Assembly: GCF_002868735.1 (NCBI RefSeq)
Contig: NZ_CP025612.1
Span: forward strand, 992,001 to 1,056,000
DNA length: 64,000 bases
Source: Niveispirillum cyanobacteriorum
Lineage (GTDB): Bacteria; Pseudomonadota; Alphaproteobacteria; Azospirillales; Azospirillaceae
Reading direction: 5' to 3'
The position numbers and the translations under genes are program-made. This document shows positions 1 to 64,000 of the stretch, piece after piece. The notes beneath the pieces were generated by a model, which saw nothing but the letters and a program-made list of their open reading frames with translations, had not been told where the DNA came from and ran no database searches. Numbering within the stretch: the first letter of the stretch is position 1; every line of letters begins with the position of its first letter.

Positions 1-701
1 AACATTTCCGTCCGCATCTTCCATTCCGGCCCCTGCCCCTTGCTGGACCAGAGGATGCGGGCCACGCCCTTTTCTTCCAGCAGATAGGCATCGGTCATGG
101 TGAACAGCCCGTCGATCTTGCCAGCCGATACCGCCGCCGCTCCCGTCATCGGATCGATATTCAGAATGGTAAAGTCGGATGGTGACAAGCCACGTGCCGC
201 CAGCAGTCGGAAGAAGGGGATTTCCCAGGGCCGTCCACGATGCACCGCGATGCGCTTGCCCTTCAGGTCGCCCACATCCTTGGCCGTAGATCCTGCTGGC
301 ACCACCAGGAACGTATCGCCGCTGCCGCCCATACCGTTGGGGACCAGCAGCCTTGTCTGCACACCATTGGCATTGCAGATGATGGTGGGCAGATCACCAT
401 AGGAGGCGAATTCCAGGGATCGGTTTGCAAAGCCCTCATTGATCTGCGGGCCCGTCGCCTTGTGCGACACGGCAAACGGCTCCAGCGCCACACCGCGCTT
501 GTCCAGTTCCGCCGCCAGCCAGCCCTGATGCTCAATCACGGCGGCATAGCCGGTCAATTGCAACTGGCCCTGGGCGAAATTCACGCCGCCGGCGATGCGG
601 ATGGATTTGGGCAAGGCTTGCGCGCGGGTGATGATGGCGGGTGCGGTGACCGCAGCCAAACCGGCGACACCGGCCTTCAGCAGGAAACGGCGATTGATCA
701 T
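1..701 (-). CDS. ABC transporter periplasmic binding protein, sulfonate/taurine/nitrate type (3' end outside window)
   Basis: Reading leftward from an ATG at 701, the frame stays open to the window edge (233 codons), so the C-terminus is missing. The N-terminus reads MINRRFLLKAGVAGLAA, a twin-arginine-like export signal with a hydrophobic core, ending near an AQA site. The mature part has the SsuA/NMT1-like layout of a type 2 binding protein, including DLKGKRIAVHRGRP and IPFFRLLAARGLSPSDF, which follow the fold's usual order. It should deliver an alkyl- or arylsulfonate-like anion to the permeases encoded upstream. It is the last visible gene of a minus-strand operon (FMN reductase, two permeases, ATPase, DszB-like protein, then this gene). 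Substrate is not readable from sequence; nitrate, taurine or a nitrile/urea-type ligand remain possible. Confidence 0.8.
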   Translation of the reverse strand, partial: MINRRFLLKAGVAGLAAVTAPAIITRAQALPKSIRIAGGVNFAQGQLQLTGYAAVIEHQGWLAAELDKRGVALEPFAVSHKATGPQINEGFANRSLEFASYGDLPTIICNANGVQTRLLVPNGMGGSGDTFLVVPAGSTAKDVGDLKGKRIAVHRGRPWEIPFFRLLAARGLSPSDFTILNIDPMTGAAAVSAGKIDGLFTMTDAYLLEEKGVARILWSSKGQGPEWKMRTEM

Positions 702-713
702 GGTCCAGCCTCC

Positions 714-1778
714 TTACGCTGCGGTCCGGATGCGGGCCTGCACCTCGGCCAGCGGGCGCGGGTCGATCCAGTCATGAATGTTGAAGTCTTGGTCCAGCGC
801 CCCGATGGAGGCGATGTAGTCCTTGAAGACCCCCAGTCCCTTGATGCTGTCTTCCGACAGCTCCACCGACAGCGACCTGTGCAACTGCTCCCCATAGGCA
901 CGGCGCAGCCAACGCTCAGACCAGCCAGTCTCCCGCGCCACCAGCGCCGTGGCATCGTCGGGATGCAGGGCCGCCCACTCTCCGGCCTTCACGACCTGAC
1001 GCAGAAACCGGCTGACGATCTCGGGATGGTTCTCAATCGTCTCTTCGTTCACGGTCAGCGGGCGCGGGGTGCAGTTGGACACGCGTATATAGGGGTCAGG
1101 ATGGAAGCCCAGATCAAAAATGATCCCTGCGCCCAGCAATTGTGTCACCTCCGCCCCGCGCACATCCTTGACGTAAACGGCGTCCACCTCGCCCCGAACC
1201 AGGGCATAGACCTCGTTCGTATAGGAATGGCGACGGCGGCGACCGGCAAAGGTCACCGTGGCATCAGGGGCACGGGGATCATTGGCCAACGGCACCGCCG
1301 TATCAGCCAAGTCCTTCAGTTCCACATCGCGGAGGCTCAAGCCTTCCGTCTCCAGCGCCACGGTAAACGCCCGCAGGGTGGAGATACGGTTATGATCAAC
1401 CAGACTGCCATGATGGGGGATGCCCACCCGGCGACCGCGCAAATCACGCACAGAACGGATGCCCGATTGCGGCAGAGCGATGATGGCTTGATATTCATCG
1501 GTCCAGGTGATGCCGATTACCTTGGTCCGCACCCCTTGCCCCCGTGCCCAGATGGGCGGAACCGATCCGCCTTGGCGGAAGGAATGGCGTAGTGAATGGG
1601 TGAAATGGGATTCCTGCTCCGCCGGGTCGGCAGATTCCCGCAACGCCTTGACGATGATGCCATCGGGGGCGAATTCCTGTTCGAACCACGCGAACTGTGC
1701 CGCCAGCCCAAACGGTGTGGGCACGGAACAGCGGGTGTACCAGAGCGTGTCGATATTGGCCGGGGCGGCAAGGGTCAT
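714..1778 (-). CDS. DszB-like desulfinase / ABC-binding-protein-fold protein
   Basis: Annotation pipelines would probably call this an ABC substrate-binding protein, but it has no export signal. It resembles DszB, the 2-(2'-hydroxyphenyl)benzenesulfinate desulfinase of the 4S desulfurisation pathway. The DszB catalytic residues Cys27, His60 and Arg70 have counterparts in YTRCSVP (C17), SHFTH (H58) and SFRQGG (R68), with the same His-Arg spacing of 10. The DszB-like stretches VRDLRGRRVGIP and KVIGITW follow. The start at 1778 is chosen because AGGAAACAG precedes that ATG; an ATG at 1820 overlapping the ATPase gene would add 14 residues and has a poor ribosome site. Length is about 354 aa, like DszB (365). 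It sits between the ATPase and the binding protein of an Ssu-like operon, so cytoplasmic release of sulfite from an imported aryl sulfinate is plausible. This is inferred from memory of the DszB sequence. Confidence 0.7.
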   Translation of the reverse strand: MTLAAPANIDTLWYTRCSVPTPFGLAAQFAWFEQEFAPDGIIVKALRESADPAEQESHFTHSLRHSFRQGGSVPPIWARGQGVRTKVIGITWTDEYQAIIALPQSGIRSVRDLRGRRVGIPHHGSLVDHNRISTLRAFTVALETEGLSLRDVELKDLADTAVPLANDPRAPDATVTFAGRRRRHSYTNEVYALVRGEVDAVYVKDVRGAEVTQLLGAGIIFDLGFHPDPYIRVSNCTPRPLTVNEETIENHPEIVSRFLRQVVKAGEWAALHPDDATALVARETGWSERWLRRAYGEQLHRSLSVELSEDSIKGLGVFKDYIASIGALDQDFNIHDWIDPRPLAEVQARIRTAA

Positions 1779-1809
1779 GATCTGTTTCCTGAAGAAGGGT
1801 CGCGCGGCA

Positions 1810-2601
1810 TCAGCCGGCATGCAGCAAGGAAAGGATTTCAGCCTTCAGCGGCACCAGGGCCGGGTCGTCTCGGTCGCGCGGGTGGGCGTTGGGTACATGC
1901 AGGACGCGGGCGATACGACCCGGCTGCATGACGACAATGACGTCGCCGAGGAACAGCGCCTCATCGACGTCATGGGTCACCATGACCATGGTGCTGCGCT
2001 GGGTCAGCCAGATGCGTTGCAATTCCGATTGCAGACGCAGCCGGGTCAAGGCGTCCAGTGCGCCCAGCGGTTCATCCAGCAGCAGCACCTGTGGCTGGGG
2101 GGCCAGGGCACGGGCAATGGCGGCCCGTTGCGCCATGCCACCGGACAGCTGATGTGGAAAGGCCTGGGCAAACCCGTCCAGCCCCACCAGGGTCAGGAGG
2201 CTGGCCACCCGAGCGCGCTTGTCGGTGGCCGCCTCGTCACTGTTGGACAAGGCCAGCAGCACATTCTGTTCAACGGTCAGCCAGGGAAACAGCCGATGAT
2301 CCTGAAAAATCAGGCCACGGTCCAGCCCCGGCCCAGCCACGGGCACCCCGTCCAGCAGAATGTCACCGCTATCCTGCCGCTCCAGCCCGGCGATCAGGCG
2401 CAGCAAGGTGGACTTGCCGCAACCACTGGCCCCGACGATGGAGATAAACTGTCCCGGCGCGATGGTCAGGCTGACATCTTCCAGCACCGACAGTTTGCGT
2501 CCGTCGATATCAAAGGCCTTGTCGACATGCCGGATAGCAAGGCCACCGGCGGCGGGCGCGCTGTCCACCTCGACGCTGCGCGGATCAATGATGGCGTTCA
2601 T
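1810..2601 (-). CDS. ABC transporter ATP-binding protein, SsuB/TauB/NrtD type
   Basis: 263 aa, normal for the family. Walker A is GASGCGKST at residues 57-65, the signature LSGGMAQR at 152-159 and Walker B VLLLDEP at 172-178, followed by the D-loop ALD and the switch histidine in VMVTHDVDEAL. The Q-loop context LIFQDHRLFPWLTV is typical of sulfonate/nitrate importers. It energises uptake through the two permeases encoded just upstream. GGAAGG lies eight bases before the ATG. About 16 bases separate it from the preceding permease gene, so the genes are cotranscribed. The exact substrate class cannot be decided from the ATPase. Confidence 0.93.
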   Translation of the reverse strand: MNAIIDPRSVEVDSAPAAGGLAIRHVDKAFDIDGRKLSVLEDVSLTIAPGQFISIVGASGCGKSTLLRLIAGLERQDSGDILLDGVPVAGPGLDRGLIFQDHRLFPWLTVEQNVLLALSNSDEAATDKRARVASLLTLVGLDGFAQAFPHQLSGGMAQRAAIARALAPQPQVLLLDEPLGALDALTRLRLQSELQRIWLTQRSTMVMVTHDVDEALFLGDVIVVMQPGRIARVLHVPNAHPRDRDDPALVPLKAEILSLLHAG

Positions 2602-2617
2602 GATTACCTTCCAGGGT

Positions 2618-3460
2618 TCAGCCGGTGACGCGCCAGCGCAGCAGACGCGCGCGGACCAGCGACAGGATCAGGTTCAGGCAATAACCCATCAGGCCGATGG
2701 AGATGACGCACAGCAGAACGACACCCATGTCGCCCGCCATCTGTGCGGTATGCATCAGGGACCCCAGTCCAGCCCCTGTGCCGAACAGCAGTTCCACGCC
2801 GATGGTGGAAATCCAGGCAAAGGCCAGCGCCTGGCCCACGCCAGTCAGGATTGACGGCAAGGCTGTCGGCAGCAGGATGAAGCGGAGGGTTCGCCAGCGG
2901 GACAGCATCAGTACCCGCCCTACCTCCAGATGCTTCTTCTCCGCCTGGGCAAAGCCCTCATATGAATTGAGCAGCAGCGGGTGGAAGGCGGCGACAGCGA
3001 CCAGCAACTGCTTTGCTTCCTCTCCGCTGCCCAGCCACAGGCCGACCAAGGGCAGCCAGCCCAGCAATGGGACCTGCCGGAAAGCCTGCAACAGCGGTCC
3101 GAACAACCGCTCCACCACCGGGAAAGCTGCCATCAGGCTGCCGAGCAGGATGCCAGATAGGCCTCCAAGCACCAGACCGGTCAAGGCGCGCCCGAGGCTG
3201 GACCCGGCATTGATCGCCAGTTCGCCGGTCGACAGCAATTGCAACAGCCGATCCCAGACCTGATCCAGCGGCACAAAGGCATAAGCCATGCTGGCATCGA
3301 TGCTGGACGCCCAATGCCAGGCGGCAGCCAGCAGAAGCGGCAGCACCAGACCGCGCGCCCGCTTGACCAGAGCGACCAGCCAGGCCGGCGGCGGATCATG
3401 ATCTTCAATCCGGTCGGCATAAACGAAAGAGGTGGGCGGGAATTCAGCGATCAGTGACAT
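2618..3460 (-). CDS. ABC transporter permease, SsuC-like (first of two)
   Basis: 280 aa inner-membrane protein with about six hydrophobic segments and a cytoplasmic N-terminal tail of about 30 residues. The EAA-type coupling loop is visible as LEVGRVLMLSRWRTLRFILLP, preceded by the family motif FHPLLLNSYEGF. GAGGAGG precedes the ATG. Together with the next permease gene it should form a heterodimeric channel, whereas classical SsuC works as a homodimer; two different permeases in one Ssu-like operon are less usual but known. It is 13 bases downstream of the neighbouring permease. Confidence 0.9.
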   Translation of the reverse strand: MSLIAEFPPTSFVYADRIEDHDPPPAWLVALVKRARGLVLPLLLAAAWHWASSIDASMAYAFVPLDQVWDRLLQLLSTGELAINAGSSLGRALTGLVLGGLSGILLGSLMAAFPVVERLFGPLLQAFRQVPLLGWLPLVGLWLGSGEEAKQLLVAVAAFHPLLLNSYEGFAQAEKKHLEVGRVLMLSRWRTLRFILLPTALPSILTGVGQALAFAWISTIGVELLFGTGAGLGSLMHTAQMAGDMGVVLLCVISIGLMGYCLNLILSLVRARLLRWRVTG

Positions 3461-3473
3461 GTTCCAACCCTCC

Positions 3474-4232
3474 TCAAACCGCTTTCCAGCGGACCAGCCG
3501 GCGTTCGGCTAGCCGCACGCCCTGATCCAGGGCAAACCCGATCAGGCCGGTCAGGGCCACCCCGACCATCACCGTGTCGATGCGGAACATCTGGCGGCCC
3601 ATCTCCATCATCTGGCCGATGCCATTCTCCGCCGCCATAAGCTCTGCCGCGACCAGCACGATCCAGGCGCGCGTCAGTCCCAGACGCAGGCCCGTCAGCA
3701 CCGGCGGCACCGTGGCGGGCAGGATCAGACGAAACAGCACGCGTATCGGCGACAGGCGGTAAATGGCGGCGACTTCCAGCCATCCCTTTGAAATGCCCTT
3801 GACCGCATCATGGGTGGCCAAAGCCACGGGGAAGAAAGCGGCCTTAGCGACGATGGCCAGCTTGAACCCCTCATCCACACCCAGCAGCAGGATCAGCATG
3901 GGCAGAAAGGCGATGGACGGCACCTGTCGCACCGCCTGAAAAAACGGGCCGGCAAAGTCGTTCACCAGGGCAGACCGGGCCAGCAGAATGCCAAAGCCCA
4001 ATCCCAAGCCCGAACCGATGCCAAAGCCCAGCAGCAGCCGTGACAGGCTGGCGCGCAGATGGTCTGCCAGTTCGCCGCTGGCCAGCAGCTCGTTGAAACT
4101 ATCCAGAACGGCAACGGGTGGCACCAACACCTGAGCCGTGAAATCATCCCCACTGGTGGCCGCGAGCCAGGCGGCCAGGATCAGTCCGGGAACCAGTAAT
4201 GGCAGAAGCCGTTGTTGAAGGGTCGATCTCAT
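3474..4232 (-). CDS. ABC transporter permease, SsuC/TauC-like (second of two)
   Basis: 252 aa with six predicted membrane spans. The coupling loop is WLEVAAIYRLSPIRVLFRLILP, followed by PPVLTGLRLGLTRAWIVLVA, which closely matches BPD-type permeases for sulfonate, taurine and nitrate. GGGGGAGG lies 8-12 bases before the ATG. It begins 15 bases after the FMN reductase gene. It pairs with the neighbouring permease to form the transmembrane pore; ligand identity is not determined. Confidence 0.9.
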   Translation of the reverse strand: MRSTLQQRLLPLLVPGLILAAWLAATSGDDFTAQVLVPPVAVLDSFNELLASGELADHLRASLSRLLLGFGIGSGLGLGFGILLARSALVNDFAGPFFQAVRQVPSIAFLPMLILLLGVDEGFKLAIVAKAAFFPVALATHDAVKGISKGWLEVAAIYRLSPIRVLFRLILPATVPPVLTGLRLGLTRAWIVLVAAELMAAENGIGQMMEMGRQMFRIDTVMVGVALTGLIGFALDQGVRLAERRLVRWKAV

Positions 4233-4247
4233 CCTCTCGCCTCCCCC

Positions 4248-4817
4248 TCAAGCCACGACCGGAACGCCGACCAGCGTTCCACGCGTCAGCCGTGCCACTT
4301 CATCGGCAATGCGATCCGCCTGGGCCAGCAATGCCGCTGAGGACAAGCCGTAGCTGCCATCGACATCGACCTGAAAATCCCCATCCCGGGCGAACAGGCC
4401 TGTAGGCACCGTATGCGTGCCGAAATAGGCGAAAAGCGGCCGCAGCTGATGATCAATGATCGACAGCGGGTCCGCCGCCGCCCCGGTGGCGGCCAGCACT
4501 ACGGTCTTTCCGGCCAGATCATCCGGGTCCAGCAGGTCCAGGAAATGCTTCAGCAGTCCGGTGTAGGACCCTTTCTGAACCGGCGTGCCGACCACCAGGA
4601 TATCGGCGGTACGCAACGCAGCGAAAGCGTTGTACAGCGCCGGCAGCGCATCGCGCGGGTGCAACGTCCCGGCCAGGGCCGGGGCCAATGCTGCCACCTC
4701 CACCAGCCTTGTCTGGGCGGGTCCCAGCTGTGCGGCCAAGCGACAGACCATATCCTCCACCAGCGTGGTGGTGCGCGACTGGCGGGACAAGCTGCCGGAT
4801 AGGCCGACGATACGCAT
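4248..4817 (-). CDS. NADPH-dependent FMN reductase, SsuE/MsuE family
   Basis: About 189 aa flavodoxin-like reductase. The N-terminus MRIVGLSGSLSRQSRT is the FMN-phosphate loop of the family, and VVGTPVQKGSYTGLLKHFLD is the second diagnostic motif of SsuE/MsuE. The start at 4817 is preferred over an upstream in-frame ATG because GGAGGTTCCC directly precedes it. Such enzymes supply FMNH2 to two-component monooxygenases of the SsuD/MsuD or DszA/DszC type. No such monooxygenase is visible in the window; it may lie beyond position 1. It is the first gene of the transporter operon, with promoter signals expected between 4818 and about 4990. Confidence 0.88.
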   Translation of the reverse strand: MRIVGLSGSLSRQSRTTTLVEDMVCRLAAQLGPAQTRLVEVAALAPALAGTLHPRDALPALYNAFAALRTADILVVGTPVQKGSYTGLLKHFLDLLDPDDLAGKTVVLAATGAAADPLSIIDHQLRPLFAYFGTHTVPTGLFARDGDFQVDVDGSYGLSSAALLAQADRIADEVARLTRGTLVGVPVVA

Positions 4818-5043
4818 GGGAACCTCCATGGTGGGCGGTAATGCCATGGAGCGTATTGGCAAATATCATGCCATACCTGCCAGTATAGCGGCGAAGACCG
4901 AAACTTGGAGGTTTAGACTTGTGAAATTTTCAGTTCAACATGCAAAATTTGTTTATTTGTTGGTTGAGCAACAGCCAAGCACCAGCCGGTCCATTCGAGA
5001 GTTGCATGTTAACATCCACGCTGGTGGTGGAAATTCACTGACG
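4818..5043. other. upstream region of the sulfonate operon and left edge of IS debris
   Basis: No gene is seen. The stretch 4925-4975 is unusually AT-rich, with CAAAATTTGTTTATTTG flanked by TCAAC and GTTGGTTGA, and is the best candidate for the promoter/operator of the minus-strand sulfonate operon. From about 4996 the sequence is alignable with the left flank of the second IS256 copy (about 47841 onward), so the insertion-sequence remnant starts there. Confidence 0.4.
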
Positions 5044-5074
5044 GGCTTTTGGGGGGCATGCCCCAACAAAAGCC
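5044..5074. repeat. stem-loop at the left end of IS256 copy 1
   Basis: GGCTTTTG (5044-5051) pairs with CAAAAGCC (5067-5074), and the loop contains a nested GGGGCATGCCCC palindrome. The equivalent place in IS256 copy 2 (47877-47910) has a different but also perfectly paired stem, so the structure appears to be kept while the bases changed. Confidence 0.6.
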
Positions 5075-5174
5075 GTTTGCGGCGCTGCAATGGGTGATCA
5101 TTGGCGAGATCGGCCAGAGTGGAGTTGCGACACTTCCTCAAGCGCCAACGACCCAACCAATCACCGATGACAGT

Positions 5175-5855
5175 ATGGCGATGACCGATCTTCTTCAGAA
5201 GGCCGGCGAGGGTGATTTTCTGCGTGCAGTGGCGGAAACGGTATTGCAGATGTTGATGGAAGCCGACATTGACGGCCATGTCGGTGCCGGGCGTCATGAA
5301 CGTCATCCCGAGCGGCTGAATTACCGCAACGGTTACCGGGACCGGGCGCTGGACACGCGGCTGGGAACGTCGAACCTGCGCATCCCCAAATTCCGGCAAA
5401 GCAGTTGTTTTCGGGCCTTCCTGGAAGCCCGCAAGACCAGTGAGAAGGCCCTGGTGGTGGTGATCCAGGAGGCCTGGATCGGTGGCGTATCCACCCGGCG
5501 CTTGGCCTGCATATCGGTCCCTCGGAAGCCGAGATCATTTGGAGCGATTTCCTGAAGTCTCTCAAGACCCGTGGCCTGAAGGGCGTGAATCTGATCATCT
5601 CTGACGCCCATGAAGGGCTGAAGGCCGCCGCCGCCCTGCGTCAGGCCTTTCTCCAGCCCGACGCCGATGACGCCCACAAAACCTTCCGTCATGTCGCCGA
5701 CCAGATGCGCGATCGATCACCCAAGCTGGCGGCTTTCATGGATGCCAGCGAGCGTGACGTGCTGGCCTATATGGGCGTTCCCGCCCAGCACCGCACAAAA
5801 CAGCATTCAACTAACACGCTGGAACGGCTGAACAAGGAGGTCAAATGCCGCGCCG
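5175..5855 (+). pseudogene. IS256-family transposase, copy 1, internally deleted
   Basis: The frame from 5175 gives MAMTDLLQKAGEGDF, then YRNGYRDRALDTRLG and VVIQEAWIGGVSTRR, all typical of Mutator/IS256 transposases. Comparison with copy 2 shows two internal losses: about 240 bases between GGCGTATCCACCCGGCGC and TTGGCCTGCATATCGG near 5503, and about 100 bases near 5625, between LKA and AALRQAF. The C-terminal part (LIISDAHEGLK, RDRSPKLAAFMD, TNTLERLNKEVK) is therefore out of continuity, and the final segment is replaced by IS110 sequence at about 5855. It keeps the 56-base N-terminal segment that copy 2 has lost, so the two copies decayed independently. Confidence 0.85.
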
Positions 5856-6235
5856 ATTCGGCATGCGGGATGATATCGACAACCAGATCGGCGGTCTGCT
5901 GAAGACCTTCGGCATCCTGTTCGGCAAGTGGGTGGGCAGTTTCATGAAGCGGGCAGAGGAACTCATTTCCGGCGAACTGAACACCAGCCCGGAGTTGAGC
6001 CGGCTGGTCGAGACGCTGCTGAAAGCCCGCGCTGAGATCCAGGGTCGGATCCGTGACCTTGATCGCGACCTGATGCGTCAAGCCAAAGCCTCGGAGGTCT
6101 GCCGCCGGTTTATGGGGGTTCCGGGAGTCGGACCCGTTACTGCCCTGTCCGTATGGGCAGCCAATGACGATCCCGACCGGTCTGCCCGCTCCAGCAGTGT
6201 GGGGGCCAGTGAAGACGCCGCCATAGAGGTTGTGG
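5856..6235 (+). pseudogene. IS110-family transposase fragment
   Basis: The frame reads MRDDIDNQIGGLLKTFGI, then LETLLKARAEIQGRIRDLD, and FMGVPGVGPVTALSVWA. The last is the GxGPxTA helix-hairpin-helix-like motif (transposase_20 region) of IS110 transposases. Only the middle of the protein is present; the catalytic DEDD N-terminus and the end of the C-terminal domain are missing. It is fused in frame to the truncated IS256 remnant, consistent with an insertion followed by deletion. It is a different lineage from the intact IS110/IS1111 element at 49.0-50.4 kb. Confidence 0.8.
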
Positions 6236-6281
6236 GGTATCAGCGCCTGTCGGCTCCAGATGGTTTCGCGACGCTGGCGGC

Positions 6282-7195
6282 ATGCCCCCTACACATCTTT
6301 CACCGTCGACCCCTTGTCCGGTCGGACGCTATCTATCCTTGCCAGCTCGGGAGGAGATTGGGCTGATGCTGGCGCGGGGATGTGCCTTGCGAGCGATTGC
6401 ACGGCATCTGAAACGATCCCCCTCGACGATATCCCGCGAGGTCCGTCGCAATGAGGCGACGCGCTCGGGCGGGTTTGAGTATCGGGCAACCACAGCCCAG
6501 TGGCATGCAGAACGAGCAGCGCGCCGGCCCAAGATCGCGAAGCTGGCCTCGAACGAGCGGTTGCGACACTATGCGCAAGAACACCTTGCCGGCCTGGTCC
6601 AGCGATCAGATGGAGGCAAGGTCGCTGGGCCACAGGCGCCCTGGAAAGGGCGGCGCCATGGGCGCAGACAATCGTGGCGGCCGGGCGCTACGCGTGCCCC
6701 AGGCCCGGCCGGCTGTCGCGGAAGATCCTTCGTCACGCCTGAAATCATGATCAGCGAACGCCCAGCCGAAGCCGATGACCGCGCCGTTCCTGGCCATTGG
6801 GAGGGTGACCTGGTCACCGGGCTGAACAGTTCTGCCATTGGCACCCTGGTCGAAAGAACGACCCGTTTCACAATGCTGTTGCATCTGCCAGCGATGCCGG
6901 GCCACGGCGAAGGGGCACGGACGAAGAACCGTCCCGCCCTTGCCAGCCATAACGCCGAAGCTGTGCGTGACGCCATCGCACGAACCATTATCAAACTTCC
7001 TCACCATCTCCGGCGATCTTTATGCTGGGGTCAGGGGGCTGAAATGGCGCGGCACGCGGATCTGAAGGTTCTTGCCGATCTGCCGGTCTATTTCTGTGAT
7101 CCGCATAGCCCATGGCAACGCGGGACCAACGAGAACAGCAATGGGCTGTTACGCCAGTATCTCCCCAAGGGCACGGACCTCGCTCTGCTTCAGTA
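6282..7195 (+). pseudogene. IS30-family transposase, deleted and 3'-truncated
   Basis: The N-terminal helix-turn-helix region is clear: LSLPAREEIGLMLARGCALR and RSPSTISREVRRNEATR. The catalytic half follows with VPGHWEGDLVTG, LVERTTRFTMLL, AEMARHADLK and YFCDPHSPWQRGTNENSNG, which carries the last acidic residue of the DDE triad. Between about 6640 and 6720 roughly 70 residues of the usual family sequence are missing and the frame is scrambled. After KGTDL (about 7180) the homology stops, losing the last 30-40 residues. The element is dead. Confidence 0.82.
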
Positions 7196-7233
7196 TCAAT
7201 TTGATCGCTTGGCGCCGCACATCGAAATAAGAT

Positions 7234-10053
7234 TCAGAAACGGATCTTCGCACCCGCCGTGAAGTAGCGCCCCCTGGGATCATCGCCCAGTGCGAAGCCG
7301 TCACGCAACCCGGCGCGCGTGCCGTTGCCGGAGAAGCCGCCGATTGGCGGCGTGGCATCGAACACATTCTGGACATTGCCATAGATCTGCAGATTGCCGA
7401 AAGCAGTACTGGTATCCCAAGCCACATTGATACCCGTGGTGGCGAAGGCACCGATACGGTTCTTCACCCAGACTTGGCTGGGATCGCCACCCAGCTTCAT
7501 GGCATTACGCCAGCGCTGGGAAATATCGACCGTGACATTCTCCACCGGCTGGAACCGGAAGAAGGCAGAGAGGCGCACGGATGGCGTAGCCGCCAGGCCC
7601 AGCGGACCAAAGGCAACCCCGCCCTGATCCAACGTCGCCACGTTGGGCTGCCGGTAATAGACATGCGGCTGCCAGGCGGCCAGAACCCGGAACATCATCG
7701 GCCGATCGAGCAGCTCGGCCGAATAGTTCAGTTCCGTGTCGATGCCCCAGGTCTCGATCTCCGATAGGTTGATGTTCTTGGTCAGCCAACGGGTGACCGC
7801 GTTGGCAGCAGACCGGTCGGCGAAGCCATTGGGCCGTTCTTGGAGCAGGCAATAGGGTGAGGTGCCGCCACTGGCGTAGCAAGCCTGCTGGTATGCTGGA
7901 GTGGAACCGGCGATCTGCGTCACGGCATCGGAAATCCGGATCCGATAACCGTCCACCGCGATGTTCAGATCAGAACTGGGCTGCCAGACAATGCCGGCCG
8001 TTACGGTATTGCCGATCTCCGCCGTCAGGTCCGGATTGCCTTCATCCACCTGCGGCGTCGTCGGGCTGAGACCCGTCAGCAAGTCCGTCGGGCGCACAGG
8101 AATGATCGTGGTGGGAGAGAACAGGTCATAAAGGGTGGGTGCCCGGATATCGCGCGACCGCGTTCCACGCAAACGGACCTCATCCGTCACGTGCCAGTCA
8201 ATGCCCAGCTTCCAGGTCCAATAGGTGCCGCTGGTATTGTAATGGGTATAGCGTGCAGCACCATTGACGTTCAGTGATTTCGCCAGCACGCTGTCGACCA
8301 GAAGCGGTGCATCGAACTCCACCGCTGCCTCATACACGGTCTGGCTAACCCCGGCCGTTTCGCCGAACACGGATTCCGTCAATTGCGTACCGGCGGTACA
8401 GTTGAAGCGGATGCCGGTACAGTCCACCACATCGCTGGGTGCGGCACCGCTTTCGGAACTGAAGGAAACCTTGCGCCATTCTGCCGACAGGGCGGCATTG
8501 ACGGGGCCGGCCCAGGTATCAAACGGGCTTCCGCCCACCTGACCGGCAATGTCGTTCATCACCGTTTTGGAATGGTATGCGATCGTATCGGTGACATAGC
8601 CGATTGCCTCCGCCGCCGACGCATTGGGACCGAAAACATTCAACGGCACACACCCATTGGCCAAGGCAGGGTTGGTCAATGTGATATTGCAAACCGTCTG
8701 GCCATTGGCCGGATTGACGACAGCATCCAACGCCGACCACAGCTTCTGTCGGTTGATGACATTGTTCAAGTCGGTGTCCAGCACCGCTTCGCCATGGGTA
8801 TAGTCGATGGCCCAGTTGATACCCCCGGCCCTTCCATCGAAGCCGGTCGTAGCGATGATTTGTTCTGAATCCGAAACGGCCTGGATGCGCGGGACATCCG
8901 CCATGAACTTGCTGAAGCGGAAGGTTGGCTGATTGGCCGGGATCAAAGCCTGGATCTGGGGCGACAGGAAGGCATTGGTCCGGCTGATGGCAACGCCATT
9001 TAACTGGTTCGTTTCGGCATAGGAACTATTCGTCTTGAACGTCCCGGATAATTGCGCATAGGCATGGATATCGTCGGTGACGTCGTGATCCAGGCGGCCG
9101 AAAAGCTGATGACCTTCCAACTGCGCAATCAGACCGCTATCCCAATAGCCGCCATCGCCACCGATCTGGATGGCGGAAGTGCCGGTCGCTGTACCGGCAA
9201 CGAAGGGTGACAGAGCGCCGTTGGTCTTGAACACCTGCCCCGCCAGAGCACCCGTGGTGATCAAACCGCCAAAGGGAAAGTCCTTCTGCCGCAGGTTGGT
9301 CTGCAGGAAATAGGGGCTGGCCGCGGTGCCCGCCCCCGTGACACCGACCTGATTCAGCCAATCGCGGTCGGTCCGGTTATCGATCCCGCCCTCGTCGCGA
9401 TACTCATAGCTGAACTCGACATGGACTCTGTCGTTGATATCCGTGCCATAGGCCATGGCAGTGTTGAACTTTGTGGCGTCACCCTGCTCGGACACACCAT
9501 AGGAAACATCGGCGCGCAGCCCTTGGAGCTTGCGGTTGATGACATAGTTGACGACGCCGGTCATGGCATCGGAGCCATAGACTGCGGATACACCGCCGGT
9601 CACCACATCAACCCGTTCCACCAGCAATTGCGGGATGATATCGACATCCACCACACCATTGAACAGCGTCGGCGGTACGCGCTTGCCATCCATCAGTACC
9701 AGCGTACGGGTGGGGCCGATATTGCGCAGGTTCAACTGGTTGGCGGAACCATTGCCACCGGCGGCACTGCCGACCGTTGTCGGGTTGCTGGCCGACCCGC
9801 GTGAACCGGAGAAGACCGGCAGGCTGTTCAGCGCTTCTGCCAGGGTGGCACCGGGCTGCGTGGTCAGCAGATCGTCGGTACCGATCACCGTCACCGGCGA
9901 CGGGCTGTTGGCGCCATCCTTGATGACGCGGGAGCCGGTGACGATCACCTCTTCCAGGATCTCGGCTTGACCCGCCGCCGTCTGGGCCGCGACAGCGTGA
10001 GTGATAATGAGCGCGCTTGCGCCGGACAGTAGCGCAGAGGCCAGGAACCGCAT
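7234..10053 (-). CDS. TonB-dependent outer-membrane receptor (paralogue 1)
   Basis: 939 aa from the ATG at 10053, which has GGAGG at good distance; an ATG six bases upstream is too close to that site. A Sec signal ends near HAVAAQ. The plug domain begins with EEVIVTGSRVI and continues through LNLRNIGPTRTLVLMDGKRV and RVDVVTGGVSAVYGSDAMTG. The remainder is a 22-strand barrel ending RYFTAGAKIRF, with the C-terminal phenylalanine expected for BAM insertion. It is closely related to the receptors at 36.2-39.0 and 44.2-47.0 kb, sharing the VNPANGQTVCNITLTNP / CVPLNVFGP block. Imports an unknown large ligand across the outer membrane using TonB. Its 3' end abuts IS30 debris. Confidence 0.92.
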   Translation of the reverse strand: MRFLASALLSGASALIITHAVAAQTAAGQAEILEEVIVTGSRVIKDGANSPSPVTVIGTDDLLTTQPGATLAEALNSLPVFSGSRGSASNPTTVGSAAGGNGSANQLNLRNIGPTRTLVLMDGKRVPPTLFNGVVDVDIIPQLLVERVDVVTGGVSAVYGSDAMTGVVNYVINRKLQGLRADVSYGVSEQGDATKFNTAMAYGTDINDRVHVEFSYEYRDEGGIDNRTDRDWLNQVGVTGAGTAASPYFLQTNLRQKDFPFGGLITTGALAGQVFKTNGALSPFVAGTATGTSAIQIGGDGGYWDSGLIAQLEGHQLFGRLDHDVTDDIHAYAQLSGTFKTNSSYAETNQLNGVAISRTNAFLSPQIQALIPANQPTFRFSKFMADVPRIQAVSDSEQIIATTGFDGRAGGINWAIDYTHGEAVLDTDLNNVINRQKLWSALDAVVNPANGQTVCNITLTNPALANGCVPLNVFGPNASAAEAIGYVTDTIAYHSKTVMNDIAGQVGGSPFDTWAGPVNAALSAEWRKVSFSSESGAAPSDVVDCTGIRFNCTAGTQLTESVFGETAGVSQTVYEAAVEFDAPLLVDSVLAKSLNVNGAARYTHYNTSGTYWTWKLGIDWHVTDEVRLRGTRSRDIRAPTLYDLFSPTTIIPVRPTDLLTGLSPTTPQVDEGNPDLTAEIGNTVTAGIVWQPSSDLNIAVDGYRIRISDAVTQIAGSTPAYQQACYASGGTSPYCLLQERPNGFADRSAANAVTRWLTKNINLSEIETWGIDTELNYSAELLDRPMMFRVLAAWQPHVYYRQPNVATLDQGGVAFGPLGLAATPSVRLSAFFRFQPVENVTVDISQRWRNAMKLGGDPSQVWVKNRIGAFATTGINVAWDTSTAFGNLQIYGNVQNVFDATPPIGGFSGNGTRAGLRDGFALGDDPRGRYFTAGAKIRF

Positions 10054-10224
10054 CGACATCTCCTCCAGGATATTTGTTTATCCGCCAATCATCTGTCATC
10101 ATGCAGGGGCGGTTATGCGGATTTGGCCTTATTATTTACTCTGGCCGTTTCATCAGCAGTGAATTTATCTAATCCCAAATATCAATTTTGACTGATTGAT
10201 TTGGTCATACAGCTTATTGGTTTA

Positions 10225-10260
10225 GTGATAGCGGGGATGGGGCCCCATCCCCGCTATCAC
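10225..10260. repeat. 36-bp perfect palindrome upstream of TonB receptor 1
   Basis: GTGATAGCGGGGATGGGG (10225-10242) is followed immediately by its exact reverse complement, with no spacer. It lies about 170 bases upstream of the receptor start. There is no T-tract, so it does not look like a simple terminator. It could be a dimer-binding operator or a cruciform-forming element. Confidence 0.75.
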
Positions 10261-10308
10261 ATTATACCCGCGGCATGAAACTTTGACCTTTGGTCAATCT
10301 TTCTTGCC

Positions 10309-10379
10309 CCTCAATCGCCGGCGCCAGCATCCGCTGGCTTGGCTACGCCGCACGTGCGGCGCGGCAGCGGTCGACGCCG
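10309..10379. repeat. 71-bp dispersed GC-rich repeat, copy A
   Basis: Starts CCTCAATCGCCGGCGCC and contains GCTTGGCT and a GCCGCACGTGCGGC palindrome. A second copy of the same length lies at 53150-53220, in the same orientation, with small substitutions and compensating indels. Both lie between genes. This looks like a REP-type intergenic repeat. Confidence 0.65.
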
Positions 10380-10381
10380 TC

Positions 10382-10423
10382 CCAAGGGTCATAAATTATG
10401 GGGCCATAAATTATGACCCTTGG
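10382..10423 (-). terminator. strong hairpin after the MFS gene
   Basis: CCAAGGGTCATAAATTATG (10382-10400) pairs perfectly with CATAAATTATGACCCTTGG (10405-10423), giving a 19-bp stem with a 4-base loop. It ends three bases from the MFS stop codon on the minus strand, so it is best read as the transcript end of the receptor-MFS unit. It lacks a clear T-run. Confidence 0.6.
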
Positions 10424-10425
10424 AA

Positions 10426-11718
10426 TTACGTCAAATGTACCGGACCCTCGCCCGCAATCCGGGGCGCCCATTCAGCGCGCAGCAGGAAAACCACGGTCAG
10501 CGCGCCCAAGACCAGAAAGGCAAAGATCAGGGTCATGGGGGCGGCAAACGATCCGGTCGCGTGCAGCAGCCAACCCGTCATCAAGGGGGAGACAATGCCC
10601 GCAAGGGCAACCGCGACATTCTGAATACCTTTCACGCGCCCCACAATAGGTGCCGGGATCAGGGTCAGGCTGCACAGGGCGAGATTGTTAGCCGTCGTCA
10701 GGCCCAGGCCGGATAGGGAGGCCACATTCCAGAACAGCGCCTCCTCGACACTGTCGGCATGAGCGCCCAGCAGAACCGTACTGGCCATGGCGAAGCCCGC
10801 AACGACAAAGACCTTACGGATCAAAACTGTGCGCCCATAGCGCTTGATCAACTGGTCAGCGGCCCAACCCGACACCAGGGCCACAATGGCAATCCCCATG
10901 AAACTGAAGAAGGTGTAAAGCCCCATCTCCTTCAGCGACAGACCCCGCTGTTCAACAAGATATGCGGGCATCCAGGTCATGCAGAAGAAGGTAAAGTAAT
11001 TGTAACAGAAATAGACGACCAGCGTGCTCCAGATCAGGGGACTGGACAGAATGGATCGGAATGGAACATCGGGGGCCTTCTTCTGCTGTGACGGCGTTGC
11101 CGTCTCCGCCTTCCCGCCATCACGGGCCAGCAGCAGCCAGGGCACCAGCCATAGCAGACCGGTCAGGCCGGTGATGATGAACATCAGTTCCCAATTGAAC
11201 GTAACGATCAGCCAGGCCGCAAGCGGCGCCCCGATGGCTGGTCCGAATTTCGCACCCAGCATATAGAGTCCGACGGCTGTCCCGCTGTTTTCCGCCGTGA
11301 AATTCGTGCGGATCCATCGATAGGAAGCCGGGACCACCACCGCCTCCGCCGCACCGATGATCAGGCGCATCAGGATCAGCCCCCATAGTGCTGGCATCAA
11401 CCCGATCAAGGCGGAGGCCACGCACCAAACGGTGAAACAGATCGCATAAGGTTTCTTCACCCCGAACCGGTCCACCACCCAGCCCATCGGCACCTGAAAC
11501 AGGGCATAGGACCAGAAGAAGGCGGAATTGATCCAGCCGCGATCCACGTCGGAAAGCTGAAAATGCTGTTTGAACGGCTCTACGGTCAGAGCAGCCGAAA
11601 TGTTGATGCGGTCAACAAATGCAATCAAGGCGCCCATGGCCAGGAGGGCCAGAATTATCCACTGCCGTATCGGGAACGCCTCGCCCTTGCCGGGTGGGGT
11701 CCTCTTTGTATCTTCCAA
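10426..11718 (-). CDS. MFS transporter, anion:cation symporter (ACS) type
   Basis: About 430 aa with 12 membrane spans. FVDRINISAAL in TM1 and the GWVVDRFGVKKPY loop are typical of the ACS family that carries organic acids such as glucarate, hexuronates and phthalate. The frame opens at a TTG at 11799, but GGGAGAAG precedes a TTG at 11718, which puts the first membrane span about 20 residues in; no ATG is suitably placed. It follows TonB receptor 2 on the same strand and is followed by a hairpin, so the two are probably one unit handling one substrate. It is a paralogue of the MFS protein at 26.2-27.5 kb (MGALIAFVDR versus LGVLIAFVDR). Confidence 0.88.
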   Translation of the reverse strand: MEDTKRTPPGKGEAFPIRQWIILALLAMGALIAFVDRINISAALTVEPFKQHFQLSDVDRGWINSAFFWSYALFQVPMGWVVDRFGVKKPYAICFTVWCVASALIGLMPALWGLILMRLIIGAAEAVVVPASYRWIRTNFTAENSGTAVGLYMLGAKFGPAIGAPLAAWLIVTFNWELMFIITGLTGLLWLVPWLLLARDGGKAETATPSQQKKAPDVPFRSILSSPLIWSTLVVYFCYNYFTFFCMTWMPAYLVEQRGLSLKEMGLYTFFSFMGIAIVALVSGWAADQLIKRYGRTVLIRKVFVVAGFAMASTVLLGAHADSVEEALFWNVASLSGLGLTTANNLALCSLTLIPAPIVGRVKGIQNVAVALAGIVSPLMTGWLLHATGSFAAPMTLIFAFLVLGALTVVFLLRAEWAPRIAGEGPVHLT

Positions 11719-11806
11719 TTTTCTTCTCCCTGAACTGCGGTGTAATCCTCCCACGAACCGGCGGAACAGGTCATCAGTCCCGTCCCGCCATAACGTCAAG
11801 CAGTGA

Positions 11807-14089
11807 TCAGAAATCCGCGCCGATGGTCAGACCAAAGGTGCGCGGTGCGCCGGGCGTACCATTGTCGCCGGAATTGGTGGCGCCGATCTGTGCGAAATAG
11901 TGGGAGTTGGTCAGGTTCTGGGCCCAAAGCTTCACGAAATAGGATTTCGTGGGGTTGTGCCAAGTCACAGAACCACTGACCAAATCATAGCTGTCCTGGA
12001 CGACACGCTCGTCGGCGGTCCCGACATAGCCGTCATTGTAATAGTAATTGCCCGAGAAGGTGAAGGATCCGATCTCCGTCGGGATCTCAAGCGATCCGCC
12101 GAAATTGGCCGTGATCGCGGGCGTATTCTGCAACTTGTTGCCACTGGCATCACCGATGATCAGACAGTTGCCGCCAAGCTGCGTCCGGGGATTGCCGAAC
12201 GTACCGCGGCAGGTCTGACCGGTTGGAATGACGAAACTGGATGTCAGTGGATAGGGTACGGAGATGATGGCGTTGGTGAAATCCGTGTAGCGGGCATGGG
12301 TATAGCCCAGACCACCAAAGACACGGAAATTGTCGGTGACCTGTACGGTCAGGTCCGCATCCACGCCATAGGTCTCTGCCCCATCGGCATTGTAGATGCT
12401 GTTGGTACCGGAAATGACCTGCTGAACCTGCACATTCGTCTGATCATAGAAATAGGCGGCGACGTTCAGGCGGGCGATCCCATCGAACAGATCGGTCTTC
12501 AACCCCACCTCGTAGGCATCGACCACTTCCGGTTCCAAGACAATGATGGGGTTAGCCTGCGGAACGAAGGTGCCACTGCGGAAACCGCGATTATAGCTAA
12601 CATAGCCCATGACATCGGGCGTGAACTGGTGATCCAGCGCCAAGCGCCAAGTCACCTTGGAGAAGGTGCGGCTGTCCGATTGGAGGGCACCGCGCGTTGT
12701 GGTCCGCGTATTGCCGTTATACTCGACGCTGTAGGCCTCGAACGTCCGCTCATCATGGGTATAACGCAGACCGCCCGTAATCTTGGTATCGTCGCTGACT
12801 GCATAGGAAGTCTGCGCGAAACCGGAGATCGAGTTGAGGCGCACATCGGTCATCACATCGCTATAGCCATTGCCGCCGAAGGTCAGCAGGCCGGTGGTCC
12901 GTCCCGGCTCCTGCCCCGCCGAATTCCACATATAGAAGCCACCCAGCACCCAGGTCAGTGGACCATCATCTGTGGACAGCAGATCCAGTTCCTGGGTGAA
13001 TTGTTCATCAAAATTGTGATTGTCGATGCGAAGGCGGGCCAGCGCCGTGCCATCCGGATCGAACAGGGTACGCAGCTTTGTGTCGCGGTAGGCCGTGATG
13101 CTCTTCAGCTCCACACCACCGAAATCATGGTTGATGGTGATGCTGCCGCCCTTCTGGCGGGCCGTCAACAGCGGGTCCATATCGCTGTAAATGTCATTGG
13201 CGGGGTCGCCACCCGCGTTGATGATCAATTGCGGGATGTTCTGCCCCAGCGTATTGAGCCCGAAATTGCGGAACGCGGGTTCAGAGGCGTCGCGCCCCAT
13301 GAAATCGCCCGACAACAACACCGTCGTATCCTCGGTAGCCAGCCATTTCAGCTTGAGGCGTCCGGCCCAGGTATCGCCATCTTGCACATCATTGCCGGTT
13401 ACGACATTGGTGCCAAAGCCTTTATCACGCTTTTCGTACTGGCCCGACAGGCTGATGGCCAGCGTTTCGGTAATGCCGCCGGTCACGAAGGCGGCACCGC
13501 GCTTCGTGTCATAGTTGCCATATTCCAGGATGGCCTTGCCATGCGGGTCGAAGCCAGGCTCATAAGTGGTGACCTGGATAACGCCGCCAGTGGCGTTGCG
13601 GCCGAACAGCGTGCCTTGCGGACCTTTCAGTACGGCGACCTGGGCCGTGTCGAACAGCGACTGCAGCACGCCGAAGGCGGCACCGTGATAGACGCCATCG
13701 ACCACAACGGCTACCGGGTTCTCGATGCCCGGCCCCTGGCCGGAGGCGCCGATACCACGGATACGCGGTAAGCCGAAGCCGCCAACACCCGTGGTGATGT
13801 TGAGCGCCGGAACGACATTCTTCAGTTCCACTGTGCCCGAGGCCCCGGCATCACCCAGCATGTCGGTGCCGATGACACTGATGGCAATGGGGACTTCCTG
13901 CACATTCTCGGCGCGCTTCTGCGCCGTGACCACGATTTCCTCCAGCACACCGGGGGCAGCCTCTGCATTACTGCTGGTATCGGCCAGGGAAGGCGACACC
14001 CAGCCGGACGTCAGGCACGCACCGGCCAGCATCAGAAAACGGTATGACATGCGCGCGGCGACGCGGCGCCGACGATGCTGCGAATTCAT
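11807..14089 (-). CDS. TonB-dependent outer-membrane receptor (distinct subtype)
   Basis: 760 aa. GGGAGGAAAGTA precedes the ATG. The signal peptide is followed by the TonB-box/plug entry LEEIVVTAQKRAENVQEVP, typical of the short FecA/CirA-like receptors abundant in alphaproteobacteria. The plug continues GIENPVAVVVDGVYHGA and VLKGPQGTLFGRNATGGVI; the barrel ends TFGLTIGADF with terminal phenylalanine. It is not closely similar to the other three receptors of this window, which are about 190 residues longer. It is cotranscribed with the MFS carrier downstream, so outer- and inner-membrane transport of one compound is likely. Confidence 0.93.
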   Translation of the reverse strand: MNSQHRRRRVAARMSYRFLMLAGACLTSGWVSPSLADTSSNAEAAPGVLEEIVVTAQKRAENVQEVPIAISVIGTDMLGDAGASGTVELKNVVPALNITTGVGGFGLPRIRGIGASGQGPGIENPVAVVVDGVYHGAAFGVLQSLFDTAQVAVLKGPQGTLFGRNATGGVIQVTTYEPGFDPHGKAILEYGNYDTKRGAAFVTGGITETLAISLSGQYEKRDKGFGTNVVTGNDVQDGDTWAGRLKLKWLATEDTTVLLSGDFMGRDASEPAFRNFGLNTLGQNIPQLIINAGGDPANDIYSDMDPLLTARQKGGSITINHDFGGVELKSITAYRDTKLRTLFDPDGTALARLRIDNHNFDEQFTQELDLLSTDDGPLTWVLGGFYMWNSAGQEPGRTTGLLTFGGNGYSDVMTDVRLNSISGFAQTSYAVSDDTKITGGLRYTHDERTFEAYSVEYNGNTRTTTRGALQSDSRTFSKVTWRLALDHQFTPDVMGYVSYNRGFRSGTFVPQANPIIVLEPEVVDAYEVGLKTDLFDGIARLNVAAYFYDQTNVQVQQVISGTNSIYNADGAETYGVDADLTVQVTDNFRVFGGLGYTHARYTDFTNAIISVPYPLTSSFVIPTGQTCRGTFGNPRTQLGGNCLIIGDASGNKLQNTPAITANFGGSLEIPTEIGSFTFSGNYYYNDGYVGTADERVVQDSYDLVSGSVTWHNPTKSYFVKLWAQNLTNSHYFAQIGATNSGDNGTPGAPRTFGLTIGADF

Positions 14090-14283
14090 TACTTTCCTCC
14101 CGATTGTCTTTTCTTGAAGACTTCATGTTGGGCTGTGGAACCTTTGTCCCGCGCCGACCCTTGCTGATCGCTCCCATGAAGATGGTCTGTGGGAAATGCG
14201 GGCGACGGTGGTTGAAACCCGCCCCTTGCGACGTCTTGACCATAGCTGGCAGGCAGGCCAGCAAGGGTCATCAATCCATGTTC

Positions 14284-14299
14284 GGTATGATAAGTTTTA
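14284..14299 (-). promoter_or_regulatory. candidate shared operator motif upstream of TonB receptor 2
   Basis: In the direction of the receptor gene it reads TAAAACTTATCATACC, about 195 bases before the start codon. It resembles the AACTTATCACCCC motif seen ahead of several other transcription units in the window, and is one of its weaker copies. Confidence 0.35.
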
Positions 14300-14370
14300 G
14301 GACGGCGGGTGAACGGTTCGGGTACGCGAAAATCCCGGGAACCACGGTCCACAGACAGCCCGAAAGCAAA

Positions 14371-14401
14371 CCGCCCTCCCGATCGAATGCCGGGAGGGCG
14401 G
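14371..14401 (-). terminator. rho-independent terminator of the TolB-like gene
   Basis: CCGCCCTCCC (14371-14380) pairs with GGGAGGGCGG (14392-14401). On the minus strand the stem is followed by TTTGCTTTC. It lies 28 bases after the stop codon of the minus-strand TolB-like gene. Confidence 0.75.
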
Positions 14402-14412
14402 GGTGATAAGTT
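14400..14412 (-). promoter_or_regulatory. candidate shared operator motif
   Basis: On the minus strand the site reads AACTTATCACCCC, identical in its core to the site ahead of the aldehyde dehydrogenase operon at 32.37 kb. It sits between the TolB-like stop codon and its terminator, about 310 bases upstream of TonB receptor 2, so its role is less certain here. Confidence 0.35.
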
Positions 14413-14428
14413 CAGCGATGCCAGAACG

Positions 14429-16309
14429 TTAGCGTGGCTGTGGAACCGCGCCAGTGGGCAGGTAGAGCGGCATACTGTCCTCCCACTTGCTGTCCGTCAC
14501 GATCTTCTTATCCGTTCCATCGGCGTTCATCACATAGATTTGGCCATATTGCTGGAACGTATTGTCGTAGAGCGGGGCTTCGTCGCGGAAACCATGCTGC
14601 GAACCGCTCCATAGGATACGGCCATCATTGGACCAGACGGCGTGGCCATCGCTGGAACCGTGCGTGGTGGCACGGAACAGGTCGCTACCGTCGGGGCGGA
14701 TGGTGTAGATATCGAAATTACCGTCAGCCCCCTTGCGGGTAAAGACGATCCGCTTGCCGTCGGGCGACCAGCCGGGCAGGTTGTCATAACCTTCGGTCAA
14801 CACCCGGATCTGGCGCGTCTCCAGGTTCAGGATACGCAGGCCCTTTTCCTTCTCGCTCCACACGCGGAAAACAATCTCTTTGCCATCCGCAGAATAGCTG
14901 GGGAAGCCGGAATGGATGGAACCATCCGTCAGTTGCTCAGCGCCCGACCCATCGCGACGTACACGCCAGATAGCAGCCGTTTCCCGGTCACGCTGTGCGA
15001 ACCAATAACCCAGGCCGAAAGCAATCCATTCACCATCCGGCGACCAGCAGGGCTGGAACGCCCCAGCAAGGCCCTTGCGCACCCGGTCCGCATCCAGGCC
15101 GCGGTTGCGGCTGTCAAAGACCATGCGCTTTTCCGACCCGTCGGGCCGCATGATCAGAACCGCACTTTCGCCCAACTGCTTCTCCGTGAAGACGATCCAG
15201 CCGTCACGCGACATCAGGGGGAAGACGTCGACATGGCGGTATTCCCAATCCTTGTCCCAACTGTAAAGCGGCTTGAACAAGGGGCGGATTGGGTTGAAGC
15301 TAGTTTTTTCATAGAGGATGGACTTGCCATCGGGCGACCAATGGGGCGCACGCAGAAAGCGCTTGAGGCGCGGGCGGTCGGATGTATAGGCCAATCCCTC
15401 CTCCTGCGTACCCTTGATCAAGTAACCAATCTCGCTGTTCGACAGGAATTGTGGGGTCAGTTTCAGGCCGTTGCCCGTGGTATGCTCCACCCGGTCACCG
15501 GTAGCCACGTCAACAGAGACGATCTGGGAATGCACCTTTCCGGTATATTCCGGGCGCCGGGCACCCCAGGTATCCTCTGTCGTCATTTCATAGAATACGA
15601 CGCGCCGACCGTCGGGTGACCATTTTGGCGACCCCAGACAGAAGCCAAGCTTTGTTGCCACTTGGCGAAAGCCGCTACCATCGGCCTTAATCACATAAAT
15701 GCTCAATTCCTGGGTATGTTCCCAGCCGCGCCCATCATGATGACCCCGCCAGGGCGTGTCTCGGTCGCTGGAAAAGGCGATCCATTGCCCGTCCGGGGAC
15801 CAGGCTGGACGGAAATAGCAATCGGGCAATCCATCCTTGCCGCGCACCTCCTTGGTGCCGGTCAGTTGCCGGACCTTGCCGCTGGCAATATCCAGCACCC
15901 AAAGATTGGCGCGATAGCCATTGCGTGTGGATACGAACGCCAGCTTCGATCCGTCGGGCGACAGAACGCCGGCATCATCCACGGACGGGGTCACCACCAA
16001 GGGCCGAACGCCGGTGCCATCGGACTTGGCCACAAAGATATCCGACTGCCCATCGCCATTGCGTTCGGATGTAAAGACAACCAGATCGCCGAGCGGGCTG
16101 AACATCGGGTTGTAATCGTAGGCGGAATCCGCCAGGAATTTGCGTTCATTGCCACCATCAATATCGGCAATGAATAATTCGGAGACGGAAGGGGCGATGC
16201 GGTTCATCAGCATCACAGCTTTTTTGCCACCAGTAGCTGCCATTACCGCCGATGCCTGCGCAACGACCGTACCTGCCAGCATTCCTCCCAGGAAGTTTCT
16301 TCTATCCAT
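14429..16309 (-). CDS. TolB-like/PD40 beta-propeller protein, exported
   Basis: 626 aa. The N-terminus MDRRNFLGGMLAGTVVAQAS is a twin-arginine-type export signal. The rest consists of repeated propeller blades with the PD40 signature, for example SPLGDLVVFTSERNGDG, LSPDGSKLAFVSTRNGY, WSPDGQWIAFSSDRD and WSPDGKRIVFTRKGADG. No peptidase or other catalytic domain follows the propeller. Such proteins act in the periplasm as binding scaffolds or as orphan relatives of TolB and of the DPP4/S9 propellers. It has its own terminator and starts at a divergent regulatory region shared with the ThDP enzyme gene. Function unknown; involvement with the adjacent catabolic genes is inference. Confidence 0.85.
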   Translation of the reverse strand: MDRRNFLGGMLAGTVVAQASAVMAATGGKKAVMLMNRIAPSVSELFIADIDGGNERKFLADSAYDYNPMFSPLGDLVVFTSERNGDGQSDIFVAKSDGTGVRPLVVTPSVDDAGVLSPDGSKLAFVSTRNGYRANLWVLDIASGKVRQLTGTKEVRGKDGLPDCYFRPAWSPDGQWIAFSSDRDTPWRGHHDGRGWEHTQELSIYVIKADGSGFRQVATKLGFCLGSPKWSPDGRRVVFYEMTTEDTWGARRPEYTGKVHSQIVSVDVATGDRVEHTTGNGLKLTPQFLSNSEIGYLIKGTQEEGLAYTSDRPRLKRFLRAPHWSPDGKSILYEKTSFNPIRPLFKPLYSWDKDWEYRHVDVFPLMSRDGWIVFTEKQLGESAVLIMRPDGSEKRMVFDSRNRGLDADRVRKGLAGAFQPCWSPDGEWIAFGLGYWFAQRDRETAAIWRVRRDGSGAEQLTDGSIHSGFPSYSADGKEIVFRVWSEKEKGLRILNLETRQIRVLTEGYDNLPGWSPDGKRIVFTRKGADGNFDIYTIRPDGSDLFRATTHGSSDGHAVWSNDGRILWSGSQHGFRDEAPLYDNTFQQYGQIYVMNADGTDKKIVTDSKWEDSMPLYLPTGAVPQPR

Positions 16310-16395
16310 TATCCCGCTCCTGTTGCGACTGACGTCATAACTTGCAGAACCTCACCCTATCCAATGCGAGAACCGGCGTGTTCTGTATGTGCGTT

Positions 16396-16407
16396 CGGGG
16401 TGATTGA
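16396..16407 (-). promoter_or_regulatory. inverted operator half, TolB-like side
   Basis: CGGGGTGATTGA on the plus strand; read toward the TolB-like gene it is TCAATCACCCCG, about 90 bases upstream of that start. Its exact inverted partner is at 16493-16504, 85 bases away. Confidence 0.5.
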
Positions 16408-16492
16408 TTTTGAGCAGATGGGGAGGAGTGGAAGTCGGCGAAAGGAACCCGTCACGAGACGCAACCCAAAACCAATCCATTGAAGCACAGGT

Positions 16493-16504
16493 TCAATCAC
16501 CCCG
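16493..16504 (+). promoter_or_regulatory. inverted operator half, ThDP-enzyme side
   Basis: TCAATCACCCCG reads toward the ThDP-enzyme gene, about 125 bases before its start. With 16396-16407 it forms a perfect 12-bp inverted pair across the divergent promoter region, an arrangement compatible with one regulator controlling both directions. Confidence 0.5.
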
Positions 16505-16629
16505 CCGTAGGAGGGGTCGCGATATAGCTCTGAATCCGCGCCGCCGGGAAAGGCCGCGCCCGCTTACGCGGTATTGTCCTTGCCCGGCCTCTGTACCGCC
16601 CAAGCGCGACAACCCCGCCAGGGATAAGA

Positions 16630-18324
16630 GTGCCGACGATGAATGAGTTGACAGGTGCGGAAGCCGCTGTGCGGATGCTGCAGGCCCACGGGGTGCGGCA
16701 CGTGTTCGGACTGTGCGGTGACACCAGCCTCCCCTTCTATGACGCGCTCTGCCGGCTGGATCATGGCATGACGCACGTGCTGACGCGGGATGAACGCTGT
16801 GCTGCCTATATGGCCGATGCCTATGCGCGCGTCACCGGGCGACCCGGTATCTGCGAAGGACCCAGCGGTGGTGGCGCCACCTATATCCTGCCCGGTGTGG
16901 TGGAGGCGAATGAAAGTTCGATCGCCTTGCTCTCCATCACCTCCGACATCCCCGTGGGCGGGCGGGGGCATTATGCGCTGACGGAGTTGGACCAGAAGGC
17001 CCTGTTCGCGCCCCTGACCAAGTGGAACGCAGTAGCGGACCGGGCGGATCAGATTCCCCACCTCTTCCGCACCGCCTTCCGCGCCATGACCACAGGCCGA
17101 CCGGGGGCGACTCATATCGGCCTGCCCTATGATCTTCAAAAGCAGACATTGGATGCCGGGATGATCTGGGCCCAGGCCGAGCATACCCGCTTCCCCGCCT
17201 TTCGCGCCGGCCCCGACCCGGACAGCGTGGCCTCGGCGGCAGACGCACTGCTGAAGGCCCGGGCACCATTCTTCCTGTGTGGTGGCGGGGTGGTGATCTC
17301 CGGCGCACAAGAAGCTTTACGCGATCTGGCGGAACTACTGGACGCGCCCGTGGCCTCTACCATTTCCGGTCATGGTGCGATCCGGGACGACCATCCGCTG
17401 GCGGTCGGCGTGGTCGGCACCAACGGCGGGACGGAGGAAACGCGCGCTGCCATCCAGGGCGCTGATCTGGTTGTGTTTGTGGGCTGCCGTGCCGGGTCCA
17501 CCGCCACCGAACATGGGCGGGTTCCGGGACATGACATCCCGGTCATCCATATCGATGCCGATCCGATGGTGGTAGGGGCCAATTACCGCTACGATGCGGC
17601 CATCATCGGCGACGCGAAACTGGCGCTGGAAGCGCTGATCCGCGAAATCGCCCAACGCACTGCCCCGCGTGACAGCGGTGTGCGCCGACGGCTGGCCGCC
17701 CTGAAAAACGCCAAGCGGGAGCGGTTTGACATGCTGGCACGGTCGCCCGACCTGCCCATCCGGCCGGAACGGGTGGTGGCCGCCTTGCAGGAACATTTGC
17801 CGGAGGATGGCATCATCGTTGCCGATCCAGGCACCCCCTGCCCCTATTTCTCTGGCCATTTTGAAATCCGTAACAGCACGACCCGCATCATCACCAACCG
17901 CGCCCAGGGTGCTCTTGGTTTTGCCATGTCGGCGGCCATCGGTGCCTGGTACGGTCGGCCGGATGCAAAGGTTGTGGCCGTGATGGGCGATGGCAGCTTT
18001 GGCTTCACGGTGGGAGAGCTCGAAACCATCGTACGCAAGCGCGTGCCGCTGACCATGATCGTCATGTCCAACGCCTCCTACGGCTGGATCAAGGCCAGCC
18101 AGAAGAGCGGCTATGGCAAGCGTTACTTCTCCGTCGATTTCGACCGCACCGACCATGCGCTGGTGGCTGAGGCCTATGGCATCAAATCATGGACCGTCCG
18201 CGACCCGGCAGAACTGGATGGCGTGATCCGCAAGGCGCTGTCTTTCGGCGGGCCAACACTGATCGACGTGATCGCCCAGCCGCTGGAACAATCCAACGTC
18301 CCCGTCAGCCAATGGATGGGCTGA
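16630..18324 (+). CDS. ThDP-dependent enzyme, acetolactate synthase/benzoylformate decarboxylase family (first of two)
   Basis: About 564 aa with the three domains of the family. The N-terminal pyrimidine-binding domain carries the cofactor-activating glutamate in TRDERCAAYMADAYARVTG (E55). The C-terminal pyrophosphate domain has VMGDGSFGFTVGELETI and VMSNASYGW, the GDG-N motif that binds Mg2+ and ThDP. Such enzymes decarboxylate or ligate 2-oxo acids. AGGGA lies five bases before the GTG at 16630; an ATG at 16639 is the alternative start. It is followed one base after its stop by an MFS gene, so it likely acts on the compound that carrier moves. The specific 2-oxo acid is not known. Confidence 0.88.
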   Translation: MPTMNELTGAEAAVRMLQAHGVRHVFGLCGDTSLPFYDALCRLDHGMTHVLTRDERCAAYMADAYARVTGRPGICEGPSGGGATYILPGVVEANESSIALLSITSDIPVGGRGHYALTELDQKALFAPLTKWNAVADRADQIPHLFRTAFRAMTTGRPGATHIGLPYDLQKQTLDAGMIWAQAEHTRFPAFRAGPDPDSVASAADALLKARAPFFLCGGGVVISGAQEALRDLAELLDAPVASTISGHGAIRDDHPLAVGVVGTNGGTEETRAAIQGADLVVFVGCRAGSTATEHGRVPGHDIPVIHIDADPMVVGANYRYDAAIIGDAKLALEALIREIAQRTAPRDSGVRRRLAALKNAKRERFDMLARSPDLPIRPERVVAALQEHLPEDGIIVADPGTPCPYFSGHFEIRNSTTRIITNRAQGALGFAMSAAIGAWYGRPDAKVVAVMGDGSFGFTVGELETIVRKRVPLTMIVMSNASYGWIKASQKSGYGKRYFSVDFDRTDHALVAEAYGIKSWTVRDPAELDGVIRKALSFGGPTLIDVIAQPLEQSNVPVSQWMG

Positions 18325-18325
18325 A

Positions 18326-19588
18326 TTGATCCCGGTTCCCCTGCGGCACCGCCGCTTCCGCTGGTTCTTCGCGGCGCGGCTGCTGACCATGCTGGCCCAT
18401 AGCGCCACCGTCATCTGTCTGGGCTGGCTGGTCTATGATCTGGCCCGACAGACCATGGATGTGCGCGCGGCTGCATTCCGTCTGGGCCTGATCGGCGCTG
18501 TGCAGTTCCTGCCCTTCTTGCTGTTCAGCCCGTTCGCCGGCTATGTGGCCGACCGGTTCAACCGCCGACGCGTGGTGATGCTGTCGCTTACCGCCCAGAT
18601 GGCCAGCATCGCCGCAGTCGGACTGCTGGTATGGAGCGGCAAAGCCACCTTGCCGACGCTCTATATCCTGGCGGCCTTTATTGCAGCGGCACGGTCCTTT
18701 TACATGCCGGCCAACAATGCCCTGACGCCGAAATTGGTTCCGCCAGAGATCCTGCCCAACGCCATTGCGCTCTATGCCATTTCCGGCCGCGTCGGGGCCA
18801 TTATCGGACCGACCTTGGGCGGTTTCGTGTTTGCCGTATCGCCCTGGGGTGCCTTTGGCTTCAGCGCAGTCCTGCTGGCTTTGGCGGTCACCGGGCAATT
18901 GATTGTCGGTCCCATCGAACAACCGCCGGGGACGGGCACATCAAAGCCACTGGGCATGATCAGGGATGGGTTCCGTTACGTTGTTTCTAACCGCATGCTG
19001 CTGGGGGCCATCAGCCTGGACATGTTCTCCGTGCTTCTGGGTGGGGTAACGGCCATGCTGCCCGTCTTCGCACGCGATATTCTTCAGGCTGGCCCGGAAG
19101 GGCTGGGTCTGCTGCGCACCGCCCCTTCCATCGGGGCTGTCCTGACCGGTGTCTGGCTGTCGATGCGGCCTTTGCGCAGCGGGGTGGGCGTGAAGATGCT
19201 GATCGCAGTTGCCATATTCGGCGTCTGCACCGTCGTTTTCGGCCTATCCACCCACCTGCCTCTGTCTATTGGGTGTCTGGTGGTACTGGGGGCGGCCGAC
19301 ATGATCTCCGTGAATGTGCGTCAGTCGCTGGTCACCATCGCCACGCCCGATACCATGCGCGGCCGGGTTGGGGCCGTATCGACCCTGTTCATCTCCGCCT
19401 CCAACGAGCTGGGGGAGATGGAATCCGGGGCGCTGGCCGCCGCCATCGGCCCGGTGGGATCGGTGGTGGTGGGCGGTACCTGCGCGGTCGGCATCGCGGT
19501 GGCCTGGGCAAAGCTGTTCCCGGAACTGCGCCATGCCCGGGATTTCAACCCACCTCAGCCGAACTCCTCCGTGTCCACCCCGGCCTGA
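18326..19588 (+). CDS. MFS transporter, Bcr/enterobactin-exporter-like (MFS_3)
   Basis: 420 aa with 12 membrane segments. FRWFFAARLLTMLAHSATVI and SPFAGYVADRFNRRRVVML (the loop 2-3 motif) match the MFS_3 group that includes EntS-type exporters. The frame begins with TTG right after the stop of the ThDP-enzyme gene; no better ATG exists before the first membrane segment. The very tight spacing implies translational coupling. Its 3' end overlaps the end of the convergent aldo/keto reductase gene by 34 bases. Direction of transport (export or import) is not resolved. Confidence 0.85.
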   Translation: MIPVPLRHRRFRWFFAARLLTMLAHSATVICLGWLVYDLARQTMDVRAAAFRLGLIGAVQFLPFLLFSPFAGYVADRFNRRRVVMLSLTAQMASIAAVGLLVWSGKATLPTLYILAAFIAAARSFYMPANNALTPKLVPPEILPNAIALYAISGRVGAIIGPTLGGFVFAVSPWGAFGFSAVLLALAVTGQLIVGPIEQPPGTGTSKPLGMIRDGFRYVVSNRMLLGAISLDMFSVLLGGVTAMLPVFARDILQAGPEGLGLLRTAPSIGAVLTGVWLSMRPLRSGVGVKMLIAVAIFGVCTVVFGLSTHLPLSIGCLVVLGAADMISVNVRQSLVTIATPDTMRGRVGAVSTLFISASNELGEMESGALAAAIGPVGSVVVGGTCAVGIAVAWAKLFPELRHARDFNPPQPNSSVSTPA

Positions 19589-20502
19589 ACGTCGGCCGGA
19601 TAGCGCGGGCCACTGACATTGGCGGGGTCGAACAGCCAGTCGATGCGCGCGATCAGGTCTTCTGGGACTTCCATGGTCTGCGCATTCTCTTCCAGATGCG
19701 CCAGCGACGTCGTGCCCGGAATGGCATGCACATGGTCCCCGCGTGACAGAATCCAGGCCAGTGAAAGCTGTGCCGGCGTCATGCCATAGATCTCGGCCAG
19801 CAGTGCGAATTCCGTTGCAAGCTCACGGTTTGCGGGCCAATTTTCCGCAGTGAAGCGGGGCATATAACGACGAATATCGGCGCGGCCCAGTCGGTTCGGG
19901 TCTTCGACGCCCCCTGCCAGCACACCGCGCGCCAGGGGTGAAAATGCCACAAACGCCGTGCCGAGGCTTCGGCAGGCGTTCAACACGGCGATCTCCGCAT
20001 TGCGCGACCAGGGCGAATACTCGGTCTGCACGGCCGCAATCGGATGCACATTCGCCGCGCGGCGCAGGGTGACAGCGGAGACCTCTGAAAGGCCGATGGC
20101 GCCGACAGACTCCTCGATCGGGACCGTAGGGTCCAAACGGTGCAGATAGAACAGATCGATATGGTCAATCCCCAGGCGGGCGAGCGAGGTATCGCAGCCG
20201 GCGCGGATCGTTTCCGGCCGTCCATCAATACCCCGCCCGACACCTCGGGCGAACAGGCCAACCTTGCTGGCGATCAGCACACGGTCGCGCCGGCCCGCGA
20301 CGGCACGGCCCAGGAGCGTCTCGCTTTGCCCCCCGCCATAAAGCGCCGCCGTGTCGAAATGATCATAACCAAGGTCGATGGCGCAGTGCAGAAGCCGCAC
20401 CGCATCCCCCTCCCCCATGGCCGGGCCATAGGCCCAGCACATGCCCATGCAGCCAAGGCCGACGGGCCGTACCGCCCGCCCGGCCAGCAGACGGGGCGTC
20501 AT
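19555..20502 (-). CDS. aldo/keto reductase
   Basis: 315 aa TIM-barrel NAD(P)H-dependent reductase. Catalytic residues appear in the family order: Asp and Tyr in YDHFDTAALYGGGQSE, Lys in VLIASKVG and His in LFYLHRLDP. The C-terminal NADP site is seen as IPGTTSLAHLEENAQ. It is the last gene of the ten-gene catabolic block; its ATG overlaps the stop of the preceding gene (TGATG), so they are translationally coupled. It probably reduces a carbonyl intermediate of the pathway. Its 3' end overlaps a convergent MFS gene. Confidence 0.92.
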   Translation of the reverse strand: MTPRLLAGRAVRPVGLGCMGMCWAYGPAMGEGDAVRLLHCAIDLGYDHFDTAALYGGGQSETLLGRAVAGRRDRVLIASKVGLFARGVGRGIDGRPETIRAGCDTSLARLGIDHIDLFYLHRLDPTVPIEESVGAIGLSEVSAVTLRRAANVHPIAAVQTEYSPWSRNAEIAVLNACRSLGTAFVAFSPLARGVLAGGVEDPNRLGRADIRRYMPRFTAENWPANRELATEFALLAEIYGMTPAQLSLAWILSRGDHVHAIPGTTSLAHLEENAQTMEVPEDLIARIDWLFDPANVSGPRYPADVQAGVDTEEFG

Positions 20503-21389
20503 CAGCCCAGCGACCCGGTGACGTCATCGAACAGTTCATCCACCGACAGGCGGCGGGGGATGATCCTCTGTTCGAACGACCAGTCGATAGCGAGTTCAAG
20601 GCCCTTGCGGTTGGCCTCAAGGCCCATGGGCGGGAACGGGTCGGGCAGACCGCCCGCCGTCAGTGCCCGGCTCTCACTGATCATGCGATAGATTTCGCGC
20701 ACTACATCGGGCCGTTCGCGCGAAATGCTCTCATGTACCGCGAAAATATGGTTGATGGGTACCACACCGACACGCGCAAACCAGTCCTTCGCCGCCTTGA
20801 ACGGCTCTGGTACCAGATGCTGGACGCGGCTGTCCTTGGGCAGGTCCACCCCCTGCAACGTTGCCGCCAACTCACCATCCAACATCATCTGGCCAATATC
20901 GGACCCTTTGGGCAACGGGGTGCAGTTGGGCGGATCGGCATATTCGGCCAGATGCCCCTCACCAACCGTCATCCAGGTGACCTTGTCCAGGTCCACGCCA
21001 TATTCATGCTGAAGGACCCCGCGGATCCACAGGCCCGTCGTCTGGGCATAGGTGCGCACGCCAACCTTTTTGCCCTCGATATCCTTGGGGTTCAGGTGGC
21101 CGAGTTCCTTGTTGAAACCGGCGCAATGATGCTGGAACCGGCCAGAAATGGGGGCCGGCAGCATCACATAGGGCTTGTTGTAGGCTTTCGCCTGCAAGTA
21201 CGTGACGATGGCCAACTCGCCGCAATCATATTCGTTGCGGCGAACCATGGCTTTGAAGGCATTATGCGCCTGTTCGGGCCCGCAATAGTTCAGATCCACA
21301 ACGTCCGAGGTGACACGGCCATCCTTCATGGCCAGCGTTTGCGGATAGTCGGCAAGATTGGTGCGCAGGGTCAGCTTTTCGGCGGCCAT
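20502..21389 (-). CDS. 4,5-dihydroxyphthalate decarboxylase-like protein (second copy)
   Basis: 295 aa, binding-protein fold without an export signal, so cytoplasmic. It matches the Pht5 group rather than transporters: YDCGELAIVTYLQAK near residue 54, IEGKKVGVRTYAQTTGLWIR, and C-terminal RRLSVDELFDDV. Pht5 (331 aa) decarboxylates 4,5-dihydroxyphthalate to protocatechuate. This copy is about 30 residues shorter and differs from its paralogue at 29.6-30.6 kb. AAAGGGGAGCG precedes the ATG. It lies between a ThDP enzyme and an aldo/keto reductase. Decarboxylation of an ortho-carboxy phenol is a fair guess; substrate unknown. Confidence 0.72.
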   Translation of the reverse strand: MAAEKLTLRTNLADYPQTLAMKDGRVTSDVVDLNYCGPEQAHNAFKAMVRRNEYDCGELAIVTYLQAKAYNKPYVMLPAPISGRFQHHCAGFNKELGHLNPKDIEGKKVGVRTYAQTTGLWIRGVLQHEYGVDLDKVTWMTVGEGHLAEYADPPNCTPLPKGSDIGQMMLDGELAATLQGVDLPKDSRVQHLVPEPFKAAKDWFARVGVVPINHIFAVHESISRERPDVVREIYRMISESRALTAGGLPDPFPPMGLEANRKGLELAIDWSFEQRIIPRRLSVDELFDDVTGSLG

Positions 21390-21417
21390 GGTGGCGCTCC
21401 CCTTTATTCAGTTTGGC

Positions 21418-22968
21418 TTAAAGACGGACTTCGATCAGCGACGGGCCGGGCGCAGCATTGCAGCGCCCCAGCTCGTGGAAAAACGCTTCGGCCGTGCCGA
21501 CACTGACAGCGGGCACGCCCATGCTTTTTCCCATGGCAAGCCAGTCGATGGCGGGCTTGTCGATATCGATCATGGCCAGTGCCTGCGGCCCCGGCGCGCC
21601 GAACCCCATATTGGCGTATTCGGCTTTCAGGATCTGATAGGACCGGTTGGCGAAGATCACCGTGGTGACGTTCAACCCCTCCCGCGCCTGGGTCCATAGC
21701 GACTGGATCGTGTACATGGCCGAGCCATCGCCCACGATGCAGACCACCCGTCGGTCGGGGCAGGCCACTGCTACTCCCGTGGCAACCGGCGTGCCGTAGC
21801 CAATGGACCCGCCCATGTTCTGGATCGTGTCATGCGGCACAGCCCCCGCCGTGTGGCCCATCGTTTCCCGCCCCGTGGTCAGGCTTTCATCGACCAGGAT
21901 GGCATTCTCCGGCATGGCGGAGGCCAGGGCATGGGCAATGGATAGAGGGTTCAAGGCGCCGGACGGCGCCCCCTTGTCGATGAAGGGCTGACGAAACGGG
22001 TCCAGGGTCCGGGCCCCGACAGCGTCGGCCAGCATCTCCAGCGCGGACGTGCTATCCTCATCCGCGGCGGCCAGACGATGGACCTGGCAATCCGGCTGCT
22101 TCAACAGGCTGGGCTTGCCGGGATAGCTGAAGAAGGCCACGGGCTCGCCCGTTTCGACCGTGATGATATGCTTGAAGGCCTTCAGGAACTCCACCGCCTG
22201 CGGCACGGCATAGGGCAGCCGTTCCAAGGGCACGCGCCCCGCCCCGCGTTCAATGCGGGAGGTGAAGAATTGCGTGCCGATCCGCGTCCCGGTCTTGGCA
22301 GCCACCTTGCCCGCCCAGTCCAGGGCCGGGCCGAAACAAGCAGCACCCGCCAGGATGATGAAGGTGGGTTCACCAGAGCGCAGGACAGCAGCAATCCGTT
22401 CCACCGCCGCCGCGTCGGGGACACCGGCCGCCGGCACGCCGCTGCGCGCAAACGACCCGGACGGCACCGTCACCTCGCCCCAAGAGGTGTCCCCCGGCAG
22501 GATCAGGGTGGCGATCTTGCCCGGCCGGGCGCTGGCCTGCTCCACCGCTGCCACCGCATCACCGGCCAGCGTGTTGGAGGAGATAGTGCGGCGGACCCAG
22601 TGGCTGAGCGGCCGCGCCAGCCCCTCAATATCCGACGCCAGCGGTGCATCATATTTCAGGTGCGCGGTGGCATGTTCGCCGATGATATTGACCATGCCGC
22701 TGCCGGCACGTTTGGCATTGTGGATATTGGACAGACCGTTGGCCAGCCCCGGCCCCAGATGCAGCAATGTGGCAGCAGGCGCACGGCGCATGCGGTACCA
22801 GCCATCGGCCGCCCCCGTCGCCACACCTTCGTACAGGCACAGCACGCTGCGCATGCGCGGGTTTTCCAGCGCCGCCAGGAAGTGCATTTCCGAAGTGCCA
22901 GGATTGGCGAAGCAGATATCCACCCCCTCATCCACGAGGGTGTTCACGAGGCTTTCAGCGCCGTTCAT
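21418..22968 (-). CDS. ThDP-dependent enzyme, acetolactate synthase large-subunit-like (second of two)
   Basis: 516 aa. The activating glutamate is in LCLYEGVATGAADGWYRM (E47). The C-terminal cofactor motif is CIVGDGSAMYTIQSLW followed by IFANRSYQIL. The N-terminal ANPGTSEMHF loop is typical of the MdlC/IlvB-like group of 2-oxo-acid decarboxylases. No regulatory small subunit is encoded nearby, which argues against branched-chain biosynthesis. It lies inside the catabolic block, 28 bases before the Pht5-like gene and 52 bases after the interrupted aldolase gene. A role in decarboxylating a 2-oxo-acid intermediate is inferred. It is only distantly related to the ThDP enzyme at 16.6 kb. Confidence 0.88.
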   Translation of the reverse strand: MNGAESLVNTLVDEGVDICFANPGTSEMHFLAALENPRMRSVLCLYEGVATGAADGWYRMRRAPAATLLHLGPGLANGLSNIHNAKRAGSGMVNIIGEHATAHLKYDAPLASDIEGLARPLSHWVRRTISSNTLAGDAVAAVEQASARPGKIATLILPGDTSWGEVTVPSGSFARSGVPAAGVPDAAAVERIAAVLRSGEPTFIILAGAACFGPALDWAGKVAAKTGTRIGTQFFTSRIERGAGRVPLERLPYAVPQAVEFLKAFKHIITVETGEPVAFFSYPGKPSLLKQPDCQVHRLAAADEDSTSALEMLADAVGARTLDPFRQPFIDKGAPSGALNPLSIAHALASAMPENAILVDESLTTGRETMGHTAGAVPHDTIQNMGGSIGYGTPVATGVAVACPDRRVVCIVGDGSAMYTIQSLWTQAREGLNVTTVIFANRSYQILKAEYANMGFGAPGPQALAMIDIDKPAIDWLAMGKSMGVPAVSVGTAEAFFHELGRCNAAPGPSLIEVRL

Positions 22969-23618
22969 GGGTGTGTTCCTTGACCAATCATATCGCGGAT
23001 GGGCGAGACCTTATCCGGTCTCAATAGCCCGCGATTTCCCGCCCCTGGCCGACGACGCCAAAGCTGCGCTGGGGCGCAGACATCAAGAAGCGGTAACCTT
23101 CGCCGATCAGCCGTTCGACATTCTTGGATGTCACATGCGGGTGGCCGACGACGACATTGTGCTTTTTGCAGGTGGCGACCACCTTGGCCATAGCGTCCAG
23201 CACGTCCGGATGTTCATACTGACGCGGCAGGCCCAATTCCTGGGACAGGTCACCCTCCCCGATCAGGCAAAAGCCGATGCCCGGCACATTGGCCAGCATA
23301 TCGTCCAGGTTCTCGATAGCCTCGACACTCTCGATCATCAGGCCGACCAGCAATTCGCCGTGCGGTGCCAGCGGCCAGACATCGGCCGCCTTATAATAGT
23401 CCTGCTGCGACAGGCCCCAGTAGCGGGCGGCTGTGGCCGGGCCATCGCCGCGCACGCCCTTTGGCTCGTACAACGGCGCGCTTTTGGGCCGTGCATAACG
23501 GCAGGACGCAACAGCGTTGTAAGCCTGCTCGACCGTCTTCACATGCGGCCTGAGCTGGACCCGTATGGCTGGACAGGTTTGGTCGGTCGTTAAGCTCGGT
23601 ATCCGCCCTCCTGATTTT

Positions 23619-24497
23619 TCATGCTGCCACAGCCAGGTTGGACGGGGCTAGCCCCGTCCAACCTGGGCGGCGAAGATAAACCTCATCGGGGGTCTGGTAG
23701 GCCAGTCCCTGATGCGGTCGTTGGCTGTTATAGGCCGCCAGCCAGGCGCCGATCCCTGCCCGAGCTGCCGATCCGGTGTCATAGGCCCGCAAATAGACGT
23801 CTTCGTATTTCAGGCTGCGCCAGAGCCGCTCTACAAAAACGTTGTCGATACACCGCCCCTTGCCATCCATGCTGATTTTCACACCGGCTCCCGCCAGCGC
23901 GCCGGTGAAGGCCATGCTGGTGAATTGGCTGCCCTGATCGCTGTTGAAAATCTCCGGCTTGCCATAGCGTGCCAGGGCCTCTTCCAGTGCTTCAACACAG
24001 AAATCCGCCTCCATCGTGTTCGACAGCCGCCAGGACAGGACCTTGCGGCTGAACCAGTCCATGATCGCCACCAGATACAGGAACCCTCTTGGCATGGGGA
24101 TGAAAGTAATATCGGTTGCCCACACCTGATTCGGTCGGTCGATCACCAGGTCCCGTAGAAGGTAGGGGTAGACTTTGTGTGCCGGATTCGGTTTGCTGGT
24201 GTTCGGCTTCTGCCAAATCACCGCCAGACCCATCACCCGCATCAACCGCCGTATCCGCTTGCGGTTGACGCTGTGACCACCCCGGCGCAGCACGGCCGTC
24301 ATTCGCCGCGATCCATACCAGGGCGTCTCCAGAAACTGCTTGTCGATCAATGCCATCAGCGCCGGATCCGATGCATTGTCGTTGACCGGTCGGTAGTAAA
24401 AACTGGATCGGCTGAGGCCGATCAGCGTGCATTGCTGCGCCACCGACAGGTCGGCGTACTGGGGGTTGATCATCGCCCGCTTATCCGCCCGGCTCAT
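23619..24497 (-). CDS. IS3-family transposase OrfB
   Basis: 292 aa with an N-terminal HTH_21-like region (LSVAQQCTLIGLSRSSFYY) and an integrase core. The DDE residues are seen in WATDITFIPM (first Asp), FNSDQGSQFTS (second Asp) and DNVFVERLWRSLKYEDVYL (Glu). It catalyses strand transfer of the element. Its ATG overlaps the stop of orfA (ATGA), so coupled translation or a programmed frameshift joins the two; no obvious A6G slippery run was seen. Confidence 0.95.
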   Translation of the reverse strand: MSRADKRAMINPQYADLSVAQQCTLIGLSRSSFYYRPVNDNASDPALMALIDKQFLETPWYGSRRMTAVLRRGGHSVNRKRIRRLMRVMGLAVIWQKPNTSKPNPAHKVYPYLLRDLVIDRPNQVWATDITFIPMPRGFLYLVAIMDWFSRKVLSWRLSNTMEADFCVEALEEALARYGKPEIFNSDQGSQFTSMAFTGALAGAGVKISMDGKGRCIDNVFVERLWRSLKYEDVYLRAYDTGSAARAGIGAWLAAYNSQRPHQGLAYQTPDEVYLRRPGWTGLAPSNLAVAA

Positions 24498-24781
24498 TTG
24501 CCGAGCGCCCGTGACAAAAAATCAATCTGTACCTTCTGCTGGCCGATCTGCTTGTACAGCTCGTCCGTCAGCCCTGCCGCGTCCTTGGCCGATCGGTCTA
24601 CCCCACGTTCGAATATTGATGTCGCCCCTTCAGAAAGTGCACGCTTCCATTCGTTCACCAACGTGTGGTGAATGCCGTGCTTAGCCGCTATCTCCGGCAC
24701 TGTCTGATCGCCCCGAAGCGCCTCAAGCGCCACCTTCGCCTTAAACGACGCACTGTGGTTCCGTCGTGTCGACTTGCTCAT
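24494..24781 (-). CDS. IS3-family transposase OrfA
   Basis: 95 aa DNA-binding subunit. KVALEALRGDQTVPEIAAKH and HTLVNEWKRALSEGATSIF form the HTH_Tnp_1 domain. A short leucine-zipper-like tail (LTDELYKQIGQQKVQIDFL) follows, as is usual for IS3 OrfA. It binds the terminal repeats of the element. Confidence 0.93.
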   Translation of the reverse strand: MSKSTRRNHSASFKAKVALEALRGDQTVPEIAAKHGIHHTLVNEWKRALSEGATSIFERGVDRSAKDAAGLTDELYKQIGQQKVQIDFLSRALGK

Positions 24782-25200
24782 GCTCCGATTTTCCTCTCTC
24801 CGTTATGGAAGAGCAAATCCCGAGCTTAACGACTTGTCCAGTTTTACGGGGCCAGCTCAGCCAAACCACGCCATATACACCGCGGTCCAGGGCCTGCTTG
24901 GCCTCCGCCTGGTTCATCTCCACCCCGTTGGACGGGATGCGAACGATGGGGGTGACGGCAGGGGCCAGCGTCGGGGCCGTGTGAATCTGTTTACGGTTCA
25001 GCAGGTACTGAAGCGCGTCGCCCAGCGCCAACATGTCGAACGGATTATGCTCCATCTCGAAGACAAGCGCATCATAGGGGCTGTCCGACAGGTCGATGGC
25101 CGTCTGCTTGTCCGCCTTGGCGAAGCAGGAAAAGGCAGGCTTGCCCGCTTCCCAGGCACGGATGATACCGTTGAGCCGGTTGCTCATGATCGTTCCTCTC

Positions 25201-26184
25201 TCAGGCCTTTTCCGTCGACCAGTACATGAAGCCCATACCTTCGCCCGTGCCGGCGGCCGTGCGGAAGGACGGGACGTAATCAACCAGGGTCATCTTGGCG
25301 CCTGCATCCTCCAGTGCCTTTAGGACGGAGACATAGAGTTTGATCTCCGACGTCCCCGACTGGTAGGAGCGCTCATCAACATTGCCCAGCCCCTCATAAT
25401 CGTAGCGGGCCAACATATCGATGATGCGGCGGTCAAACTCCTCGTCACAGACGAAGTGGGAGAGACCGCCCGACGCAATGATCGCCACCCGTGCGTCACT
25501 TTTCCAGGCCTTGACGGCCCGCAGCAGCGCCTCACCGAAGGCGATACAGCGCTTCATCGGCGGCTGTGTCGGCTCGTAGAAGCAGTTCATCAGGATCGGC
25601 ACATTGGGCGGCGGGTTGTCGCCCATGATCTGGTGATACACGAAGCTGTAGGCGTGCGGCACGATGGGGGCCGGCGGCTTCATCCAGACATTGTCCGGCC
25701 ATTCAAACAGGTCAGCAATATCGAAGCCATCAGCCTCCAGCGACTTGATCAGATGGGTGGCCAGTTCCGGGTGGCATTTATGTGTGACCGCATGGTCAGG
25801 GGCGTAGACGGCGCGCTGCGGCGGGCCGTTGAACGCCTCCTCCCCGGAATAGATCGCGATAGAGGGGGAAATATGGGTAAAGATCTCCTTTTGATCCTTG
25901 CCCAGGATGATGGCCACGTCGACATTCGCCGCCTCATAGGCGCGGCGCATTTCGGCCAGGGCGGCGGCATTACGGGCCGCACGGGCCGTACGCTCCTCGA
26001 TCGTCAGGAACGGTGCGAAGGCGGCTTTGCGCTCCGCTTCCAGCTCGGGATAGGTCCAGGTGCGGTTGCGGTACCAGAGCTTGGGATTGTTGCGATCCCG
26101 CTCACCATTGTTCAGCCAGTCCTCCGGCGCCTGACCCAGCATACCGCTGTGGGGCACCGCCATTCCGAAGACGATCTTGGCCAT
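25201..26184 (-). CDS. LigB-type (class III) extradiol dioxygenase, single-component
   Basis: 327 aa. The N-terminal MAKIVFGMAVPHSG carries a histidine at position 12, matching the first iron ligand of LigB. VDVAIILGKDQKEIF corresponds to the conserved DQ-E loop, and IIASGGLSHFVCDEEFD is the C-terminal catalytic region. No LigA-like alpha subunit gene is adjacent, and the protein is longer than LigB (302 aa), so it resembles single-component gallate or 3-O-methylgallate dioxygenases (DesB/DesZ-like). It should open a catechol- or gallate-type ring with Fe(II). GGGAGG precedes the ATG. It lies between an MFS gene and the interrupted aldolase gene. The substrate is inferred from the LigJ neighbour. 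Confidence 0.82.
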   Translation of the reverse strand: MAKIVFGMAVPHSGMLGQAPEDWLNNGERDRNNPKLWYRNRTWTYPELEAERKAAFAPFLTIEERTARAARNAAALAEMRRAYEAANVDVAIILGKDQKEIFTHISPSIAIYSGEEAFNGPPQRAVYAPDHAVTHKCHPELATHLIKSLEADGFDIADLFEWPDNVWMKPPAPIVPHAYSFVYHQIMGDNPPPNVPILMNCFYEPTQPPMKRCIAFGEALLRAVKAWKSDARVAIIASGGLSHFVCDEEFDRRIIDMLARYDYEGLGNVDERSYQSGTSEIKLYVSVLKALEDAGAKMTLVDYVPSFRTAAGTGEGMGFMYWSTEKA

Positions 26185-26200
26185 CTTATCCTCCCATCAT

Positions 26201-26228
26201 TCGATCAATTGGATTCGATCAATTGGAT
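26201..26228. repeat. exact 14-bp tandem duplication at the MFS stop codon
   Basis: TCGATCAATTGGAT is present twice head to tail (26201-26214 and 26215-26228). The second copy contains the stop codon of the MFS gene and the first copy offers the same bases again, so it looks like a small slippage duplication in the MFS-dioxygenase spacer. Confidence 0.9.
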
Positions 26229-27505
26229 GCCGGCAGTTTCGGCGCGTATTTCGGGCGCAGCAGGACGACGGTGGTCACCGCGCCGATGATTAGGAAAACC
26301 AGGATGACCTGCATGGGCAGGGCATAGGAGCCGCTGACCTGCAACAGCCATCCCGACAGGCTGGCCGCCACACCGCCCGACAGGCTGGTCGCCACCTGCT
26401 GGACACCGGTCGCCAGTCCTACAGCCGGGGCCGGGATCAGGGTCAGGCGGCAAAGTGCCAGGTTATTGGCGGTGGCCAGCCCCAGGAAGGACAGCGAGGT
26501 GACATTCCAGAACAAGGCCGCTTGAAGACTGTCCGCTGTCACACCCAGCAAGACGGTGCAGGCGCCCAGAAAGCCGGCGATGACAAAGGCCTTGCGGACA
26601 AACACGGGGTCCTTGCCACGGGCAATGATCCGGTCCGCCGCCCAACCGGCGATAGCAGCCACGATGGCGATGCCAGCAAAGCTGAAGAAGGTATAGAGGC
26701 TGCTTTCCTTCAGTGAAAGACCACGCTCCTCCACCAGATAGGCCGGCATCCAACTCATGCAGTAGAAGGTGAAATAGCCGTAGCAGAAATTCACGATCAT
26801 CGTGCCCCAGATTAGGGGGCTGACAATGATTGTGCGGAACGACACAACCGAGGCCCGGCGCCGGATTTCTGGCATTTCCGACTTTTTCGGCAAATCGCTT
26901 TTGACCAGAAACATCCAGGGCACCAGCCAGACCAGACCCACCAGACCGGTGATGATGAACATGGCCTGCCAGGAATGATGCACGATCAACCAGGCAGCAA
27001 CGGGCGCGCCGATGGCGGGGCCGAACTTGTTGCCCATCGCGAAAATACCAACGGCGGTGCCGTTCTGCCCTTCCTTGAAATTGTTGCGGATCCAGCGGTA
27101 GCTGGCGGGCATCACCACGGCTTCGGCCGCACCGACAATGACGCGCATGATCATCAGCCCCACGAAGGCCGACATCATCCCGGTCAGCGCCGTGGCCACG
27201 CACCAGAGGATGAAGCAGAGCGTATAGGGCGTTTTTACCCCGTACCGGTCCACGACCCAGCCCATGGGGATTTGGATCAGCCCATAGGACCAGAAGAAGG
27301 CGGCATTCACCCAGCCGCGCCCCGTATCCGACAGGTCGAAATGCCGGACAAATTCGGCATCTGCGACGGCGGAGGAAATGCTGGTCCGGTCGACGAAGGC
27401 GATCAGCACTCCCAGCGCCAGCAGCAGCAGAGCCGTCCAGCGCTTGAACGCCACCTGACGGTCAGTGAGAACGGGGCTGAAAGCGCCCGTATCCGTGCTG
27501 GCCAT
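26219..27505 (-). CDS. MFS transporter, anion:cation symporter type
   Basis: About 428 aa, 12 membrane spans. FVDRTSISSAV in TM1 and GWVVDRYGVKTPY in loop 2-3 match the ACS family (phthalate, 4-hydroxybenzoate-like and sugar-acid carriers). The start at 27505 has GGGAGGAACC before ATG; longer in-frame starts upstream have no ribosome site and would run into the preceding gene. It is embedded in the catabolic block, 31 bases after the LigI-like gene, so it probably imports the aromatic or oxo-acid substrate. A paralogue lies at 10.4-11.7 kb. Confidence 0.92.
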   Translation of the reverse strand: MASTDTGAFSPVLTDRQVAFKRWTALLLLALGVLIAFVDRTSISSAVADAEFVRHFDLSDTGRGWVNAAFFWSYGLIQIPMGWVVDRYGVKTPYTLCFILWCVATALTGMMSAFVGLMIMRVIVGAAEAVVMPASYRWIRNNFKEGQNGTAVGIFAMGNKFGPAIGAPVAAWLIVHHSWQAMFIITGLVGLVWLVPWMFLVKSDLPKKSEMPEIRRRASVVSFRTIIVSPLIWGTMIVNFCYGYFTFYCMSWMPAYLVEERGLSLKESSLYTFFSFAGIAIVAAIAGWAADRIIARGKDPVFVRKAFVIAGFLGACTVLLGVTADSLQAALFWNVTSLSFLGLATANNLALCRLTLIPAPAVGLATGVQQVATSLSGGVAASLSGWLLQVSGSYALPMQVILVFLIIGAVTTVVLLRPKYAPKLPASN

Positions 27506-27536
27506 GGTTCCTCCCATTATGAATGTTCTGGTGATG

Positions 27537-28385
27537 TCAATCGGCCAGCGTCGGATACAGCTTCGCCGCCGTACGGCCGAAGATCCAGGCGCGGTCCGCA
27601 CTGGTCAGGCAGGCCAGTCCGGCTTCAGCTTCCGCCTTGATCTCCGCCAGCGTGCCGGGCGAGGTGGGGAAGTTGGAACCCCAGGCCAGACGGTCGGCAC
27701 CGAATGCCGCCACCACTTTGGGGAAGAAGGTCTCGGCGCTGGCCTTGCCCTTCTTCACGTCGCCGAAGATACGCGGGGTCAGCTTCAGGTAGATGTTGGG
27801 CAGGGCCGCCAATTCGAACAGGCTCGCCGCATTGGCATAGGGTGGGCCGTCCAGCACGTCGGGCCGTCCCAGATGGTCCATGATAATGGCAACATTGGCA
27901 AAACGCTTGGCCAGCATGGTTACCTGCGGCAGACCAATGGGCCCCGTCTGAATGCACATGGGCAGCTCCAGTTCGCCCAGCAGGTCCCAGGCCTTGAAGG
28001 CCCGCGGATCTTCCAGTTCGGACGGATCGAAATCCTTGGTGGAGCCGCCGGTGAAAACCCGCAGCCCCTTCAACCCTTTGCCAGCCCAGGACCGGATGAC
28101 GTCACAGGCATCATCGGCAACCATGTCCACAGAACCCACGGCAACAAGGCGATCCGCGTACTGGTTGCAGCCATCGACAACATAGGAATTGTCGAAGCCG
28201 TAAGTGGTGGAGGAATGGACCACGGCGGCCTTGGCCACACCAGCCTCATCCATGGCTGCGATCAGGCTTTCCACCGTGTTCGGCCGTTCCTGCGACCAGT
28301 CAGACCGCTTGCCGAACAAAGGGGCCGGCGGGTATCGCTTCTCATCATCCGAAATGATGTGGGGATGGATATCGAAATATTGCAT
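27537..28385 (-). CDS. amidohydrolase_2 family metal-dependent hydrolase, LigI-like
   Basis: 282 aa TIM-barrel protein. FDIHPHIISDD has the N-terminal HxH metal motif, MDHLGRPDVLDGP the third histidine region, and LAWGSNFPTSPG the place of the usual GTDWPH motif, here with Ser-Asn instead of Thr-Asp. LigI hydrolyses 2-pyrone-4,6-dicarboxylate in protocatechuate 4,5-cleavage and has similar length (about 293 aa). The altered Asp position and the neighbouring LigJ suggest a lactone or pyrone hydrolase with shifted substrate. GGGAGGAACCAGGAC precedes the ATG. It lies 22 bases after the LigJ gene. Confidence 0.78.
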   Translation of the reverse strand: MQYFDIHPHIISDDEKRYPPAPLFGKRSDWSQERPNTVESLIAAMDEAGVAKAAVVHSSTTYGFDNSYVVDGCNQYADRLVAVGSVDMVADDACDVIRSWAGKGLKGLRVFTGGSTKDFDPSELEDPRAFKAWDLLGELELPMCIQTGPIGLPQVTMLAKRFANVAIIMDHLGRPDVLDGPPYANAASLFELAALPNIYLKLTPRIFGDVKKGKASAETFFPKVVAAFGADRLAWGSNFPTSPGTLAEIKAEAEAGLACLTSADRAWIFGRTAAKLYPTLAD

Positions 28386-28407
28386 GTCCTGGTTCCTCCC
28401 GGCGGGC

Positions 28408-29433
28408 TTAGAGGCGGCGCGCCTTCAACAGCGCGTCGAGGCGTGGATAGACGCGCCGTGCATTGCCTTCGAAAATCGCGTGACGGTCGGCGTCGCTCAG
28501 GTCCGGGCAGGCGTCGACATAGCGCTTGGTATCGTCGAAATACTGGTCGGTATTCGGGTCCTTGCCACGCACCGCACCAATCATCTCGGAACCGAATAGA
28601 ACATTGCTGGATGGCACGACCGTGGTCAGTAACTGCACGCCTGGATGGTGGTAGACGCAGGTGTCGAAGAAGACATTGTTCAACAGCCCTTCCAGCGGCC
28701 GCTTCGCAATCTCCAACGACATGCCGCGATAGCGGCCCCAGTGATAGGGCACAGCCCCGCCCCCATGCGGGATGATGAAGCGCAGGGTCGGGAAATCCTT
28801 GAACAGGTCCGCCTGCAAAAGCTGCATGAAGACCGACGTGTCGGCGTTCAGGTAATGGGCACCGGTGCCATGAAAGTTCGGATTGCAAGACGCTGCCACA
28901 TGGATCATGGCCGGCACGTCCAGTTCGCACAGAACCTCATACAGTGGGTACCATTCCCGGTCGGTCATGGGCTTGCCGGTCCAATAGCCGCCCGTGGGAT
29001 CGGGGTTCAGGTTGCAGCCGACAAAGCCCATCTGCTCCACACAGCGGCGCAGTTCAGGGATGGAGTTCTTCGGCGGGGCTAGCGGCGATTGCGGCAACTG
29101 GCAGACCGGCACGAAATTGTCCGGATAAATGTCGCAGACCCGTCGCACCAGATTATTCGACACCTCAGCCCATTCCAGGCTGGTACGCTCATTACCCAGA
29201 TGGTGGCTCATCAGCCCCGCGATGGGAGAGAACAGGGTCAGATCGCTTCCGCGTTCCTTCTGCAGGCGCAACTGTCCACCGCCCACGCCTTCATGGATCT
29301 GCTCGTCCGTGACGATACAGTCAGCGATCTTGGGGGCATTCACCGGATCGTCGGCGAATTCCACCTGACGCGACCGCCAGTCGCGGAAGGACTGGGGCAC
29401 CGTGGTGAAATGGCCATGGCAATCGATGATCAT
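28408..29433 (-). CDS. ligJ: 4-oxalomesaconate hydratase, LigJ type
   Basis: 341 aa, equal to LigJ of Sphingobium. It shows LigJ-specific stretches such as MIIDCHGHFTT (HxH metal site), ERGSDLTLFSP, NLNPDPTGGYWT, TGAHYLNADTSVFMQ, IPHGGGAVPYHWGR, FASEMIGAVRG-like FGSEMIGAVRG and EGNARRVYPRLDALLKA. It adds water to 4-oxalomesaconate to give 4-carboxy-4-hydroxy-2-oxoadipate, the shared step of protocatechuate 4,5-cleavage and gallate degradation. AAGGAG precedes the ATG. A terminator-like hairpin upstream (29575-29601) means this gene may have its own promoter at 29434-29570. This is the most secure functional anchor of the catabolic block. Confidence 0.93.
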   Translation of the reverse strand: MIIDCHGHFTTVPQSFRDWRSRQVEFADDPVNAPKIADCIVTDEQIHEGVGGGQLRLQKERGSDLTLFSPIAGLMSHHLGNERTSLEWAEVSNNLVRRVCDIYPDNFVPVCQLPQSPLAPPKNSIPELRRCVEQMGFVGCNLNPDPTGGYWTGKPMTDREWYPLYEVLCELDVPAMIHVAASCNPNFHGTGAHYLNADTSVFMQLLQADLFKDFPTLRFIIPHGGGAVPYHWGRYRGMSLEIAKRPLEGLLNNVFFDTCVYHHPGVQLLTTVVPSSNVLFGSEMIGAVRGKDPNTDQYFDDTKRYVDACPDLSDADRHAIFEGNARRVYPRLDALLKARRL

Positions 29434-29574
29434 GGGAACTCCTTGATTTCCAGCACGGGCACGAAGCGGACCAAGTCATTTGCAATCAATCAGATAGTGA
29501 GGCGGACCGGCCGCCGCACATTGATATTGGCCTCTGCCGTATAAGACCTGTCGTGCGGTGTTTCCGGGAAAAGC

Positions 29575-29601
29575 GGGTCCGCCAGCAATGCCGGCGGACC
29601 C
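29575..29601 (-). terminator. hairpin between the Pht5-like gene and ligJ
   Basis: GGGTCCGCC (29575-29583) pairs with GGCGGACCC (29593-29601). In the minus direction the stem is followed by GCTTTTCCC. It may terminate or attenuate transcription coming from the aldehyde dehydrogenase and Pht5-like genes. Confidence 0.6.
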
Positions 29602-29625
29602 AGTGCCAGCCGTTAGGGGCAGGGA

Positions 29626-30600
29626 TCACACCTTGGCCGGATCGAAGAACAGTTCGTCGATGGACATACGCCGCGGGGTCAGCCCTTGCTTAAAGGCCGT
29701 TTCCTCCAGCGCCTGGATGGTCTTGATGTTGGCGTCGATGCCATAGGGCAGCGGGTCATTGCCCACCAACTGCTGAAGCTTGCGGTAGCGCTTGTCGGAT
29801 GCCGTATTGGCCTCGCCACTGTTCAGCTTGGAAAGCCAGCCCTGCTTGGCCTCGTCGAACGCCTCATAGATGGCCTTGGCCACCCAGGGGTTCTCCTTCA
29901 ACACGCTTTCACGGACCACGATGGTGCCATGCATGGGATAGACGCCGCTGCGGCGGTAATAATCCCATTCCAGTTCCTCAGCGTTGGGCAACAGGTCGGG
30001 ATAATCGACCTCAACTTCCTTCCAGCCGCTGGTGGGATTGCCCGTGCGTCCAACGCCGGCATTGCCAGCAAAGCCCGCAGCTAGGTCGCCGGCCTGGATC
30101 ATGTCGTAAAGCGATCGGCCCGCCGGCACATGCTCGACATTGGCCGGCAGCTTCAACTGGGTCACATGCTCCTCGTCATCCACGACCCAGGTAACCTTAG
30201 AGCAGTCGACACCCAGATCTTCCATAAGGGCCTGGCGCGTCCAAGCGCCGGTGGTGACGGAGTAGGCGCGCACACCAACCTTGCGGCCCTCCAGATCCTT
30301 GGGCTCCCGGATGCCGGCATCGGGGCGAACCAGCAGGCCAGAATGGTGGAATTTGCGCAGTACAAAGATCGGCAGGGCCACAAAAGGCGCACCATAGGCA
30401 CGCGCAATGATGTAGGTGGTGGGTGCCAATTCGCACACATCAAATTCCACATCGCGCACCATGCGGCGAAACGCGGCGATCTGCGGATGGATGGTCAGAT
30501 AGTTGCCATCCACCCCGTCAACCTGGATGGACCCGTTGCGCACGGCGGAGGTGTGCGGCATTTCGGCGACGGCAAAAGTCAGCGGCAGTTTCTTGGTCAC
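29626..30600 (-). CDS. 4,5-dihydroxyphthalate decarboxylase-like protein (Pht5 family, first copy)
   Basis: About 324 aa from the GTG at 30600, chosen because AAGGGAGTG lies just upstream and the resulting MTKKLPLTFAVAEM aligns with the start of Pht5. An in-frame start at 30633 would add 11 residues. Family features: FDVCELAPTTYI, LEGRKVGVRAYSVTTGAWTR, YYRRSGVYPMHGTIVVRE, NPWVAKAIYEAFDEAK and RRMSIDELFF. Pht5 removes one carboxyl from 4,5-dihydroxyphthalate; this enzyme probably decarboxylates a related hydroxylated aromatic acid to feed the ring-cleavage genes. No signal peptide is seen. It follows the dehydrogenase gene with a 123-base gap. Confidence 0.8.
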   Translation of the reverse strand: MTKKLPLTFAVAEMPHTSAVRNGSIQVDGVDGNYLTIHPQIAAFRRMVRDVEFDVCELAPTTYIIARAYGAPFVALPIFVLRKFHHSGLLVRPDAGIREPKDLEGRKVGVRAYSVTTGAWTRQALMEDLGVDCSKVTWVVDDEEHVTQLKLPANVEHVPAGRSLYDMIQAGDLAAGFAGNAGVGRTGNPTSGWKEVEVDYPDLLPNAEELEWDYYRRSGVYPMHGTIVVRESVLKENPWVAKAIYEAFDEAKQGWLSKLNSGEANTASDKRYRKLQQLVGNDPLPYGIDANIKTIQALEETAFKQGLTPRRMSIDELFFDPAKV

Positions 30601-30723
30601 GGGTTCCACTCCCTTAAGCATGGGTATGATCACTTCGGATTTCTTGACGCCATTGTCGCGCCCATTGGGGGGCGGGCGTCAATTCACCGGGCAGAGTTCC
30701 TGTCGTGCCCGGCGCGTTTTCAA

Positions 30724-32283
30724 TCAGCGGCAGGTGCGCGGAAGGTTCAGCGGGTTGGCGTCGCGCAACTCCGCGGGCAGCAGAGTGTCCGGCGTGTTCT
30801 GGTAACAGACGGGCCGCAGGAAGCGTGCGATGGCCAGCGACCCAACAGATGTTGTCCGTACATCGCTGGTGGCCGGGAACGGTCCGCCATGCACCATGGC
30901 GTCACAGACCTCCACCCCTGTGCCAAACCCATCGAAAAGAATGCGCCCGGCCTTACGTTCCACAAGCGGCAGCAGCCAGGCTGCCTGTGCCTGATCATCG
31001 GCCCCCTCGGCATGAATGGCGACGGTCAACTGCCCTTCCAGGGCGGCCAGCACGGTGCGCAATTCCACGGCATCCCGGCAGCGGACCAGCAAAGAACAGG
31101 CACCAAACACCTCTTCATGCAACTCTGGATGGGCCAGGAAGTCGCGCGCCGAGACCGTGAACAGTGCCGTTTGGCAGACCCAGCCATCGCCAGACACCCC
31201 CTGGGCCAACGGCGTCACGGCCGGATGGGAGGCCAGACGGCGCACACCCGCGCAATAGGCACGATGGATGCCCCGGTTCAACATGGTGGCGGGCGTGGTG
31301 GCGCGGATTGCTGCTGCTGCGCTAGACACGAAACTGTCCAGCCCCTGGCCCTCTACGGCCAGAAGTAGGCCGGGATTGGTACAGAACTGCCCTGCCCCCA
31401 ACGTGAGGGCGGCGGCAAAGGCCTTGCCGATGGCCTCGCCCCGCTGCTCCAAAGCCCCCGACAGCAACAGCACTGGGTTGATAGAGCTCATTTCGGCATA
31501 AACAGGAATTGGCTGCGGACGGGCCTGGGCAATCGCGATCAGCGCTGTCCCCCCCGCTCGTGACCCCGTAAAGCCCACGGCCTGGATGCGCGGATCGGCG
31601 ACCAGTCCGGCCCCGATATCCGCCCCATTGCCGAACAGCATGGAGAAGACCCCATCGGGCAGGCCACACGCCGCCGCAGCCCGGGCCACGGCCTTGGCCA
31701 CCAGTTCGGATGTACCGGGATGGGATGAATGCGCCTTCACGACCACCGGACAGCCAGCGGCCAGGGCCGACGCCGTGTCGCCACCGGCCACCGAAAAGGC
31801 CAGCGGGAAATTCGAAGCGCCAAAGACGGCAACGGGCCCGACCGGCACCATCGACAGGCGGATGTCAGGCCGGGGTGGGGTGCGGTCCGGCAGGGCCTTG
31901 TTGACCCGTATATCCAGATAAGCGCCTTCCCGCAGCACACGGCCAAACAGACGAAGCTGGTTCATCGTGCGAGCCAGCTCACCCTCCAGCCGGGGGCGCG
32001 GCAGGCCGGTCTCCGCCATGGCGCGTTCTACAATGGCGTTCGCATCGGCGGCCAGTTCCTCCGCGATCCGGTCCAGAAACAGGGCGCGGTCGGCGGGACC
32101 CAGGGCACGAAACGGCGCCAAGGCATCATCGGCCGCGGCACAGGCACGCTCCAGATCATCCCGTGTCGCGGTCGGAAAATCAGGAGCGATGGCCGAACCC
32201 GTCGCGGGGTTGCTGGCCGCGAATGGTGCCCCCTCGCCCCGCGTCGGACGACCGGCCAGGATCATTTCACCGGATACGGACAT
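30724..32283 (-). CDS. NADP-dependent aldehyde dehydrogenase, 2,5-dioxovalerate (ketoglutarate semialdehyde) type
   Basis: 519 aa, the length of the KGSADH subgroup. The catalytic glutamate is in VYAEMSSINP (E264) and the nucleophile in LGAGQFCTNPGL (C301). VFGASNFPLAFSVAGGDTAS and the C-terminal HGGPFPATSDVRTTSVGS are hallmarks of the alpha-ketoglutarate semialdehyde dehydrogenases of sugar-acid and hydroxyproline catabolism. GGGGAGCGACC precedes the ATG. It is the first gene of the catabolic block, divergent from the LysR gene. Its presence beside LigJ suggests that either an oxo-acid semialdehyde arises in this route, or sugar-acid and aromatic genes are co-regulated. Confidence 0.88.
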   Translation of the reverse strand: MSVSGEMILAGRPTRGEGAPFAASNPATGSAIAPDFPTATRDDLERACAAADDALAPFRALGPADRALFLDRIAEELAADANAIVERAMAETGLPRPRLEGELARTMNQLRLFGRVLREGAYLDIRVNKALPDRTPPRPDIRLSMVPVGPVAVFGASNFPLAFSVAGGDTASALAAGCPVVVKAHSSHPGTSELVAKAVARAAAACGLPDGVFSMLFGNGADIGAGLVADPRIQAVGFTGSRAGGTALIAIAQARPQPIPVYAEMSSINPVLLLSGALEQRGEAIGKAFAAALTLGAGQFCTNPGLLLAVEGQGLDSFVSSAAAAIRATTPATMLNRGIHRAYCAGVRRLASHPAVTPLAQGVSGDGWVCQTALFTVSARDFLAHPELHEEVFGACSLLVRCRDAVELRTVLAALEGQLTVAIHAEGADDQAQAAWLLPLVERKAGRILFDGFGTGVEVCDAMVHGGPFPATSDVRTTSVGSLAIARFLRPVCYQNTPDTLLPAELRDANPLNLPRTCR

Positions 32284-32662
32284 GGTCGCTCCCCTGGGAT
32301 TGTCGTTGCCGTTTACCGGCTCTGGCTTACGCCCGCTTCCATCCCGCAGCCCCCCAGGAAGAGTGAAGGGGGTGATAAGTTTTTTGCAAAGCGTATATGG
32401 CAGCGCGGCAAAAGCAAGGCCCGTTCACCGGATTAGCCGTTACCGGAGAATGCATGTATTTTACGTCGGGAAATTCCACGACATCAAGGAGTTGCCCACT
32501 ATCAATCCTTGGAATTCTGTCATTGCAGGGCGACAAGGAGTTGCCTAGGAACAGGGATGAAAGCACCGTTTACGCCCGCCTCCCAATGCCGCAGCGCAGC
32601 ATCGAAAATGCGTTCCCACCCTATAAGAAATTCAATATGGTGACATTCAGGGAGGACAAAAT
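32284..32662. other. divergent control region between the catabolic block and the LysR gene
   Basis: 379 bases without a convincing gene. It contains the candidate operator at 32368-32385, a 12-bp direct repeat CAAGGAGTTGCC (32485-32496 and 32534-32545), and a possible 31-codon leader frame from the ATG at about 32454 ending at a TAG just after the second repeat, which I do not call as a gene. GGGAGGACAAAAT at the right end is the LysR ribosome site. Confidence 0.45.
32368..32385 (-). promoter_or_regulatory. candidate shared operator motif ahead of the catabolic block
   Basis: On the plus strand GGGGGTGATAAGTTTTTT; toward the dehydrogenase gene it reads AAAAAACTTATCACCCCC, about 85 bases before the start codon. 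Best-preserved copy of the motif that recurs ahead of the TonB receptor, TolB-like and ThDP-enzyme genes. Confidence 0.5.
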
Positions 32663-33898
32663 ATGCAAGAGACATTGTCCCAACGCCTTGATGCGATCAG
32701 CTTTCGCCAACTGCGTCTTTTCGAAAGTGTCGGCCGCCTGAACAGCGTTCGCCGGGGATCGGAAGAATGCAACCTATCGCAGCCTGCGGTAACCCAGGCC
32801 CTGGCGAAACTTGAACAATTGATCGGCGTCGAGCTGTTTGAACGCCGCGCCAGCGGCAGTTACCTGACACCTGCCGGGGATATCCTGTACCGGCGGGTCA
32901 TCCGCATGTTCAAGCAGTTGGTCGACGCGCTGTTTGAGTTGGAGGTCCCCGGCGGACAGGTGGGGGCCGACGCGGTTGTGCATCGACTGACACGGTCACA
33001 GGTGCGGAGCCTGGTGGCGTTGATCGAACATGGCACCTTCGCTGCCGCGTCACGCACCCTTCAGATTACCGAGGCGTCGTTGCAGCGCGCTGCCCGCGAT
33101 CTGGAAGGCAATCTGCGCAAGACCATCTTCTATCGCTCGGCCGAAGGGGTGATGGTCACGCCGGCTGGCATGGCCTGTGGCCGCCGCATGAGTCTGGCTT
33201 TACAGGAGATCGACTGGGCCATCAACGAAATCGACGTGGCCCGTGACATGGGCGAAAGCCGCATCACCATCGGCGCTCTTCCCTTCGGCGGTAGTGTGTT
33301 GCTGGCGTCGGTGCTGGATGAATTCCTTGCCAGCCAGCCCAAGGTCGATGTCCGCATCGCTAATGAGAGTGCATCGGAGATGATGCAGCGCCTGCGTGAG
33401 GGCAAGGTCGATCTCGTCGTTGGCCTAACACAGGAAACCATGGGCGACGATCTGGTCAGCCAGACCCTGGCCGAAACACCCTACGAAGTCGTCGGTCGGC
33501 GCGGCCATCCGTTGCTCGAACATGGGCGCGTCTCTAATGCCGACCTGATCCGGTATGAATGGGTGGTGGGCACACCGGGCTCGAACCGGCGCAACTGTTT
33601 TGACGGCTTGTTCGCGGGCGGTACGAGGCCGCGTACCCCCATCGTCACCAGCGCCCTGCCCGTCATCCGCCATCTGGTGGCCGGCAGCGACCGGCTGACC
33701 CTGATGACCTCCTATGAGCTTCAGTATGAGAGCCTGCTGGTGAGGGTGCCGATCGAGCAAACGCTGCCCTGTCCCACTATCGGCATCACCACACGCGCCG
33801 ACTGGCTGCCGACGACGCTGCACAAGGATTTCATAAATCTGGTGAAATCCCGGGTCAGCACGCGGAGCATCCTGGCAGCCAGGCGAAGCGCCGCGTGA
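32663..33898 (+). CDS. LysR-family regulator with two tandem helix-turn-helix domains
   Basis: 411 aa, about 100 longer than a normal LysR protein. The first HTH spans about 12-72 (FRQLRLFESVGRLNSVRRGS, then LSQPAVTQALAKLEQLIGVE). The second spans about 108-170 (RSQVRSLVALIEHGTFAAAS, then ITEASLQRAARDLEGNLRKT), each ending in the winged L/V-TPAG motif. The effector-binding domain follows from about 198 (SRITIGALPFGGSVLLASVL). GGGAGGACAAAAT precedes the ATG. It diverges from the catabolic block and is the obvious candidate for its regulator. Double-HTH LysR proteins occur in some alphaproteobacteria but are poorly studied. Two HTHs per subunit imply a longer or multipartite operator. Confidence 0.88.
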   Translation: MQETLSQRLDAISFRQLRLFESVGRLNSVRRGSEECNLSQPAVTQALAKLEQLIGVELFERRASGSYLTPAGDILYRRVIRMFKQLVDALFELEVPGGQVGADAVVHRLTRSQVRSLVALIEHGTFAAASRTLQITEASLQRAARDLEGNLRKTIFYRSAEGVMVTPAGMACGRRMSLALQEIDWAINEIDVARDMGESRITIGALPFGGSVLLASVLDEFLASQPKVDVRIANESASEMMQRLREGKVDLVVGLTQETMGDDLVSQTLAETPYEVVGRRGHPLLEHGRVSNADLIRYEWVVGTPGSNRRNCFDGLFAGGTRPRTPIVTSALPVIRHLVAGSDRLTLMTSYELQYESLLVRVPIEQTLPCPTIGITTRADWLPTTLHKDFINLVKSRVSTRSILAARRSAA

Positions 33899-33910
33899 CA
33901 CCCATCCCTG

Positions 33911-35089
33911 TCAGCGCGCCAAGAACGCCACGCTGGTCGGCAGGTTGACGGTCAGCGGTTGGCCAGCCGGTTCCAGCTTTCCGCTGCGCGCGTTGCGCCG
34001 GAACAGGGTCACGCTATTGCTGCCCTGGTTTGCAACCAGCAGCCATTTGCCGTTGGGATGCAACCGGAAAGACCAGGGCACCTTGCCGCCGCTGGGCACG
34101 CGCTGCACCTCCTGCAAGGTGCCGTCGCGCCGTACCGCATAGACACCGATCGTGTCCTCCCCACGGGTGGAGGTATAGACGAAGCGCCCATCGGTACTGA
34201 CGGCAATCTCCGCCCCCTTGATGGTGTCAGCCTCGTCATCCGTACCCGTGGCGATAGACTGGAGCAGCGTCAGGCCGCCGGTCTTCGTGTCCTGGCGGTA
34301 TACCCAGATGACCGGGCTGAACTCCGACATCAAATATACATAGCGTCCCTTGGGATGCAGCGCGACATGGCGGGGGCCGGTGCCGGGTGGAAGGCTGACC
34401 GACGGTTCAGCGGCGGGGACCAGACTGCCCTGGCCTGCATCGTAGCGATAGACGAACAGCTTGTCCGCCCCCAGGTCGGGCACAAAGAGATATTTGCCGC
34501 CGGCATCCAGCGCCACGCCATGGGCATGCGGCGATGTCTGACGGGGCTTTGGGCCTGTACCGACATTCTGCACCGTGGATGTGGGTGCCGACACCGTGCC
34601 ATCCGATGCGACAGGCAAAACGCCCGCTGTGCCCGAGCGGAAATTTGCGGTGAAGATGGCCTTGCCCTTGGCATCGAAGGTCAGATGGGTGGCACCGGCC
34701 CCGCCGGAATCGGCGCTGGAAATCACCGTCAGGCGACCTTCATCCCCTGCGGGGCGCAGGACCAGGACGCGGCCCCGCGTCTCGTTCGCGGCCTTGTCGT
34801 CGCTGGCGGCGTAAAGCAGCGGTCGGGTCGGATGCGCCTCAATCCAGGTCGGTCGTTCCAATTCGGCCGCCAACCCCACCAGGCAAAGGATCCCTTGCCG
34901 CTCATCCAGACGGGCGGCAAAAATACCCTGGCCCGGCCCACTGCCCTGCGTACCAATATAGAAATCCGTGCCCTCGCAGGGTTGTGCCGCCACCGGCCCT
35001 GCCAGAACCAGCATGGAGAGCAATCCGGCGCACCAATGGACGCCCATCCTTGGACTTATCATCATTCCCCCCGATTTATTGTTGTTCAT
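33911..35089 (-). CDS. exported lactonase, 7-bladed beta-propeller (6-phosphogluconolactonase/YbhE-like)
   Basis: 392 aa. After a hydrophobic leader (LLSMLVLAGPVAAQ) come seven propeller repeats of the lactonase family, for example FYIGTQGSGPGQGIFAARLD, HGVALDAGGKYLFVPDLGAD, GPRHVALHPKGRYVYLMSEF and PWSFRLHPNGKWLLVANQG. Export makes a role in central pentose-phosphate metabolism unlikely; hydrolysis of an extracytoplasmic sugar or muconate-type lactone fits better. Its ATG overlaps the stop of the dienelactone hydrolase gene (ATGA), so the two are coupled. An ATG nine codons downstream after GGGGGGA is an alternative start. Confidence 0.82.
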   Translation of the reverse strand: MNNNKSGGMMISPRMGVHWCAGLLSMLVLAGPVAAQPCEGTDFYIGTQGSGPGQGIFAARLDERQGILCLVGLAAELERPTWIEAHPTRPLLYAASDDKAANETRGRVLVLRPAGDEGRLTVISSADSGGAGATHLTFDAKGKAIFTANFRSGTAGVLPVASDGTVSAPTSTVQNVGTGPKPRQTSPHAHGVALDAGGKYLFVPDLGADKLFVYRYDAGQGSLVPAAEPSVSLPPGTGPRHVALHPKGRYVYLMSEFSPVIWVYRQDTKTGGLTLLQSIATGTDDEADTIKGAEIAVSTDGRFVYTSTRGEDTIGVYAVRRDGTLQEVQRVPSGGKVPWSFRLHPNGKWLLVANQGSNSVTLFRRNARSGKLEPAGQPLTVNLPTSVAFLAR

Positions 35090-35829
35090 GCTGCCTTATC
35101 GAAACTCCGCCCGAACAAGGCCAACAAGGTCAGCCAATGATGTTCAGCTTCCGCCGGGTCATGGACCGGCATATCGTCAGGAACCCAGCCATGGCGGGCG
35201 GGACGGGTTTCCACGACATGGTCAACACCGGCCTCGGCCAGCGCCTGCGTCAGTCGTTGCTTTTGATCATCGTCAAAGTTCGCATCCTCGATGGCACCGG
35301 CAACATAGACGCGAGCCTTGATCCGGGGTGCCAGCAGATGCGGGCTGCCGGGCGTGTCGTTGGCCAGCCCACCGCCATGATAGGACGCCGCGGCCACAAT
35401 CCGGTCCGGAAACGTCGCCGCGGTGACCAAGGCCAGCCGACCGCCCATGCAATAACCGACGACACCGACCGGACCAGCCTTGATGTCGGGCCGTGTTGCC
35501 ATGAAGGCAAGCAATGCTTCTGTATCGGCCATTACGGCCTTTGGTGTCACCGGCGCCATGTATTTTTCCCGGTGCGCCTGACGCAGTACGGGATCGGTGA
35601 AGGTGACCTTGGGATCAACCGGTTCATAGGCGCCCGACCGGTAGAACAGGTCGGGAAGCAGAACAGCGTATCCGGCTTCGGCCAAGCGGCGCGCCATCCG
35701 ATGCAATGCCGGACGGATACCGGGCCCGTCCATGTATAGAATGACCGCGGGCCAGATCCCCGTCCCCTGAGGCAGATGCAGCCAGGTAGGGCACATTCCG
35801 TCCCGCGTCTGGATATCCACACATTGCAT
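35086..35829 (-). CDS. dienelactone hydrolase family protein
   Basis: 247 aa alpha/beta hydrolase. The nucleophile is a cysteine, C127, in VVGYCMGGRLAL, as in true dienelactone hydrolases; the His is in ETRPARHGW, and the acid is probably in the VAGAIEDANF loop. Cytoplasmic, with no signal peptide. It heads a two-gene unit with the exported lactonase, so the pair may open lactones on both sides of the inner membrane. Chlorocatechol-type dienelactone is only one of several possible substrates, and other chlorocatechol genes are absent. Confidence 0.87.
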   Translation of the reverse strand: MQCVDIQTRDGMCPTWLHLPQGTGIWPAVILYMDGPGIRPALHRMARRLAEAGYAVLLPDLFYRSGAYEPVDPKVTFTDPVLRQAHREKYMAPVTPKAVMADTEALLAFMATRPDIKAGPVGVVGYCMGGRLALVTAATFPDRIVAAASYHGGGLANDTPGSPHLLAPRIKARVYVAGAIEDANFDDDQKQRLTQALAEAGVDHVVETRPARHGWVPDDMPVHDPAEAEHHWLTLLALFGRSFDKAA

Positions 35830-36156
35830 TCAATGCCACCTTTCAAAGACAACCTAAAGGCGCCAGCCCAGCCGCAACAGTAGCGCCACTGAGCGTTTGA
35901 GGGCCATTGGAGTTGGGTTTTCTGCGATTGATTAGAGGTGAGCAGTCACGAAGGCTGCCTTCGCCCAGGAAGGCCGACCGACCGGCACGCGGCGGACGGG
36001 GGCACCCATAACTTATTCATCGCCCCCCAAAACCAATACCCCCCTGAACACCGATGCATGCAAACGATGAATAGAAGCCTCAAATTCCTGTGGACTGTCG
36101 CCCCGATGGGGCTGACCGGAGCCGCAGGCCCAGAAGAATAGCCGGGAAGAAACGCC
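35830..36156. other. divergent region between the dienelactone hydrolase gene and TonB receptor 3
   Basis: 327 bases without a convincing gene. It holds a candidate operator at 36010-36028 and an AT-rich stretch GGGTTTTCTGCGATTGATTAGAG near 35917 that may be part of the leftward promoter. GGGAAGAAACGCC before the receptor ATG is its ribosome site. Confidence 0.4.
36010..36028 (+). promoter_or_regulatory. candidate shared operator motif upstream of TonB receptor 3
   Basis: Reads AACTTATTCATCGCCCCCC toward the receptor, about 130 bases before the start codon. It has the same order of an AACTTAT half and a C-run as the other copies, with an expanded centre. Confidence 0.3.
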
Positions 36157-39009
36157 ATGAAGTCCACGACCTTTCTGCGCAAGCTGCTGCTTGGTGCGAG
36201 CGCACTTTGCCTGTCACATCCGGCCCTCGCACAGATCGCAAGCAGCAACGCTGGCGAAGCCGGCAAAACGTCGGGCGACGACACGCTGGTGCTGGAGGAG
36301 ATCGTGGTCACCGGCTCCCGCGTGATCCGGGACGGGTCTGCCAGCCCGACGCCGCTGACCACCATCGATAGCAGCGCCTTGTTCGCAGCCGCACCGTCAG
36401 GGTCGATCTCCGATGCGCTGAACAATCTCCCGGTCTTCTCCGGCTCGCGCAATTCCTTCAGCAACCCCGGCAGCAACGCCACCGGCGTGCAGGGTGGCAA
36501 TGGCAATGCCAATGTGCTGAACCTGCGTAACCTGGGCGCCTATCGCACACTGGTGCTGTTCGACGGTCACCGGGTGCCGCCGACGCTCTACAACTCCGCC
36601 GTCGATGTGGATATCATCCCGCAGGCGCTGATCAAGCGCGTGGATGTGGTGACGGGTGGTGTGTCGGCCGTCTATGGTTCGGACGCCGTTTCCGGTGTCG
36701 TCAATTATGTGCTTAACCGGAATTTCAACGGGTTCCAGGCCAATGCTGAAATGGGCGTATCCCAGGAGGGCGACGCCAAGAATCGCAATGTCTCTGCCGC
36801 CTTCGGTTTCGATATCGGCAGCAATGGCCATTTTGAGGCCAGCGTGCAGCGGCGTGAGAATGACGGTATCCTGAACCGAGCCTATGACCGCGACTGGAAC
36901 AACCTGGTCGCGCTACAGGGCGCCGGCACGGCTGCCAACCCCTTCGTCCTGAACAGCGATGTGCGCCTGCGTACCTTCAGCTTCGGTGGCCTGATCACGT
37001 CCACCGGCCTGTATAATGGCCAGCATTTCGAAACCAATGGCGTGCTGACCACCTTCGACCGGGGCACCAGCACCGGGTCGAGCTGCTGTCAGATCGGCGG
37101 CGACGGCGCTTATCAAAACAGCTCGATGGTTTCCCCGTCGGAGGGAACGCAGCTTTTCGGTCGTCTGGATTACGACCTGACCGAGAATGTGCATTTCTTC
37201 GCCCAGGCCTCGGCCAACCTGAAGGAAAATACCGGCTATACGGGTTGGAACCAATTAACGGGCCTGACGATCAGCACTGCCAATCCCTTCCTGTCGGCAG
37301 AATATCGTAATGCCTTCGCGGCGGCGGGCCGGACGACCTTCACCATGAACAAGATCTGGCAGGACGCGCCGCGGCTGGAAGCCGTCGCCAAGACCGACCA
37401 ATATTACTACATCACCGGCCTGGAGGGTGATCTGGGCGGGTTCAACTGGAACGCCAGCTACAGCCATGGCAGCTCCCGCCTGGATACGACTGTCAACAAC
37501 CTGCCCAATGCCCAGCGCCTTTCGGCGGCACTCGACGCGGTGGTCAACCCAGCGACAGGCAGCATCGTCTGTCAGGCCAGCCTGACCAATGCCTTCTATG
37601 CTGGCTGCGTGCCGTTGAACCTGTTTGGCCCCACCTCCTCCAGCCAGCAGGCCCTGGATTACGTGCTGGGCAGTGTGAATTTCCTGACCCATACCAAGAT
37701 GGATGCCGGCGATTTCGCCATTTCCGGATCGCTGTTCGACAATTGGGCCGGCCCGGTCAATGTGGCACTATCGGGTGAGGCGCGGCGCATCTCTTTCGAT
37801 GCGGCCAGCACCGCCTCGCCCACCGATCTCGCGAATTGTGCCGGGCTTCGATACAATTGTACGGCCACGACCACGCTTTATCCGACCACCTACCCGCGCA
37901 GCGGCAAGGTCACGCAGAGCGTGAAGGAAGCGGCAATTGAGGTTGAGGTGCCGCTGCTGGCCGACATGGCCTTTGTCAAGGCACTGAACCTGAACGGTGC
38001 CGCCCGCTATACCGATTACAGCACCAGCGGTGATTACGGCACCTGGAAGGTTGGCGGCGTCTGGGAAGTGGATGATGCGTTGAAGTTCCGCGGTACCGTT
38101 TCCCGCGATATCCGCGCACCGACGCTCTACGACCTGTTCCAGCCGACAACCATCATCAATGGCAATTTCGTCGATACGAAGACCAACACCGCCGTGTTCG
38201 TGCCGTCAATCAATGATGGCAACAAGGATCTGTCGGCAGAGGTGGGGCGGACCCATACAATCGGCGCTGTCTATGCACCCGAATTCCTGCCCGGCGCCAC
38301 CTTCACGCTGGATTATTACAAGACCGTCGTGAATGACGCGATCACCATCGTGCAGGGCTTCAACGCGGCCATCCAGAATGCCTGCTATGGCAGCAACGGC
38401 ACCTCACCCTATTGCGCGCTGATCCAGCGCAATGCCGCCGGCACTGTCACCGCCTTTTATAACAAGCCGCAGAACATCGCGCGCGTACGCACCTGGGGCC
38501 TGGATGCGGAGTTTGGGTACAGCACGGAGGTATTCGACCGGCCATTAGGCCTGCGTGTGATGGCGAACTACCAGCCGCACATCTACTATGAACAGCCGGG
38601 CATCGCCACCATCGACCAGGGTGGTGCGGGCTGGGGCCAGAACGGTTTGATGCCCAGCCCCAGCGTTCAACTGTCGGCCTTCCTCTCCTATCAGGCGACC
38701 GACGAATTCAAGGTGGATGTGTTCCAGCGCTGGCGCAATGCCTTCAAGCGCAGCGGTGTCGAGGGTCAGGTCTTCGCCGACCCGCATGTCAGCCCCTATG
38801 GAACCACCAACCTGACCTTTACCTATGACACCGGGTCGGCCTGGAAGATCAACAGCAGTTCCATCTATCTGTCGGTCACCAACGTCTTCGACGCGACCCC
38901 GCCGCTCAGCGGTTATTACAGTGGCACCACCTCAGCAGGCCAGTCGTTCGAATTCTCCGACGACCCGACGGGCCGCGCCTTCCTGATCGGCTTCCGTATC
39001 CGGGGCTAA
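36157..39009 (+). CDS. TonB-dependent outer-membrane receptor (paralogue 3)
   Basis: 950 aa. A Sec leader (LLLGASALCLSHPALAQ) is followed by the plug with LEEIVVTGSRVIRDG, LNLRNLGAYRTLVLFDGHRV and KRVDVVTGGVSAVYGSDAVS. The barrel shares the VNPATGSIVCQASLTN and CVPLNLFGP block with the receptors at 7.2 and 44.2 kb. Oddity: it ends FLIGFRIRG, lacking the C-terminal Phe or Trp of the beta-signal that its paralogues keep. It begins a plus-strand unit with two secreted hydrolases, so it probably imports a product or substrate of those enzymes. Confidence 0.92.
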   Translation: MKSTTFLRKLLLGASALCLSHPALAQIASSNAGEAGKTSGDDTLVLEEIVVTGSRVIRDGSASPTPLTTIDSSALFAAAPSGSISDALNNLPVFSGSRNSFSNPGSNATGVQGGNGNANVLNLRNLGAYRTLVLFDGHRVPPTLYNSAVDVDIIPQALIKRVDVVTGGVSAVYGSDAVSGVVNYVLNRNFNGFQANAEMGVSQEGDAKNRNVSAAFGFDIGSNGHFEASVQRRENDGILNRAYDRDWNNLVALQGAGTAANPFVLNSDVRLRTFSFGGLITSTGLYNGQHFETNGVLTTFDRGTSTGSSCCQIGGDGAYQNSSMVSPSEGTQLFGRLDYDLTENVHFFAQASANLKENTGYTGWNQLTGLTISTANPFLSAEYRNAFAAAGRTTFTMNKIWQDAPRLEAVAKTDQYYYITGLEGDLGGFNWNASYSHGSSRLDTTVNNLPNAQRLSAALDAVVNPATGSIVCQASLTNAFYAGCVPLNLFGPTSSSQQALDYVLGSVNFLTHTKMDAGDFAISGSLFDNWAGPVNVALSGEARRISFDAASTASPTDLANCAGLRYNCTATTTLYPTTYPRSGKVTQSVKEAAIEVEVPLLADMAFVKALNLNGAARYTDYSTSGDYGTWKVGGVWEVDDALKFRGTVSRDIRAPTLYDLFQPTTIINGNFVDTKTNTAVFVPSINDGNKDLSAEVGRTHTIGAVYAPEFLPGATFTLDYYKTVVNDAITIVQGFNAAIQNACYGSNGTSPYCALIQRNAAGTVTAFYNKPQNIARVRTWGLDAEFGYSTEVFDRPLGLRVMANYQPHIYYEQPGIATIDQGGAGWGQNGLMPSPSVQLSAFLSYQATDEFKVDVFQRWRNAFKRSGVEGQVFADPHVSPYGTTNLTFTYDTGSAWKINSSSIYLSVTNVFDATPPLSGYYSGTTSAGQSFEFSDDPTGRAFLIGFRIRG

Positions 39010-39042
39010 AGCCCCGCCACGTGTTGCCGACAGGAAGCCGCC

Positions 39043-40422
39043 ATGTCCTTCTTACGCGTCTTTTCTTCGGTTGCCGCCCTGTCGGCGCTGGTCCTGCTGG
39101 GCATCCAGCAGGCCCCGGCACAGACGGCGGCAGCCCCCCGCACCAGCTTCGTCCCGTTGGCGCGGGGTGTCCCAGGCGTGCTGTATGAACCCGCGGTGAT
39201 TGGCCCCAAGGCTGAGACCGCCATCTTCATCATGCATTCCGCCGCCGATTATCTGAGCTTTCCCGGCTGCACAGAGCTGTCGCACCGGGGATATCGCGTG
39301 CTGTGCGCCAATAACAGCAGCAGCAAATCCGGCATCTCCAATGACGGCATGCTGGATCAAGTGCTGCTGGAGGCAAAGGAAGGCGTGGCTTGGCTGCGGC
39401 GGCATCCTGGCGTGAAACATGTCGTGCTGCTGGGCCATAGCGGCGGCGGCACGGTCATGAGCGCATATCAATTCATCGCCGAAGGTGGAACCAAGGTATG
39501 CCAGTCGTCGGAAAAGATCTGGAAATGCCCTGACAGTCTTGCCGGCCTGCCGGCCGCTGACGGCTTGATGCTGATCGACAGTAACTGGGGCCTGGGCGCC
39601 ATGACGCTGTTCAGCTTGGACCCCGCCGTGAAGGACGAAAAGGCGGGAATGGCCCTGGACCCGGCGCTGGACATGTTCAACCCGGCCAATGGCTTCACCC
39701 CGTCGGGCTCCACCTACAGCCCGGAATTCACAGGTAAGTTCCTGACGGCGGCCGGGCAGCGTAACAACGGCCTGATCGCCAAGGCGCAAATGGCGCTAGC
39801 CGACATCCAGGCGGGCAAGGGTCCGTTCGCGGATGATGCACCCTTTGTCGTGCCGGGGGCGATCCTGCTAGGCAGCAACAACAAACTGTTCGCCCAGGAT
39901 ATCCGGCTGATGTCCCGCACCCGAAAGCCCTGGCCGCTGCTCCATTCCGGTGGTCTTGTAACGACGGAGATCGTCAAGACTGTCCGGGTGCCGGAGAATA
40001 CCCGCAACAACTCCCCTTCCCTGATCAAGGGTGCCCTGAAGACGACGGTACGCAATTACCTGAACAGCTATGCTGTCCGCACCCTGCCCGATTTCGGCTA
40101 TGACGAAACAAGCGTCCGCGGTATCGACTGGACGTCCACCTATGCCAGCCCGCCGGGCAATGTGCAGGGGGTGACGGTGCCGCTGCTGGTCATGGGCATG
40201 ACGGGGCATTGGGAATTTCTGGCCGCCGAAACTATTTATGAACGGGCACAGAGCCCGGACAAGACCATCGCTTTCGTCGACGGGGCCACGCATCTGTTCG
40301 ACACCTGCAAGGCGTGTGAACGCCAGCCTGGCGAATTCGGCGATACGCAAAAGACCACCTATGACTATATCGACGCTTGGCTGGCCAAGCCCGGCCGCTT
40401 CGGTGGCCTTTCCGGCGGATGA
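39043..40422 (+). CDS. exported alpha/beta hydrolase of unknown specificity
   Basis: 459 aa. A hydrophobic leader ends near QQAPAQ. The nucleophile elbow is VVLLGHSGGGTVMSAYQ. A long insertion of over 150 residues lies between the elbow and the C-terminal part, where PLLVMGMTGHWEF and DGATHLFDTCKACER give the likely acid and the catalytic histidine (ATHLF). The cysteine pair around CKAC could form a disulfide in the periplasm. It starts 33 bases after the TonB receptor and is followed 14 bases later by a carboxylesterase fusion gene, so the three form one uptake-and-hydrolysis unit. An ester substrate is likely; identity unknown. Confidence 0.8.
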   Translation: MSFLRVFSSVAALSALVLLGIQQAPAQTAAAPRTSFVPLARGVPGVLYEPAVIGPKAETAIFIMHSAADYLSFPGCTELSHRGYRVLCANNSSSKSGISNDGMLDQVLLEAKEGVAWLRRHPGVKHVVLLGHSGGGTVMSAYQFIAEGGTKVCQSSEKIWKCPDSLAGLPAADGLMLIDSNWGLGAMTLFSLDPAVKDEKAGMALDPALDMFNPANGFTPSGSTYSPEFTGKFLTAAGQRNNGLIAKAQMALADIQAGKGPFADDAPFVVPGAILLGSNNKLFAQDIRLMSRTRKPWPLLHSGGLVTTEIVKTVRVPENTRNNSPSLIKGALKTTVRNYLNSYAVRTLPDFGYDETSVRGIDWTSTYASPPGNVQGVTVPLLVMGMTGHWEFLAAETIYERAQSPDKTIAFVDGATHLFDTCKACERQPGEFGDTQKTTYDYIDAWLAKPGRFGGLSGG

Positions 40423-40436
40423 TTAAGGACATGACG

Positions 40437-42653
40437 ATGCGCTTGACCACGGGCCGCCGCGCCCTTCTCACCACCTGCTTGCTGGCCATTACCGTCTCTG
40501 GTGCCCTGGCGCAGCCAATGCCGGGTAGCGTCGGCCATGACCGGCAATTGTTGGTCAACGCCCTGCCGGCCTCAACCAAGCTGACAGTGACAAGCCCTGG
40601 TTTCGGTGAAGGTGGCGACCTGCCCCTGTCCGCCACACAGTACGGGGAGAACCTGTTTCCCGGCCTGAATTGGTCGAAGGGACCAGCCGGAACCCGCTCC
40701 TATATCGTGGTCATGCAAGGGACGCGCGGACAGGAAGGATCAGCCGACGCGGGCACCAGCATCCATCTGACCTTGTACAATATTGCAGCGGACACCCTGT
40801 CCCTGGCCCCAGGCCACCTGACTGCACCAAGGGGGGCCGGTTTTGGCCCCAATGTCCATGGGCCGGTCGCCGGATATGCCGGTCCCCACCCGCATGATAC
40901 GCGCCGCCACGCCTACCATTTCCAGGTCGTGGCGCTGGACACCGTGCTGCCCCTGTCTGGAGAGGTAACTTTCGCCGCCTTGCAGGACGCCATGCGCGGC
41001 CATGTGCTGGCCATCGGCGACTTGGTGGGCTACGCGGCCGGTCCGTCGCAGAAGGCGGGCGTGGCAGCTTCCAATATACCAGTTGCAGTGGAAACAGGTC
41101 GGCTGACCGGCACCGCAGGCCGCAATCCGGAAATCGCTGTCTATCGCGGTATTCCTTATGCGGCACCGCCGGTCGGGGATTTACGCTGGCGGGCACCTGC
41201 TGCTCCACTGGCCTGGGAGGGCGTGCGCAAGGCCGACAGTTTCGGCCCCGCCTGCCCACAGCCGGGCGGTGAAATGGCGGGCGGCCTGCCGCAAAGCGAA
41301 GATTGCCTGACCCTGAATATCTGGACCGGCGCCCAGCCCGGCAGCAAGCAGAAGCGCCCCGTCTATGTCTGGATCTATGGCGGCGGTTTCATCGGCGGGA
41401 CGGGTGCCAATCCGGAATTCGATGGCGAGGGTCTGGCTGCCAAGGGCGTGGTCGTCGTGACCTTCAACTATCGTGTCGGCGTACTGGGCTTTCTGGCCAC
41501 CCCGGAACTGAGCCAGGAGTCTGGACACAACGCCTCGGGCAATTATGGATTGCTGGACGATATCGCCGCCCTGCAATGGGTGAAGCGCAATATCGCCGCT
41601 TTTGGCGGCGACCCGGAACAGGTGACGATCGGCGGCCAATCGGCGGGCGCCGGCTCGGTGGGATTCCTGTCCATGTCACCGTTGGCCACCGACCTGTTCC
41701 GGGCCAGCATCGGACAGAGCCATGCCCGGTATCCACGCGATACAGAGTTGCGTTACCTGTCCGTCTCCTGGCGCACCAAGGATGCGGCGGAGAGGGCGGG
41801 AACTGCCTATATTGCGAAGTATAGCGTGAAATCGTTGGCCGAGCTGCGGCAGTTGCCGTGGCAGACCCTGATCGAAGGCTCCAACACCATTGACGCCAGC
41901 GTAGAGACCGGCAGCGACGGCAAGCCACCGTTGTTCCGCCCCGTGATTGACGGGTGGGTCGTTCCACAATCCTACTGGGACACCTATCAATCGGGCACGC
42001 AGAACAAGGTGAAATATGTTGCTGGCAACAACAAGGACGAGACGGGTGCTGTGCCAGAAACAGCCGTGCCTGCCATCCGGGCCAGCACGACCCCGCCCCG
42101 CCCCGGCATGCCGCAGACCAGTGTGACGCTGGCGCAATACCAGACAGCCGCAAAGCGCAAGTTCGGGCCGCTAGCGGATGAATTCCTGAAACTCTACCCC
42201 GCAACCAATGATGACGAGGCGGCGCGACAGAACAACACCGCCGCGCGCGATAACTCACGTATCTCCACCTGGATGTGGGGCACCTTATGGACCAAGGCCA
42301 ACATGGCCCCCGTCCATACCTATTTCTGGACCCATGCGATCCCCGGCCCGACACAGGCGACCCGCGGTGCCTATCACGGCTCTGAAATTCCTTATGTGTT
42401 CAACAGCCTGGACAAGCTTGACAAGCCCTGGACTGCTGAAGACCGTCGCATTGCGGATATCATGTCATCCTACTGGGCCAACATCATTAAGAAGGGTGAT
42501 CCCAATGCACCTGGTCTGCCGGAATGGCCAGCCTATAGCGCGCAGGTGCCGCAGGTAATGGAGCTCGGAGACAATTTCCGCCCTATCCCGGTTGCAAGCC
42601 CGGAACGAACCGACTTCTGGAAGCGCTTCTACGCCAGTCAACCCGCTTGGTAA
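40437..42653 (+). CDS. fusion of a PEBP/YbhB-like domain with a type B carboxylesterase, exported
   Basis: About 738 aa from the ATG at 40437, preceded by AAGGA at seven bases; the frame is open upstream to 40377, and ATGs at 40419 and 40431 are less well placed. After a signal peptide (LLAITVSGALAQ), roughly residues 35-205 form a phosphatidylethanolamine-binding-protein-like domain (LTVTSPGFGEGGDLPL, HLTLYNIAADT, RRHAYHFQVVALD). The rest is a full type B carboxylesterase: YRGIPYAAPPVGDLRW, SEDCLTLNIW, VYVWIYGGGFIGG, and the nucleophile in TIGGQSAGAGSVGF. I know of no well-described enzyme with this architecture. It probably cleaves carboxylic esters in the periplasm. A bidirectional terminator follows. 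Confidence 0.85.
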   Translation: MRLTTGRRALLTTCLLAITVSGALAQPMPGSVGHDRQLLVNALPASTKLTVTSPGFGEGGDLPLSATQYGENLFPGLNWSKGPAGTRSYIVVMQGTRGQEGSADAGTSIHLTLYNIAADTLSLAPGHLTAPRGAGFGPNVHGPVAGYAGPHPHDTRRHAYHFQVVALDTVLPLSGEVTFAALQDAMRGHVLAIGDLVGYAAGPSQKAGVAASNIPVAVETGRLTGTAGRNPEIAVYRGIPYAAPPVGDLRWRAPAAPLAWEGVRKADSFGPACPQPGGEMAGGLPQSEDCLTLNIWTGAQPGSKQKRPVYVWIYGGGFIGGTGANPEFDGEGLAAKGVVVVTFNYRVGVLGFLATPELSQESGHNASGNYGLLDDIAALQWVKRNIAAFGGDPEQVTIGGQSAGAGSVGFLSMSPLATDLFRASIGQSHARYPRDTELRYLSVSWRTKDAAERAGTAYIAKYSVKSLAELRQLPWQTLIEGSNTIDASVETGSDGKPPLFRPVIDGWVVPQSYWDTYQSGTQNKVKYVAGNNKDETGAVPETAVPAIRASTTPPRPGMPQTSVTLAQYQTAAKRKFGPLADEFLKLYPATNDDEAARQNNTAARDNSRISTWMWGTLWTKANMAPVHTYFWTHAIPGPTQATRGAYHGSEIPYVFNSLDKLDKPWTAEDRRIADIMSSYWANIIKKGDPNAPGLPEWPAYSAQVPQVMELGDNFRPIPVASPERTDFWKRFYASQPAW

Positions 42654-42680
42654 TGCCTCTAATGGCACCAGCAGAAAAAG

Positions 42681-42708
42681 GCCCGCCAACAATCACCTGC
42701 TCGCGGGC
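42681..42708. terminator. bidirectional rho-independent terminator
   Basis: GCCCGC (42681-42686) pairs with GCGGGC (42703-42708). T-rich sequence follows on both strands (CCCATTTTTTT to the right; CCTTTTTCTG on the minus strand). It separates the convergent esterase-fusion and ceramidase-like genes. Confidence 0.75.
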
Positions 42709-42751
42709 TCTCCCATTTTTTTCGGATATGGAGAAAGTATCCGTCTATAGA

Positions 42752-44089
42752 CTATTTGCGTGCGCTGCTCGCCAATCGGTCAATCAGACCCAGGCTTTTG
42801 TCCAGGTAACCAGCCTCCGCACAGCCTGCCTTTGCCCAACTGGCCGTTGCCTCATAGGTGTTCAGCGGGTATGCCGCCTCATCCACGACAAAGCGCATGG
42901 GACCGAAGGTCAGCGCCACCACCCAAGTATTGCTGACCGGTGACAGTTGCGCCAGCTTCGCGCCCAATGCTGGTGTCACGTTGGCGTCCGTCTGGACCAT
43001 GGTGACGTCACCGACCTTCAAGGCGCCCATTGACAGGCTGACAGGGGCGGCATCGGCGGTGGTGAAGCTGCAGGCGGGCAGGCTCGATCCCGGCTCATGT
43101 GCGCACATCTTGCGCAAATTCAGCGGGGTCGTCCGCTTGCCAGGACAGGTCAGCACGTCGCGCTCGCCGCCGATCATGATATCGGACTTGAAGTCGCGGA
43201 TGGCACGGGCTGTCTCAATGACCTCCTCCCCCAACAGGGTACCATAGGCAGACATGATGGCCCGCGGATCGGACTGGCCATAGTAGGGATCGGGATGCGA
43301 TCGATAGAGCGGGGTGCCGGCGGCGCCAATGGTAAACATAGCCACCACCTTCTCACCCAGGCGCCCCTCGATGTAACGGGAAACGGCACCTGGCAGGTCG
43401 CCACTGATCTCTGTCTTGACATTGTCCATCAAGACCGGCTCAACCGCATAATTGATGATGAAGGCCAGCGGCTTGCCTTGCAGATCCTGGAAGGCGATGA
43501 CACCGACCTTGCTGTTGATGGGTTGGGTACGGTCGCGGTCGATACCGTCGATGAACCGGCTCTGGGCCGGGAACCATTCATTGCGGTTAGCTATTAGGTT
43601 CATGTCGCCCCTGCCAACACCGACACGGGCCGGCTGCAATGAGGCTTCCGCCTCCTTAACGGCCTTGTCGGTGGCGGCCTTCACCCGTTCCACCAGCTTG
43701 GTCGATCCTGGAATGATCGACGGCCCGTCATAATCGACACGCATGACGTTATGGGTATGCGACGTGCCCAGCAGGACATTGGACTCGTTGATCCGTGCCG
43801 CCTTGGCGATGTCACGCACCAGGTCGGCCGCGATCGGCGCTGCGATGGTGGGCACGTCCAGGATGACCAAAACGGATCGCGCTGCGCCGTTATCGATCAT
43901 CACCGCACGCGCAAACACCGGATCGTTGATGCTGGTGAACGGCGGGGCCAGCTCGTTGATCGGCGGTGTGATATCGACCTTGGCGCTGCCAACCCGCAGC
44001 CCTGGAGTCTTGGCCAGGGACATAAAGGGGACAGCGGTCAACACCGCCAATGATAGAGCTATGGCGGCCAGTCTGCTTTGCAATGACAT
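42752..44089 (-). CDS. neutral/alkaline ceramidase-like hydrolase, exported
   Basis: 445 aa. A leader (ALSLAVLTAVPFMSLA) precedes the ceramidase-type N-terminal sequence LRVGSAKVDITPP. LLGTSHTHNV holds the zinc-binding histidines of that family, and VITFGAAGTP-like FTIGAAGTPLYRS matches its core. The C-terminal immunoglobulin-like domain of full-length ceramidases (about 650 aa) is absent. Proteins of this short group are secreted and may act on amide or ester bonds other than those of ceramide. It follows TonB receptor 4 with a 66-base gap on the same strand, mirroring the receptor-hydrolase pairing on the other side of the terminator. Confidence 0.78.
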   Translation of the reverse strand: MSLQSRLAAIALSLAVLTAVPFMSLAKTPGLRVGSAKVDITPPINELAPPFTSINDPVFARAVMIDNGAARSVLVILDVPTIAAPIAADLVRDIAKAARINESNVLLGTSHTHNVMRVDYDGPSIIPGSTKLVERVKAATDKAVKEAEASLQPARVGVGRGDMNLIANRNEWFPAQSRFIDGIDRDRTQPINSKVGVIAFQDLQGKPLAFIINYAVEPVLMDNVKTEISGDLPGAVSRYIEGRLGEKVVAMFTIGAAGTPLYRSHPDPYYGQSDPRAIMSAYGTLLGEEVIETARAIRDFKSDIMIGGERDVLTCPGKRTTPLNLRKMCAHEPGSSLPACSFTTADAAPVSLSMGALKVGDVTMVQTDANVTPALGAKLAQLSPVSNTWVVALTFGPMRFVVDEAAYPLNTYEATASWAKAGCAEAGYLDKSLGLIDRLASSARK

Positions 44090-44155
44090 GGGGCATCTCC
44101 CCTTGCTTATATGGAAAGGTCCCGGAACCAGGGTTGGTTCCGGGGCAATGGCCGA

Positions 44156-47005
44156 TCAGAAGCGGTAGCGCACACCGCTGGTGAAATAACGGCCCACAGG
44201 ATCATCGCCGATCACATAGCCGCCATAGAGGCCGGGAGCAGTATTTGACCCAAAGAAGGCTCCGGGTTCCGGTTCCTTATCGAACAGGTTCTGCACATTG
44301 AAGAACAGATCTGCCGTCTGGCCCTCACCAACCTTGATACGGTAGTTCAGGTTCAAGTTGACATAGCCCGCCGCGTCGATCTTCGGCGAATTGAAATATT
44401 CAGCCGGAGCATGCTTCAAGCTGCTGCGCCAACGATAGGACAGGGTCGTCGTCAGATCGTCGATAGGTTCATAAACGGCGGTGGCCGTGAAACGCCATTT
44501 CGGTACCGCCATCTTGTTGCCCGAGGCATAAGCCACACCGGCCATCTCCTCGGTCGGGAAGCCCGGCGTGATATAAGTCATCTTGGGCTGGTAAGTCCCG
44601 AACAGGCGCAGGTTAAGGCTGCGATCATTCACGTCGGTGGCGTAATTGACCTCCAGGTCGGCACCCTTGGTGCGCTGTTCCGCATAGTTCAGCATCTGCT
44701 GACGCCAAGCCGTCACGACATTGGACGCCGCTGTGCTGCTATAGCCATTCGGCCGCACTTGGAAGGAACAGGCCGAAGAAGTGCCGCCGCTGGCGTAGCA
44801 GACGCGCTGTACTGCCTGATCATTGCCCTGGATGGCGGTGATAGCGTCCGTGATCTCAATGTCAAACCAGTCCAGCGCAATGGAGAAATCGTTGTCCGGC
44901 TTGACCACAAAGCCCAGCGTCTTGGTCAATGCCTTTTCGGGCACCAGATCCGGGTTGCCGCCGCGAATGACATCGGCCTCTACCGACAGGCCGGTCAGCA
45001 GATCCAGATAGGTATTGCGCGCAACCGACTGCGGTTCGAACAGGTCGTATAGGGTGGGAGCGCGGATATCACGGGAGATGGTGCCGCGGAAGCGCAGCAC
45101 GTCATTGACCTGCCAATCGCCGCCCACCTTCCAGGTATCGGCCTTGCCAGCCGTTTCATAGACCGTATGACGGGCCGCAAGGTTGAGATTGAGGGCCTTG
45201 GCGAAATCGAGATCCGCCAGCAGAGGCACATTGGCCTCAATGGCCCCCTCACCCACCGTTTCCTCCACCTCGCCCGGGATGCTGGCGATGGGGGAGTTGA
45301 TCCATTCCAGGGTGGCGGCGGTGCAGTTGAACCGGATGCCGGTGCAACTGGCTCGTTCCGTCGGTTCATCACTGGCGGTGTAGGTCAAGCTATTGCGGCG
45401 GAACTCGCCGGACAGGGCGACAGTCACCTCCCCGGCCCAGGTGCTGAACGGGGAACCGCCGACACTGAACATCACATCATCCATGGCATTGACCGCCTCA
45501 AACGAGGTTTGGCCCATGACATAGGCGATGGCAGCGGGATCGGCGTTCCCTTCACCGAACAGGTTCAGCGGGACACAGCCCGGATAGGCCGACGGATTGG
45601 TCAGCGAGACGTTACAGACCGTGCGTCCCGTGGCCGGATCGACCACAGCGTCCAAGGCGGCGGCAAGGCGACCCAGATGGATATTGGCATTCTGCCGGCC
45701 GTACTGTTTGGTCTCCGCCCGCGAATAGCCCACCTTCCAGCTATAATTGTCGCCGAAATCGCCCTCAAGGCCGGAATTGATGAAATATTGCGTGGCCTTG
45801 TTGTCGTTGTTCAGACGGTCGAAGTCCCGCAACATCCGCTGCATACGGAACGTCGTCTGGTTGGCGGCGGCCAATTGCGAGCGGATCGCCGGGTTCAGAA
45901 AAGCATTGTTGGCACTGAACGTATAATTGTTGAGCTGGCTGTACTGGAAGCCGCTGCTGGTCGTGTTCTCCGAGTAAGTGGCCTGGACAAAGCCGTGGAT
46001 GCTGTCTGTGAGGTCATAGTCAAACCGACCATAGGCCTGGTGCATCTCCAGCCCCGCCTTCAGCGAGGCGTCATGGTAGGAACCATCGCCACCGATCTGG
46101 ATGGCGGCATTGCTGGTGGCCGTGCCGTTGACGAATGGCACAAGGGTGCCATTCTCCGCAAAGCGCAGGCCGTTCAGCACACCGCCATTGATACGACCGC
46201 CGAACGTATGCGTGGCAATGGTGGCACCGGCCACCAGATAGTAGGGATCGGTCTGGATGCCCTGGCCCTGCAAGGTCCAGCGATCATCGCCCAACGGCCG
46301 GTCGGTGCGATAGGCCAAGCCATCATCCTTGCGGTACTGATAGCTGAACTGGATATGACCCCGGTCGTTCAGCACCTCCTGGCCATAGGCGATGCCGACA
46401 TCATAGGCATCGGCATCGCCTTTCTCCGACGTACCGAACTGCCCCTGTGCCTTCAATCCATTGAAATTACTGTCCGTCACGAAGTTCACGACACCGGAAA
46501 CGGCATCGGAGCCATAGACGGCCGAAGCACCGCCCGACACGACATCCACACGCTTCAGCAGCAATTGTGGGATCATGTTGGTATCGACCAGCCCATCGGT
46601 CGTTGTCGCCGGAACGCGCATCCCATCAAACAGCACCAGCGTGCGGGTGGGGCCGATATTGCGCAGATTGAGGGCCGCGATATTGTTGTTGCTGCGGTTG
46701 GGCTGCGCCGGGTTGAAAGTCTGTCCGCGCGAGCCGGAGAAGACGGGAAGCTCGTTCAGCGCTTCGAACACCGTGGTCGGCTTGGTGGCCAGGATGTCAT
46801 CGATGGCCACAACGGTCACCGGCGTTGGGCTATTGTCCCCGCTCCGGATAACGCGGGAGCCGGTGACGATGATTTCTTCAAGCTCCTCCATGGCAACAGC
46901 AGGTGCCGCCGCGGTCGGCGAGGTTTGCGCCATCGCCGATGGGCAGTTGGCGAAACCGATAGCACATAGGCTGACTCCCGCAAGAGCCGTCAATTTGAAA
47001 GTCAT
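44156..47005 (-). CDS. TonB-dependent outer-membrane receptor (paralogue 4)
   Basis: About 949 aa from the ATG at 47005, which has GGGGAGA upstream and gives a proper leader (MTFKLTALAGVSLCAIGFA, cleavage near SAMAQ). The frame is open to 47308, but that extension lacks signal-peptide character and would overlap the divergent DUF4440 gene. The plug has LEEIIVTGSRVI, LNLRNIGPTRTLVLFDGMRV and KRVDVVSGGASAVYGSDAVS; the barrel ends RYFTSGVRYRF. It shares the VDPATGRTVCNVSLTNP / CVPLNLFGE block with receptors 1 and 3. It is followed by the ceramidase-like gene. Confidence 0.92.
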   Translation of the reverse strand: MTFKLTALAGVSLCAIGFANCPSAMAQTSPTAAAPAVAMEELEEIIVTGSRVIRSGDNSPTPVTVVAIDDILATKPTTVFEALNELPVFSGSRGQTFNPAQPNRSNNNIAALNLRNIGPTRTLVLFDGMRVPATTTDGLVDTNMIPQLLLKRVDVVSGGASAVYGSDAVSGVVNFVTDSNFNGLKAQGQFGTSEKGDADAYDVGIAYGQEVLNDRGHIQFSYQYRKDDGLAYRTDRPLGDDRWTLQGQGIQTDPYYLVAGATIATHTFGGRINGGVLNGLRFAENGTLVPFVNGTATSNAAIQIGGDGSYHDASLKAGLEMHQAYGRFDYDLTDSIHGFVQATYSENTTSSGFQYSQLNNYTFSANNAFLNPAIRSQLAAANQTTFRMQRMLRDFDRLNNDNKATQYFINSGLEGDFGDNYSWKVGYSRAETKQYGRQNANIHLGRLAAALDAVVDPATGRTVCNVSLTNPSAYPGCVPLNLFGEGNADPAAIAYVMGQTSFEAVNAMDDVMFSVGGSPFSTWAGEVTVALSGEFRRNSLTYTASDEPTERASCTGIRFNCTAATLEWINSPIASIPGEVEETVGEGAIEANVPLLADLDFAKALNLNLAARHTVYETAGKADTWKVGGDWQVNDVLRFRGTISRDIRAPTLYDLFEPQSVARNTYLDLLTGLSVEADVIRGGNPDLVPEKALTKTLGFVVKPDNDFSIALDWFDIEITDAITAIQGNDQAVQRVCYASGGTSSACSFQVRPNGYSSTAASNVVTAWRQQMLNYAEQRTKGADLEVNYATDVNDRSLNLRLFGTYQPKMTYITPGFPTEEMAGVAYASGNKMAVPKWRFTATAVYEPIDDLTTTLSYRWRSSLKHAPAEYFNSPKIDAAGYVNLNLNYRIKVGEGQTADLFFNVQNLFDKEPEPGAFFGSNTAPGLYGGYVIGDDPVGRYFTSGVRYRF

Positions 47006-47160
47006 GAGATCTGTCTCCCCTAGTGAGGCGAGTCCCATGGGCAGGTTCATAACTCTGACTTCTTGACCCAGGGATCGTCCGTGTTTTCGAAACAAGGCCG
47101 GTCTTCCTGTTTCGGCCGTACTTCCGCCGGCCCGGGGAACATGGCGGCAACCGCATACGA

Positions 47161-47176
47161 GGGGGTGATTAGTTCC
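47161..47176 (-). promoter_or_regulatory. candidate shared operator motif upstream of TonB receptor 4
   Basis: Reads GGAACTAATCACCCCC toward the receptor, about 155 bases before its start. The plus-strand sequence also holds GGTGAT and ATCACC as inverted halves (47163-47181), so a dimeric site is possible; it lies in the divergent region shared with the DUF4440 gene. Confidence 0.45.
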
Positions 47177-47294
47177 ATCACCAGGAACATTGGTTTTGTG
47201 AAAATGACGGGCCAGCGACCTTGTCGCAATGCCGATATCTGAGTATTCCATAAACTGAAAATGACTTCGTCCATAACTGATAGGGTAGGAAACC

Positions 47295-47807
47295 ATGCAA
47301 AACTTCACGGATCACAAAAGAGCATCCAAGCATTTGTATCGCAACGGGCGGCATTTTGGTGCATTCATCGTGGCTATTCTCATAGCTGGCCTACTCATGC
47401 CGGCACATGGCCAGGGAACACAGCAATCAGCCATCATGGCGGCGGAAACAGCACGCCTTGACGCGCAGGTCGCACGTGATACGAAGACTGTTGCCAGCCT
47501 GCTTGCCCCCACCGCGACCTATATCCATGCCAATGGTTCTGTTCAGGCCAAGGACGAGTTCCTGGCGGATCTGGAGGCTGGAAAGATCCGGCATCGCGAT
47601 GTTTCGCTGACCGATCGCGTGGTCGAACTGCGCGGTGATGTTGGTATCACTCACGGCAAGATTGACCTGACCGTTGGCGCGGATCGGCGCATCAGCGGCC
47701 GCTATACCGGTGTCTATGCACAGGAGGGAGGGACCTGGAAGCTCCTGTCCTGGCAGACCACCCCGATCCAGCCGGGCACGCCGGAACCAGCAGGAATATC
47801 CCGTTGA
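47295..47807 (+). CDS. exported DUF4440/NTF2-like protein
   Basis: 170 aa. An N-terminal hydrophobic stretch (FGAFIVAILIAGLLMPAHG) acts as signal peptide or anchor. The mature part shows the small cone-fold typical of DUF4440/SnoaL-like proteins: ETARLDAQVARDTKTVASLL, YIHANGSVQAKDEFLADLEA, GRYTGVYAQEGGTWKLLSWQ. Members bind small ligands or act as simple cyclases or isomerases; no catalytic dyad can be assigned here. TAGGGTAGGAAACC precedes the ATG. It diverges from TonB receptor 4 and may share its control. Confidence 0.82.
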   Translation: MQNFTDHKRASKHLYRNGRHFGAFIVAILIAGLLMPAHGQGTQQSAIMAAETARLDAQVARDTKTVASLLAPTATYIHANGSVQAKDEFLADLEAGKIRHRDVSLTDRVVELRGDVGITHGKIDLTVGADRRISGRYTGVYAQEGGTWKLLSWQTTPIQPGTPEPAGISR

Positions 47808-47876
47808 TTACTCAAACAGTACTGCCACGCACTCAAAATGAGTTAACGTCCACGATCGTGGTGGGAATTCAATGAT

Positions 47877-47910
47877 CAGCTTTTGGTGGGGCGTGCCTCA
47901 CCAAAAGCTG
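47877..47910. repeat. 12-bp stem-loop at the left end of IS256 copy 2
   Basis: CAGCTTTTGGTG (47877-47888) pairs perfectly with CACCAAAAGCTG (47899-47910). It lies about 80 bases before the transposase start, at the place of the 5044-5074 stem in copy 1. It could also serve as terminator of the DUF4440 gene. Confidence 0.6.
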
Positions 47911-49042
47911 GTTGCGGCCCTGCAAGGGGGGCATTGGCGGGATCGGCTAGAGTGGAGTTGCGACACTTCCTCAAGCACCAAGGACCCAATCAATGACCGA
48001 TGACAGTATGGCACTGACCGATCTTCTCCAGAAGGCCGGCGGGGGTGATTTTCTGCGTACGCTGCCGGAAACGGTATTGCAGATGTTGATGGAAGCCGAC
48101 ATTGACGGCCATATCGGGGCCGGGCGCTGAACACACGGCTGGGGACGTTTCACCTGCGCATCCCCAAGCTGCGGCAGGGCCGCTATTTCCCGCCCTTTCT
48201 GGAGGCGCGCAAGACCAGCGAGAAGGCACTGGTGGCGGTGATCCAGGAGGCCTGGATCGGCGGCGTCTCCACCCGGCGCGTCGATGATCTAGTGCAGGCC
48301 ATGGGCCTGTCGGGCATATCGAAATCGACCGTATCCACGCTGTGCCGGGACATCGACGAACGGGTCAACGCCTTCCTGGACCACAGGCTGGACGGCGATT
48401 GGTCCCATCTGTGGCAGGACGCCACCTACCTCAAACAGTGCAAGGGCGGACGGATCGTCTCCGTCGCCGCCATAATCGCCGTGGCCGCCAATACCGAGGG
48501 CAAACCTGAAATCATCGGCCTGCATATCGGTCCCTCGGAGGCCGAAATCTTCTGGAGCGATTTCCTGAAGTCTCTCAAGGCCCGCGGCCTGAAGGGCGTG
48601 AAACTGGTCATCTCCGACGCCCATGAAGGACTGACGGCTGCCATCACCCGCGTCATGGGCGCCACCTTGCAGCGCTGCCGCGTCCATTGGATGCGCAATG
48701 CCCTGGCCTATGTCACCAAGGGCTAGAACTCCATGGCCGCCGCCGCCCTGCGTCAGGCCTTTCTCCAGCCCGACGCCGATGACGCCCACAAAACCTTCCG
48801 TCATGTCGCCGACCAGATGCGCGATCGATCACCCAAGCTGGCGGCTTTCATGGATGCCAGCGAGCGTGACGTGCTGGCCTATATGGGCGTTCCCGCCCAG
48901 CACTGCACAAAACTGCATTCAACCAACACGCTGGAACGGCTGAACAAGGAGGTCATATGCCGCGCCGATGTCGTCAGCATCTTTCTAAACGAGGCCGCCA
49001 TCATCAAGCTCGTCGGCGCTATCCTGTTGGAACAGAACGATG

Positions 49043-50408
49043 TGTATGGACCGCCCCACCCTTGCAAGGATTTTGTGGAGTGCTGATGATGAAGCCGGCG
49101 CTTGCGGTCGTGTATCCGGCCTGTCAGCGCGGTATTTCGACCGCTGGCCTTGATGGTATCCGCGGATCGGCCGCCTGACAAATGGACGGGCTGTGGCGCC
49201 CGCATCGTTTCAAGGGCCTTTGCCAATCCCGGTCTGACCGGTTCGCCATCACTCTCCACTTCCCTCGCAAGCCGGGACACCCGCAGGCGGGGTCCAGACC
49301 GGCTATGCAGCCATGGCCGGCGTCCATGGCCGAAAAGCGGCCTCTCGCGACAGCATGGCCCATACGATCCGTGCCGTCTTATGGGCAACGGCTGTCGCCG
49401 CCACTGGGAAGGGCCGTCGCCCGACCAGGGTCGCCAGCCATGGGCGCAAGGCGACACCGGGCCGTTTGGTCAGGCCGACCAGCGCCCGGGCCCCATGGAT
49501 CAACAGCGTTCGCAGATATCGATCCCCGCCCTTGCTGATGGCACCGATGCGCTGGCGATCGCCGCTGGCCCGAATGCGGGGTGTCAGACCCAACCACGCG
49601 GCAAAATGCCTTGAGGACTGGAACTGTTTGCGGTTACCCACGGCGGCCACCAAGGCTGAAGCCGTCAGCGGGCCGATCCCGGGTATTTCCGCCAGACGCC
49701 GACTGACAGCGTTCGCCTTGTGCCAGGTTAAAATCTCTGCCTCGACCGCCTCCGCCCGCTCCCGCAACTGGTCGACATGTTCAAACAGGCTTGTGATTGC
49801 CTGTCTTGCGTCCACGGGTACCGTATCCTTGTTCGCTTGCGCTAGCCGGCGACGAAGATCCTCCAATCTGGCCGCGCCCTTGCCGGCGACCAGCCCAAAC
49901 TCGCCCAGCACACCGCGAAGCGCATTGACGGTGGCTGTCCGTTGACGCACCAGCAGTGCGCGGGTGTGATGCAGGGCCAGAACCGCCTGTTGGGATACGC
50001 TCTTGATCGGCACAAAGCGCATGGTCGGACGCCCCACCGCCTCGCAAATCGCTCCGGCGTCGGCTGCATCCGTCTTGTTGCGTTTGACGTAGGGTTTCAC
50101 ATGTTGCGGCGGAATCAGCCGAACCTCATCGCCCAGGCGGGTCAATTCCCGCGCCCAATGATGTGCGCTGGAACGGGCCTCCACGCCTACAATACAAGGG
50201 GGTAGCTTGGCAAAGAACCCCGCCAGTTGACCTTTGGCCAGCCGCTTGCGCAACACCGGCTGGCCGGCATTGTCCACGTCGTGGACTTGGAAAACCGACT
50301 TGGCGATTTTAGGACCGATCATCTGCACAGACATGGCACGGCTCCTGTTGGTGGAACCGTCATTGCCCCGATACCGAGATATGGAGATGAGGGGCGGTCC
50401 ATGCCATC
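49043..50408 (-). mobile_element. IS110/IS1111-type insertion sequence inside IS256 copy 2
   Basis: About 1366 bp between the two halves of the IS256 gene. Subterminal inverted repeats ATGGACCGCCCC (49046-49057) and GGGGCGGTCCAT (50391-50402) flank an intact transposase gene. The flanking target reads GAACAGAACGATG / AATGGACCG and shows no clear duplication, in keeping with the family. Exact ends are uncertain by a few bases because the target and the element share ATGGACCG. Confidence 0.85.
49303..50334 (-). CDS. IS110-family transposase (IS1111 subgroup), intact
   Basis: 343 aa. The N-terminal DEDD domain shows IVGVEARSSAHHWARELT, IPPQHVKPYVKRNKTDAADA and the downstream acidic position. 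The C-terminal transposase_20 domain has LAEIPGIGPLTASALVAAVG and SRHFAAWLGLTPRIRASGDR followed by GDRYLRTLLIHGARAL. IS1111 members carry subterminal inverted repeats, as seen here, and may use a bridge-RNA-like guide from the flanking non-coding end; the longer non-coding end here is 49043-49302. No internal lesion was found, so the element may be active. Confidence 0.92.
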   Translation of the reverse strand: MSVQMIGPKIAKSVFQVHDVDNAGQPVLRKRLAKGQLAGFFAKLPPCIVGVEARSSAHHWARELTRLGDEVRLIPPQHVKPYVKRNKTDAADAGAICEAVGRPTMRFVPIKSVSQQAVLALHHTRALLVRQRTATVNALRGVLGEFGLVAGKGAARLEDLRRRLAQANKDTVPVDARQAITSLFEHVDQLRERAEAVEAEILTWHKANAVSRRLAEIPGIGPLTASALVAAVGNRKQFQSSRHFAAWLGLTPRIRASGDRQRIGAISKGGDRYLRTLLIHGARALVGLTKRPGVALRPWLATLVGRRPFPVAATAVAHKTARIVWAMLSREAAFRPWTPAMAA

Positions 50409-50435
50409 AAATGGACCGTGCAGCGCGCCCGCTAC

Positions 50436-50483
50436 ATGACACTGGAAACCATCGCTCCTCTCAGCGATGGCTTCCAGTGTCAT
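50436..50483. repeat. 21-bp-arm hairpin in the IS256 tail
   Basis: ATGACACTGGAAACCATCGCT (50436-50456) faces AGCGATGGCTTCCAGTGTCAT (50463-50483); 20 of 21 positions pair around a 6-base loop. It lies over the YMTLETIA codons and the following bases. Confidence 0.7.
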
Positions 50484-50573
50484 GCTGCCCGCCGTGGCAG
50501 CATGATCCGTCCGGCCAGACAGGCCAAAGAGCGCGATGATGCCGCCGCTCCTACACCACGCCACGGGACATGA

Positions 50574-50882
50574 TCCAACAAAGCTGTCATTACGTTGCAT
50601 TCCCGGTCTTTGGCGAACGGGCTTCTATCGCCCGCCAGTCGTGGATTTTCGGTGTCAGATAAAGTCCTGGTGGATCAGTTCCGCCGTATAAGGCTGTCGC
50701 GTCTGCCGCCTGTTATTCAGGGCGACCTGCTTTTCAGCGCCCCCATTGCCGAAACCGCCCTCTTGTTTACCCGCATTTCCCCGTTTCGACCCGCCGGCGG
50801 CGATGCTGGCAGGTCGTTCCTTGCGTACGCTGCGGTGATCACCCGTTGCTGCGGGGACGAACAGAAATAAACGGGGGAGAGG
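50574..50882. other. upstream region of the ALDH-SDR-MFS genes
   Basis: 309 bases with no convincing gene. The left part is probably the outer end of IS256 copy 2. It holds a GGTGATCACC palindrome near 50835, about 40 bases before the start, and AACGGGGGAGAGG as the ribosome site of the aldehyde dehydrogenase. Confidence 0.35.
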
Positions 50883-52364
50883 ATGCTGAGCGATTTCCGG
50901 TTCGACCGGCTGTTCATCAATGGTGAATGGGTCGCCCCGCTGGATGGGGGCGTGCGCGGCAGCATTTACCCTGCCACGGGCCAGCCCTGGGGCGACGTCG
51001 CCTATGGCGGCAAGTCTGATATCGACCGTGCCGTGGCAGCGGCCCGCGCGGCATTCGACGGGCCGTGGCGCCGGATGCCGGGCTGGGAGCGTGCGGCCAT
51101 CCTGCGCCGCTTCGCCGACCTGTACGCCACGCAGGTGGAAGCCCTGGCCCGGATCGAAAGCCGGGACAACGGCCGCGCCATCAGGGAATCACGCGGCGAT
51201 ATCGGGCTGCATGCCCAATATTACCATTGGTTCGCCTCGCTGGCCGACAAGCTGTCGGGCCGCACCATCCCCATGGATGACAGCGTCCATGCGTTCACCA
51301 CCCGTTTGCCGGTGGGCGTCGTCGGCACCATCACGCCCTGGAACGTGCCGCTGATGGCGGCGGCCTGGAAGCTGGGGCCGGCGCTGGCGGCGGGATGCAC
51401 CGTTGTGCTGAAACCGGCGGAGCAGACCCCGGCATCGTCGCTGGCCCTTGCCCGCCTGTTCGACGCGGCGGGCTTCCCGCCCGGCGTGGTCAATGTCGTG
51501 CCGGGCGACGGGCCGGTGGCAGGCGCGCATCTGGTGGCCCATCAGGGCGTCGACAAGATCGCCTTCACGGGTGAGGGCGCCACGGCCAAAAATATCCTGA
51601 AGACTGGTGCCGACACGCTGAAGCGGTTCAGCTTTGAGTTGGGCGGCAAGGCCCCGCACGTCATTTTTGCCGATGCCGATATCGAACAGGCACTGAACGC
51701 CGCCACGGGATCCGCCTGGGCGCTGTGCGGACAATCCTGCGCCCTGGGGTCCCGCATCCTGGTGGAACGCCCCATCTATGACCGGGTGGTGGAGGCGTTC
51801 CGGGAACGGGCGTCGCGCGTGCGGGTCGGCATGCCGCTGGACCCCGCCACCCATATGGGTCCGCAGGCCCATCAGCAGCAGTTGGACAAGACCCTGTCCT
51901 ATGTCGATATCGGCCGGCAGGAGGGGGCGGAACTGGTGGCCGGCGGGTCGCGCCTGACCGCGCCTGACCTTGCCGGCGGCTATTTCGTGGAGCCGACGGT
52001 GTTCGCCGGTGTGGCGCCGACCATGCGTATCGCGCAGGAGGAGATCTTCGGGCCCGTCGCCGCCATCATCCCCTTTGACGGGGAAGATGAGGCCGTATCC
52101 ATCGCCAATGGCACACCCTATGGCCTGGCCGCCGGGCTGTGGACGTCGGACACCGGCCGTGCGCACCGCGTCGCCAACCGGATCGAGGCCGGTATGGTCT
52201 GGGTCAACACCTATCGCTATATCCGCTGGTCCACCCCCTATGGCGGCGTGAAGACCAGCGGCTGGGGCCGCGAGAACGGGATCGAAGCGCTGGACAGCTA
52301 CCTTGAAACCCGCACCACCATCATTTCGACGACCGGGCGCTTTGCCGACCCGTTCGCGGCGTAA
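50883..52364 (+). CDS. NAD(P)-dependent aldehyde dehydrogenase
   Basis: 493 aa, class of BetB/PuuC-like aldehyde dehydrogenases. Oxyanion asparagine in TITPWNVPLM, catalytic glutamate E252 in FSFELGGKAPHV, nucleophile C286 in LCGQSCALGSR, and the C-terminal EIFGPVAAIIPFD and PYGGVKTSGWGRENG motifs are all present. It oxidises an aldehyde to the acid. It is followed 13 bases later by an SDR gene, so an alcohol-to-acid oxidation pair is plausible. Base composition is more GC-rich here than in the preceding IS block. Confidence 0.93.
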   Translation: MLSDFRFDRLFINGEWVAPLDGGVRGSIYPATGQPWGDVAYGGKSDIDRAVAAARAAFDGPWRRMPGWERAAILRRFADLYATQVEALARIESRDNGRAIRESRGDIGLHAQYYHWFASLADKLSGRTIPMDDSVHAFTTRLPVGVVGTITPWNVPLMAAAWKLGPALAAGCTVVLKPAEQTPASSLALARLFDAAGFPPGVVNVVPGDGPVAGAHLVAHQGVDKIAFTGEGATAKNILKTGADTLKRFSFELGGKAPHVIFADADIEQALNAATGSAWALCGQSCALGSRILVERPIYDRVVEAFRERASRVRVGMPLDPATHMGPQAHQQQLDKTLSYVDIGRQEGAELVAGGSRLTAPDLAGGYFVEPTVFAGVAPTMRIAQEEIFGPVAAIIPFDGEDEAVSIANGTPYGLAAGLWTSDTGRAHRVANRIEAGMVWVNTYRYIRWSTPYGGVKTSGWGRENGIEALDSYLETRTTIISTTGRFADPFAA

Positions 52365-52377
52365 GGGAGGACATAAA

Positions 52378-53142
52378 ATGCGCCTGAAGGGCAAGCTCGC
52401 CATCGTCACCGCCGCCGCATCGGGCATGGGCCGGGCCGGGGTTGAACGTTTCGTGCGCGAGGGGGCGCGCGTGGCCGCCATCGATATCAGCCCCACCGCC
52501 CTGGACCAGTTGGTCGCCGATTTTGGTGCCGACAAGGTGGTGCCCATCATCGCCGACTTGTCCACGCCGGAGGGCGCCCGCAGCAGCATCGATCAGGCCG
52601 TAGCCGCCCTGGGTGGGGCCGATATCCTGTGGGCCCATGCCGGCATGCCGGGCCCCGCCTCGGTGGAGAATCTGGACATGGCCGCGTACCAGAAAGCCAT
52701 CGACCTGAACGTCACGTCCGCCACGCTGGGGGCGGGACAGGTGGCGGCCCATATGCGGGCGCGCGGCGGCGGGGCCATCGTCTTCACCTCATCGATCTCC
52801 GGTCTGGTCGGATCGATGATGAGCCCAATCTATTCGGCAGCGAAATGGGCGGTGGTCGGCCTGACCAAGTCCCTGTCCCTGGCCCTGGCGGCCGATAATA
52901 TCCGCGTCAATGTCGTCTGCCCCGGTCTGGCCGACACGCCCATGAAGATCGGCTTCACCGGCCGCAACGGTGATCCGGCAGAGGCGGCGGCGAATGAGGC
53001 CAAGGTGGTGGGAGCCGTGCCCATGGGACGGCTGGTCAAGCCTGGGGAAGTGGCGGACGCGGTGCTGTGGCTGGTGTCGGACGAGGCCAGCTTCGTCACC
53101 GGTGTAGCCCTGCCGGTAGATGGCGGTTTCACAGCAAGGTGA
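52378..53142 (+). CDS. short-chain dehydrogenase/reductase
   Basis: 254 aa classical SDR. Rossmann motif TAAASGMG (residues 11-18), WAHAG in place of the NNAG motif, catalytic Ser in FTSSISG and Y152-x3-K156 in PIYSAAKWA. The C-terminus ends FVTGVALPVDGGFTAR. AAGGGAGGACATAAA precedes the ATG. Coexpressed with the aldehyde dehydrogenase. The Asp in AAIDIS at the end of beta strand 2 suggests NAD(H). Substrate unknown. Confidence 0.93.
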   Translation: MRLKGKLAIVTAAASGMGRAGVERFVREGARVAAIDISPTALDQLVADFGADKVVPIIADLSTPEGARSSIDQAVAALGGADILWAHAGMPGPASVENLDMAAYQKAIDLNVTSATLGAGQVAAHMRARGGGAIVFTSSISGLVGSMMSPIYSAAKWAVVGLTKSLSLALAADNIRVNVVCPGLADTPMKIGFTGRNGDPAEAAANEAKVVGAVPMGRLVKPGEVADAVLWLVSDEASFVTGVALPVDGGFTAR

Positions 53143-53149
53143 AACTTTT

Positions 53150-53220
53150 CCTCAAGCGCCGGCGCCGCATCCGCGGCTTGGCTTCACGGCGCACATGCGC
53201 CGCGGCGGCAGTCGCCGCCG
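53150..53220. repeat. 71-bp dispersed GC-rich repeat, copy B
   Basis: Starts CCTCAAGCGCCGGCGCC and contains GCTTGGCT and a GCGCACATGCGC near-palindrome. Second member of the family seen at 10309-10379, in the same orientation. It lies directly after the SDR stop codon. Confidence 0.65.
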
Positions 53221-53250
53221 GAGCGGTTTCCGGTTAGCCGAAAACCGCTC
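53221..53250. terminator. hairpin between the SDR and MFS genes
   Basis: GAGCGGTTTCCGG and CCGAAAACCGCTC form a 13-bp stem with one mismatch and a TTAG loop. It may end the ALDH-SDR transcript, although only a weak T-rich stretch follows (GTCTTTATAAAA). Confidence 0.5.
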
Positions 53251-53278
53251 TGAGCCCGTCTTTATAAAAGGCTGGGTC

Positions 53279-54589
53279 ATGGCATCGATGGATACCGAGG
53301 AAACGGGTGGCCTGCTGGATGCCGCCCCCATGCATTGGCGGCAATGGGTGGTCGTCGTGCTGTGCATCGCGCTGAACGCGCTGGACGGGTTCGACGTGCT
53401 GGCCATCAGCTTTGCCGCCCCCGGCATCGCGGCAGAATGGGGTATCGACCGGGGGGTGCTGGGCGTGGTCCTGTCCATGGAATTGCTGGGCATGGCCACG
53501 GGATCGGTGCTGATCGGCAATCTGGCCGACCGGATCGGGCGACGGCCCACCATCCTGGCCTGCCTGACGGTGATGGTCGCCGGCATGGTGCTGTCGGCAA
53601 CGGCGCATGACGTTACGTTCCTGTCAGTGACAAGACTGGTCACGGGGCTGGGCATCGGCGGCATGATCTCCGTCACCAGTGCCATGGTGGCCGAATTCTC
53701 CAACGGCAAGCGCCGCAGCCTGAACATGGTGCTAAATATCGCCGGATATTCTGGCGGCGCCATCCTGGGCGGGCTGGTGGCGGCAATGCTGCTGGACCGT
53801 ACCGGCGACTGGCGCAGCGTCTTCCTGTTCGGGGCCGGCGCGACGCTGGCCATCCTGCCGCTTCTGTGGTTCTTCCTGCCGGAATCCATTGACAGCTTGT
53901 TGGCAAGGCGGCCCGCCAATGCCTTGGAACGCGTCAACCGCACCCTGCGGCACCTGGGACGTGATCCGATATCGGCCTTGCCCGAACCCGTTGCCGGGAT
54001 GATGAAACCGTCGCCGCTGGCCCTGTTCACCGGCGGGCAGGCACGGGTCACGCTGCTGCTGACCGTCGCCTATTTCGCGCAGATCATGCTGTTCTATTTC
54101 TTGCAGAAATGGGTACCCAAGATCATCGTCGATATGGGCCATAGCCCGGCCGAGGCCAGCCGCGTCCTGGTCGCCGCCAATATCGGGTCGCTGACCAGTG
54201 CCGTGCTGATCGGGCTGGCATCGCAGAAGCTGCCGCTGCGCCCGCTGGTGATGGGATCGATGGTGGCGGGGTTCTTCGCCATCGCCCTGTTCGGGTCCGG
54301 CCTGTCGGGTCTGGGGCCATTGTCACTGGTGGTGGCCGTGGCCGCCTTCTGCATCAATGCCGGGGTGGTGGGCCTGTACCCGATCATGGGCGCCACCTTC
54401 CCCGCTCATTTCCGGGCCGGCGGCATCGGCTTCGTCATCGGCGTGGGTCGGGGCGGATCAACCGTCGGCCCCATTCTGGCCGGCGCCATGTTCGCGGCTG
54501 GCAGCGGGTTGCTGCCGGTGGCCCTGACCATGGGGGCGGGCGGGCTAGTCGCAGCGCTGATGGTGCGGCTGCTGGTGCGGCGGCATTGA
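53279..54589 (+). CDS. MFS transporter, aromatic acid:H+ symporter (AAHS) type
   Basis: 436 aa from the ATG at 53279 (AAAAGGCTGGGTC upstream); the frame is open back to 53120 through the repeat, which is not coding. The N-terminus has LNALDGFDVLAISFAAPGIA, the DGxD-type motif of the AAHS family (PcaK, BenK, GenK), and LADRIGRRPTI is the loop 2-3 motif. 12 membrane spans. A benzoate- or hydroxybenzoate-like substrate is suggested by the family. It ends nine bases from the end of the convergent regulator gene. Confidence 0.88.
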   Translation: MASMDTEETGGLLDAAPMHWRQWVVVVLCIALNALDGFDVLAISFAAPGIAAEWGIDRGVLGVVLSMELLGMATGSVLIGNLADRIGRRPTILACLTVMVAGMVLSATAHDVTFLSVTRLVTGLGIGGMISVTSAMVAEFSNGKRRSLNMVLNIAGYSGGAILGGLVAAMLLDRTGDWRSVFLFGAGATLAILPLLWFFLPESIDSLLARRPANALERVNRTLRHLGRDPISALPEPVAGMMKPSPLALFTGGQARVTLLLTVAYFAQIMLFYFLQKWVPKIIVDMGHSPAEASRVLVAANIGSLTSAVLIGLASQKLPLRPLVMGSMVAGFFAIALFGSGLSGLGPLSLVVAVAAFCINAGVVGLYPIMGATFPAHFRAGGIGFVIGVGRGGSTVGPILAGAMFAAGSGLLPVALTMGAGGLVAALMVRLLVRRH

Positions 54590-54598
54590 CCGGCGGCG

Positions 54599-57310
54599 TC
54601 AAAGGGCGGCCGGCATCACCGCCGGCCGCTTGCCCGCACCGGGGATCAGACCACGTTCGGCCGACACCCGCACGGCATCCCGGCGCTTGGAGACGCCGAT
54701 CTTGCGGAACAGCGATTTCAGCCGGTACTTCACCGTATCGGGCGACATGCCAATCAGGCGAGCGATCTCCTTGTTGGAGTGCCCCTGACACAAGAGGTTA
54801 AGTACCTCGGCCTCCGCCTCGTTGAACAGGCCGGGGGCGGTGATGTTGTTGCGGCAGGCCAGCACCGACTTGGCCAGCACCTTCAGGAACTGGCCACGGA
54901 ACCGGTCCACCTGTGCGCCATCCTCCATCGCCTCATCCAGGCTGGGCTGCACGAAGCGGCGGGCCTCCACGAAGGGGCGGATCAGGTTCTGGAACATGGC
55001 GATACCCACGGCATCATCGAAACAGGTCCGCGCCTCCTCCCCCTGACCCAGGGCGCGATGGCCAAAGGCGGCCAGGATATTGATATCGATCAGCAGGCGC
55101 CCCGCCCCCCGCTGATCCGCCCAGGCGCGCAGCAGCGACAGTTCCGTCATCGCCGGTGCAACATCGCCCGACAGCAGGTTCAGCTTCACCCGGGCCAGCG
55201 ACGCCGCCACCGCCACGGGCCGGTAAAGCGGCGATTGCGCCGTCGCCATTGCCGCCAGCCCGTCGATCCCCGCCGCCCCCGCCGCCGCGATGGCCGCATC
55301 CAGCCCGGCGCCATGCACGATGAGCAGTTCCACCTCCGCGATATCGGCCAGCAGTTCCAGTTGCCGCAGACGCCGCCGCGCCGCCGTACGCCGGGCGCGG
55401 GCAATGACGTCCCATGCCTCGTCGAATGCCCCCTCCCCTGCCAGCGCCTTGGCCTCGGTGAAATAGGCCACAGCATAGACATCGACCCAGCCGTCGGACT
55501 GTTCCATATGCGGCAGGGCCCATTCCAGCAGGGCGCGGGCGTCGGCCACGCGGTCCTGTTCGTACAGGAGTTCGGCCTGGAACGCGCCGCAATTGGCGGC
55601 CAGGTCGGAATGGTCGCCGAAATGCTCGACGATCTCCTGCCTGGCGGCGGCCAGAATGGTCTCTGCATCCTTCGACCGGCCCTGCCCGCGCTTGATCCGC
55701 GCCTCCAGGAAGCGGGTGAAGATGTCGCTGTAGAGCGAGCCGAAGGCCCGGTAATGCTCCCGCGCCGCCAGGGTGGGCTGCAAGGCCCGCTCCAGCCAGC
55801 CCCCCTCGAAATATTTGGCGGCCAGCGTCTCGCTGATATTGGCCAGGACCAGATGGTCGTTGGCCGGCAGCTTGCGCAGCAGCGCCTCACGCGCCAGCAG
55901 ATCGTCGAAGCTGGCGGGCTGGTTCTCGTAATCGGCCAGCGTGTCGCCCACCACCTGGATCTCTGTGCGCAGATCGGCGGACAGCACCGCGTCTTCCGTC
56001 CGCACGGCAAAGGCGTCGAAGGTGACGCGGGCCGCCCCCAGTTCACCCAGCTTCATCTGCAGATAGACGTGGGCCAGCACCAGCCGGGGCCTTGCATGGA
56101 CCAGGGCGCGGGGCAATTGCGCCAGACCGCGCGCCACCACGCCCTGCAGCCCCTGCGGGATCAGCCGCCAGCCGCCCGCATCCTCCAATATCTCCGCCAG
56201 ACGCATATGGTCACCGGCCAGGATGGCGTGGTTGACGGCATCGGCCACCTGTCCACGCTGCGCGAACCAATCGGCGGCCCGACGCTGCAGGGCGGCGAAC
56301 AACACGCTGTCCGACCGTTCCAGACGGTCGCGCAGATATTCGGCAAAAAGCTGGTGATAGCGGTATTCGCGCCGATCCGGCCCCACGGATGTCAGGAACA
56401 CGCCCTGCTGTTCCAGCCGTTCCAGCACCAGCCAGCCATCGGACCGGCCGCAGAGAAGATTGACAAGATCACCGGTCAATCGGTCCACCAGGGCGGTGCG
56501 GATCACTACCTCGCGCACCTCGTCCGGCAGGGTCATCAACACCTGCTCTGACAGGTAGCGGGCCAGATCGGCACCCGACCCGCCCGACTGCGCGATCAGC
56601 CGTTCCTGACCGATACCACGTTTCAGCGACAGGGACGTCAACTGCAAAGCGATGGGCCAGCCCTCGGTCCGGTCCAGGATGCGGCCGACATCGTCAGCGG
56701 CAAGGGGGCGACCGGCGCGTGCCAGCAGGCTCTCCGCCTCCTGGCTGGAAAAGCGCAGATCGCGGGCCGTGATCTCCAATAGCTGTTCTTCGGCCGCCAG
56801 GGCGGATTGGCCCAGCCATGGGTAATCCCGCGATGCCAGGACGAAGCGGCAATTGGCCGGCGCCAGCCGGATCAGGGCCTGCAGGAACCCCGCCACCCCC
56901 TCCCCCTGGGCATGGTGCAGATCGTCCAGGATCAGGACAAAGGGACCCGCCTCCCCGGCCAGTTCATTGACAATGGCGGACAGGGCAGCGCGTGGCGGAA
57001 GATCAGCGGCCTGCGCCACTGGGTCGCCCGCAACCCCGTCCCCCCGGATCGCCAGCACAAGGTAACGCACCAGTTGCTTCAGATCGCAATCATCACGTTC
57101 CAGGGTCAACCAGACGGCCTTCACCGACTGACCGGCCAGACGTTCGCGCCATTGTGCCAGGATGCTGGTCTTGCCATAGCCGGCCGGCGCCTGCACCAGG
57201 GTCAGGCGATGGGTCAGCGCCCCGTCCAGCAGGTCCAGCAAGGCATCGCGCCGGATCTGGTCGCCCATCCAGACGGGCGGGCCGAATTTGGCGGCGATCA
57301 ATTCGTCCAT
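54599..57310 (-). CDS. MalT-like LuxR-family transcriptional regulator (STAND ATPase)
   Basis: 903 aa, MalT-like length. Walker A is APAGYGKTS at 41-49 and Walker B FVLILDDLHHAQG near 125. A winged-helix/arm region and a long TPR-like helical section of about 450 residues follow. The C-terminal LuxR HTH is LFNEAEAEVLNLLCQGHSNK and EIARLIGMSPDTVKYRLKSL. Such proteins bind ATP and a small inducer and activate nearby promoters. It diverges from the hydantoinase operon across 209 bases, and is the likely activator of that operon or of the ALDH-SDR-MFS genes on its other side. Confidence 0.92.
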   Translation of the reverse strand: MDELIAAKFGPPVWMGDQIRRDALLDLLDGALTHRLTLVQAPAGYGKTSILAQWRERLAGQSVKAVWLTLERDDCDLKQLVRYLVLAIRGDGVAGDPVAQAADLPPRAALSAIVNELAGEAGPFVLILDDLHHAQGEGVAGFLQALIRLAPANCRFVLASRDYPWLGQSALAAEEQLLEITARDLRFSSQEAESLLARAGRPLAADDVGRILDRTEGWPIALQLTSLSLKRGIGQERLIAQSGGSGADLARYLSEQVLMTLPDEVREVVIRTALVDRLTGDLVNLLCGRSDGWLVLERLEQQGVFLTSVGPDRREYRYHQLFAEYLRDRLERSDSVLFAALQRRAADWFAQRGQVADAVNHAILAGDHMRLAEILEDAGGWRLIPQGLQGVVARGLAQLPRALVHARPRLVLAHVYLQMKLGELGAARVTFDAFAVRTEDAVLSADLRTEIQVVGDTLADYENQPASFDDLLAREALLRKLPANDHLVLANISETLAAKYFEGGWLERALQPTLAAREHYRAFGSLYSDIFTRFLEARIKRGQGRSKDAETILAAARQEIVEHFGDHSDLAANCGAFQAELLYEQDRVADARALLEWALPHMEQSDGWVDVYAVAYFTEAKALAGEGAFDEAWDVIARARRTAARRRLRQLELLADIAEVELLIVHGAGLDAAIAAAGAAGIDGLAAMATAQSPLYRPVAVAASLARVKLNLLSGDVAPAMTELSLLRAWADQRGAGRLLIDINILAAFGHRALGQGEEARTCFDDAVGIAMFQNLIRPFVEARRFVQPSLDEAMEDGAQVDRFRGQFLKVLAKSVLACRNNITAPGLFNEAEAEVLNLLCQGHSNKEIARLIGMSPDTVKYRLKSLFRKIGVSKRRDAVRVSAERGLIPGAGKRPAVMPAAL

Positions 57311-57519
57311 GGAACCTTGCCCTCACCTGAAGCTGGTTTGTCCGCCAGGGGTCCGTGACAGGCAGGTTACGGTCTGGGGATCGGCCTTTCAACACTTCTA
57401 CCCGCGCCAAGCGCGCCGCTTACCCGTTCATACCCGCCTACACCCGTTTTCCGCGTTGCCGCATCGGGGTGCGGTTCCTTCTAATTCAGTGGAGATCGAA
57501 GCGTGGGGAGGGTTAGGGA

Positions 57520-59088
57520 GTGCGCATTGGCGTCGATGTGGGTGGAACGAACACGGATGCCGTCCTGATAGATGGCAGCCTGGTCGTGGCCTCCACCAAG
57601 CAGCCCACGACAGCGGATGTCAGCTCGGGCGTCGCGGCGGCGATCACCGCCGTGCTGTCCAAGGCAGAAACGTCGCCCGCCACGGTTACGGCCGTGATGA
57701 TCGGAACGACCCATTTCACCAACGCCCTGGTGGAGCGCCGGCATCTGGACCGCGTCGGCGTCATCCGGCTGGCCAGTCCGTCGGGTGAGGCGCTGCCGCC
57801 GCTGACCGGCTGGCCGGATGCGCTGGCCGCCGGGATCGGTCGCGACTATTTCCTGCTGCCCGGCGGGTACGAGGTGGATGGGCGCGAGATATCGCCGTTT
57901 GACGAGGGCAAGGTGCGGGCGGCGGCGAAGGCCTGCCGGGAACGCGGCATCACCAGCATCGCGGTTAGCAGCGCCTTTGCCCCCATCAACGCCGCCATGG
58001 AGGACCGGGCCGCCGACATCCTGCGCCAGGAACATCCGGAAGCGGAAATCAGCCTGTCGCATGCCGTCGGCCGCCTGGGCCTGATCGAGCGGGAAAACGG
58101 CGTCATCCTGAACGCAGCTTTGGCCAGTCTGGCCCGGCATGTCATCGCCTCCTTCGAACGGGCGCTGCGGGAACTGGGGCTGTCAGCCCCGCTCTATATC
58201 TCGCAGAATGACGGAACGCTGATTTCCGCCGCCTATGCCGCCCGCTATCCGGTCATGACCATCGGGTCCGGCCCCACCAATTCCATGCGCGGTGCGGCCT
58301 TCCTGACCGGGGTGCAGGACGGGATCGTCATGGATGTCGGCGGCACCACCTGCGATATCGGGGTGCTGGCCCATGGTTTTCCGCGCGAAAGCTCCATCGC
58401 CGTCGATATTGGCGGGGTGCGCACCAATTTCCGGATGCCCGATATCCTGGCCATCGGCCTGGGCGGCGGCACGCGCATCCATCTGAATGAAGGTGACCTG
58501 CGCATCGGGCCGGATTCCGTGGGCTATCGCATCACGCAGGATGCCTTCCTGTTCGGCGGCGACACCCTGACCACCAGCGATATCGCGGTGGCGGCGGGCA
58601 AGGCCAGCTTCGGTGACGCCGCACGCGTGCCGGATCTGGGACCGGCCAAGCTGGCGGGTATCTGGACCCGCATCCAGACCATGCTGGCCGATGGGGTGGA
58701 CCGGATGAAGACGGCGCGCGGCGACGCCACCATCATCGCTGTCGGCGGCGGCCATTTCCTGGTTTCCGACGACCTGAAGGGTGCCGCGACCGTGATCCGG
58801 CCCCCCCATGCGGACGTGGCCAACGCGGTCGGTGCCGCCATCGCCCAGATCGGCGCGCAGATCGAACAGATCGTCGACTATGCCGCCCTTCCGCGCGAGA
58901 CGGCGCTGGCCCGCCTGAAGCAAGATGCCACCGCGCGGGTGGTGGCCGCCGGCGGTGCCCCCGATACAATCGAGATTGTCGATATGGAAGAAGTGTTCCT
59001 GTCCTATCTGCCGGGCCGGTCGGCCCAGGTGCGCATGAAGGCGGTCGGTGATCTGGCCGCAAAGGGGGAGATCCGCCATGCGCATTGA
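57520..59088 (+). CDS. hydantoinase/oxoprolinase family protein, short form (HyuA-like)
   Basis: 522 aa. The N-terminal MRIGVDVGGTNTDAVLIDGS is the ATP-phosphate loop of the ASKHA fold, and VMDVGGTTCDIGVLAHG is the second nucleotide motif. Full HyuA proteins have about 690 residues; this short type usually pairs with a DUF917 protein rather than HyuB, exactly as here. The start is GTG at 57520 with GGGAGGGTTAGGGA upstream. It may hydrolyse a cyclic amide such as a hydantoin or oxoproline at the cost of ATP. Its 3' end overlaps the DUF917 gene by 11 bases. Confidence 0.88.
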   Translation: MRIGVDVGGTNTDAVLIDGSLVVASTKQPTTADVSSGVAAAITAVLSKAETSPATVTAVMIGTTHFTNALVERRHLDRVGVIRLASPSGEALPPLTGWPDALAAGIGRDYFLLPGGYEVDGREISPFDEGKVRAAAKACRERGITSIAVSSAFAPINAAMEDRAADILRQEHPEAEISLSHAVGRLGLIERENGVILNAALASLARHVIASFERALRELGLSAPLYISQNDGTLISAAYAARYPVMTIGSGPTNSMRGAAFLTGVQDGIVMDVGGTTCDIGVLAHGFPRESSIAVDIGGVRTNFRMPDILAIGLGGGTRIHLNEGDLRIGPDSVGYRITQDAFLFGGDTLTTSDIAVAAGKASFGDAARVPDLGPAKLAGIWTRIQTMLADGVDRMKTARGDATIIAVGGGHFLVSDDLKGAATVIRPPHADVANAVGAAIAQIGAQIEQIVDYAALPRETALARLKQDATARVVAAGGAPDTIEIVDMEEVFLSYLPGRSAQVRMKAVGDLAAKGEIRHAH

Positions 59089-60181
59089 CCGTACCGCCCT
59101 GGCCGATCTGGCAAGGGGTGCCGCCTTTCTGGGGTCCGGCGGCGGCGGCGATCCCTATTACGGGCTGCTGCTGGCCGAAGCCGCGTTGGAGCGGACGGGC
59201 GGTTTTGATCTGATCTCCCCCTCCGACCTTGCCGACGATGCCCTGGTGGCACCCTGCGGCTGGATCGGGGCGCCCACCGTATCGGTGGAAAAGCTGCCGA
59301 ATGGCGGGGAGACGGTGGCCGGGCTGCGGCGGCTGGAACAGATCATGGGCCGCAGGATCGACGCCGTGCTGCCGGTGGAGATCGGTGGCGGCAATGGCCT
59401 GGCGCCCTTCATCGCGGCGGCGGAACTGGGCGTGCCGGTGGTCGATTGCGACGGGATGGGCCGCGCCTTCCCGGAAAGCCAGATGGTGATCTTCAATGTG
59501 CGCGGCGTGTCGGCCTGTCCGTCGGTGCTGACAGCGGCCTGCGGGTCGCTGGCGGTGATCGAGACCGACAATAACCTGACCCATGAGCGCATCGCCCGCG
59601 GCCTATCCGTGGCGCTGGGCGGCATCGCCCATATGGTGGAATATCCGCTGACCGGCACCCAGGCCAAACACCAGTCCATCCCTGGCAGCGTCAGTGCGGC
59701 CATCGCCATCGGTGCTGCCATCCGCACCGCGCGGACCGAACGGCGCGACCCGTTCGAGGCGCTGGCAACGGCGCTGCGCGCCACCGGCCTTTACCCCCAT
59801 TGCCTGACCCTGTTCGATGGCAAGATCACCGACCTGGAGCGGGAGACGCGCGGCGGCTTTTCCATCGGCAAGGTGGTGATCGACGGGTTCGGCGGCGATG
59901 GGCAGATGGAAGTGCTGTTCCAGAACGAGAATCTGGTGGCCAGACTGAATAGTGAGGTCCGGGCCATGGTGCCCGACCTGATCACAATCATGGACCGTGA
60001 AACCGCCGACACCATCACCACAGAGCGCCTGAAATACGGCCAGCGGGTGAAGGTGATCGCCGCATCGGCCCCGTCCATGCTACGCGAACCGGCGGCACTG
60101 GCCCTGATGGGGCCGGGGGCGTTCGGCTTCGATCCCGCTTTCACCCCCATTGAAACCCTGAACAACATCGAGGGCGCATGA
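59078..60181 (+). CDS. DUF917 family protein, partner of the hydantoinase
   Basis: 367 aa from the ATG at 59078 (AAAGGGGGAGA upstream). FLGSGGGGDPYYG near the N-terminus and VEIGGGNGLAPFIAAAELGV are diagnostic of DUF917, as are VVDCDGMGRAFPESQM and GSVSAAIAIGAAI. The family is nearly always next to hydantoinase/oxoprolinase genes and is presumed to be part of the same enzyme, but its chemistry is not established. It overlaps both neighbours (11 bases upstream, ATGA downstream), showing tight coupling. Confidence 0.88.
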   Translation: MRIDRTALADLARGAAFLGSGGGGDPYYGLLLAEAALERTGGFDLISPSDLADDALVAPCGWIGAPTVSVEKLPNGGETVAGLRRLEQIMGRRIDAVLPVEIGGGNGLAPFIAAAELGVPVVDCDGMGRAFPESQMVIFNVRGVSACPSVLTAACGSLAVIETDNNLTHERIARGLSVALGGIAHMVEYPLTGTQAKHQSIPGSVSAAIAIGAAIRTARTERRDPFEALATALRATGLYPHCLTLFDGKITDLERETRGGFSIGKVVIDGFGGDGQMEVLFQNENLVARLNSEVRAMVPDLITIMDRETADTITTERLKYGQRVKVIAASAPSMLREPAALALMGPGAFGFDPAFTPIETLNNIEGA

Positions 60182-61440
60182 GCCACGGCCAATCCAGCGA
60201 CGCCTATGCATCCGGGCCGCTGCCCGAACACCTGACCGTCGCCGGTTGGCGTGTGGCCCTGATCATCGCGAGCTTTACCTTCTCCCTGCCGGGCTTCCTC
60301 AACGGGGCGCAGACAGGGTTGGCGCTGGGCTTCGGCCCCGCCGTGACGGCAGCGCTGGTAGCCGGCGTCGTGCTGTGTGCCGGCGCCTGCCTGACCGCCG
60401 TCATCTCCGTACGCACGCGGCTGACGACATATCTGCTGGTGCAGCGTTCCTTCGGGGTGAAGGGGGCAGCGCTGGTCAATCTGGTCATCGCCATTGTGCA
60501 TTATTGCTGGTTCGGGGTGAACGTCTCGTTCTTCGGCGACGCCATGGTGGCGGCGGCAGAGGACGGGTTCGGCATTCCTGGCAGCTTCGGCAGTTTTGTG
60601 GTCATTGGCAGCATCCTGATCACCGTTTCCACCATCTTTGGCTTCCATACCCTGGACCGGCTGGCCATGGTGGCGGTGCCGCTGGTGGGCGTGATCCTGA
60701 TCGCCGTCTGCTATCTCTCCATGAATGCCGGGCCGGCCAGTCTGGCCCCGGCGGCAAACCCGCCGGTGCCGATGAGCTTCGGCATCGCCCTGTCGGCCCT
60801 GGTCGGCGGCAACATGCTGACCGTGGCAGCCATGCCCGATCTGGCGCGTTTCATCCGCACTGAAAAGGGTGCGCTGGTCGGCATGGCCCTGTCTTTCCCG
60901 TTCGCGGCTCCCGTGCTGATGGTGGTGTCGGCCCTGATCGGCCTGGCGACGGGACAGACAGACATCATGAAGCTGGTGGTGGGGCTGGGCTTCGGGGTGC
61001 CGGCCCTGCTAATGCTGCTGCTGTCGGTGTGGACGATCAATGCGCTGAACCTTTATTCCGCCAGCCTGTCCATGGCCGCCACCTTCCCCCAGACCCGCCA
61101 GACCTGGTTCATCCTGGGCGGCGGGGCGGTGGGCTGCATCTTCGCCCTGCTGGGCATCATTAATAGCTTCATCCCGTTCCTGGTGGCGCTGGGGCTGATC
61201 ATCCCGCCCATCGCCGCCATCTATGTCATCGACGGATTCCTGGTGTATCGCCGGGGTATTGACGAACCGGTGGACGCCCCCGCCATCCGCTGGGAAGCGG
61301 TGGCGGTCTGGCTGGGATCGCTGGCGGTCACCATACCGGCCATGGCCTATGACCTGTCCTTGACCAGCGTGCCGGCCCTGGATGCCACCCTGCTGGCGGC
61401 CATCACCTATCTGATCGTGCTGCGTGTGAAGAGGAAATGA
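60178..61440 (+). CDS. NCS1-family cytosine/purine/hydantoin permease
   Basis: 420 aa with 12 membrane spans. FLNGAQTGLALGFGPAVTAA resembles the TM1 region of CodB/Mhp1-like carriers, and LAGVVLC, GGNMLTVAAMPDLARFI and TINALNLYSASLSMAATFP are typical of NCS1. Together with the hydantoinase and amidase genes it suggests import of a hydantoin, ureide or cyclic imide by sodium or proton symport. ATGA overlap with the DUF917 gene and with the amidase gene. Confidence 0.9.
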   Translation: MSHGQSSDAYASGPLPEHLTVAGWRVALIIASFTFSLPGFLNGAQTGLALGFGPAVTAALVAGVVLCAGACLTAVISVRTRLTTYLLVQRSFGVKGAALVNLVIAIVHYCWFGVNVSFFGDAMVAAAEDGFGIPGSFGSFVVIGSILITVSTIFGFHTLDRLAMVAVPLVGVILIAVCYLSMNAGPASLAPAANPPVPMSFGIALSALVGGNMLTVAAMPDLARFIRTEKGALVGMALSFPFAAPVLMVVSALIGLATGQTDIMKLVVGLGFGVPALLMLLLSVWTINALNLYSASLSMAATFPQTRQTWFILGGGAVGCIFALLGIINSFIPFLVALGLIIPPIAAIYVIDGFLVYRRGIDEPVDAPAIRWEAVAVWLGSLAVTIPAMAYDLSLTSVPALDATLLAAITYLIVLRVKRK

Positions 61441-62819
61441 TGGCCAGCGACCTGCAAGCGCTCAGCCTACTGGACGCCCATGACCAGGCGGCCCTGGTCG
61501 CCAAGGGCGAGGTGCCGCCCGACGCCCTGGTGCGCGCCGCCCTGGAGCGGATCGCCGCCCTGAACCCGACGCTGAACGCCGTCAGCCATGTGGCAGCCGA
61601 TTATGCGCTGAACGCCGCGGCGCGCAGCGACCGGTCGGCGCCGATGGCTTGTGTGCCCTATCTGCTGAAAGCGTCGATGGAATATCCGGGCTTTCCCTGG
61701 GTATCCGGATCGCGCGCCTGCCGTGACCGGGTGGGCCGCAACCGCTATCCGTTCGCCGCTGCCATGGATGCAGCGGGGCTGATCCCCGTCGGCATGTCGA
61801 CCATGCCAGAATTCGGCCTGATCGGGTCGGGCGAGGCGCTGGTCTATGGCCCCACCCGCAATCCCTGGGATCTGACGCGCGGGGCTGGCGGGTCCAGCAG
61901 CGGGGCCGCAGCGGCGGTGGCGGCCGGGCTGGTGCCGTTCGCCACGGGCAGCGATGGTGGCGGGTCGATCCGCATTCCGGCGTCGCATTGCGGCATCATC
62001 GGCTTCAAGCCCAGCCGCAACTGGAACCTGCGCACCCGTGCCGTCAGCCTGATCGATGATCTGCTGGCGTCGGACGGTCTTTACGGACGGTCGATGCGCG
62101 ACACGGTGTGGGCGGCGCAGACGCTGCGCATGCAGAAGCCGGGGAGGCTGGCGCTGGACCGGCCGCTGCGCATCGCGGTCAGCCTGTCCGGGCTGGACGG
62201 GCAATTGCCGGAACCCGATATCGTGGCGATGATCGGGCAATCGGCCAGGCTCTGCGCCGATCTGGGCCATAAGGTGGAGAACCGGGAACTGCCGCTGGAT
62301 CTGGCCGCACTGAACCGAGCCTTCGATATCCTCTGGTCCTATGGCGCGGGTGAGGTGGCGGATATTTTCCAGGCCAAGCTAGGCACGGCGGCCAGCGACC
62401 TGCTGGAGCCCTGGACAATGGGGCTGGCCCAGCGGCGCCGGGACATCGCGCCCGACGATCTGGCGGGTGCGCTGTCGGCCATCGGCCGCATCGACCTGCA
62501 TCTGGCCCGGTTCTGGGAGGAGTTTGACATGGTGCTGAGCCCCGTTGCCGGCAGCACCGCGCCCAAGCTAGGCGTGCTGGCACCCGACCGGGCGTTCGAC
62601 GCGCTGTGGCGTGACCATTTCCGCCATGTCAACCATACGCAATTGCAGAATATGGCCGGATATCCGGGCCTGTCGCTGCCGCTGTTCGAGGGGGCGGAGG
62701 GAATGCCGGCGGGGGCGATGTTCTGGACCGGCCATGGCGGGGATGATCTGCTGCTGGCGCTGGGAACCAGCCTAGAGGCGGCGCACCCCTGGGCACACCG
62801 CCGGCCGCCGGTCGCCTGA
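61437..62819 (+). CDS. amidase signature family hydrolase
   Basis: 460 aa. The Ser-cisSer-Lys triad can be placed: Lys K78 in [12 protein letters not shown], the cis-serine S153 in [16 protein letters not shown] and the nucleophile S177 in [22 protein letters not shown] completes the signature. It should hydrolyse a linear amide, possibly the N-carbamoyl or amide product of the hydantoinase. Last gene of the four-gene overlapping operon; the esterase that follows is 14 bases further on. Confidence 0.92.
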
Positions 62820-62833
62820 GAGGGATGAAAGAT

Positions 62834-63721
62834 ATGGCAACCCGTTCGACCCTGAAGCCGCTGCTGCTGGGGGCGTGCCTGCTGGCCTTGTCCCCGCTGC
62901 CCGCCCTGGCAACGGACCCGGCGCCGGTGGCACAGGTCGCCATGCCTGACACGGAGACCTGGGACATCCAGGCGGCCCACGGCCAGACCTACCGTATCTT
63001 TGTCTCCAGGCCCCAGGGCGAAGCGCCCAAGGATGGCTATCCGGTCCTGTATGTGCTGGACGGCAATGCCATGTTCGCCGGCTTCGCGGAGGCGCGGCGC
63101 ATCCAGAGCGTCTATAGGGACGGTCAGGACAAGATGATCGTGGTGGGCATCGGCTATCCCGGTGACACACCCTATGACCCGCGCCGCATGGGCGATTTCA
63201 CCGCCCCCATCGCCACTCCGGCCCTGAAGGCGCTGTACAAGGAATTCCCGGCCGGCGGGCGTGACCAGTTCGTGGCTTTCCTTATTGATCAGCTACGACC
63301 GGAGATCGCGAAGCGCTATAACATCCATCCGGTGCGCCAGTCGCTCTACGGTCATTCGCTGGGCGGGCTGTTCGCGCTGCATATGCTGTATTCCCGTCCC
63401 GGTGCCTTTCACACCATCATCGCGGCCAGCCCGTCGATCTGGTGGGATAACCAGGCCATCGTCGCGGAAGAACCGGCCTTCAGGGCCAGGCTGGAAAAGG
63501 AACCGGCCCTGGGCCGGGGCACCCGCCTGCTGATGCTGACCGGCGAGCGGGAGGAGACAGAGGTGACCGTCACCGACAGTGCAGCCCTGGCCAAGCGACT
63601 GGAGCCGCTGTCAGCCTATGGACTGCGCAGCAGTTACAAGGTGCTGGATGGTGAAACCCATGTCACCGTGCCGGCCCGGTCGGTAACCATGGTGCTACGC
63701 GCGGTGATGCAGTGGCCGTGA
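62834..63721 (+). CDS. exported putative esterase (IroE/Fes-like alpha/beta hydrolase)
   Basis: 295 aa from the ATG at 62834, chosen because GAGAGGG is nine bases upstream; an ATG at 62825 would be too close. A leader (LLLGACLLALSPLPALA) is followed by the esterase_D-like pattern FRIFVSRP-type YRIFVSRPQGEAP, VLYVLDGNAMF, IVVGIGYPG, nucleophile elbow YGHSLGGLFALHML, AASPSIWWDN and a catalytic histidine near GETHVTV. Related enzymes cleave siderophore or simple acyl esters in the periplasm. It may be cotranscribed with the amidase operon. Confidence 0.88.
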   Translation: MATRSTLKPLLLGACLLALSPLPALATDPAPVAQVAMPDTETWDIQAAHGQTYRIFVSRPQGEAPKDGYPVLYVLDGNAMFAGFAEARRIQSVYRDGQDKMIVVGIGYPGDTPYDPRRMGDFTAPIATPALKALYKEFPAGGRDQFVAFLIDQLRPEIAKRYNIHPVRQSLYGHSLGGLFALHMLYSRPGAFHTIIAASPSIWWDNQAIVAEEPAFRARLEKEPALGRGTRLLMLTGEREETEVTVTDSAALAKRLEPLSAYGLRSSYKVLDGETHVTVPARSVTMVLRAVMQWP

Positions 63722-63770
63722 GGCTTTTTTTGGGGGGGAACTCGGGTCGAAGCCTAACGCCCCCAAAAGA

Positions 63771-63796
63771 ACACCCCCGGTTTTCACCAGGGGTGT
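63771..63796 (-). terminator. rho-independent terminator
   Basis: ACACCCC and GGGGTGT, extended by GG/CC pairs, form a stem with loop TTTTCA. On the minus strand TTCTTTTGG follows. It lies just after the stop of the minus-strand amidohydrolase gene and also separates it from the convergent esterase gene. Confidence 0.7.
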
Positions 63797-63822
63797 CAAG
63801 TCGACAGCAAACCTGCTGGGTT

Positions 63823-64000
63823 TCAGGGCTTGGCCCCGAACTTTTCCAGGGTGCCATGCACCGCCTTACCTTCGAACAGGGTCAGCAGTACATTAGTCGC
63901 CGCGATCCGCATCGGCTCCACCTTGAAGATGTCCTGGTCCAGGACGACCAGATCGGCGCTCTTGCCCGGCTTGATGGAGCCGGTCAGGTCTTCCATGCTG
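63823..64000 (-). CDS. amidohydrolase_3-type protein, C-terminal 59 codons only
   Basis: Reading leftward from the window edge: GSIKPGKSADLVVLDQDIFK, then IAATNVLLTLFEGKAVHGTL and a TGA at 63823. The G-x-I-x-x-G-K-x-A-D-L-V-V-L-D pattern is the returning beta-sandwich strand at the end of YtcJ-like metal-dependent amidohydrolases. The catalytic part lies outside the window. Confidence 0.8.
   Translation of the reverse strand, partial: SMEDLTGSIKPGKSADLVVLDQDIFKVEPMRIAATNVLLTLFEGKAVHGTLEKFGAKP

Follow-up and report, generated by a model that had tools for sequence, protein, structure and literature searches.

A DszB-like protein in an SsuA-type importer operon of Niveispirillum cyanobacteriorum, a candidate sulfinate desulfinase of a putative organosulfur-scavenging island

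In the 4S pathway of biodesulfurisation, the slow step is that of the desulfinase DszB, according to the excerpted text of PMC12168087. The C27S variant of the enzyme is inactive and the H60Q variant about 17-fold weaker, an RXGG motif is conserved in DszB homologues, and the structure includes a helix at residues 55-62 that forms upon substrate binding and a mobile loop at residues 187-204 (PMC6100217, in excerpt). A related arrangement is described for benzothiophene desulfurisation in Gordonia terrae C-6, whose bdsABC genes comprise desulfinase, alkanesulfonate-monooxygenase-type and FMNH2 monooxygenase genes, and where sulfonate-type ABC transporter genes with locus numbers neighbouring bdsABC are up-regulated (PMC3868597, in excerpt). 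For the proteobacterium Chelatococcus, a study reports DszB peptides, of which one matches Rhodococcus DszB (PMC4839641, in excerpt); these peptides are DszB itself, and other than the protein family described below. A sulfinate also occurs in the sfn/msu dimethyl sulfone pathway, in which SfnG converts dimethyl sulfone to methanesulfinate, and in the excerpted account of PMC8234197 MsuC oxidises this sulfinate before MsuD splits it, without a desulfinase.

The DNA analysed here, referred to as the window, is a stretch of 64,000 nucleotides (C2:992001-1056000) from the 6.05-Mb genome of Niveispirillum cyanobacteriorum. At its left end lies a minus-strand operon (Table 1) that encodes, in order, an FMN reductase, two permeases, an ATPase, a DszB-like protein and an exported SsuA-type binding protein, the last of which matches the SsuA structure 3uif at E 2.9e-85. 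The placement of the DszB-like gene between the ATPase gene and that of a true exported binding protein, as given by a first-pass annotation made from the sequence alone, was confirmed, as were the presence of an FMN reductase gene (nearest to MsuE) in the operon and the coordinates and frame of the DszB-like gene. The latter agree with the open reading frame list and with an AGGA directly 5' of the ATG at 1778; a further in-frame ATG at 1820 falls within the ATPase gene upstream, and the two genes are separate reading frames, with no fusion. For the FMN reductase, an ATG at 4817 is preceded by GGAGG, and the open reading frame list gives a TTG at 4862. The operon as contained in the window holds no luciferase-like (LLM) monooxygenase gene, DszA-type or other, and no DszC-type monooxygenase gene. 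To its right are two insertion-sequence remnants, one (5049-5902) an IS256/Mutator-type transposase in two reading frames (5049-5555 and 5585-5902), the other (6282-7262) an HTH_38-domain reading frame which we take to be IS30-like, followed by a TonB receptor gene at 7234-10059.

Table 1. Features of the importer operon and its upstream region (positions within the window)
Feature	Position	Strand	Remarks
Exported SsuA-type binding protein	3..701	minus	N-terminal 233 of 356 aa; extends left to C2:991631
DszB-like protein	714..1778	minus	354 aa; C17, H58, R68, RXGG; NMT1/SsuA-type periplasmic-binding-protein fold without export signal
ABC importer ATPase, nitrate/sulfonate/taurine type	1810..2601	minus	best NCBIfam profiles all below cut-off
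ABC importer permease, SsuC/TauC/NtrB type	2618..3460	minus	below cut-offs
Second ABC importer permease, SsuC nearest	3474..4232	minus	below cut-off
FMN reductase, MsuE nearest	4248..4817	minus	158.6 bits, MsuE cut-off 212.5
Sigma54-type promoter match TGGCAT-N5-TTGC	4859..4873	minus	about 42 bp upstream of FMN reductase ATG

The kinship to DszB suggested by the first-pass annotation was borne out, DszB being the top match by sequence, by profile and by fold. In a phmmer search of all PDB chains, DszB (2de2) came first at E 2.7e-15 over residues 9-341 (25-26% identity), the best exported protein being 3e4r, labelled in the Foldseek match list as SsuA of Xanthomonas, at E 0.0039, with E. coli SsuA at E 0.1. 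The profile comparison that the annotation had proposed also favoured DszB, hhalign giving E 8.1e-34 against two DszB sequences versus 2.2e-19 against eight SsuA-type proteins of the same loci. Structure prediction, proposed there as well, led to the same relative. An AlphaFold2 model built from a 54-row alignment (pLDDT 91.3, pTM 0.88) was placed by Foldseek closest to 2de3 (DszB) at 1.4e-22, with the best SsuA at 9.7e-16, and global superposition with a second structure aligner gave Z 33.1 for 2de3 (2.7 A over 309 residues) versus 25.5 for the best SsuA, 3uif. Further down the fold matches are the regulatory domain of CmpC/NrtC (Z 18.5-19.3), Thi5, MqnA/D and 4,5-dihydroxyphthalate decarboxylase. 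The predicted model has a helix at residues 52-60, at the place of DszB helix 55-62, and a low-confidence stretch at 165-181 that lies roughly at the place of the mobile loop. In a tree, whether DszB falls nearer to the family or to the exported proteins depends on the root, and the placement carries a long-branch warning.

Residues C17, H58, R68, G70 and G71 align with DszB C27, H60, R70, G72 and G73, consistently in phmmer, in an alignment with 155 family members and in hhalign, and both proteins space the histidine and the arginine 10 apart and have an RXGG motif that begins with this arginine; the annotation had singled out C17, H58 and R68 and this same spacing, and all of it held. The global superposition of the model on DszB is in agreement with these residue matches. 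The family alignment comprises 155 rows from 172 matches, after short, weak, duplicate, own and genome-search copies had been dropped. Within it the five positions are kept in 124, 137, 153, 155 and 155 members, respectively, and the complete Cys-His-Arg set in 121. None of eight exported SsuA-type proteins has the cysteine, histidine or arginine at those columns, and the second glycine is present in all eight. Because DszB is the top solved match and the exported proteins lack the three residues, the Cys-His-Arg match is more than chance. DszB S25, the partner of the histidine, corresponds to T15, and threonine or serine stands there in 135 of 155 members. Other positions differ: Y63 and Q65, near the active site of DszB, are replaced by H61 (147/155) and L63 (148/155), and near-invariant family residues occur where DszB differs, namely R16 (149/155), E95 (155/155), K204 (152/154) and R239 (154/155).

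As the annotation had stated, the protein lacks a recognisable export signal. By hydropathy it has no hydrophobic N-terminal stretch, a simple measure giving 0.85, versus 2.12 for the exported binding protein of the same operon. Exported homologues, which would have spoken against the annotation's proposal, were likewise not seen: an export-type stretch was found by hydropathy in none of the 155 family members, with N-termini trimmed for the test and with a crude measure that flags only 26 of 43 SsuA-type proteins and therefore misses some export signals.

At least 571 relatives of the protein are present in the genome collection, and the 79 loci read come from the best 80 of these, so that the sample leans towards close ones; in 299 genomes sampled from the phylum, six, the window's own included, hold a match at E 1e-40 or better. 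Members are found in rhizobia, Burkholderia, Pseudomonas, Sphingomonas and methylotrophs, and are catalogued as ABC binding proteins. When the 79 loci are combined with the window's own island, 70 of the 80 hold an LLM gene. Of the 126 DszB-like genes with enough sequence to either side, 65 have such a gene no further than 1.5 kb away, and of 149, 48 are directly preceded by one on their own strand. LLM midpoints around the query-hit gene fall in 40 of 133 bins of the first kilobase, and each of the eight bins farther out has them in 2-9 of 129-133. Fifteen of the 79 loci, all rhizobial, show the order SBP, SfnG-like LLM, DszB-like gene and acyl-CoA-dehydrogenase-fold gene, the last three matching the order dszA-dszB-dszC as on pMyong1. 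In one such locus (L064) the LLM directly upstream of the DszB-like gene is nearest to SfnG (205.8 bits, cut-off 382.95), and the acyl-CoA-dehydrogenase-fold gene, scoring 31.5 bits for DszC (cut-off 850) and 118.4 of 430.9 for SfnB, is not specifically DszC-like; the corresponding gene of a Bradyrhizobium locus (L072) is closer, at 263.9 for SfnB and 118.6 for DszC. Since the product of SfnG is methanesulfinate, a desulfinase acting after an SfnG-like enzyme would be chemically sensible. In three further loci (L035, L092 and L102) the LLMs are nearest to SsuD, below cut-off.

On a plasmid of Rhizobium sp. ACO-34A (L102:8868-11089), the last four bases of an SsuD-like LLM gene also belong to a DszB-like gene of deeper branching, upstream of which stand genes for an ABC ATPase and a binding-protein-like protein; the annotation calls all of these hypothetical. 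On pSymA of Sinorhizobium meliloti ABS7 (L020:14282-15318), a second DszB-like copy seems split into two reading frames, with an intact copy near, and the genes alongside encode an SDR, an FAD monooxygenase and a DszA-type LLM.

The first-pass annotation had supposed that the system might be completed beyond position 1 of the window, and three LLM monooxygenase genes are indeed found to the left, ruling out a system without a monooxygenase. They belong to an island whose larger, left part occupies C2:974089-992701 and which, together with the window operon, measures about 23 kb and contains three DszB-like genes, a sigma54 activator, the SsuA-type importer and the FMN reductase. Its minus-strand part comprises a class II aldolase-like gene, an NtaA/DmoA-type LLM gene, DszB-like copy 2 and a TonB receptor gene; its plus-strand part comprises an SsuD-like LLM gene, an MsbA-like ABC transporter pair and DszB-like copy 3; and it is completed by a nitroreductase, an XRE-cupin regulator, another SsuD-like LLM, another class II aldolase-like gene, the sigma54 activator and the exported binding protein. 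The NtaA/DmoA-type LLM gene adjoins copy 2, about 15 kb from the window operon, and its closest solved relatives are 7e36 (6.7e-95) and YtnJ (5.1e-89), with DszA less close (1e-78). Three DszB-like genes are detected genome-wide at E 0.001 or better, all of them in the island, and three of the six LLM genes of the genome lie within the same 20 kb, an arrangement with a chance of about 7e-7 for a given 19.8 kb stretch. With a single sequence as query, DszB leads the solved matches of copy 3 (E 5.2e-17), and copy 2 has exported proteins (4.5e-5 and 7.6e-4) ahead of DszB (0.0039), over short stretches. No SfnB-profile match occurs in the island, and none of the 11 found genome-wide is above cut-off.

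The nearest relatives of the window protein in named genomes, among the best 80 of at least 571, are at 96-97% identity and belong to two Niveispirillum metagenome genomes and to alphaproteobacterium AAP38; by their contig coordinates these are the same three copies that a survey of the genus recovered (genomes G008, G007 and G005). All four sequences keep the cysteine, histidine and arginine. Because a copy occurs in only 3 of 10 other genomes of the genus that were searched, the island looks accessory. Among its other genes, the MsbA-like pair beside a DszB-like gene (L003:7679-11343), the first member of which was assigned by profile scan and the second by neighbourhood search only, has counterparts in 15 of the 80 loci and possibly exports the desulfurised product. 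The class II aldolase/adducin-like genes (L003:89-772 and L003:15640-16383, corresponding to C2:974089-974772 and C2:989640-990383) recur in 36 of the 80 loci, several just downstream of a sigma54-type site. Outside the island, at G000:C2:647311-648854, an LLM gene adjoins an FMN reductase gene, possibly as an ordinary sulfonate monooxygenase pair.

The island is probably under sigma54 control, judging from sequence patterns: the case is made because of the promoter match in the window, its three same-genus copies and the pooled neighbourhoods. The identical 15 bases precede the FMN reductase gene in three loci of the genus (L022, L023 and L024), and the window of 64 kb holds three occurrences of the pattern versus 0.55 expected. 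Across the pooled loci, 33 of 54 sigma54-type sites, several of the 33 coming from near-identical species, are followed on their own strand by a recognised cluster gene at no more than 400 bp; letter-permuted patterns gave a mean of 0.475 and a maximum of 6, and as these have half the degeneracy, a fair control figure is about 1. In the 20 kb left of the window there is one occurrence of the pattern, which is no excess (30 of 200 shuffles), and with one mismatch allowed there are two versus 4.26 by chance, that is, fewer than chance. The activator encoded in the island has 369 aa, and its listed profile matches begin at residue 36 or later, leaving no room for a sensor domain. In Paraburkholderia phymatum, alkanesulfonate monooxygenase and sulfonate-transporter genes are expressed at a lower level in a published rpoN mutant (PMC5979394, in excerpt).

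Taken together, homology, fold, residue conservation, the lack of an export signal, gene neighbourhood and the promoter match suggest, at a probability of about 0.62, that the window protein would be a cytoplasmic DszB-type sulfinate desulfinase acting after an FMNH2-dependent monooxygenase in an organosulfur-scavenging island. The chemistry, the substrate, the order of steps and the activity of the importer-linked window copy are what we infer. The SsuA-type importer, possibly together with the TonB receptor beside copy 2, would take up a sulfonated or sulfone-type compound, which an LLM monooxygenase of the island, supplied with FMNH2 by the reductase of the operon, would convert to a sulfinate. 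In the DszB-like protein, R68 and the GG turn would hold the sulfinate, closure of the lid would bring H58 into the site, and C17 would protonate the carbon, with release of sulfite for assimilation; H58 would stabilise C17 and in turn be held by T15. Counting against a desulfinase is that LLM enzymes of SsuD/MsuD type can release sulfite from sulfonates with no desulfinase involved.

The chief doubt lies in the importer linkage of the window gene and in the absence of the cysteine from half of its nearest supported clade: the window copy could instead be a binding or sensing paralogue, catalytically retired or of dual use, that senses or passes on the imported compound in the cytoplasm and regulates the importer, the island's desulfination then being left to the other two DszB-like copies. 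A model for such a role is NrtC/CmpC, whose binding-protein-like C-terminal domain is thought to regulate the importer, and this regulatory domain is among the fold matches of the window protein. The distribution of the cysteine speaks for it as well. When the 154 copies with a usable neighbourhood are assigned by the closest recognised gene that lies no more than 500 bp away on their own strand, the cysteine is kept in all 54 LLM-adjacent copies (two of them also importer-adjacent), in 16 of 35 copies beside importer genes alone (lost in 19), and in 53 of 65 copies beside neither (lost in 12). The 31 Cys-less copies keep the arginine in 29 cases and the GG in all, and have also lost the histidine in 15, as would fit binding without chemistry, and among the 124 Cys-bearing copies the histidine is absent in three. 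At least five changes of cysteine state are required on the tree. After correction for ancestry, however, the association with LLM adjacency is not significant (9 pairs, about 2 informative versus 0 opposite, p 0.5), nor is that with importer adjacency (7 pairs, about 0.6 informative, p 1). The supported clade of eight rows that includes the window protein has the cysteine in four, yet the window copy, importer-linked as it is, and its three same-genus relatives keep the triad intact, and two close Cys-bearing relatives from outside the genus (L025 and L027) lie directly downstream of an LLM gene. A retired or dual-use paralogue is judged unlikely, if the most serious of the alternatives. In 12 DszB-like copies, serine and isoleucine replace the catalytic cysteine and histidine with RXGG intact (L019, L033-L038, L041, L043, L045, L055 and L056); 11 are from Burkholderia/Paraburkholderia and one from a Rudaea metagenome genome, and 11 head an importer run of SBP, permease and permease, the twelfth lying at a contig end.

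Quite tentatively, the two patterns might be joined, the family having split on one scaffold into LLM-linked Cys-His-Arg desulfinases and importer-linked proteins that keep RXGG, lose the cysteine and often the histidine too, and serve as cytoplasmic sensors or hand-over proteins; the window protein would do both, as a transporter-coupled enzyme.

An enzyme that has the DszB triad but works by another chemistry or on another class of substrate, say by desulfonating, decarboxylating or hydrolysing a polyanionic compound, appears rather improbable. The near-invariant R16, E95, K204 and R239 suggest a ligand more charged than hydroxybiphenyl sulfinate, the same-fold enzymes Thi5, MqnA/D and 4,5-dihydroxyphthalate decarboxylase do different reactions, and a class II aldolase-like gene recurs among the loci. 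Nevertheless, the three residues that define catalysis in DszB and the RXGG are all kept, and the partner genes are members of C-S bond-cleaving families of FMNH2-dependent monooxygenases. A binding protein of the ordinary exported SsuA type, with a missed signal peptide, is very improbable and was rejected: Pfam and NCBIfam do group the protein with NMT1 and, below cut-off, with the SsuA family, and its operon is of SsuABC type, but it scores 97 bits against an NCBIfam SsuA_fam cut-off of 163.5, hydropathy and the three kinds of comparison with DszB speak otherwise, and a separate exported SsuA-type gene adjoins it.

Should the family consist of desulfinases, many alternative enzymes would be on offer for biodesulfurisation, and a sulfinate-to-sulfite step would enter soil organosulfur scavenging. 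With the natural Cys-less copies on the importer side, an enzyme and a binding protein that share one fold can readily be compared.

How the locus relates to described systems can be set out case by case. DszB, bdsABC and the Chelatococcus peptides are precedents, so the kind of enzyme is already known; a description of the window protein's proteobacterial family as desulfinases was not found in the open-licence PMC literature. New, as far as the open literature shows, are a family of proteobacterial proteins that carry the label of ABC binding proteins, its association with monooxygenases and sigma54, the multiple copies that islands contain and the Cys-less paralogues linked to importers. 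With DszB the window protein shares the full-length fold, the Cys-His-Arg positions, RXGG and the lack of an export signal, whereas the family-specific residues, including H61/L63 for Y63/Q65, the location of the gene in an importer operon and the restriction of the loci read to Pseudomonadota set it apart. The SsuABCDE and MsuDE systems resemble the island in their importer, SsuD/MsuD-like monooxygenases and MsuE-like FMN reductase, all of which score below curated cut-offs here; to our knowledge, an extra cytoplasmic DszB-like protein is not part of them. With the sfn/msu pathway the system shares a sigma54 activator (there SfnR) that leaves no space for a sensor domain, a sulfinate as likely intermediate and, in rhizobial and Variovorax loci, SfnG-like LLM genes scoring below cut-off; the pathway differs in having, in the excerpted account, no desulfinase, whereas DszB-like copies are present here. 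In NrtC/CmpC a cytoplasmic binding-protein fold likewise stands next to an importer ATPase, but there the domain is fused to the ATPase, whereas here it is a separate protein, and one nearer to DszB (Z 33.1 versus 18.5-19.3). Finally, bdsABC, as excerpted, also combines a desulfinase gene, monooxygenase genes and sulfonate-type ABC transporter genes; it is an actinomycete system, whereas the Niveispirillum island, in which the SfnB-profile search found no SfnB/DszC-type gene, has three desulfinase-like copies and a sigma54 activator with a promoter match.
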